From a virus: DNA of 26,035 nt. A program made the position numbers and the translations under genes. The notes below the pieces were generated by a model. That model did not search any database. It was not told the origin of the DNA and saw only the letters and a program-made list of their open reading frames with translations. The DNA is taken from positions 1-26,035 of the IMG/VR virus record IMGVR_UViG_3300025164_000464; one strand, 5' to 3'. Every line of letters begins with the position of its first letter. Positions within the stretch are counted from its first letter, which is position 1. Below, piece after piece: positions 1 to 26,035 of the stretch.

Positions 1-477
1 AAAGGTTCCGGTTCGGTCATCGAAACACCGGATTACGGTTCACGAACCGATGCTGTTTGCGCTTCTACGGAGGTAATGGGTAATTTCTTCAAAATCGAGG
101 CCAATGAATATTGGGCTTACCCGAAAAAAGGGCATTTCGACGCTCAATCGGTTATTCAGGCCATAACGAAACTCGAAAAACCGGTAATGATCCCGTTGGA
201 GCATTGCAATTACTGGAATCTCAGGTTCAGGCAAATGGGGGCATGTCATCCTAATGTTTCCACCGGGATGGCCGCTATTCTGATAGCGATCAAGCGATGG
301 TCCCCGAAAGAGATTTGTCTTTTAGGGTTCGATTCATTATTGAATCCAAAGATTCCATTTGACAGAAATTTTGCAATCCCGAGAACCGGAGCGGGTCCGT
401 ACCCGAACCACGACTGGGAAAATGAAAATCGGTTGTTGAACGTTCTTTCAAATGTTTATAAGGTGAATATTTGTTAG
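1..477 (+). CDS. GT29/sialyltransferase-like protein, 5' truncated by the window edge
   Basis: The frame is open from base 1 with no stop, and the stretch before the first ATG (76) reads as sensible protein (GSVIETPDYGSRTDAVCAST), so the gene begins upstream and the ATG at 76 is internal. The visible C-terminal ~158 residues contain PNVSTGMAAILIAIKRW followed by EICLLGFDS. This resembles the 'STG...iyLiGfD' signature that I associate with GT29-like sialyltransferase folds found in phage and bacterial glycan loci. Basic and aromatic residues near the end (PNHDWENENRLL) fit the same fold. It is the first visible gene of a sugar cassette and overlaps the next gene by 7 bp. The family assignment is inference from one motif; it could be another GT-B-like or DUF115-type protein. 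The donor sugar cannot be read from the sequence. Confidence 0.6.
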   Translation, partial: KGSGSVIETPDYGSRTDAVCASTEVMGNFFKIEANEYWAYPKKGHFDAQSVIQAITKLEKPVMIPLEHCNYWNLRFRQMGACHPNVSTGMAAILIAIKRWSPKEICLLGFDSLLNPKIPFDRNFAIPRTGAGPYPNHDWENENRLLNVLSNVYKVNIC

Positions 478-1235
478 CAAATACCACATTAGCAATCACC
501 ACATTTTCCAGTACCGGGTACGAGACTTACGCCAGGAAGATGCTGGAGTCGGTTATTAAAAATTGGCCGAGTAAAATTATTGTCTATGTCGAGAAACCGA
601 TAGACATAGACACAGACAATGGAAAAATAGAAGTTAGAAACTTCTTCGACATCGAAGGGGCAATGAATTTCTATCAAAACATCAAGAATACGCCCGTATG
701 TCATGGAATGGTAAACGGTAAATATAATTATAACTACGATGTATGGAGATTCTCACGAAAGATGTTGGCACAATGGGATGTGCTGAAAGATTATAATGGC
801 AAAGTTATTTGGCTCGATGCAGACAGTATTGTCAGAAAACCCGTTACCGACGATTGGTTGATAAAACTGTTCGACGGTAAGGGTCTTTCGTATTTGGGGA
901 GGGAAGGATTTCATACTGAAACCGGGTTTATCGGTTTCGACACCGAAAATGAGAAATTCAGGGAATTCCTGAAATATTACATCGGGTTTATCCGGCATGG
1001 ATGGTTCAAGGATCATAAACGGTGGCATGATTGTGAAGCATTCGACTTTGCCAGAGAGAAATCCGGCATATCTGGCAACAATCTATCCCCGTTTTTCAAG
1101 ATTCCAAAAGACCGGGTAATGTCATTGGCGGACCTGGATGTCGTTGAAAGGTCTGTGTTGGGGGAATATTTCTTTCACGCCAAGGGCGCTAAAAAGAAGG
1201 GCGCGAAACCAAGAGTTATGCCTCATGCTGCTTAG
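471..1235 (+). CDS. DxD glycosyltransferase-like protein (GT-A fold)
   Basis: A 254-aa protein with an N-terminal beta-strand/helix pattern (TTLAITTFSSTGYETYARKM), then KVIWLDADSIV at about residues 111-121. That DxD (D116-A-D118) preceded by hydrophobics is the metal/nucleotide-sugar site of GT-A enzymes such as GT8. LGREGFHTETGFIGFDTEN follows at about 143-161, where acceptor-side residues normally lie. The start is TTG at 471, overlapping the previous stop by 7 bp, with AAGGTG at 460-465 as ribosome binding site. The end overlaps the downstream methyltransferase start by 11 bp, so it is in the same operon. No signal peptide or membrane segment is seen, so a cytosolic enzyme is expected. 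Donor and acceptor are unknown. GT-A assignment is fairly safe; the exact family is not. Confidence 0.75.
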   Translation: MLANTTLAITTFSSTGYETYARKMLESVIKNWPSKIIVYVEKPIDIDTDNGKIEVRNFFDIEGAMNFYQNIKNTPVCHGMVNGKYNYNYDVWRFSRKMLAQWDVLKDYNGKVIWLDADSIVRKPVTDDWLIKLFDGKGLSYLGREGFHTETGFIGFDTENEKFREFLKYYIGFIRHGWFKDHKRWHDCEAFDFAREKSGISGNNLSPFFKIPKDRVMSLADLDVVERSVLGEYFFHAKGAKKKGAKPRVMPHAA

Positions 1236-1752
1236 CGATAAGTATAAAAAACAACTTATCAGGATGCACGAAAAATATAGATCCTTCGGATCCGGCTCAA
1301 AATTCAGGAATGCCGTTATCAAAGCACTCGGATATGAAGATGTCCTCGATTATGGATGCGGTAAAGGAAAACTTCTCGTAAACAAGAAATACGACCCCGC
1401 TATTACTGAGTTTTCCAACGAACCGGAACCTGCGGATTTGGTGGTGTGTACGGATGTTCTTGAGCATATAGAGCCGGATTGTCTGGATGATGTGTTGAGA
1501 CATATCAAGTCCAAGATGATTAAAGCCGGGTTTTTCACTATCAGTTGTTCTCCGGCCGCGAAGAAGTTGCCGGACGGGAGAAATGCACACCTTACGGTCC
1601 ATCCACCGGAATGGTGGATAAATAAATTATCGGAATTCTTCGTTATCGAAAAGTCTTCTTTTCGCGCCGACGAGAGGAAGTTGGCAATATCTGTCGAGCT
1701 TGAGGTTCATTTAAAGCCCCTGGGCGTGCGCCAGCGTAAGGAGGCCGTTTGA
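1225..1752 (+). CDS. Class I SAM-dependent methyltransferase
   Basis: A 175-aa protein with SAM motif I VLDYGCGKGKLL at about residues 40-51 and the post-I/II region ADLVVCTDVLEHIEP at about 74-88, which are the hallmarks of methyltransferase-11/23-type small-molecule methylases. A conserved tail (GRNAHLTVHPPEWW) matches phage methyltransferases I recall. An in-frame upstream start at 1138 would overlap the previous gene by about 100 bp and add a shadow-frame N-terminus. ATG 1225 gives an 11-bp overlap and begins MLLSDKYKK, so I chose it. In this context it probably methylates a sugar or a glycan, but a nucleic-acid or tail-fibre target cannot be excluded. It ends with a 4-bp overlap into the GDP-mannose dehydratase gene. 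Confidence 0.85.
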   Translation: MLLSDKYKKQLIRMHEKYRSFGSGSKFRNAVIKALGYEDVLDYGCGKGKLLVNKKYDPAITEFSNEPEPADLVVCTDVLEHIEPDCLDDVLRHIKSKMIKAGFFTISCSPAAKKLPDGRNAHLTVHPPEWWINKLSEFFVIEKSSFRADERKLAISVELEVHLKPLGVRQRKEAV

Positions 1753-2696
1753 AGGCATTTATTACCGGACTGACCGGCCAGGATGGCAGATATTTATCTG
1801 AATTACTTTTGAATAAAGGTTATAGGGTTCATGGTTTAACGAGAAGAACCGCGCAATCCAAAGTCATTCCATCCGGTGTTATCGTACATGAAGGCGATGT
1901 CACCGATCCAACTATAAAAGATCTGATTCAAGATATTCAACCGGATGAAGTTTACCATCTGGCGGCAATGTCGCATGTTGGAGAGTCGTTCAAAATCCCG
2001 AAAACGACGTTCGAGATAAACGCTATCGGTACATTGAACGTACTGGAAGGTGCGAAATCCACCGGATCACGATTCTATCAGGCGTCAACATCCGAATTAT
2101 TCGGATCGACACCGCCGCCGCAGAATGAAAAATCTCTATTTCATCCACGAAGTCCTTATGGAATATCGAAGCTTGCAGCATATTGGCTGACGGTTAATTA
2201 CCGTGAGGCTTATGGACTGTATGCCTGTAATGGAATTTTATTCAATCATGAATCTCCGATTCGAGGAGTGGATTTCGTAACCAGGAAAGTCTGTCAGGCA
2301 GTAGCCAGAATAAAATTCGGGCTACAGAGATATATTTTTCTCGGGAATCTGGATGCCAGGAGAGATTGGGGGCATGCGAAAGATTTTGTAGAAGCCATGT
2401 GGCTCATGATGCAGCAACCTGGACCGGATGATTATATCGTTGCTACCGGAGAATCCAGATCAGTCAGAGAACTTCTGACGGAGGCATTCAGATATATCGG
2501 TATTGAAGATTGGTCTGGTTTTGTAAAACAAGATAAAGATTATATCCGCCCCGCCGATGTAGGCAGCCTGATTGGAGATTCGTCCAGGATCAGAGCATTG
2601 GGGTGGAAACCAGAGTATTCCTTTGAATCTTTAATCAAAGAGATGATGGAGTCTGAAATTGCAAAAGCCTGTAAAGAAGCATCCATTGGCGATTAG
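1749..2696 (+). CDS. gmd: GDP-mannose 4,6-dehydratase
   Basis: A 315-aa extended SDR. It converts GDP-D-mannose to GDP-4-keto-6-deoxy-D-mannose, the branch point for GDP-fucose, rhamnose, perosamine and colitose. Seen directly: NADP(H)-binding TGLTGQDG (GxxGxxG, residues 6-13), catalytic T114/E116 in ASTSELFG, the YxxxK pair Y137/K141 in SPYGISK, the GMD-typical FNHESPIRG (about 165-173) and GNLDARRDWGHAKDFVEAM (about 200). Length is slightly short of the usual 325-375 aa. The start is TTG at 1749 with a very strong AAGGAGG at 1739-1745, and its first bases overlap the methyltransferase stop. The 3' end overlaps the next gene by 38 bp, and that gene's product is predicted to use this enzyme's product. 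Confidence 0.95.
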   Translation: MKAFITGLTGQDGRYLSELLLNKGYRVHGLTRRTAQSKVIPSGVIVHEGDVTDPTIKDLIQDIQPDEVYHLAAMSHVGESFKIPKTTFEINAIGTLNVLEGAKSTGSRFYQASTSELFGSTPPPQNEKSLFHPRSPYGISKLAAYWLTVNYREAYGLYACNGILFNHESPIRGVDFVTRKVCQAVARIKFGLQRYIFLGNLDARRDWGHAKDFVEAMWLMMQQPGPDDYIVATGESRSVRELLTEAFRYIGIEDWSGFVKQDKDYIRPADVGSLIGDSSRIRALGWKPEYSFESLIKEMMESEIAKACKEASIGD

Positions 2697-3768
2697 TACC
2701 TGGGGGTTGGAAGAAAGAGAAGCCATCTTGAACGTCCTGGATTCGGGGATGTTCACGATGGGACCGAAGGTAAAGGAATTCGAGGAGGCGTACGCGGCGT
2801 GGGTGGGGACCAAGTATGCCGTCATGGTCAATTCCGGTTCCTCTGCAAACCTTCTCATGGTTGCGGCCTATACGTTCAGGAATAAAGCCGGCACGGTCAT
2901 TGTACCGGCGGTTTCCTGGTCTACGTCCTATTCTCCGTTTCAGCAATACGGATGGACGTTGAAGTTCGTTGACATAGACAAAGACACGCTGAACTATGAC
3001 ATTGAATCGCTGAAAGAAGCTTATAAAGCCGGGGATTTGATCCTGGCGGTAAATCTGCTGGGAAACCCCAATGATTATCGCTGGTTCCCTTCCACGAATA
3101 TTCTGGAAGACAATTGCGAGTCCATGGGCGCGGTTTATAGTAATTTCAGAACCGGTAATTTCGGGTTGATGTCTTCACATTCGATGTTTTTTTCTCACCA
3201 TATCCAGACAATGGAGGGCGGGATAATTACCACGAATGACGAATATTATTACCAGATGCTTTTATGTCTTCGTTCTCACGGATGGACAAGGCACTTACCG
3301 GAAAAGAATGTCTTTAATGTAAAGCCATCTGCGTATGAATTTCTTTTCCCTGGATACAACGTCAGGCCGATGGAAATGCAAGCGGCGGTTGGGATTGAAC
3401 AGTTAAGGAAGATTGACGGATTTATCTCCGCAAGACGTGAAAACGCCGAACGATGGAAGGAAGTATGTCAAAACCGGGGTTGGTGGTCTCAGAAAGAGCC
3501 TGGAACAGGAAAATCATCCTGGTTTGCCTTTGCTATTATTGACGACAAAATAGAAGAAATAAAGAAAGAGCTCGATGAAAAGGGAATTGAACACCGGCCA
3601 ATCGTCGGAGGTAATTTTCTGAGATCGCGTTCAATCGAATGGTACAGCATAAATCGTAAAAAAGATCCGGTTTCGTATAAAAATGCCGACCGTATACACG
3701 AAAAAGGAATTTACATCGGAAATTTTCATAAACGGGCGGAATTCGGCCTATGCCGAAGGCACTCATGA
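2659..3768 (+). CDS. ColD/RfbH-like PLP enzyme: probable GDP-4-keto-6-deoxymannose 3-dehydratase
   Basis: A 369-aa member of the DegT/DnrJ/EryC1/StrS fold (MVNSGSSANLLMVAA at 56-70; VPAVSWSTSYSPFQQYGW at 82-99; ILEDNCESMG at 148-157). At the Schiff-base position, where aminotransferases have S-F-x-x-x-K-x-I-x-x-x-E-G-G, this protein has SMFFSHHIQTMEGG (175-188). The lysine is thus a histidine (H180) followed by another histidine. Lys-to-His is the known signature of the 3-deoxygenating dehydratases ColD and RfbH, which use PMP/PLP to remove the C3 hydroxyl. Being next to gmd, whose product is the ColD substrate, fits GDP-3,6-dideoxyhexose synthesis. The start is TTG 2659 with GGAG at about 2648. 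The C-terminus after GIYIGNFH is only about 13 residues, somewhat short for the family. The 3-dehydratase call is inference; a catalytically altered aminotransferase is the alternative. Confidence 0.8.
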   Translation: MQKPVKKHPLAISTWGLEEREAILNVLDSGMFTMGPKVKEFEEAYAAWVGTKYAVMVNSGSSANLLMVAAYTFRNKAGTVIVPAVSWSTSYSPFQQYGWTLKFVDIDKDTLNYDIESLKEAYKAGDLILAVNLLGNPNDYRWFPSTNILEDNCESMGAVYSNFRTGNFGLMSSHSMFFSHHIQTMEGGIITTNDEYYYQMLLCLRSHGWTRHLPEKNVFNVKPSAYEFLFPGYNVRPMEMQAAVGIEQLRKIDGFISARRENAERWKEVCQNRGWWSQKEPGTGKSSWFAFAIIDDKIEEIKKELDEKGIEHRPIVGGNFLRSRSIEWYSINRKKDPVSYKNADRIHEKGIYIGNFHKRAEFGLCRRHS

Positions 3769-4499
3769 AGGTATTCCTCGGTTACGATAAACGGGAAGCG
3801 TTGGGGTCATGGGTTTTCCAGCATTCGATAATCAAGCGAGCATCCATTCCGGTCCAATTCACGCTTCTGGATAGACGAATCAAGGATCCAAATTCGTATT
3901 TCTCGCCTTTCTCGAAATTGAATTTGCGGGCCTCTAATGAGTTCACCTTCTCACGTTATCTCTGCGCTCGTATATCTGGATATTCAGGTGACCCGGTTCT
4001 ATTCGCGGATGGAGCCGATCAGGTCTGTCTTACGGACATAGCTGGTCTTAAAGCCTTGTGGCAACCGTATAAAGCGGTTCAGGTCGTCAAGCGTAATGTT
4101 TATTCACCGACATCTCCCAAGCTCAAGGGAACGGAAATGGAGTCCGTCAATGTTGCTTATCCATGCAAGCATTGGTCGAGCGTAATGCTCATCAACCCCG
4201 GACATTACGGTTGGCGGAGGGTCGATTGGGAACAAACCAGTCCAGATTACTGGCATGGGTTCGGATGGTTGAAACCGGATGAAATCGGAGAGTTGCCTCC
4301 CGAATGGAATAGATTAGTCGATGAAGGAGATTCCATAAAAGGGAAAATCCTGCATTGGACGCTGGGGGTTCCGGCGATGCATGAATATCGCGATGCGCCG
4401 GGGGCCTCGATCTGGTGGAAAGAAGCGCAGGATGCAATGAATATTTGCGATAGGAAATGGATTTCAAAACTCAATTCAATTCATAAAAAGGAAAAATGA
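3765..4499 (+). CDS. Glycosyltransferase-like protein with D-G-A-D motif
   Basis: A 244-aa cytosolic protein beginning MKVFLGYDKREALGSWVFQHS, a typical first strand and helix of GT-A-like phage glycosyltransferases. At about residues 77-92 it reads DPVLFADGADQVCLTD, occupying the place of the usual 'hLD.D.hv..D' motif; the acidic residues sit at 82, 85 and 91. WSSVMLINPGHYGW and ILHWTLGVPAM further on resemble the acceptor half of GT8/GT-A proteins. I prefer ATG 3765, which makes a 4-bp ATGA overlap with the previous gene and has GAAGG at 3754, over ATG 3750, which lies inside the previous gene without a good binding site. It overlaps the radical SAM gene by 4 bp. The activity is not proven because the DxD is non-canonical. 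Confidence 0.65.
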   Translation: MKVFLGYDKREALGSWVFQHSIIKRASIPVQFTLLDRRIKDPNSYFSPFSKLNLRASNEFTFSRYLCARISGYSGDPVLFADGADQVCLTDIAGLKALWQPYKAVQVVKRNVYSPTSPKLKGTEMESVNVAYPCKHWSSVMLINPGHYGWRRVDWEQTSPDYWHGFGWLKPDEIGELPPEWNRLVDEGDSIKGKILHWTLGVPAMHEYRDAPGASIWWKEAQDAMNICDRKWISKLNSIHKKEK

Positions 4500-5437
4500 T
4501 TACCGATAGAATCGACGCAATAACCGGAATTCCCCCTGAATATCGTCATGCGATCCTTCCGGCCCCGAAATCGGTAAAAATAGAATTAACGTCGCAATGT
4601 AATTACCGATGCGGATTCTGTGCACACCGGCTGAGAATGAAAGAACGCGGTGGGATGGATCGTGAATTTTACGAACGTATCGTACTGGAGATGTACCAAT
4701 CGGGGGTTCGTGAACTGGGGGTATTTTACATCGGCGAATCGTTCATGTGCGGTTGGTTGCCGGAGGCTATTTCGTATGCCAAAACAGTCGGATTTCCATA
4801 TGTATTTTTGACAACGAACGGAAGTTTGGCGGATGCATCCACAGTAAAGGCGTGCATGGAAGCCGGTCTGGATTCGCTGAAATTCAGCATGAACAATGCC
4901 GACCCGGAACAATTCGAGAAAGTTGCCGGGGTCAAATCGAAGTTATGGGTTCAATCGCTCATGAATCTCAAAAATACTTATTGGGTTCGCGAGCAAGGTA
5001 AATATGCCTGTCGGCTTTATGCCTCCAGTATCAAATACGATGGAGAACAGCAGGATAAAATGCAGGAATTGGTGGAAGAAATTCTTCCATATGTAGACCA
5101 ACATTACTGGCTACCGCTGTATTCGATGGGAAACCTGTCCGCGCAGCGCGAGCGCGAATTGGGTTACAGGCCAACGGCCGGGAATCAAGCAAGGTTGGGG
5201 GCGTTGCGCGATCCGCTTCCTTGCTGGTCGGCTTTTACCGAAGGTCACATTACTCACGATGGAAAACTTTCGGCTTGCTGTTTCGATGCGGCGGATAAAT
5301 GGACGATGGCGGATTTAAACGAAGTATCTTTCATGGATGGCTGGAACAGCCTTTCTTTTCAAAACTTGCGTTCAGCTCATTTGAGAAAAGACGTTACCGG
5401 AACTATTTGTGAACAATGCGTGGCTTACAATGTGTGA
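4496..5437 (+). CDS. Radical SAM protein with SPASM-like C-terminal domain
   Basis: A 313-aa protein with CNYRCGFC, i.e. C35-x3-C39-x2-C42, which ligates the 4Fe-4S cluster that cleaves S-adenosylmethionine, in the usual place after a first strand (KIELTSQ). FLTTNGSLA at about 103-111 and LDSLKFSMNN at about 126-135 are later barrel strands. The C-terminal part has PCWSAFTEGHITHDGKLSAC with cysteines at 243, 261 and 262 and a final C305-E-Q-C308, the layout of a SPASM/twitch auxiliary-cluster domain. It starts with an ATGA 4-bp overlap, so it is coupled to the glycosyltransferase. The substrate is unknown: SPASM enzymes modify peptides, sugars or other small molecules, and this cassette suggests a sugar or glycan. 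It is followed by a short duplication-scarred spacer before the terminase. Confidence 0.88.
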   Translation: MITDRIDAITGIPPEYRHAILPAPKSVKIELTSQCNYRCGFCAHRLRMKERGGMDREFYERIVLEMYQSGVRELGVFYIGESFMCGWLPEAISYAKTVGFPYVFLTTNGSLADASTVKACMEAGLDSLKFSMNNADPEQFEKVAGVKSKLWVQSLMNLKNTYWVREQGKYACRLYASSIKYDGEQQDKMQELVEEILPYVDQHYWLPLYSMGNLSAQRERELGYRPTAGNQARLGALRDPLPCWSAFTEGHITHDGKLSACCFDAADKWTMADLNEVSFMDGWNSLSFQNLRSAHLRKDVTGTICEQCVAYNV

Positions 5438-5511
5438 ATAAGTTTTGAGATGGCTGGAACAGCTTGATGGCTGGAACAGCTTAACGACTATGGAATCTTG
5501 TGAATAAGTTT
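5336..5511 (+). repeat. Ordered direct repeats at the 3' end of the radical SAM gene and in the spacer
   Basis: The 15-mer GATGGCTGGAACAGC lies inside the radical SAM gene (5336-5350, encoding DGWNS) and again twice in tandem after the gene as a 17-bp unit, GATGGCTGGAACAGCTT (5449-5465 and 5466-5482). The 13-mer TGTGAATAAGTTT, which contains the gene's stop, is at 5433-5445 and again at 5499-5511. The order A-B-A-A-B suggests that the gene's 3' end was duplicated and the second copy then decayed. Confidence 0.85.
5449..5482 (+). repeat. Perfect 17-bp tandem duplication in the spacer before terL
   Basis: Two exact head-to-tail copies of GATGGCTGGAACAGCTT lie between the radical SAM stop and the terminase start. 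They match an in-gene segment at 5336. I see no convincing promoter or terminator in this 75-bp spacer. Confidence 0.9.
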
Positions 5512-5524
5512 AATGAATAAACTT
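5506..5524 (+). promoter_or_regulatory. Inverted repeat enclosing the terL start codon
   Basis: AAGTTTA (5506-5512) and TAAACTT (5518-5524) are perfect 7-bp inverted arms around the 5-nt loop ATGAA, which is the terL start codon plus two bases. The left arm overlaps the weak binding site. An RNA hairpin here could restrict translation initiation. It is AT-rich, so its stability is modest, and the role is inference. Confidence 0.45.
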
Positions 5525-6946
5525 GAAGACGTAACAAATCTCGTATCGCAAATAGAAAATTACCGGAATACGCATAGGCTCGAATTCTACGAGCCGTATG
5601 GTTATCAAAAAAAGTTTCACCATGCTCATGGACTGGGCGGTGGACTGGCCGCTCAAAGAGCGTTAATCGCCGGGAATCAGGTCGGAAAGACATTTTGCGG
5701 CGCGATGGAGACGGCGTTTCATTTAACCGGTCTGTATCCTGCGTGGTGGGAAGGGTATAGATTCGATAAGCCGGTCGAATGGATGGTTGCCAGTACCACG
5801 AACGAAACGACTCGTGACCGATGCCAACGTGAAATCTTCGGTGAGCCCACGGATGACCGGTCGCTCGGGACCGGAGCGGTTCCGAAGAAGTTCATCGGGG
5901 AGCCTACGAGAAAGCCCGGAGTCCCAAACGCTTACGATTCCGTTTTGGTGAAACACGTTTCCGGCGGGTGGTCGAAAGTTTATTTTCGTGCCTATGAGCA
6001 AGGTGCGAAGAAATTCATGGGATACCGTATCGACGGCGGTTGGGGTGACGAAGAACCGCCTGCGGACGTATGGTCGCAAATGCTTCGTGGGACTTTCGCC
6101 ACCAATGGTATCTTGTTCCTGACCTTCACCCCGGAAGAAGGATTTACGAACGTAGTGCATCAATTCGTAAACGATTTGAAAATGGGACAGGCTGTCGTCC
6201 ACGCGGAATGGGACGATGCGCCTCACATGACTCCCGAAAAACAGGAACAGAAATTAGGGGCAATCCCGTCTCACGAAAGAGAAATGCGCCGCCGGGGTGT
6301 GCCGATGATGGGCACAGGTATCGTGTATCCGGTGAATGAAGACGTTCTCAAAACCGATCCGATAGTTATTCCCGGTCATTGGGCGAGAATCTTCGCGGTG
6401 GATTTCGGGTGGGATCACCCGGCTGCGCTGGTATGTCTCGCATGGGATCGGGACACGGACGTAATCTACGTTTACGATGTTTGGAAACAATCCAAGGCTT
6501 TATTGGAAGTCCATGCGCAAGCCATCAAATCGCGTGGGGAATGGGTTCCAATCGCATGGCCGCATGACGGAATGAAGCATGACCCGAAATCCGGCAAACC
6601 CATGGCGGATTTATACCGATCCATGGGTTGTAACATGCACTTCCAGCCATTCTCAAATCCACCCTCGATAGGGCAAAAGGAAGGCCAAGGAGGGAATGGC
6701 GTCGAAGTCGGCGTTCTGGAAATTCTATCGCGCATGGAAACCGGACGGTTCAAGGTATTTTCGCACCTGAAAGATTGGTTCGATGAGTGGCGAATGTACC
6801 ATCGCAAGGACGGTGAAATCGTAAAACTCAACGATGACTTGATGGACGCTACCCGTTACGCGGTGCAGATGAGGCGTCATGCCATGACGCAACCCGTCAG
6901 AGCGAAACCACAACAATCTTATGCGGGCATGAGTAATTGGGGCTGA
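5513..6946 (+). CDS. terL: Terminase large subunit (packaging ATPase/nuclease)
   Basis: A 477-aa packaging motor. It docks on the portal, pumps DNA using ATP and cuts the concatemer. The N-terminal ATPase has Walker A GNQVGKT (54-60), Walker B GGWGDEEP (about 175-182, with the catalytic Glu after Asp) and the coupling motif LTFTPEEG (about 203-210). The C-terminal RNase H-like nuclease has AVDFGWDHPAA with D297, WPHDG with D352, and DDLMDATRYA with D445, a plausible metal-binding acidic triad. The order and spacing fit the Terminase_6-type large subunits of podoviruses. The start is ATG 5513; an in-frame TGA at 5501 excludes anything upstream. The binding site is weak (GAATAAG) and the ATG lies in the loop of a 7-bp inverted repeat. 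No small-subunit gene is visible before it in this window. It is followed 1 bp later by the portal gene. Confidence 0.95.
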   Translation: MNKLEDVTNLVSQIENYRNTHRLEFYEPYGYQKKFHHAHGLGGGLAAQRALIAGNQVGKTFCGAMETAFHLTGLYPAWWEGYRFDKPVEWMVASTTNETTRDRCQREIFGEPTDDRSLGTGAVPKKFIGEPTRKPGVPNAYDSVLVKHVSGGWSKVYFRAYEQGAKKFMGYRIDGGWGDEEPPADVWSQMLRGTFATNGILFLTFTPEEGFTNVVHQFVNDLKMGQAVVHAEWDDAPHMTPEKQEQKLGAIPSHEREMRRRGVPMMGTGIVYPVNEDVLKTDPIVIPGHWARIFAVDFGWDHPAALVCLAWDRDTDVIYVYDVWKQSKALLEVHAQAIKSRGEWVPIAWPHDGMKHDPKSGKPMADLYRSMGCNMHFQPFSNPPSIGQKEGQGGNGVEVGVLEILSRMETGRFKVFSHLKDWFDEWRMYHRKDGEIVKLNDDLMDATRYAVQMRRHAMTQPVRAKPQQSYAGMSNWG

Positions 6947-6947
6947 A

Positions 6948-9095
6948 ATGACGGATATAAACGGTATCAAAAAAAGAAAAATTTCCCGTAAAGATTGGGA
7001 CAAATGTGCGGATAAGATACGTTCTGAATATAAATCGCGTAAAGATCAGAAATTTCGCAAGTCCCATGAAATAATCTGGAAGGAAGTGGACCGGCAGGTT
7101 GCGATGGAGCCGATGAAACGGTTTTCCAGGGACGGGAAAAAAATCGACCCCGAATGGCGTTCAGTCATGGAGTTAGGGGAGTTGGCGAAGGCTTCTGAGA
7201 TCATTACCGCCGATGTTATGCGATTGACGTTTCCGACGAACCGTTCATGGTTCGAGTCCCATGCAGAATTGCCTGCGATTTTGGATCCCAATACCGGGAC
7301 TAAACAAGTAAACGCAAGATCGCAGGATTTTACCGATAAAGCCTATCGGGCATTGCTGGTTCAGCAACATATGGATTTCGGCTTGAAAGCCCGGTATGAA
7401 CTGTCCGTAAAGGAAGCTCTCCACCACGGTTCTTATGTCGCTGAAATCCGCATGGATAATCGGATCCGATATACCGATGGTTCCGGCATAAACCAGGTAT
7501 CGGCACCGGTATGGGTTCCATATTCCATGTGGAATTCATATCCTGACCCGTCACCATCGGTAGTAGGGACAGATTTGTTTTACACCGGTTCGATGATCCT
7601 GGTGGATTTCATCCCGTTATATCTACTTCGGCAAATGGCCGTTGGCGACGGCTGGATGGCAGAAAACATCGAAAGGGTGAAAAAGAGTGGGAAGCAGAAA
7701 CATGACAACAAGGATGTTGAAACGGACGATATCGAGTTAATTAAATATTACGGAGACCTGGAAATAGAGCGCGGGGATAGCCCCATCGTTCTCCCGAATT
7801 CAAAAGTCATTCTCGCAAACGACATTATCGTTTACTACGCGCCGAACGAACTTCCTTATCCGTCCATAATTTATTCAGGCTACGAACGGATGGACATTCG
7901 CGATCCGTATTCCACGTCGCCACTTATCAAGCTGGCACCGTTGCAAAAATTGGGAAGCCAGTTGGCGAACAAGCTGGTGGATTCGATGGCAATGAAGGTG
8001 GAACCGCCGATTGCTTACGATGCAAACGATCCTCAAATGGTTCTCGATGGCGGGCCAAGAATGGCTCCCGGGGCCAAAATCGGCGTCAAAGGGACCTATG
8101 GAATAAAGGAAATACAGGCAGGAGATCCGCAATCCGCCATGATAGGGTTGGAATTCATCATCGGACAATTGAATCAGGGGTTGGGCATCAATGCTATCCG
8201 TTCGGGAGCGGGCGGCGATTCAACTGACAAAACCGCAACCGAAATTACCACGGCGGATGTAAAGGCGGAAATTCGTACTGCTGAATTCGTGGATAAACAG
8301 GAAAGACATGCTCTTAGGCCGTTTCTCTACATGCAGCATGAATTGAACAAGGCAAACCTGGAAGGATATACGTTTTATAACCCGGAATTGGATGCCCCGG
8401 ATTTCATGCGCGTAACCCGCGATCAAATACCAGATAACGTAGTATTCGATGTGGTGGGTTCAAGGGGCGCATTGGGAGAAAAGGCGAGGGCTACGCGGAC
8501 GAATGACGTAACGGCTTTCCTTCTCGGGAACGAGAAAACAAGGGATATCCCGAATGTCCTGGAATTGGCAAAACAGGCTTACCAAGATGCCGGGGTTAAG
8601 AATCCTGAAAGATATATAAATATTCCGGAAGAATCTCCGGAAGTCGCTCAGGTCAAGCAAGAGGCGCAGAAAGCCATTGATGAGCTTAAAGCGCAAACAT
8701 TCGAGCTTGAAAAAGAACTTGCCATCGTTAAGGCGGTTAATGAAGCCAAGATGGTTGAAGCGCAGATGCGCGCGGAAACACAGATAAATGTCACTGAATT
8801 CAAAACGCAGCTCGAAGGAGAATTGAGCGTGCTCAAGGCTCAATTGGAAGTGGCGAAATCCGCCGGTAGTCAGCAGGGACCGGTGATATCTATATCGGAA
8901 ATAAATGCCATCGTCGGTTCTCTCGACAAGATTTTGTCCATTTCAGAGAAACAGACATCGGAAGTGGACAACAAATTATCGGAAATGAACAAAACAGTAA
9001 GCACTCTTATCAACCATATGAATAAGCCGATTAAGGTCAAAATTACACGCGATGCCAATGGTAAATTGGCCGAAGCAACCGGAGCCAGGGAATAA
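6948..9095 (+). CDS. Portal protein (head-tail connector, podovirus type)
   Basis: A 715-aa protein directly after terL, the standard place for the dodecameric portal through which DNA enters and leaves the capsid. Portal-like features: an N-terminal helical part with WKEVDRQVAMEP, then ASEIITADVMRLTFPTNRSW at about 83-102; a wing/stem region with DPYSTSPLIKLAPLQKLGSQ at about 318-337, a pattern I recall from podoviral connectors; and GGDSTDKTATEITTADVKAE at about 422-441, typical of portal cores selecting T-A-T-E. Residues about 565-690 are charged heptad-like coiled coil (KQEAQKAIDELKAQTFELEK and following), an unusually long C-terminal extension that may form a barrel inside the head. ATG 6948 follows the terL stop by 1 bp. 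The end overlaps the next ATG by 1 bp (TAATG). Confidence 0.88.
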   Translation: MTDINGIKKRKISRKDWDKCADKIRSEYKSRKDQKFRKSHEIIWKEVDRQVAMEPMKRFSRDGKKIDPEWRSVMELGELAKASEIITADVMRLTFPTNRSWFESHAELPAILDPNTGTKQVNARSQDFTDKAYRALLVQQHMDFGLKARYELSVKEALHHGSYVAEIRMDNRIRYTDGSGINQVSAPVWVPYSMWNSYPDPSPSVVGTDLFYTGSMILVDFIPLYLLRQMAVGDGWMAENIERVKKSGKQKHDNKDVETDDIELIKYYGDLEIERGDSPIVLPNSKVILANDIIVYYAPNELPYPSIIYSGYERMDIRDPYSTSPLIKLAPLQKLGSQLANKLVDSMAMKVEPPIAYDANDPQMVLDGGPRMAPGAKIGVKGTYGIKEIQAGDPQSAMIGLEFIIGQLNQGLGINAIRSGAGGDSTDKTATEITTADVKAEIRTAEFVDKQERHALRPFLYMQHELNKANLEGYTFYNPELDAPDFMRVTRDQIPDNVVFDVVGSRGALGEKARATRTNDVTAFLLGNEKTRDIPNVLELAKQAYQDAGVKNPERYINIPEESPEVAQVKQEAQKAIDELKAQTFELEKELAIVKAVNEAKMVEAQMRAETQINVTEFKTQLEGELSVLKAQLEVAKSAGSQQGPVISISEINAIVGSLDKILSISEKQTSEVDNKLSEMNKTVSTLINHMNKPIKVKITRDANGKLAEATGARE

Positions 9096-9382
9096 TGGCC
9101 AGGGGCGATCTGATCGTTTTCAACGAAGCCCTTGCCTTCATGCTGGATGGCGGATGGGAGTCAACGGATGACATCAAATGCGCTGTTTGCGACAACACAG
9201 TCACCCCATCTCAGACTACCGCGTCTCCGGCGCTCGGAGACTTCACCGAGGTTGGCACGGCTGGGAGTTATGTCGCCGGAGGAACTTCATTGGGAACTTG
9301 GGGCAGCATGGTCTCACAAAGCGGGGCAATCGCAACTATTGATTCGGCTTATCCGGCTTGCCGCAGAGAAAGCGGATTTTGA
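9095..9382 (+). CDS. Truncated phage virion/decoration-type protein (probable gene remnant)
   Basis: The protein is 95 aa, starting MARGDLIVFNEALAFMLDGG. This N-terminus, with DNTVTPSQTTASPALGDFTEV and SYVAGGTSLGTW, matches a widespread phage structural protein family that I recall as about 130 aa, whose later part contains a Y-W-G-I/L-Y-N-D element and an aspartate-leucine-glycine-glycine end. Here the family pattern stops at ATIDSA (about residue 86), after which an unrelated ACRRESGF tail ends the frame. The reading frame that continues downstream is a different, coiled-coil protein. The simplest reading is a deletion that fused the front of this gene to the back of another one. A programmed +1 frameshift into the overlapping frame is possible but I see no clear slip site. 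The start overlaps the portal stop (TAATG). Confidence 0.6.
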   Translation: MARGDLIVFNEALAFMLDGGWESTDDIKCAVCDNTVTPSQTTASPALGDFTEVGTAGSYVAGGTSLGTWGSMVSQSGAIATIDSAYPACRRESGF

Positions 9383-9584
9383 AGCGGCAAAGAAGCTGGA
9401 ACAAAAAGCACGTCTTGCAGATAATGTTGAAATAGCGATGGTAAACTTCCATGATGCGTTTGTAAAAGCCGAACAGCAGATAAATGATAAATATGAAAAA
9501 TCGCAGAAAAGGTTGATCGAGGTTCAAGAAGAAATGAATGAAGAAGAACATCTGATCCTCCAAATACTTTTGGAAGCCGCATGA
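9339..9584 (+). CDS. Small charged coiled-coil protein (5' end uncertain)
   Basis: About 81 aa in the frame that overlaps the end of the truncated virion gene. From about 9350 it reads as an obvious protein: RLAAEKADFEAAKKLEQKA, then helical and charged to a C-terminal EEEHLILQILLEAA. Upstream in the same frame the translation is Arg/Ser/Pro-rich shadow of the other gene, so the true start is near the junction. TTG 9339 is the first plausible codon but has no good binding site, so the original start may have been deleted or the protein may be made by frameshift from the gene before. The stop is in an ATGA overlap with the next gene, which argues that it is still translated. The function is unknown; its position between portal and scaffold suggests head assembly. 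Confidence 0.5.
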   Translation: MIRLIRLAAEKADFEAAKKLEQKARLADNVEIAMVNFHDAFVKAEQQINDKYEKSQKRLIEVQEEMNEEEHLILQILLEAA

Positions 9585-9781
9585 ATAACGAATATCTTCT
9601 TGAATTGAAAACTGATCCGCGATTTATGTCCGTGATTGAAACAATCATGGATCAAAGACCGGTCATTCCGGGCCACGATCCCCGTAACGACAATACGGAG
9701 GTCTGGAAGCACGAATCCGCCAAAAAGGAAGGATTCGATATTTGGGTGATATTTTTAAGATTGGAGAACATAAATGAATGA
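9581..9781 (+). CDS. Small conserved-looking phage protein between portal and scaffold
   Basis: A 66-aa protein, coupled by ATGA overlap to the preceding ORF, with GGAAG at 9572-9576 as binding site. It has the pattern LKTDPRFMSVIETIMDQRPV, then VWKHESAKKEGFDIW. I recall similar short proteins ('DPRF...RP.VP...WK..S...EGFD') near the head genes of other podovirus-like phages. No membrane segment or catalytic motif is seen. Its C-terminus overlaps the scaffold start by 8 bp, so the three genes are translated as a unit. The function is not known. Confidence 0.7.
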   Translation: MNNEYLLELKTDPRFMSVIETIMDQRPVIPGHDPRNDNTEVWKHESAKKEGFDIWVIFLRLENINE

Positions 9782-10439
9782 AGAAAATGCTCAGCAGAGC
9801 GATGCGCCTGTTGAAACGGAAGTAAAAGAAGCCCCTCAACCTACTCTGGCGGATGTTGCCAAGAAGTATAATGTCGAGGAGGAAGTAAAGAATTTTCAGC
9901 CTCAAGTTCAGCCTCAAGTTCAGCAACCGCCGCAATACGCACAGCCTTTGGCTGTGCCGGATCCAGTCTCCGACCTGGAAGGGTGGAATAAATACCAGGC
10001 TTATCAAAATACCGTTATCGGCGGGACATTGAGGGAGCTGGCGAATTCCGTTACGGAGATCAGGAAAAACGCAGAACTGGAAAAACTGAATACCGAGGTC
10101 AACAAGGCGGTCGCAAAAGTCACTGATAAACTGAAAATTGACTCTGTTTACGCGGAGATTCTGCTTGAGAAGAAATACCGGGATGACCGGATTTTCAAGC
10201 GAATCTGGGATAACAGGAACGTAAACCCGAATGCTCTGAACGAAGCCCTGGATGTTATCGCCTCCGAGGCCGGCAAAGTCTTTCAGGTGCGTTCCGATCC
10301 TCAATTGATGGAAAATCAGCGAGCGGCCAAGGCAAGTCAAAAGGCCATGTCTACAACTCAGCAGAAATCCGGTTCTAGCGAACCGCTTAATATGTCCGAT
10401 ACTGAATTCGATAGATGGTGGGCCACTAATAGAAGGTAA
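9774..10439 (+). CDS. Putative capsid scaffolding protein
   Basis: A 221-aa highly hydrophilic protein directly upstream of the major capsid gene, the canonical scaffold position. It has an acidic, disordered N-terminus, a Pro/Gln stretch with a QPQV repeat (about residues 42-49), a helical centre (LRELANSVTEIRKNAELEKL) and a C-terminal segment (SEPLNMSDTEFDRWWATNRR) that is probably the coat-binding helix, as in other scaffolds ending in basic helices. ATG 9774 has GGAG at 9763-9766 with 7-nt spacing. The call rests on position, composition and end motif rather than on family identity. It is expected to nucleate and shape the procapsid and leave before or during packaging. Confidence 0.75.
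   Translation: MNEENAQQSDAPVETEVKEAPQPTLADVAKKYNVEEEVKNFQPQVQPQVQQPPQYAQPLAVPDPVSDLEGWNKYQAYQNTVIGGTLRELANSVTEIRKNAELEKLNTEVNKAVAKVTDKLKIDSVYAEILLEKKYRDDRIFKRIWDNRNVNPNALNEALDVIASEAGKVFQVRSDPQLMENQRAAKASQKAMSTTQQKSGSSEPLNMSDTEFDRWWATNRR
9897..9920 (+). repeat. 12-bp tandem repeat inside the scaffold gene
   Basis: CAGCCTCAAGTT is repeated exactly twice, encoding QPQV-QPQV in the disordered N-terminal third of the scaffold. It keeps the frame and looks like a slippage-type expansion. Confidence 0.85.
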
Positions 10440-10444
10440 TAAAG

Positions 10445-11527
10445 ATGGCTATTGTTTTAACAACCAGTACCTCAGACCTCCCCGGAGAAGTCAATAACGT
10501 ATATGTCCGTGGACTTCTGAGTGCGGCCCGTAAGGTGTTGCCGTTTTTCAATGGCACCCGACCCGGAACTTTGGACAAGAAAAAGGGTTCGGCCACCGTA
10601 TTGTGGCGTCGAATCGAAAACCTTGCTGCGGTAACCACGGCGCTCACTCAGGCGTCCCCCGGTTCCACAGTAGCTTTCGGTATCGGCCGCACCACGGTTC
10701 GCCCGACCTATACCAACATCTCGAAGGCTGTAGCCAAGTATGCCAACGGCATCACCCTGGCGGAAGAAATTGACTTGTTCAATATCGACTCCGACACGAT
10801 GGCGCTCATGGATGTTCTCGGCGCAAACGCCGGAGAGTCGTTGAATTCGGTTGCCCGTCTCGAATTCGACAACGCTTCTCAAGTTCGCTACGCCTCTGGC
10901 GCGGCGAATAAGAGCGCCGTGGTCGCCGAGATGCTGACAAACGATGTGAAGTGGGCGGTCAACAAACTTCAACGTAATTCCGCAATGAAGTTGTTCCCGA
11001 TGGGAACTGGTTCAACGAACGTCAATACATCGACTGTTCGCGCCAGTTATTTCGGTATTAACCACCCCGATGTGGAAATCGACATTCGCGCTATTACCGG
11101 GTATGTCGGTGTCGAGCAATACGGCGGGTATACTGAAACGCTCGTGGGCGAACACGGCGCTGTCGGAGGCGTTCGCTGGGTGACTACCGAAATCGCTCCC
11201 ATCGAAACCGGAGCCGGTACAACCTCAACCTCAAATGTCTTTCGCGGCACATCCGTCGATACCAACGATGTGTATACATCGTATGTTTACGGCAAGGACG
11301 CGATTGGCACGGTCGGGCTCGGAGCGGCATTCGGCACTTCCGTAAAGACGATGGATGAGAACAGGGACAAACCTATCGAGATCATCTATCACAAGCCCGG
11401 ATCGTCCGGCATCGCCGATGCGTTCAATGAAATCGGTCAGGTTTCATGGAAGGCGTGGCATGCTACGAAAATCCTCAATGGGAATTGGATTGTGAAAATC
11501 CAGACCCTGTGTAAGGACATCTCGTAG
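10445..11527 (+). CDS. Major capsid protein, N4-gp56-like
   Basis: A 360-aa protein right after the scaffold. It starts SDLPGEVNNVYVRGLLSAARKVLPFF and has the scheme I associate with the N4 gp56 coat family: early K-K-G-S-A-T-V-L-W-R-R, then GRTTVRPTYTNISKAVAKYA, a central helix rich in N-S-V-A-R, a strand GYVGVEQYGGYTE, and the family's characteristic end with W-K-A-W-H-A-T-K-I-L-N-G-N-W, which is probably the P-domain strand. ATG 10445 has AAGGT about 7 nt upstream. Codon choice is more GC-rich and regular (ACC, GTC, GGC) than in neighbouring genes, which fits high expression. A strong terminator lies 39 bp after its stop, also fitting a separate abundant transcript. Confidence 0.88.
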   Translation: MAIVLTTSTSDLPGEVNNVYVRGLLSAARKVLPFFNGTRPGTLDKKKGSATVLWRRIENLAAVTTALTQASPGSTVAFGIGRTTVRPTYTNISKAVAKYANGITLAEEIDLFNIDSDTMALMDVLGANAGESLNSVARLEFDNASQVRYASGAANKSAVVAEMLTNDVKWAVNKLQRNSAMKLFPMGTGSTNVNTSTVRASYFGINHPDVEIDIRAITGYVGVEQYGGYTETLVGEHGAVGGVRWVTTEIAPIETGAGTTSTSNVFRGTSVDTNDVYTSYVYGKDAIGTVGLGAAFGTSVKTMDENRDKPIEIIYHKPGSSGIADAFNEIGQVSWKAWHATKILNGNWIVKIQTLCKDIS

Positions 11528-11565
11528 TACCGAGAATACTACTAACAACAAAATAGCAATAAATT

Positions 11566-11592
11566 GGGGGCGGCTAACGCCCCCTTCTTTTT
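11566..11592 (+). terminator. Rho-independent terminator after the capsid gene
   Basis: Stem GGGGGCG (11566-11572) pairs perfectly with CGCCCCC (11578-11584) around loop GCTAA, followed by TTCTTTTT (11585-11592). This is a textbook intrinsic terminator on the plus strand. It ends 1 nt before the GGAG binding site of the next gene, so it separates capsid expression from tail genes with probable partial readthrough. Confidence 0.93.
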
Positions 11593-11602
11593 GGAGTCTT
11601 AC

Positions 11603-12295
11603 ATGGCGACTTTCATAGACTCGGTTAATCGGGTTTTGAGAATAAATGGAATTATTCGCGGTGGAGATGACGGCATAACGACTTTCGGTGACACGCAGCA
11701 TGCCTCGGATATTTCATTGTCTCAAATCGCTATTCAAGACGAAATCGCCGAGATTGTTTCCGAAAGACTTGTTCCATACGAAAAAACATCTGGCACGATT
11801 ACTTTGCTGACTTCAACCAGAAGTTACGCATTAGCGGCTGGTTTCATCCGTTTTTTCGGAATTGCGTCATTTTACGACGCAACCGACGGAACCAGGATTT
11901 ACGAATACAAAGGCGGGGAAGAATTGCTCCAGCATTACGATCTTCTTTACAAGACAACGGAAGGCGCGCCGAATTACTGGTATTGGGACAATACGACTAC
12001 GAAGAAAATCGCTTTTTATAACGTACCGAATTCCACTTACAACAACCGTAGTCTTGCCTATGATTATGAAGCTTCTGTCATGGTTTCCAATTCGTCGGAT
12101 ACCATGCCGTTTCACAACAACGAAGAACATTATTCATTTGTTTCCATGGCGGCTCGAAGGTTCTTCTTTATGAAATCCGATAAAGATTTAGGATTATTGG
12201 TTGAAGACGCCGCTTACAACAATGCTAAATCGAGGCTGTATGCGTTTCTGAGGCATGATAACCCATCGTCATATTACGGATATTCATACCGCTAA
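11603..12295 (+). CDS. Head-tail adaptor (connector) protein
   Basis: A 230-aa protein after the capsid gene. The helical N-terminus (FIDSVNRVLRINGII) with DISLSQIAIQDEIAEIVSER, a central strand-rich part (APNYWYWDNTTTKKIAFYNV) and a helical C-terminus with MAARRFFFMKSDKDLG follow the plan of the tail tubular A / P22 gp4-like adaptors that sit below the portal. The open frame can be read from a TTG at 11564, but that would translate through the terminator hairpin. ATG 11603 with GGAG at 11593-11596 (6-nt spacing) is clearly the start. It overlaps the nozzle gene by 1 bp (TAATG), a pairing typical of adaptor plus nozzle in podoviruses. The assignment is by position and fold pattern. Confidence 0.75.
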   Translation: MATFIDSVNRVLRINGIIRGGDDGITTFGDTQHASDISLSQIAIQDEIAEIVSERLVPYEKTSGTITLLTSTRSYALAAGFIRFFGIASFYDATDGTRIYEYKGGEELLQHYDLLYKTTEGAPNYWYWDNTTTKKIAFYNVPNSTYNNRSLAYDYEASVMVSNSSDTMPFHNNEEHYSFVSMAARRFFFMKSDKDLGLLVEDAAYNNAKSRLYAFLRHDNPSSYYGYSYR

Positions 12296-13830
12296 TGGCT
12301 ACCCTTACTTTTGAAGGCGGCCTCAATGAGCAGGATATAACACTCGTTCAAGATCAAGAATGCACGCTCGGATACAATTTTGAGCTTGGATCCAGAGATA
12401 CTCATTTTCGTCCGAGAAAACCATTCGACAACAAGGGGACGGCTACTAATGCAGCTTCAATAAACGGATTTGTCCAGTTGATTACCTCGGCGGATGTTGA
12501 AACAACGCTGGTTCAGTCGGCAAATACGGTTTATTTGTGGGACGGTTCGACCTTTACATCGAAAGGAACGGTCAATACGGCCTCTAAATTGCGAGGCGTC
12601 ACATGGACCCTGGGCGGTTATTCGGTAATAACCGATATATCCAAACTGACCGTTGTAAAAAAATGGGACGGTTCGGCATTAACAACGCTTACGACTGGAT
12701 TGGGGGTCGATCTATATGCGAAATACGGACTCGTTCATCTTGGGAGGATGTGGCTGTTCAATGTAAAGGCCGGGAACGATACGCCGCATCTTCTTGTGGC
12801 ATCGGCTTTTGAAACTCCGACTTCGTATAATACGACTCTGAGGGCGAAGGATTCATCGTTCAGTACCGGGAACGAAGCTTTCTACATGGTAACGCCGGAT
12901 TTGCGCCCGATAAACGGGGTAGCGCCGTTTTACGGCACGTTGATAATTTCCACCGAAGGCGGGAGTTTGTGGAAATTATCCGGTACAAGTTCGGTCAATT
13001 TCCAATGGGATCCATTTTATCCGGGGTCGTTCGCCACCGGTACGGAAACCATGATTCTTACCGGGGACGATGTTTTTTACATGAAAAAAGGCGGCGGTGT
13101 GGAATCCGTCAGGTCTACCGACACTTACGGCGATATCAAAGGCGACGATCTATCGCGGTGGATACGACCTACTGTTGAAAATTTGACTGACTGCATTTCA
13201 GTTTACGACCAGCAGAGGCAGAAAGTATATTTTTTTGCAGGCTCGAATAAACTGCTTGTTTTTTTCAAGGATATGCTTTCAGTCGGATTTTCCCCATGGT
13301 CGATTTATAAAACCGGGCATACATCGTCATTTTCCACAAATACCGCAGTTTACATGCGCTCTCCCGGGACAGACGATTATTTTGTCTTTTTCGGAGATTC
13401 AACGGGGAACATTTATTGTCTGGAAGGAACCGGGGATGGGGATAACGGTAATACCACCATTGAAGCGTTTCGCAGATCGAAATATTACGACAATATTGGA
13501 AATTTCAATCCCCAGTTACAACAATTGAGGGGGAGAGTTTTTTACCGGCGCATTGCCGATGCCGATCTAATCATGGATTTCGAGTGGGGAGAGGATTATG
13601 CAATCAATACTTGCACCGTTCCCCTGGAAGGACCTCCAGTTGGAGACCCAGGAGGGTATTGGGGTGGGCCGGGGTATTTCGGCGGATTGTTTTATTGGAA
13701 TTCGGGATTTTTCTATGCCGACAGAGTTTCGTCCAAAGGATTTTCCCCAATCGGTAGAGGCGCTGGGTTCAATCTCGAATTATCCGTAACGTCATCTCAA
13801 TTATTCGACATAATGAAAATTGAAGTGTGA
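12295..13830 (+). CDS. Tail nozzle / beta-propeller tail protein
   Basis: A 511-aa protein made almost wholly of short beta-strands with repeated blades such as VYLWDGSTFTS, VKKWDGSALTT and GSLWKLSGTSS. GGGVESVR and SVYDQQRQKVYFF also recur in phage nozzle proteins. It follows the adaptor with a 1-bp overlap, the place of the gp10/tail tubular B nozzle that closes the short tail and holds the DNA. There is no hydrolase motif and no signal peptide. It ends with GTGA coupling to the acetyltransferase-like gene. A generic tail/packaged-DNA stabilisation role is the best reading; the exact family is not identified. Confidence 0.75.
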   Translation: MATLTFEGGLNEQDITLVQDQECTLGYNFELGSRDTHFRPRKPFDNKGTATNAASINGFVQLITSADVETTLVQSANTVYLWDGSTFTSKGTVNTASKLRGVTWTLGGYSVITDISKLTVVKKWDGSALTTLTTGLGVDLYAKYGLVHLGRMWLFNVKAGNDTPHLLVASAFETPTSYNTTLRAKDSSFSTGNEAFYMVTPDLRPINGVAPFYGTLIISTEGGSLWKLSGTSSVNFQWDPFYPGSFATGTETMILTGDDVFYMKKGGGVESVRSTDTYGDIKGDDLSRWIRPTVENLTDCISVYDQQRQKVYFFAGSNKLLVFFKDMLSVGFSPWSIYKTGHTSSFSTNTAVYMRSPGTDDYFVFFGDSTGNIYCLEGTGDGDNGNTTIEAFRRSKYYDNIGNFNPQLQQLRGRVFYRRIADADLIMDFEWGEDYAINTCTVPLEGPPVGDPGGYWGGPGYFGGLFYWNSGFFYADRVSSKGFSPIGRGAGFNLELSVTSSQLFDIMKIEV

Positions 13831-14393
13831 ACAATCACAAAAAAGCAAGAAATCGGCTGTTTAAGCACGATAGACCTCATATCAGGCCGTTACAGATAAC
13901 TGAAAATGCAACGGGGTCTGGATTCTCAAAAGATATCTCGATCGTATGGGTTGCCCATAAACATCACCCGATTCCACTCTTATCGGACATAAATACGCAG
14001 GAAGATTTCCTGCTAAAAATGCTGGAAGCTGCAAACAGACTTCCGTTTTACGTCGTGGAAGACAGAAATCGTGAGTTTGACGGCATGGGTTTGATCGCGC
14101 TGATTGCAGTAAAAGGCGACGACTGGAGAATCGAGCCGCACGTTCATTTTTTCCCATGGGCCACGAAGAGAAATATTCTGCGGACTTGTATTGCGTTTTT
14201 CCAGATGATTCGTTACTCGAAGAAAACCGGGGTCTGCGTGGTAAAAAGTTTGAAGGAATCGACGGTCTTATTCGACAAATGCGTGAACTATTTCCCGCCT
14301 AATGTATTTCACGCAGTAGGCAAAATCCCCATGGGAGATATAAGAGGCGATGAATACATTTATTCGATCAGAGGCAAAAAATGGGCGACATAA
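13827..14393 (+). CDS. GNAT-like acetyltransferase-type protein in the tail module
   Basis: A 188-aa protein using GTG 13827 in a GTGA overlap with the nozzle stop. Strand-helix order with LPFYVVEDRNREFDGMGLIALIAV (a GNAT-like beta4-beta5), then IEPHVHFFPWATKRNILRTC, FFQMIRYSKKTGVCVVKSL and a final strand DEYIYSIRG. Podovirus genomes often carry a GNAT-like gene at this exact place between nozzle and ejection proteins, as I recall, but the acetyl-CoA P-loop (Q/RxxGxG/A) is not obvious here. It may be a catalytically dead or virion-associated version. The function is inference; a structural role is equally possible. Confidence 0.6.
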   Translation: MNNHKKARNRLFKHDRPHIRPLQITENATGSGFSKDISIVWVAHKHHPIPLLSDINTQEDFLLKMLEAANRLPFYVVEDRNREFDGMGLIALIAVKGDDWRIEPHVHFFPWATKRNILRTCIAFFQMIRYSKKTGVCVVKSLKESTVLFDKCVNYFPPNVFHAVGKIPMGDIRGDEYIYSIRGKKWAT

Positions 14394-15112
14394 CTAAAAC
14401 ATTGTTCGGCGGCGGCGAGACGGAGGAATCCAGCGCGCAAAGCAGCTGGAGCAAACAAGGAAGCAAAAGCGGCCAGAAAACGACATTCGGTGTAACAAAA
14501 ACTCCGTTTTCCTCGTTCCAAAATGGAACTTTGTCGCTCGATCCGTCGATTAGGGCATTACAAGAAGAATCGTTGGCTTCATACCGTAATTTGTCCCCTG
14601 TTTTATCCGGAGGAGTGGATGATTTTATATCGAAAATGGGGACGGCCAGATCGTCTTTGTTGGGGAATCAAGGTGCGTTAAGACAGGCAAGATTGAACCC
14701 GATTCAAGAAGCCATCGCGCGCCGGAGAGGGGAACTGGGTCAATCGGTCGGATTACGAGGTTTAGGAGGGTCTTCGTTCGGTGAGCAGGCAATGTCTAAT
14801 TTCGACATGGATTCCGCCAGAAGCATAGGAGAAGCATCTGCATTAGCGGATGCCGATACGCTCCAGGCCGTCACTGGAATTGATAAAGATATCCTCAATA
14901 CCATTATCGGCAAAGTGCAAATGGAAGCGCAATTATCCGGACTACCTGCGGAAATCGCGCAACAACGCTTGCAGCAGGAATTGCAGGCTTTCTTGTTGGG
15001 TAAAGGTTCGGAAAGCACCGCCGAAAGCTGGGGAGAGTCCGGCAGCACAGGGACAAGCAGCGGCTCAAGCTGGAGGCAGGAACCGATACTTCAAAAATTG
15101 ACGATGAAATAA
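14381..15112 (+). CDS. Putative ejection/internal virion protein 1
   Basis: A 243-aa protein, overlapping the previous gene by 13 bp. It starts MGDITKTLFGGGETEESSAQ and is rich in Ser, Gly and Gln with low-complexity ends (SGSTGTSSGSSW near the C-terminus) and a helical centre (LNPIQEAIARRRGELGQSVG). MQPT-type glycine-leucine runs such as GLRGLGGSSFGEQA are typical of the first of the three internal virion proteins of short-tailed phages. No enzymatic motif is seen. Its function in DNA ejection is inferred from position directly before two further large proteins of similar style and ahead of the tail fibre. Confidence 0.6.
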   Translation: MGDITKTLFGGGETEESSAQSSWSKQGSKSGQKTTFGVTKTPFSSFQNGTLSLDPSIRALQEESLASYRNLSPVLSGGVDDFISKMGTARSSLLGNQGALRQARLNPIQEAIARRRGELGQSVGLRGLGGSSFGEQAMSNFDMDSARSIGEASALADADTLQAVTGIDKDILNTIIGKVQMEAQLSGLPAEIAQQRLQQELQAFLLGKGSESTAESWGESGSTGTSSGSSWRQEPILQKLTMK

Positions 15113-15116
15113 TTTT

Positions 15117-16172
15117 ATGCCAATGCGCCCCAATTCGCTCTCGTTAAGAGACTTAACGCCTACAGACCCGGATGAACCGACGATAAGAATTAGCAAGCGG
15201 CGTTTCAATTTATCCGACGAAGGTAATCAAGCACAATTAAGGTCGGTTTTATCCGGTATTGTGGCTGGAGAATATCAGGATGAGGATATCCAGGGATTCA
15301 CAGAACTTTACCCGGAGACAGCGCCATTTGTCAGTCAAGCCATTCGTCAGCGAGAAATATTCCGCAGTAATTTCCAACAACCCAAAGCACCAGTTTACGA
15401 ACCGAATGAAGAAATGAGTTCTCCAGGGGCACCTGGGAAAGCGGATTTGGGCGGGGCCATGCAACAGTTGCTTGGCATGGGCGATGTTGAGGGAGCAAAG
15501 AAACTTGCTGATTTAGCGGCGACTATCGGTAGAGGTGGAGATAAACAGGAAGGCCCAGTTTTAAAAGCCGTTCCAGCAGATACAGTAACGAAAGTAACTT
15601 CCGGTCTTAATGCTCTTAATCTTATGAAGGACATCATTCCCGCCCTGACAAAAATTTCAGGCAGAGTTGGCGGGAATATCGAAAGAGTGAAAGTTTGGGC
15701 CAATGCCGGAGATCAAGACGTTACCAATGCTCAATCGGCCATAGAGCAGTTCGATTTTCTGGCGCAAGCCTTCCAGAAGGGAGCCGCGTCCGAGCCGGAC
15801 ATCAAGAGGGCGATGGATATTCGCCCGGCTTTTGGCTTGCCGGAAGCGCACAACAGGAAACGTGCGGAGAACTTCTCCAATCTTTTCTCTGCAATCATCA
15901 AATCTGAAATTTCCAATTACAAAGGAAAAGATTACGAGATTCCGGAAGAATGGGGGCAACTTGCCGACAATATCGGTATTGATATAAATAAAATTCAACC
16001 ATATTCGTCCGGCAAGAATAATCCCTACACGACAATGGCAAGAAATATTGCAAGAAAAAATCTATCCGAAAGTCTGTCGAGGCATAGGCCGGATAGACCG
16101 GGTAAGAACGAAAAACCAGAATTCAAGAATATGTCAAACGAAGATTTGCTCAAAAAGGCACTAGGACAATGA
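15117..16172 (+). CDS. Putative ejection/internal virion protein 2
   Basis: A 351-aa protein starting 4 bp after the previous stop (ATG 15117; ATG 15123 is an alternative). A hydrophilic N-terminus is followed by a Gly/Ala segment (KADLGGAMQQLLGMGDVEGA) and a helical domain containing IEQFDFLAQAFQKGAASEPD and AENFSNLFSAIIKSEISNYK. The latter looks like the conserved helical region of phage minor virion proteins with an F-Q-K-G-A-A-S-E motif. No transmembrane or catalytic signature is seen. It overlaps the next gene by 4 bp (ATGA). Ejection function is inference from operon position. Confidence 0.55.
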   Translation: MPMRPNSLSLRDLTPTDPDEPTIRISKRRFNLSDEGNQAQLRSVLSGIVAGEYQDEDIQGFTELYPETAPFVSQAIRQREIFRSNFQQPKAPVYEPNEEMSSPGAPGKADLGGAMQQLLGMGDVEGAKKLADLAATIGRGGDKQEGPVLKAVPADTVTKVTSGLNALNLMKDIIPALTKISGRVGGNIERVKVWANAGDQDVTNAQSAIEQFDFLAQAFQKGAASEPDIKRAMDIRPAFGLPEAHNRKRAENFSNLFSAIIKSEISNYKGKDYEIPEEWGQLADNIGIDINKIQPYSSGKNNPYTTMARNIARKNLSESLSRHRPDRPGKNEKPEFKNMSNEDLLKKALGQ

Positions 16173-18238
16173 GCGAAAAAAGCGATGCTTTGGTTGAGTT
16201 AGCGCGTCGGCGCTCATCGGGGGAAATGACAGAAGATCAAGCTGCTGCATTCGATGAACTCCGCAGCCGGGGAGTATTCACGGGTGAAAAGAAAGAAAAA
16301 CAAGCCGCTGTATTGGATCAAGCTGTATTGGATCGAATCAAAGGCTACGGAACATTCCAGCTTGGCCGGGATGTCCCGGAAGATATGAAACGTCGTGCCG
16401 CTCAATATGCTGGATCTGCGGTAGAAAGCGGTATTGCGCCTCCTGTAGTGCTCGCAGCGGCCGGTGGAGCCGTCGGCGGGGCACCAGGATTTCTCGCTGG
16501 ATTGGGCATCGGGACTGTTGGGGAAATCCCGGCCATGTTGACCGGAAAGAAAAATTGGAGCCCGACGGCGTTTATTACCGATAAATTGAGGCAACTGGAG
16601 GCAACTCCGGAACCGGATCCGGAAGCTCAATTCGGTCGTAAAGTAGCGGGTTATGTCGGGTCTAGTCTCGCCGCGCCTGGAATTGGCGGTATCGGAATGG
16701 GTAAATCGCTTGCTTCCGGTTTGACAGCGGGAACCGGTGCGGCAACAGCGAATGAAATATTCCCCGGTAATCCCTATGCGGAAATGACCGGGGCGATGGC
16801 TCCGTCTGCAATCGGAGCCTTGGGGAAGGCTGGAATCGACGCACTCAGGCCGTCGCATCGTTTGGCTTACAAGGCAGAATTACCACAAGTTGTCGGCGAC
16901 CCGCAAAGAAAGATCCTGATACAGGAAGGGAAAAAACTTCAAAAAGAATTCGGCGGGCAATTGTCCGCATCCGAAAGAGGATTGGGGGAAGGAGTAAGGG
17001 CAGCCGAAGGAGAAGTTGCCGGAGCGTTCCCGGAATCGTCGGCGGTCAGATCGGAAAATAATCTAACCGGGATTATAGGCTGGGTCAAGAAAATAGCAGG
17101 GGGGACTACTGCGGAAACGGCATCCCAAGCCCTCGCTGGGAAGACTGTTGCTAAAATTGCTTCCCTGAAATCATCCCGCGTTCCGGAATTCGAGGCCGCA
17201 TTGGATCGAGCGGCAATGCTCGATAAGGCGAAAAGGACGATTGATACTACTCCGGTAAAACAGGGAATAGTTTCAGAAATCAAATCCATGAGACAGGCAA
17301 AAAATCTCGGGCAAGCCGATAAAGCAACAATCACTTATCTCAGAAGACAACTTAAAAGACTTCCCTCGAAGGGAGCGTTCGATATCAGATCGGTTCAATC
17401 GTGGCTCCACGATTACACAGTCGAAGCGAAACCTTCCGGAGGAATATTGACAGATGTACAGAAGGCATCGCAAAAACGCGGAGCAAATTTGATGAAGGGT
17501 TTCATGGAAGATGCCCTGGATAAGGCAGGGGAATCCAGAATATCTCCCGGGGCCGTTGTCTTGAAAGAAGCCAGGGTGAAATACGCAAAAACAATGAACG
17601 ATCTTGCCGAAGTCGGGGCAACACCATTGGGTGCGGTGATAGAAAAAGCCACTAAAAAGCGCGGTCCTCTGACCGTCAAGGATATTCAATCCGCGTGGTC
17701 CAGATCTACACCGGAGCAACGCGAAATCATAACGGAGCTTCTCGGAAACGATAAACAAATCATAAAATCCCTGCAAGGATCGTGGGCGGACGATCTCATC
17801 GCCAAATCGACCAGTCCCATTTCCAGTGAAGTAGGAAGATCAGGCGTCGATCTCAGGTCATTGCTGAAAAACTGGAAAGAGGACAAAAATTTTATGAATC
17901 TATTCGCTGACGACAAAGAACGGCTTGGCAAATTATTGAGGGTCAGGGCATATATGGATCGCATTGTTCCGCGAGGTCCGGAAAAGGCTACCCAAGGCGT
18001 TGTCGGTAAAGACGTTGAATTAGCCAGAACCGCGACTGGGTTGAGCACAGGACACGGTGGATCGACCATCTTTTTAGGTGGTTTCCTTACCAGGAAACTT
18101 CTACCGGGAGCATATAAAAAACTGCTAACCACGGACGAAGGTATCGACGCACTGCTGAAAGCCGCAGAACCGAAAAAATATACCGGCCCGGAAGTGGCGG
18201 CGGCTGTTACGTATTTGCAGGCTCTACAAGAGCAATAA
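16169..18238 (+). CDS. Large putative ejection protein with Gly/Ala-rich membrane-like segments
   Basis: A 689-aa protein coupled by ATGA. After a charged N-terminus (with a tandem AVLDQ/AVLDR repeat near residue 50) it has long Gly/Ala hydrophobic segments: GIAPPVVLAAAGGAVGGAPG at about 88-107 and GSSLAAPGIGGIGMGKSLAS at about 163-182, features expected of proteins that insert into the host envelope during genome ejection. The remaining ~450 residues are helical and charged. No lytic transglycosylase motif is seen in it, although some phages place one there. It is the biggest of the three in a row and ends 24 bp before the tail-fibre gene. The role is inferred from size, composition and position. 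Confidence 0.6.
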   Translation: MSEKSDALVELARRRSSGEMTEDQAAAFDELRSRGVFTGEKKEKQAAVLDQAVLDRIKGYGTFQLGRDVPEDMKRRAAQYAGSAVESGIAPPVVLAAAGGAVGGAPGFLAGLGIGTVGEIPAMLTGKKNWSPTAFITDKLRQLEATPEPDPEAQFGRKVAGYVGSSLAAPGIGGIGMGKSLASGLTAGTGAATANEIFPGNPYAEMTGAMAPSAIGALGKAGIDALRPSHRLAYKAELPQVVGDPQRKILIQEGKKLQKEFGGQLSASERGLGEGVRAAEGEVAGAFPESSAVRSENNLTGIIGWVKKIAGGTTAETASQALAGKTVAKIASLKSSRVPEFEAALDRAAMLDKAKRTIDTTPVKQGIVSEIKSMRQAKNLGQADKATITYLRRQLKRLPSKGAFDIRSVQSWLHDYTVEAKPSGGILTDVQKASQKRGANLMKGFMEDALDKAGESRISPGAVVLKEARVKYAKTMNDLAEVGATPLGAVIEKATKKRGPLTVKDIQSAWSRSTPEQREIITELLGNDKQIIKSLQGSWADDLIAKSTSPISSEVGRSGVDLRSLLKNWKEDKNFMNLFADDKERLGKLLRVRAYMDRIVPRGPEKATQGVVGKDVELARTATGLSTGHGGSTIFLGGFLTRKLLPGAYKKLLTTDEGIDALLKAAEPKKYTGPEVAAAVTYLQALQEQ
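16307..16336 (+). repeat. 15-bp near-perfect tandem duplication in the ejection protein gene
   Basis: GCTGTATTGGATCAA (16307-16321) is followed by GCTGTATTGGATCGA (16322-16336). The first 13 bases are identical. It encodes AVLDQ then AVLDR and keeps the frame. Confidence 0.9.
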
Positions 18239-18262
18239 ACGGGAAAAATCAGGAGAACCGCC

Positions 18263-19489
18263 GTGGGAACAAAATACTCATCCAATAGCACATCCGGATA
18301 TAACTCAGTTCCTCCCTCTGATGACGGGTCGGTAACAGAGGCCAATAAGGTAAAATACTCCACCATTAAGGGTAAACTGTCCGATCCTGTCAAAACTCTT
18401 GCCGATGCCATCAATGCGGAATTAGTAACGCATTTCGACAACGGCCCGACGGCGGTTACAACGAATACCACGCTGGGGGCGACTCATTACAATAAAGTCA
18501 TACAGGTATCTGGTTCCGGAGTAACGCTTACTCTTACGGACGCGGCTACCTTGACGGCCGGATGGTATTGCGATGTCGTATCGACCGATACATCGAACAA
18601 CGTGGCTCTCGCCAGAGCCACCGCATCCAATACAATCAACGAAACATCGGCTGATACAACGGTTTACCCGTTACAGTCGATTAAAATCATGGTCAACGCC
18701 GCTGCAAACGGGTTTTTGGTTGAGCAAAAAATAAGGCACGTCAACGGCACGCTCTCCGGTACCACGATCTCCGGCACCATCGCCGGATCGCCGACGGCAA
18801 GCGGGGCGTGGACGTTCCAGACAGGGCAGATTTTCCAGAATTCTGCTGCCAGCACCACAAAAATAATTGTTCGTTCCGGCACCACTGGGCAAGAAGCGGC
18901 GGTGGCATTTTCCGATGGGGCCACCGAAAAATGGCAATGGGTCAAACGGAGCGATAATTTTATCGGCCTGTACGATTCCATCGTAGCAGCGTACGCCATC
19001 CTGCAAAACCCCAATTATACTATAACTCTCGCTTACGGCACGGTGGTATTCGACGGTTACGGCGTAATGACCGCCGGCACAGTCGGGCTCGCGCGGGTGC
19101 AGAGGACGGAGGTAACTAATTCCGGCTCTGGCATCACAATTGCTACCGGCACAACACTTACTACACTAGATTTAGGCTCAGTAGTGGCTGGTGATCGTAT
19201 CATAGTTTCAGCCTTAGTCTACGCGACTAAAGGTGGAACCGCAGGTATAGTAATTGCCTCAGCGGGTAAAAACTCTGGCGGGGCAACTGTATTAGCATAC
19301 GATTCATTCGGCGATCTGCGCAGTTCAAAGTTTGTCGTAGCCATAGCTACTGACTGGCAGGTCCCGGTAGGTGGAATTCTGAGAGTTACTGTTTCTGGAA
19401 CGCTGGTGCTTTCGTTAACAGCAACCTCAGTAGGATCAGACTCAACTAGTGGCTATGGAGCAATCCACGCCATCGTTCTCAAAGGTTAA
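18263..19489 (+). CDS. Tail fibre / receptor-binding protein
   Basis: A 408-aa protein with start GTG 18263, AGGAG at 18251-18255 and 7-nt spacing. The N-terminus is short and polar (SSNSTSGYNSVPPSDDGS) as in virion-anchoring fibre ends. The body is Thr/Ser/Gly/Ala/Val-rich beta repeats, e.g. TTLGATHYNKVIQVSGSG and GTLSGTTISGTIAGSPTASG. The final ~130 residues (from EVTNSGSGITIATGTTLTTL) form a separate beta-sandwich-like domain, probably the receptor-binding tip. Codon use changes within the gene: the middle (about 18730-18950) is C/G-ending, whereas the C-terminal domain uses CTA, ACT, GTA, GCA. That suggests a modular mosaic. Fibre versus spike cannot be decided; no hydrolase motif is seen. 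Confidence 0.75.
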   Translation: MGTKYSSNSTSGYNSVPPSDDGSVTEANKVKYSTIKGKLSDPVKTLADAINAELVTHFDNGPTAVTTNTTLGATHYNKVIQVSGSGVTLTLTDAATLTAGWYCDVVSTDTSNNVALARATASNTINETSADTTVYPLQSIKIMVNAAANGFLVEQKIRHVNGTLSGTTISGTIAGSPTASGAWTFQTGQIFQNSAASTTKIIVRSGTTGQEAAVAFSDGATEKWQWVKRSDNFIGLYDSIVAAYAILQNPNYTITLAYGTVVFDGYGVMTAGTVGLARVQRTEVTNSGSGITIATGTTLTTLDLGSVVAGDRIIVSALVYATKGGTAGIVIASAGKNSGGATVLAYDSFGDLRSSKFVVAIATDWQVPVGGILRVTVSGTLVLSLTATSVGSDSTSGYGAIHAIVLKG

Positions 19490-19508
19490 TAACTAAGGAG
19501 CAAATGAA

Positions 19509-19922
19509 ATGATACTCGATACTGGAAATTACTACGCCGAACTCCGCGAAGACGGCACTTACGTCAAGCACCATTGCCGCTTTGTGCAGCAGGGTGACAT
19601 CACGCTGCGCGTCGAACTCGACCCGGTGACAAATAAGCAGACCGGGGCCTCTGCGGTGATCCCGAAAGTGCTCTACACCATTGATGCCGTCACGGGCGAA
19701 TTCGGCGGCGAGCAGCGCGGCTTCGTGCTCGACCACGAGCTGGGCGTGATGACGCCGCCATCGGGCAAGCGCTATTTGCGCCTGGCGGACTCCGCGATGC
19801 CGGCGGACTTCAAGCAGGAAGGTGTCATCGCCTACACCCACGATGGCACGCAGTTTGTGCCGCTGCCGGGGGCCGAACTGGCGAAACGCATCGAGCTGGC
19901 TAAGCAGCCTGAACCCATCTAA
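19509..19922 (+). CDS. Unknown 137-aa GC-rich gene next to the tail fibre
   Basis: A 137-aa protein, ATG 19509 with AAGGAG at 19495-19500 and 8-nt spacing; an ATG at 19504 only makes ATGAAATGA. I do not recognise the family. It contains strand-rich stretches (DTGNYYAELREDGTYVKHH; VIPKVLYTIDAVTGEFGGE) and ends PGAELAKRIELAKQ. There is no membrane segment. Its base composition stands out: I counted 36/60 G+C in 19561-19620 and 41/60 in 19741-19800, against 28/60 in 19141-19200 and again 28/60 in 19201-19260 in the adjacent fibre domain. This points to recent acquisition, perhaps together with a fibre segment. A fibre chaperone or tip attachment role is a guess from position only. Confidence 0.75.
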   Translation: MILDTGNYYAELREDGTYVKHHCRFVQQGDITLRVELDPVTNKQTGASAVIPKVLYTIDAVTGEFGGEQRGFVLDHELGVMTPPSGKRYLRLADSAMPADFKQEGVIAYTHDGTQFVPLPGAELAKRIELAKQPEPI

Positions 19923-20327
19923 ATGGAACTAGACCCTCAATCGCTGGAAGCCATAATCCATTTGCTTTCCAGGCATCCAGGCAATGCTGGGAAATATAAT
20001 GAATCGAATCCCGGATTAGGAATGAGGGTGGGTCTTAAAGACAGTTCAGGTTATTTCGGGGTTGGAGGTTATAAAAACTCTATCGGGAAAAACAGTCTCT
20101 ATGCTGGATATGGTAATACGCTGGGTTCAGCCGGCCCTCTTTCGGTTGGATATAACACAGGATTGATTAGCGGGTATCTTAACAAACCTGTCCCGTTTCT
20201 CATCCCGGAATTAAAATACCAGGGCAAAGGCTGGAACGGGAGACTCAACATCATTCCCCCGGTCAAATCAGGAGATTTTAAAGTCGATCCCGCAATAGGT
20301 CTTTCAATAGGAATCCCATTCAAATGA
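19923..20327 (+). CDS. Small Gly/Asn/Tyr-rich beta-type phage protein
   Basis: A 134-aa protein starting immediately after the preceding stop (TAA-ATG). It reads KYNESNPGLGMRVGLKDSSG, then GGYKNSIGKNSLYAGYGNTL, then SVGYNTGLISGYLNKPVPFL and a final strand AIGLSIGIPFK. Alternating aromatic/glycine strands suggest a small beta-barrel or beta-sheet protein. I recall similar phage proteins of this length ('N.RNPG.G...YKNS.G..S.YAG...TGY..P..P') that are uncharacterised and often near lysis genes. A PagP-like outer-membrane barrel is conceivable, but no signal peptide is visible. The stop overlaps an ATG (20324) in an ATGA arrangement that opens a micro-ORF. Confidence 0.75.
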   Translation: MELDPQSLEAIIHLLSRHPGNAGKYNESNPGLGMRVGLKDSSGYFGVGGYKNSIGKNSLYAGYGNTLGSAGPLSVGYNTGLISGYLNKPVPFLIPELKYQGKGWNGRLNIIPPVKSGDFKVDPAIGLSIGIPFK

Positions 20328-20380
20328 GCAATGACCAAACTACCACCACACAATTCACAGCAACTCAGGAAAATGTCTAA
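20324..20380 (+). CDS. 18-codon micro-ORF linking two genes
   Basis: An ATG at 20324 overlaps the previous stop (ATGA) and runs for 18 codons (MSNDQTTTTQFTATQENV) to TAA at 20378-20380, whose last base is the A of the next ATG (TAATG). Both joints are exact coupling arrangements. This suggests a reading device that carries ribosomes to the next gene, or a tiny peptide. With only 18 codons this could be chance; no other evidence of coding. Confidence 0.35.
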   Translation: MSNDQTTTTQFTATQENV

Positions 20381-20646
20381 TGGTAGAAAAACTAATTTCT
20401 CTGGCGGCACATCTTCCATTTATGCTAATTACACAAGGGAAGCCTCATGTGAACACCACAAGGATAATCGAAATCATCATCTTCGCCGCTGTCTTCGGGG
20501 GAATAGTTTATTCTGAGCTTACTCATCTTAAAGACTCAATTCAGGAATTGAAAATCTCCATCTCGGAAATAAGGAAAGACCTCTACACCCCAAGAGGCGA
20601 ACGGGATAACTGGGGGACCAGGCCAGACAATACATTCAGAAACTGA
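20380..20646 (+). CDS. Single-TM membrane protein in lysis region (holin- or spanin-like), with multiple possible starts
   Basis: 88 aa from ATG 20380. A strong membrane segment (IIEIIIFAAVFGGIVYSE) is followed by a coiled-coil-like, charged cytoplasmic or periplasmic tail (HLKDSIQELKISISEIRKDL). There are three in-frame starts: ATG 20380 (TAATG after the micro-ORF, AGGA at 20367), ATG 20422, and GTG 20449 (AAGGGA at 20435, 8-nt spacing) giving a 65-aa version starting MNTTRIIE. The longer forms add a second hydrophobic stretch (KLISLAAHLPFMLI). Multiple starts giving effector and inhibitor forms are known for holins, so this is a candidate holin or antiholin. It is directly followed by the endolysin and then a 3-TM holin. 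A membrane-anchored accessory lysis role is the best guess. Confidence 0.65.
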   Translation: MVEKLISLAAHLPFMLITQGKPHVNTTRIIEIIIFAAVFGGIVYSELTHLKDSIQELKISISEIRKDLYTPRGERDNWGTRPDNTFRN

Positions 20647-20667
20647 GATGAACTGCGGGACGTGCCT

Positions 20668-21060
20668 ATGCCTTCCTATTCTCAAAAATCACTTTCGCTT
20701 CTAGATACCTGCCATCCAGACCTGCAAAGACTTTTCCGCGAAGTCATCAAGACCGAAGATTGCAAGATACTCTGCGGTCACAGAGGGAAAGAAGCCCAAG
20801 AGGAGGCCTTCCGCAACGGAAGGTCGAAAGCGAGATGGGGCGAGTCAAATCATAACTATGAACCATCGTGCGCTGTGGATGTCATGCCTTACCCGGTGGA
20901 TTGGGCGGATAAAAACAAGATCGTGGATTTTGCCGATTTTGTGAAAGAGACGGCCCATAAATTGGGAATAGGGATTAGATGGGGAGGAGACTTCAAAGGT
21001 TTCTTCGATGGGCCTCATTATGAGCTTACCAATTGCCAGCACTGCAAAATCCCGGAGTAA
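20668..21060 (+). CDS. Endolysin: M15-type (VanY/L-Ala-D-Glu) peptidase
   Basis: A 130-aa enzyme that would cut peptidoglycan stem peptides. The zinc-site residues are visible: H62 in SNHNYEPSCAVD, D71 in AVDVMPY, and H117 in DGPHYEL, with E119 as likely catalytic base. This is the S-x-H-x8-D and P-H-x-E pattern of the M15/VanY fold. Residue W106-G-G-D108 (GIRWGGDFKGFFDGPHYE) is the expected substrate-side loop. There is no signal peptide, so it needs a holin. GTG 20662 is also in frame, but ATG 20668 has a GGGA (20657-20660) at good spacing. An 18-aa reading from ATG 20648 in another frame is a shadow. Confident for the M15 fold; exact bond specificity unknown. Confidence 0.85.
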   Translation: MPSYSQKSLSLLDTCHPDLQRLFREVIKTEDCKILCGHRGKEAQEEAFRNGRSKARWGESNHNYEPSCAVDVMPYPVDWADKNKIVDFADFVKETAHKLGIGIRWGGDFKGFFDGPHYELTNCQHCKIPE

Positions 21061-21062
21061 TC

Positions 21063-21440
21063 ATGGAAACTATTCTCGCCTCAGTCGTAGCGCCAGCCGC
21101 AATAGACCTATTCAAGAATCTGTTCGCTACCGTATCGAGGAAATGGATCGGTTTGTCGGTAGACGATCAGATTAAATTAGAAAATGCTAATATAGAGCGT
21201 TTGAAAGCCATGGCTTTGTTGGATAATCCTAACGGAACCCCTTCACAATGGGTAGTAGACCTCCGTGGATCGTTCAGGTACATCGCAGCAGCCCTATCCA
21301 TAGCAGTAGGGACGGTTATTATGATGCGTGCCTCTACGCCAGAATTACAGGCCTTGGCGTTTGAGCTTATAGGCATGCCAACCAGCTTTATCTTGGGTGA
21401 AAGGATGTACCTTGGCCTGAAAGGCAATATGTCAAAATAA
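21063..21440 (+). CDS. Holin, GTA-type 3-TM
   Basis: A 125-aa protein, ATG 21063 with GGAG at 21054-21057; the longer frame start at 21033 is inside the endolysin. It has an N-terminal amphipathic stretch (ETILASVVAPAAIDLFKNLF), a soluble middle, then VVDLRGSFRYIAAALSIAVG (a family hallmark with D-L-R-x-x-x-R) followed by hydrophobics AVGTVIMMRAS and FELIGMPTSFILGERMY. This matches the holin family I know as GTA_holin_3TM, which is also found in gene transfer agents and many podovirus lysis cassettes. It forms the inner-membrane hole that releases the endolysin. Its last 53 bp are overlapped by a convergent gene on the other strand. Confidence 0.82.
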   Translation: METILASVVAPAAIDLFKNLFATVSRKWIGLSVDDQIKLENANIERLKAMALLDNPNGTPSQWVVDLRGSFRYIAAALSIAVGTVIMMRASTPELQALAFELIGMPTSFILGERMYLGLKGNMSK

Positions 21441-21687
21441 TAGTTGACTGTTTTTGTGGCGTCAAAACCCAGTGACGATACACACCGTCAATTTCGGTCA
21501 TTATTGCCAGGGTTCCGTCACCGGCGTCCTCGATTTCAAAATACTTCCCAGCACATTGCCATTCGACCACAAAGTTTCCATTTTCGCCGGCAACCTCACG
21601 GGCAGGGGGGATGAACGGGAAGGTCTCAAGCACTGCGCCTAACAAATCAGGGACCAGTTTTGCCCAATTATCGTCTGCGTATGCCAT
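21388..21687 (-). CDS. Unknown 99-aa protein, convergent with the holin gene
   Basis: Reading starts ATG 21687 (MAYADDNWAKLVPDLLGAVL), with a strong GGGAGG (21697-21702) upstream; the longer in-frame start at 21729 lacks one. It ends FHPR-stop inside the holin coding region, 53 bp into it on the opposite strand. The middle (VVEWQCAGKYFEIEDAGDGT) and MTEIDGVYRHWVLTP are strand-rich, and the whole resembles small phage proteins I have seen that are not characterised. No zinc motif or membrane segment. It is the last gene of the minus-strand operon. Confidence 0.7.
   Translation of the reverse strand: MAYADDNWAKLVPDLLGAVLETFPFIPPAREVAGENGNFVVEWQCAGKYFEIEDAGDGTLAIMTEIDGVYRHWVLTPQKQSTIILTYCLSGQGTSFHPR
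21429..21451 (+). terminator. Weak stem followed by T-run at the end of the plus-strand unit
   Basis: GTCAA (21429-21433) pairs with TTGAC at about 21443-21447 around an AT-rich loop, then TGTTTTT follows. The stem is only 5 bp and A/T-rich, so this is at best a weak terminator for the late unit. Low confidence. Confidence 0.2.
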
Positions 21688-21725
21688 ATAATATAACCTC
21701 CCGCTCTGACTCTTCGTTCCCATCC

Positions 21726-21968
21726 TCAATGACCGTATTTCCTGACCAACGGTCTCATAATATCCACCACTTCCCGTAATTCGACAATCTCCTGATTCTG
21801 TCTCTCTGCCAACACAAGACAGCTATCGCGGGCTTCTATGAGAGATTGTGATTTTATTACATTTATTACAAGCATGGTCAAGAATATGCCACCGACTACA
21901 ATACTAGCCATGATAATTATCGCAACAAGGAGAATATTGTTCGATCCCAGATTTTTTAACCTTTCCAT
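21726..21968 (-). CDS. Small membrane protein with TM helix and coiled-coil tail
   Basis: An 80-aa protein, ATG 21968, with GAGGAT 5 nt upstream. A single hydrophobic helix (NNILLVAIIIMASIVVGGIF, about 10-29, extending to V-I-N-V-I) is followed by a charged helix (VLAERQNQEIVELREVVDIM). The layout is like spanin subunits, holin-type or membrane-adaptor proteins. It is not in the lysis cluster but on the convergent strand close to it. It could be an Rz-like or superinfection-exclusion protein; nothing in the sequence decides this. It lies 38 bp from the next gene downstream and 78 bp from the upstream one. Confidence 0.65.
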   Translation of the reverse strand: MERLKNLGSNNILLVAIIIMASIVVGGIFLTMLVINVIKSQSLIEARDSCLVLAERQNQEIVELREVVDIMRPLVRKYGH

Positions 21969-22046
21969 TTGATCCTCGTTTTCTCAGGTTTGCCGAATGT
22001 CTTTCCTATTGAAGACAAAAACCCAGCCAGATCAGGAGACCAATCT

Positions 22047-22598
22047 TTAATCCGATACCATACCAGCTTTCTTTCTTGCTCCGATGTGAAGCGATCTACG
22101 CAGATAGTCGAATAGTTGTTCTTCGGGCTTTGCCGGGATCCTGTTTTGATAGGCTTTTCTAAGCCTGTCGAGTCCTGTATTCCCGGCATTACAGTATTTC
22201 GCAGAGTAGTGCCATGAGCAAAGATACTCTCCAAAGGCAAGAATGGCCGCTGTTCTTCCGCAATGACATTTTGCTTGATTGGTTTCATGAATCCCCGCTT
22301 TTAGTTCAGTGAACTGATACGGTAAAGGGTTCTTGTACTTCTGCTTCCGTATGAACGGGCCGATATTCGGAAGCTCGGCCATGAACTTGCCCTTGGCATC
22401 GGCCAAATCTTTCTGCCTGTTCCAATCGCACAGATACGGGATAATCGTTTTCTCGAAGAACTCGACTGAATAGCCGGTCTTGTTCGCGATCCAGTTTACC
22501 CCATCCTCCCAGTCATCTACCTGACCGCGCCAGACAATGAGGAGTCTTTCACGTAGAAAGACTTTGAGTGCTTCCTTTTCTTCGTCGGTTCTAGCCAT
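22047..22598 (-). CDS. Unknown 183-aa protein with a Cys/His finger
   Basis: Start ATG 22598 (MARTDEEKEALKVFLRERLL); an in-frame TTG at 22610 is less likely. The N-terminus is helical, and the centre has FIRKQKYKNPLPYQFTELKA. The C-terminal half contains KCHCGRTAAILAFGEYLCSW followed by H, giving C-x-C-x12-14-C-x2-H, a small zinc-binding knuckle. I do not recognise the family. Similar small-finger proteins recur in this operon. An 8-bp perfect hairpin lies about 15 nt upstream of the ATG. A role in replication, recombination or host takeover would be guesswork. Confidence 0.7.
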   Translation of the reverse strand: MARTDEEKEALKVFLRERLLIVWRGQVDDWEDGVNWIANKTGYSVEFFEKTIIPYLCDWNRQKDLADAKGKFMAELPNIGPFIRKQKYKNPLPYQFTELKAGIHETNQAKCHCGRTAAILAFGEYLCSWHYSAKYCNAGNTGLDRLRKAYQNRIPAKPEEQLFDYLRRSLHIGARKKAGMVSD

Positions 22599-22612
22599 GG
22601 CAGAATCCAAAG

Positions 22613-22636
22613 CCTGACAGGGCTCGATCTGTCAGG
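22613..22636 (-). promoter_or_regulatory. Perfect 8-bp hairpin just upstream of a gene start
   Basis: CCTGACAG (22613-22620) and CTGTCAGG (22629-22636) are exact inverted repeats with an 8-nt loop. The stem ends 14 nt before the ATG at 22598 on the minus strand and is not followed by a T-run on either strand. It may be an operator, an RNA structure affecting initiation or a processing site. Confidence 0.5.
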
Positions 22637-22672
22637 AACTTTACATCAGCATCAGCCGCTGGCCTACTCCCG

Positions 22673-22801
22673 CTATTTAAACTTCCATTTTCCGCGTATC
22701 TTACGCCATACTAACATCCTTCGTATTCGTCGGCGGCGCAGTCTAACGACCCCCCAACCCCAGGATTTGCGAACCACGAGAAACCCACGTTTCCTGTTCA
22801 T
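22673..22801 (-). CDS. Very basic 42-aa ORF (Arg/Lys-rich peptide)
   Basis: ATG 22801 follows the stop of the previous small gene (TAA at 22803-22805) by 1 nt and runs 42 codons to TAG. It starts MNRKRGFLVVRKSWGWG and contains a run R-L-R-R-R-R-I-R-R. I count 18 Arg/Lys in 42 residues and no Asp or Glu. Such a composition is expected of RNA-binding peptides such as phage antiterminators of the N type, but can also arise by chance from GC-rich, CGN-rich DNA. No good binding site is visible, so it would depend on reinitiation. Too short to assign; kept as a candidate only. Confidence 0.35.
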   Translation of the reverse strand: MNRKRGFLVVRKSWGWGVVRLRRRRIRRMLVWRKIRGKWKFK

Positions 22802-22802
22802 T

Positions 22803-22967
22803 TTAGGCAAACTTGGCTAATGCCTCTCTTATCCAGCGAGCCAAACACCTGTTACAGTCGTGCATGTTGTCATGCTCGCAAGTAAGGTGCTTGCTGAGAA
22901 CATACTTCACAATCTTGTCGGTCTGGAGCCGACGCCGGTTACGTTGCGCTGTTTCCTGTTTCTTCAT
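22803..22967 (-). CDS. 54-aa basic Cys/His protein
   Basis: ATG 22967 in an ATGA overlap with the upstream zinc-finger gene stop (22964-22966); 54 codons to TAA at 22803. N-terminus basic (MKKQETAQRNRRRLQTDKIV), then YVLSKHLTCEHDNMHDCNRC and LARWIREALAKFA. The C-x-x-H/H-x-C-x2-C arrangement (C30, H32, H36, C38, C41) can hold one zinc. The exact stop-start overlap, sensible hydrophobic helix at the end and the zinc pattern support a real gene too short for ordinary detection. The role is probably nucleic-acid or protein binding; unproven. Confidence 0.65.
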   Translation of the reverse strand: MKKQETAQRNRRRLQTDKIVKYVLSKHLTCEHDNMHDCNRCLARWIREALAKFA

Positions 22968-23152
22968 TTGCGGCGCGGCTCATCCAGAACGTTGGGCGTC
23001 ACGCACGGAACCAATAAAACTTTTTGTCCGCGACAAACATCACACGTCCACGATGTACATGTTGATGTCCACTGGTGCACGTCACCGGCAACGTATGGCG
23101 GCTTTGACACAACTCCTTGGCCGTCACACTTCGGACATATCTGGTAATACAT
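22964..23152 (-). CDS. 62-aa zinc-ribbon protein, DnaJ-like CxxCxGxG
   Basis: ATG 23152 with GGAGG at 23157-23161 (strong, short spacing); the in-frame TTG at 23197 is less likely. It starts MYYQICPKCDGQGVVSKPPY and later has WTCDVCRGQKVLLVPC. Two C-x-x-C-x-G-x-G/K knuckles match half of a DnaJ-type zinc centre, a common form of phage mini-protein. No J-domain exists, so it is a stand-alone ribbon. It overlaps the 54-aa gene by 4 bp and lies 50 bp after a 194-aa gene, with its own strong binding site. Possible functions are nucleic-acid binding or modulation of host RNA polymerase; not shown. Confidence 0.75.
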   Translation of the reverse strand: MYYQICPKCDGQGVVSKPPYVAGDVHQWTSTCTSWTCDVCRGQKVLLVPCVTPNVLDEPRRK

Positions 23153-23201
23153 AGTGCCTCCGTTTACGCCCAACCATTCGCTATAAATGAGATTCAAGAT
23201 A

Positions 23202-23786
23202 TCAGGCTCTTAACTCCGACAAGACCTCTGCCGGTCTTTGCCCTTCCAAATCTCCCCGCAATGCTTTCACCATCCTGGAAATCTGTCCTACTCCTTCCGC
23301 ATCCCAATTCCTGATTGTGTCGTGTATCTCATCTTTCCTCTTTTCCCACCCATCCCGATCCCAATTCGCCGGCCACACTCCCGATCTCTCGGCATAAATC
23401 TGTAGCGGTAAATCCCGGTTTTGATGAATCCGCAAGCGATACCCTTCGAGCGAAGTTTCGGCAATTGCGATCATGCGGTAATGTTTTTTCGGATTGGAGA
23501 TAGGGAAAAGCTGAAATCGTAAATGAGAGGCAAGCATGGATTGTATTGTTCTGGAATCCTCTGGGCCATAGGAGAATTTGAGCCAAGCCCCCAAATGACC
23601 TGGGAGGATATTGATAGCCGCACAGATATAGCCAGCTTCAAGGAAATCCATCGTATTATCCCGTGAGAATCCCGATTTGTCGATCTTGGCAAGATAGGTC
23701 ATGTATTCGATAAACCCATTGTTTTTTTGCAAATATCCCCATGCCAAGGCATCGTGAATTGCATCTCTGGTATTACCTAGTTTCAT
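23202..23786 (-). CDS. Unknown 194-aa phage protein (possible late regulator)
   Basis: ATG 23786, overlapping the previous gene by 14 bp. Starts MKLGNTRDAIHDALAWGYLQ. The first half is helical, with AAINILPGHLGAWLKFSYGP (a W-L-K-F-S-Y-G-P motif), and it continues to LEGYRLRIHQNRDLPLQIYA and a final helix ISRMVKALRGDLEGQ. I recall W-x-x-x-x-Y-G-P in uncharacterised phage proteins placed after NinG-like genes, the location where lambdoid phages put the Q antiterminator. That is positional inference only; there is no zinc finger or recognisable DNA-binding motif. No membrane segments are seen. The C-terminal ~20 residues are charged. Confidence 0.7.
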   Translation of the reverse strand: MKLGNTRDAIHDALAWGYLQKNNGFIEYMTYLAKIDKSGFSRDNTMDFLEAGYICAAINILPGHLGAWLKFSYGPEDSRTIQSMLASHLRFQLFPISNPKKHYRMIAIAETSLEGYRLRIHQNRDLPLQIYAERSGVWPANWDRDGWEKRKDEIHDTIRNWDAEGVGQISRMVKALRGDLEGQRPAEVLSELRA

Positions 23787-23985
23787 TGTTTCGTTTGTCG
23801 ATTGTTTTTTGTAGGGGACGCGCGTTGCGCCCCCAAGGATATGCCCTATATTGCGGGTTAAATTCTTTCACCCGCGCCTCAAGCATGTTGGCCCAGTCGG
23901 TCAGTCGTTGTATTTGATGCACGGGAGCAATCATTGACCAAGCGTCGGCGTTTTCATCTGTCATGCTTCGTTGTTCTTCGTTCAT
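23773..23985 (-). CDS. Unknown 70-aa protein
   Basis: ATG 23985 with AGGGGAAA upstream, a good binding site. Acidic start (MNEEQRSMTDENADAWSMIA), helical middle (IQRLTDWANMLEARVKEFN) and basic end (RPLQKTIDKRNNETR). No cysteine motif or TM. The 3' end overlaps the next gene by 14 bp. I do not recognise it. Confidence 0.6.
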   Translation of the reverse strand: MNEEQRSMTDENADAWSMIAPVHQIQRLTDWANMLEARVKEFNPQYRAYPWGRNARPLQKTIDKRNNETR

Positions 23986-24017
23986 GGTTTCCCCTACGAA
24001 TACATTTTAAAACGGCG

Positions 24018-24140
24018 TTAGGCAACAACCATAATTCTTTTTTGCACCATGGTTTGCTCAATCGAATACATTACATTTATAAGTGCCATTTGCTGTCCGT
24101 ACTGGTCGTTTGATAAATGTGCGTTAGCTGGGTTTGCCAT
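24018..24140 (-). CDS. Tiny ORF, probable 3' half of a frameshifted small gene
   Basis: ATG 24140, 40 codons to TAA at 24018. Starts MANPANAHLSNDQYGQQMAL. Together with the overlapping ORF at 24077-24196 it looks like one original gene: joining MEITRAQLFNMAATIM to GGVMANPANAHLSND needs exactly one extra G near 24150. 'A-x-x-I-M-G-G-V-M-A-N-P' is a motif I recall from conserved small phage proteins. Either this is a real frameshift or a sequence error, or the two short frames are translated separately. Confidence 0.5.
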   Translation of the reverse strand: MANPANAHLSNDQYGQQMALINVMYSIEQTMVQKRIMVVA

Positions 24141-24196
24141 GACACCACCATAATGGTTGCCGCCATGTTAAATAGTTGTGCTCTTGTGATTTCCAT
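24077..24196 (-). CDS. Tiny ORF, probable 5' half of a frameshifted small gene
   Basis: ATG 24196 preceded by a very strong AAAGGAG (8-nt spacing). 39 codons: begins MEITRAQLFNMAATIMVVSW and then runs on in a less protein-like frame (QTQLTHIYQTTSTDSK) to TAA at 24077. The strong binding site shows a real start; the second half of the natural product is likely encoded in the other frame (24018-24140). It overlaps that ORF by 64 bp. Confidence 0.5.
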   Translation of the reverse strand: MEITRAQLFNMAATIMVVSWQTQLTHIYQTTSTDSKWHL

Positions 24197-24199
24197 TTT

Positions 24200-24313
24200 T
24201 TAATCTCCTTTCTCGGTCTCCATATTCATCAATACATTGATAGCAGTTCGTATCCCATGAGCGCGTATTCGCAACGCATCGGCTTTCCACCAGTCGTCGG
24301 GATCGGCGCTCAC
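24200..24313 (-). CDS. 37-aa small protein coupled to its upstream neighbour
   Basis: GTG 24313 in a GTGA overlap with the stop of the upstream gene; 37 codons to TAA at 24200. Begins MSADPDDWWKADALRIRAHG and continues as a helix (INVLMNMETEKGD). The acidic/aromatic start, exact overlap and the fact that the AAAGGAG for the next gene lies within its last codons make it look real. The function is unknown. Confidence 0.6.
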   Translation of the reverse strand: MSADPDDWWKADALRIRAHGIRTAINVLMNMETEKGD

Positions 24314-24585
24314 AGCAAACTGGAGGCTCTATTTTCTATCGTGGTTGCCTGTGTATCCAGTTCCTGGGTTGCATCTTGCAGACTGATAAACCCATTGAGC
24401 CGAATGGTGTACTCAACCCTTAAAGCATCTTTCAGTTCAACCATCGCCACGCGAAATTCATCGTCCGTCTCTACTTCGCGCTGCGCCCAAAAAATCCGCC
24501 CATCCGGTGTAATTTGGAAATTCTCGCCAGAATTGGCGCGTAGTTTAAAGTAGTTTTTTACTGGCACACCTTTTTCATTTTCCAT
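24310..24585 (-). CDS. Unknown 91-aa acidic phage protein
   Basis: ATG 24585, with GGAGCG about 9 nt upstream, overlapping the zinc-ribbon gene by 11 bp. Begins MENEKGVPVKNYFKLRANSG; strand-rich start (GENFQITPDGRIFWAQREVE), then helix (FRVAMVELKDALRVEYTIRL) and end NRASSLL. No cysteines, no membrane segment. The G-R-I-F-W strand plus helix could be a small single-domain binding protein. I do not recognise the family. It is coupled to the downstream 37-aa gene by GTGA. Confidence 0.65.
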   Translation of the reverse strand: MENEKGVPVKNYFKLRANSGENFQITPDGRIFWAQREVETDDEFRVAMVELKDALRVEYTIRLNGFISLQDATQELDTQATTIENRASSLL

Positions 24586-24733
24586 ATTCTAACGCTCCAG
24601 TCGTTTTGGTTTTCCTTCGCCATAGTAAACAGGTCTTGTTGTCTAACCCAGGATATTCCTGGACTGACATCGAGCAATGATACGCCGTTTTGTCTCGTTT
24701 CAAGACATGATTCCCGCACGATCCGCAGCCCAT
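24575..24733 (-). CDS. 52-aa zinc-ribbon protein
   Basis: ATG 24733 (MGCGSCGNHVLKRDKTAYHC) rather than the longer frame from 24871, which overlaps the HNH gene and reads as shadow. Cysteines at 3, 6, 20 and 34 (MGCGSCG, AYHCS, NKTCLLW) fit a four-cysteine single zinc site; the remainder is basic (WRRKTKTTGA). A binding site is not obvious. It sits 58 bp after the NinG-like gene. Probably nucleic-acid or RNA-polymerase binding; not shown. Confidence 0.6.
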   Translation of the reverse strand: MGCGSCGNHVLKRDKTAYHCSMSVQEYPGLDNKTCLLWRRKTKTTGALEYGK

Positions 24734-24791
24734 GGTATACCATTCTTTCGCTTCCAGAATCTGGTCCGGTCTTCGGAGAAACGGGTTCAGG

Positions 24792-25205
24792 TTATGATAA
24801 TTCAAGTTCGCACGCCTTATAATGTTCGATCTGTTCTTCCAGCCAGCCACGATCCCATTTTCCGGTTCCATGAGATAACCGTTTCAGCCGATCTATTTCC
24901 TCCGAGCCATAGGTGGAAAGCATCCACTCGTAATACCAAATCTTTCCCATTTCGCCATTCCAAAGCGGCTTGTTACATGCCTTGCATTGCGGATGTACGT
25001 TGAACCAGTCGAAATATACTCCAGCTCCTCTCGATCTTGGGATGAAATGTCCAGCGTCCAATTCTTTCCAGTGATAGCCTCGGTTACAACACACACATGT
25101 TACATGCCCGTCATGGTTGGCATAAACCTGGCGTACTACTCTGGACATGAGTTTCCATAGAGTATTTTTCAGGGTTGGAAGTTTTTTTAGCTTCTTCTTT
25201 TTCAC
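24792..25205 (-). CDS. NinG/Rap-like HNH recombination nuclease
   Basis: A 137-aa protein starting at GTG 25205 (GTGA overlap with the upstream gene). The very basic start (MKKKKLKKLPTLKNTLWK) and the core CVCCNRGYHWKELDAGHFIP (C37, C40, with D50-A-G-H53) followed by FNVHPQCKACNKPLW (H71, C74, C77, N78) form the zinc-HNH pattern of the bacteriophage NinG/Rap family, a structure-specific nuclease that resolves recombination intermediates. The C-terminal YYEWMLSTYGSEEIDRLKRL matches the family's helical end. NinG is usually about 200 aa, so this is a shorter form. It would act in phage DNA recombination. Good confidence in the family, lower in exact role. Confidence 0.8.
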   Translation of the reverse strand: MKKKKLKKLPTLKNTLWKLMSRVVRQVYANHDGHVTCVCCNRGYHWKELDAGHFIPRSRGAGVYFDWFNVHPQCKACNKPLWNGEMGKIWYYEWMLSTYGSEEIDRLKRLSHGTGKWDRGWLEEQIEHYKACELELS

Positions 25206-25531
25206 ACTACGACCCCTTCCCGTTTATTTTTGTTCACCGATCTCCAGTGTTCCCAAACCAGCGTCTCTGTCTCACGTTTTAATTTCACTTTGAGATAGTC
25301 TTCTTCGGCTAATGCCATCGCGGCAAGATGGTTTTTATACGACATCGAGGCATAAGATTCATGATCTCGCTCGCCATTTGAATTCTTCAATGAAGCATTG
25401 AACGCCTCTGAGCGTACCGGGCTTTTCATCCGGTCCAATCCATTGAAGTAGCTTTCCAGACGAGCGCATTCGGCATCGGTCTCGGCCAGATATCGCAAAG
25501 CCTGCTCGGCGCGCTGTTCGGATATGCTCAT
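25202..25531 (-). CDS. Conserved helical phage protein upstream of NinG
   Basis: A 109-aa protein, ATG 25531, almost all helix. It reads EQALRYLAETDAECARLESY, then M-K-S-P-V-R-S-E-A-F and SYKNHLAAMALAEEDYLKVK, ending VWEHWRSVNKNKREG. I recall a widespread phage protein with this layout ('AL.YLaeTD...A......' ending 'WRS.N...R.G') of unknown function that sits next to replication and recombination genes. No zinc or catalytic motif is seen. Its stop overlaps the NinG-like start by GTGA, so the two are coupled. Confidence 0.75.
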   Translation of the reverse strand: MSISEQRAEQALRYLAETDAECARLESYFNGLDRMKSPVRSEAFNASLKNSNGERDHESYASMSYKNHLAAMALAEEDYLKVKLKRETETLVWEHWRSVNKNKREGVVV

Positions 25532-25580
25532 TGTTGACTGATTTCGTGTAGTAATTCCAGGTGGCCTAATACTAGTTGGA

Positions 25581-25829
25581 CTACTCTCTATTTGGCAATC
25601 CGGCTTCGTGCTTGCAGTTGTAGCACTGAGCGTTGTCAGGTGCCACTGTTACGGCAATGTGAACGCCAAGGTGGCGACCGAAAGCAGCTAATTGTTTAGC
25701 GTGCTTTTCACAAGCATCTACCGGCCCTGATGGCCAATGCACGGTATGGGTTGCTGGGTAGCCCAACAACTGCGTCGAGTCCGACACGCCTTCCGATGCG
25801 CCATCTGCTGCTTTCTTTTCTTCGGTCAT
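25581..25829 (-). CDS. 82-aa Cys/His small protein
   Basis: ATG 25829, in an ATGA overlap with the upstream gene. Acidic disordered start (MTEEKKAADGASEGVSDSTQ), then HTVHWPSGPVDACEKHAKQL and an end NAQCYNCKHEAGLPNRE. The C-x-x-H and C-x-x-C pair can hold one zinc (about C39, H42, C70, C73), a pattern I recall from unnamed phage mini-proteins. The start is set by the overlap; no other evidence. Gap of 49 bp to the next gene holds nothing I can name. Confidence 0.65.
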   Translation of the reverse strand: MTEEKKAADGASEGVSDSTQLLGYPATHTVHWPSGPVDACEKHAKQLAAFGRHLGVHIAVTVAPDNAQCYNCKHEAGLPNRE

Positions 25830-26035
25830 TTCAGGGACTCCTCGTCTTTGTTTCCGGCGTGCGGCTCACGCAGGGCGTTGGGCGTCAATGGGTTACCGTC
25901 GTCGATATCATGCAGGGCATCCATTACCGCCACTATCTTTGGGTTGCCGGTATCAACCTCTCCGTCCATGCCAATCTCAACCATCAACGCATTCGCAGCG
26001 GCATAGAGAGTGTCGAATTTACCAAGCAATTCAAC
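25826..26035 (-). CDS. Unknown protein, 5' truncated by the window edge
   Basis: The frame is open to base 26035 (V-E-L-L-G-K-F-D), so the TTG at 26029 need not be the start and the gene may begin outside. At least 69 residues remain: LLGKFDTLYAAANALMVEIG, then PKIVAVMDALHDIDDGNPLT, ending GNKDEESLK. Helical, with no zinc or TM. It is coupled by ATGA to the next gene. Function unknown. Confidence 0.6.
   Translation of the reverse strand, partial: VELLGKFDTLYAAANALMVEIGMDGEVDTGNPKIVAVMDALHDIDDGNPLTPNALREPHAGNKDEESLK

Follow-up and report, generated by a model that had tools for sequence, protein, structure and literature searches.

A conserved zinc-ribbon microprotein gene and two short candidate reading frames in a packed phage operon

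Three very short reading frames stand one after another on the minus strand of a viral genome fragment, each linked to the next at its start. This arrangement raises the question of which of them are genes, whether the linkage itself is meaningful, and what the products would do. The window, i.e., the whole stretch of DNA analysed, is a virus record of 26,035 bases. Its plus strand carries structural and lysis genes, and its minus strand carries a packed operon. PHROG matches in the window include a major head protein, a portal protein and an endolysin, and a NinG-like gene lies at 24792–25205. ARAGORN reported no tRNA in the region, and the Rfam search returned two hits only, both far below the gathering score. 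The features of the locus are as follows.

22964–23152, minus strand: P0001, gene of a 62-aa zinc-ribbon microprotein (CPKCDGQG...KPP...GD...W...CDVCRG), supported by its translation, 18 other viral loci, selection and a Shine-Dalgarno sequence
22803–22967, minus strand: P0002, an orphan 54-aa Cys/His reading frame in ATGA overlap with the ribbon gene, found only in near-identical contigs, with a weak Shine-Dalgarno sequence
22673–22801, minus strand: P0003, an orphan candidate reading frame of 42 aa, Arg/Lys-rich, joined to P0002 by a TAA-a-ATG junction, with no family or phage match and no Shine-Dalgarno sequence
23154–23182, minus strand: 29-nt leader with the Shine-Dalgarno sequence of the ribbon gene, identical at 28 of 29 nt to a leader in the sister contig L006 (194–222)
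22047–22598, minus strand: downstream gene of 183 aa from ATG (187 aa from a TTG at 22610), without an assigned function
23202–23786, minus strand: upstream gene of 194 aa, weakly matching a PHROG of Q-like antiterminators
22613–22636, no strand assigned: perfect 8-bp inverted repeat (loop of 8 nt) in the gap that separates the 42-mer from the next gene, without a strong T-tract

The lengths and coordinates of the three frames, the ATGA overlap and the TAA-a-ATG junction, all described in an earlier sequence-only reading, proved exact, and the reported composition of the 42-mer (18 lysines or arginines, no aspartate or glutamate) was confirmed. That reading had also presented the frames as a string of linked mini-genes. 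The description stands as anatomy, and as a special feature it falls away, being ordinary for phages. The PHANOTATE paper (PMC6853651) describes phage genomes as compact, with overlapping adjacent genes, and other loci examined here, e.g., L037, likewise contain chains of mini-genes. Dinucleotide shuffling of the whole window produced a chain of three ATG-initiated frames of 40–70 codons, linked at −4 to +2 nt, in 30 of 300 cases. With the limits set at 35–70 codons, such a triple occurs in 6 of 51 other loci examined versus 1 of 51 single shuffles. Taken as a whole, the three-frame finding goes beyond chance only in part; the ribbon gene alone does so by far.

The proposal that the first frame encodes a DnaJ-like ribbon was right, and the gene is conserved. 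Searches for related frames were run in rounds, yielding 8 loci first, 12 from an alignment of 4 members and 26 from an alignment of 8. From these 26, eight were dropped as identical or near-duplicate, namely the sister contigs L003–L006, which are near-identical to the window, and the duplicates L010, L018, L033 and L035. The resulting alignment (A3, n = 19) contains P0001 and members from 18 other distinct viral loci with the shared core CPxCxGxG...KPP...GD...W...CxxCxG. Fourteen positions are invariant (C6, P7, C9, G11, G13, K17, P18, P19, G23, D24, W28, C37, C40 and G42), and only four of them are cysteines. The second half-site of P0001 itself reads CxxCxGxK, not CxxCxGxG.

Among the 12 loci that align to the window without gaps, nucleotide identity across the core is 50–71% and dN is 0.15–0.60. 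Synonymous divergence is saturated and not computable in 7 of the 12 pairs; in the other five, dN is 0.22–0.52 compared with a dS of 1.1–2.6. Judged from these alignments, the ribbon is a protein family under purifying selection. The start signal is also the strongest among the trio, with a Shine-Dalgarno duplex of −9.5 kcal/mol. The family membership, conservation, selection and start signal of P0001 are thus established.

The genomic surroundings of the ribbon are diverse. Its neighbours include RusA (L030), terminase small subunits (L036, L040 and L042), a DNA methyltransferase (L007) and an exonuclease (L041), and since this neighbourhood varies between phages, the context gives no single pathway. 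In tblastn searches of isolated phages with four different ribbon members no significant match was obtained, those of L039 being at chance level only. The literature search on small DnaJ-like zinc proteins of phages returned nothing specific, which does not show the family to be unpublished. The ribbon family is new and conserved, and of an ordinary kind. Kept by no fewer than 18 environmental phages that otherwise differ, this unnamed family of zinc microproteins, with its invariant non-cysteine core, offers a sound starting point for finding a phage-host interaction. The same ribbon protein with the same neighbours occurs in a contig of a Methanoregulaceae MAG (L027, 892–1080) and in a viral contig (L032, 5004–5192), which either points to an archaeal host or results from erroneous binning.

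The comparison with known families places the ribbon near several small zinc folds. Searched against Pfam, PHROG and NCBIfam, P0001 fits no model confidently. The DnaJ cysteine-rich model (PF00684, DnaJ_CXXCXGXG) is matched at E 0.01 or better by 18 of the 19 members, the Pfam anti-TRAP model by 11, phrog_6060 by 10 and phrog_127 by 7, none of these matches being convincing. P0001 itself scores 20.7 bits against PF00684 (gathering cut-off 32.7) and 14.7 bits against anti-TRAP, PF15777 (cut-off 32). In a profile search of the PDB, the ribbon matched E. coli DnaJ with an E-value of 8e-4. The AF2 model of P0001 (pLDDT 72, pTM 0.46) resembles DnaJ, BSD2, anti-TRAP and the zinc finger of Q-lambda, with a best Foldseek E-value of 0.084 and a best VIA Z of 3.6. 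On the predicted model, the fold looks like that of DnaJ, anti-TRAP or the Q finger, though all these fold scores are weak.

Each of these likenesses has its limits. The central cysteine-rich domain of DnaJ contains four CxxCxGxG motifs and binds two zinc ions. The ribbon shares the CxxCxGxG type of zinc half-site, but it has two half-sites only, i.e., one pair instead of two, lacks the J-domain and carries the invariant KPP/GD/W insert. Anti-TRAP binds TRAP and blocks its RNA binding. Anti-TRAP/RtpA (PF15777, NF058604) is, like the ribbon, a stand-alone DnaJ-like zinc microprotein of 50–60 aa, and it provides the fold match with Z 3.6, whereas nothing at this locus ties the ribbon gene to TRAP or to trp genes. 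The Q antiterminators (phrog_127, phrog_304, phrog_6060 and Q-lambda) have a similar zinc finger, with weak profile and fold matches; however, Q proteins are much longer, and the ribbon stands alone, in varied neighbourhoods.

The best explanation of the locus, to which a probability of about 0.5 is assigned, is a stand-alone gene for a zinc adaptor or inhibitor, accompanied by two passenger candidate frames. The two CxxCxG half-sites would clamp one zinc ion, as the motif and the fold match suggest, and the invariant K-P-P, G-D and W residues between them may form a surface for binding another protein. Ribbons of the DnaJ, anti-TRAP and BSD2 type bind other proteins, and for this reason P0001 is read as a protein-binding zinc adaptor. 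Its most likely role would be that of a small adaptor or inhibitor which, in the course of infection, attaches to a protein of the host or of the phage. Translation of P0001 starts from its own Shine-Dalgarno sequence, visible in the leader. Translation of P0002, if it occurs, would be coupled to that of the ribbon gene through the ATGA overlap.

The standing of the two passengers is different. Neither P0002 nor P0003 has a family in Pfam or PHROG or a match in phage records. P0002 was found only in the four near-identical contigs (L003–L006). The search for conserved frames in relatives, successful for the ribbon, gave no relative of either short frame beyond these contigs, and the segment 22673–23152 has no differences between them and the window. 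Further records were reached through the terminase, giving 25 loci, of which 23 were searched together with L015 and L016 (L044 and L064 were excluded, as they belong to the same contigs as L003 and L006). P0002, P0003 and the 194-aa protein were each found in 0 of 25 and the ribbon profile in 2, both already known; such absence is weak evidence, because many of these records are short fragments. A gapped peptide-motif scan for P0002 returned six stretches, four in the near-identical contigs and two in frames without a listed reading frame of at least 35 aa. Codon usage is uninformative as a coding test, since even P0001, a certain gene, has a low score.

The possibility that P0002 and P0003 are not genes, and that 22600–22960 is a non-coding or regulatory stretch following the ribbon gene, has to be weighed against the passenger reading. 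Both frames are orphans, the triple chain recurs in one-tenth of the window shuffles, and the Shine-Dalgarno sequence is absent for P0003 and weak, at a distance of 12 nt, for P0002, although such start signals fit translational coupling. The perfect inverted repeat at 22613–22636, for which 0.04 matches are expected in shuffles even when up to three mismatches are allowed, also favours a regulatory stretch and could be an operator or a weak terminator. Removing both frames would, however, leave a 365-nt hole in an operon where other neighbours are separated by −80 to 169 nt. An ATG at the junction followed by 54 open codons, as in P0002, arises in just 1.9% of shuffles (34% for such a length anywhere). 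For 22590–22810, the RNA fold of the transcribed strand does not surpass that of shuffles (z 0.61), and the other strand gives a mild signal (z −1.79). The non-coding reading is considered rather unlikely, and P0002 is probably a gene. For P0003, an ATG frame of 42 or more codons that starts no further than 10 nt from the 54-mer stop arises in 2.4% of shuffles (5.7% with GTG and TTG included), and a frame of that length anywhere in the 192-nt stretch in 28%. It would be either the product of coupled low-level translation or a spacer. Both frames matter little until their translation is shown.

The basic composition of the 42-mer had led to the suggestion that it binds RNA, e.g., as an antitermination peptide, with the terminator at 11566 proposed as a test site. 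An N-like arginine-rich peptide would agree with its composition. Of the 290 open 42-codon segments read out of frame in the window, only 1 reaches it (at least 18 K/R and no D/E). Against this, the 42-mer has no family and no relative among the sequences searched, no Shine-Dalgarno sequence, a start and length that chance could give, and no variation on which selection could be tested. It also contains tryptophans and hydrophobic stretches, which are atypical of arginine-rich RNA-binding motifs. The terminator-like hairpin does exist at 11566–11584 on the plus strand, with 7 G-C pairs and a T-rich tail. It belongs, however, to the structural block, on the strand opposite to the 42-mer, and nothing ties the two together. 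The suggestion found no support, and an N-like role is held to be very unlikely. If the operon encodes any antiterminator, the 194-aa upstream gene would be, on weak evidence from profile matches, a better candidate. Its protein matches phrog_304 (Q-like) with an E-value of 0.022 and phrog_3373 with 0.01, both weakly, and 15 matches in phage records have E-values of 2–7 only.

These matches allow a further alternative to the stand-alone adaptor, in which the ribbon and the 194-aa protein form a split Q-type antiterminator, with the Q core and the zinc finger on separate chains. Besides the phrog_304 match, the ribbon reaches phrog_127 (Q-like) at E 0.081, and of 8 ribbon members compared with this model, 7 had an E-value of 0.1 or lower. 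The fold matches also include the zinc finger of Q-lambda. Every one of these scores is weak, however; the Q-like matches of the ribbon may reflect CxxCxGxG alone, and no Q-like hit was obtained among ten neighbour proteins from 9 other ribbon loci. The single-sequence structure model of the 194-aa protein (pLDDT 41) is too poor for use. A split Q is improbable, though less so than the N-like peptide.

The remaining alternative concerns the origin of the ribbon gene and depends on sites resembling the attC recombination sites of integron cassettes, listed below.

22991–22997, plus strand: R'-type box GTTGGGC in the 3'-terminal part of the ribbon gene, flanked on the left by L''/L'-like arms (about 22915–22990); decayed, no R'' box
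23166–23174, plus strand: R''-type box ACGCCCAAC, shortly before the start of the ribbon gene, with 9-nt complementarity to the box at the 3' end
25761–25883, plus strand: attC-like site with R'' GCCCAAC and R' GTTGGGC, L''/L' pairing and three extra bases in L''

At the window site 25761–25883, the R boxes agree with RYYYAAC and GTTRRRY and are complementary at 7 of 7 positions, and the DNA fold has a z of −3.28. The arm score is 30; in 100 shuffles of the window, sites with a score of at least 30 had a mean of 0.02. The same position separates the window from three sister contigs. L003, L005 and L006 carry a block of about 1.83 kb (L006 447–2276) that is absent from the window and ends at G|TT of GTTGGGC, read on the window plus strand (25877/25878). 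Between the window and L006, 3 of 161 bases differ right of the junction and 0 of 5,879 left of it. L006 contains four attC-like sites within 2 kb (440–502, 817–901, 1082–1139 and 2270–2392), while 100 shuffles of this locus gave a mean of 0.09 and a maximum of 2. Complementarity between the start and the end of a cassette is present in three L006 intervals and spans 9, 10 and 14 nt. The polarity of attC is read from the extra bases in L''. By this rule the top strand corresponds to the window plus strand for the window site and for L006 440–502, 1082–1139 and 2270–2392; the polarity of 817–901 is ambiguous, as the script scored it opposite and its first extra base agrees with the other sites. 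Neither the window nor the four sister records, all possibly incomplete, yielded an integron integrase or any PF00589 protein.

These sites lead to the tentative proposal, well short of an even chance, of an integron-type cassette array within a phage regulatory operon, in which genes run against attC polarity, sister contigs gain or lose the 1.83-kb block at G|TT, and the ribbon is an old cassette. As the genes oppose attC polarity, they would be expressed by the leftward transcription of the phage itself. An attC arm would encode the C-terminus of the ribbon, the attC loop would contain the ATGA of the next gene, and the exact overlap of the two frames would thereby be a trace of cassette biology. 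For the ribbon gene in particular, entry as an integron-type cassette with a since decayed attC, its end boxes being the remains, is similarly doubtful. It would account for the 9-nt complementary boxes at the gene ends, equal in length and letters to those of a neighbouring L006 cassette that also shares the leader (28 of 29 nt), for the 85% identity over 27 nt between the ribbon 3' end and the arm and box of 25761–25883, and for the attC-type arms adjoining the ribbon box. Yet the putative ribbon attC (22915–22998) has R' with a degenerate R'' instead of two R boxes, its arm score of 22 is tied at ranks 4–7 of 38 boxes and is not significant alone, and its DNA fold z is only −1.40. No enrichment of attC sites was seen at the other ribbon loci (5 versus 3.2 expected, 18 loci). 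As an attC remnant, the ribbon's own boxes are only suggestive.

The attC-like cassettes are a side finding that deserves separate follow-up. The study of Qi et al. (2023, PMC9892861) describes attC sites in phages, reporting 17 CALINs as well as virulent phages with working sites. The array described here resembles those CALINs in the R/L box architecture, in several attC per phage and in the absence of a found integrase. It differs in that the reading frames oppose attC polarity (clear at three of the four L006 sites), that sister contigs differ by a whole block, and that the attC-like sites are predicted from sequence. With the block present or absent beside attC-like sites, the sister contigs would offer a natural case of cassettes being exchanged within a phage population.

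Several minor observations accompany these results. Downstream of the short frames, a 110-aa reading frame (21956–22288, minus strand) covers, in a different frame, the 3' half of the 183-aa gene, and may reflect an alternative start or a frameshift. The near-identical 29-nt leader precedes two unrelated genes, the ribbon gene (window 23154–23182) and a 91-aa gene (L006 194–222). The 27-nt segments 22975–23001 and 25861–25887 of the window, 85% identical, encode similar C-terminal peptides (TPNVLDEP and TPNALREP) of two different proteins, and both coincide with an attC-type arm and box. In L006, the near-identical peptides DRWKRRSRTYEGIARAMADQWG and DRWKERSRTYAGIAAAMAAQWG, encoded at 1149–1733 and 2175–2327, flank a 190-aa reading frame, as if it had been inserted.
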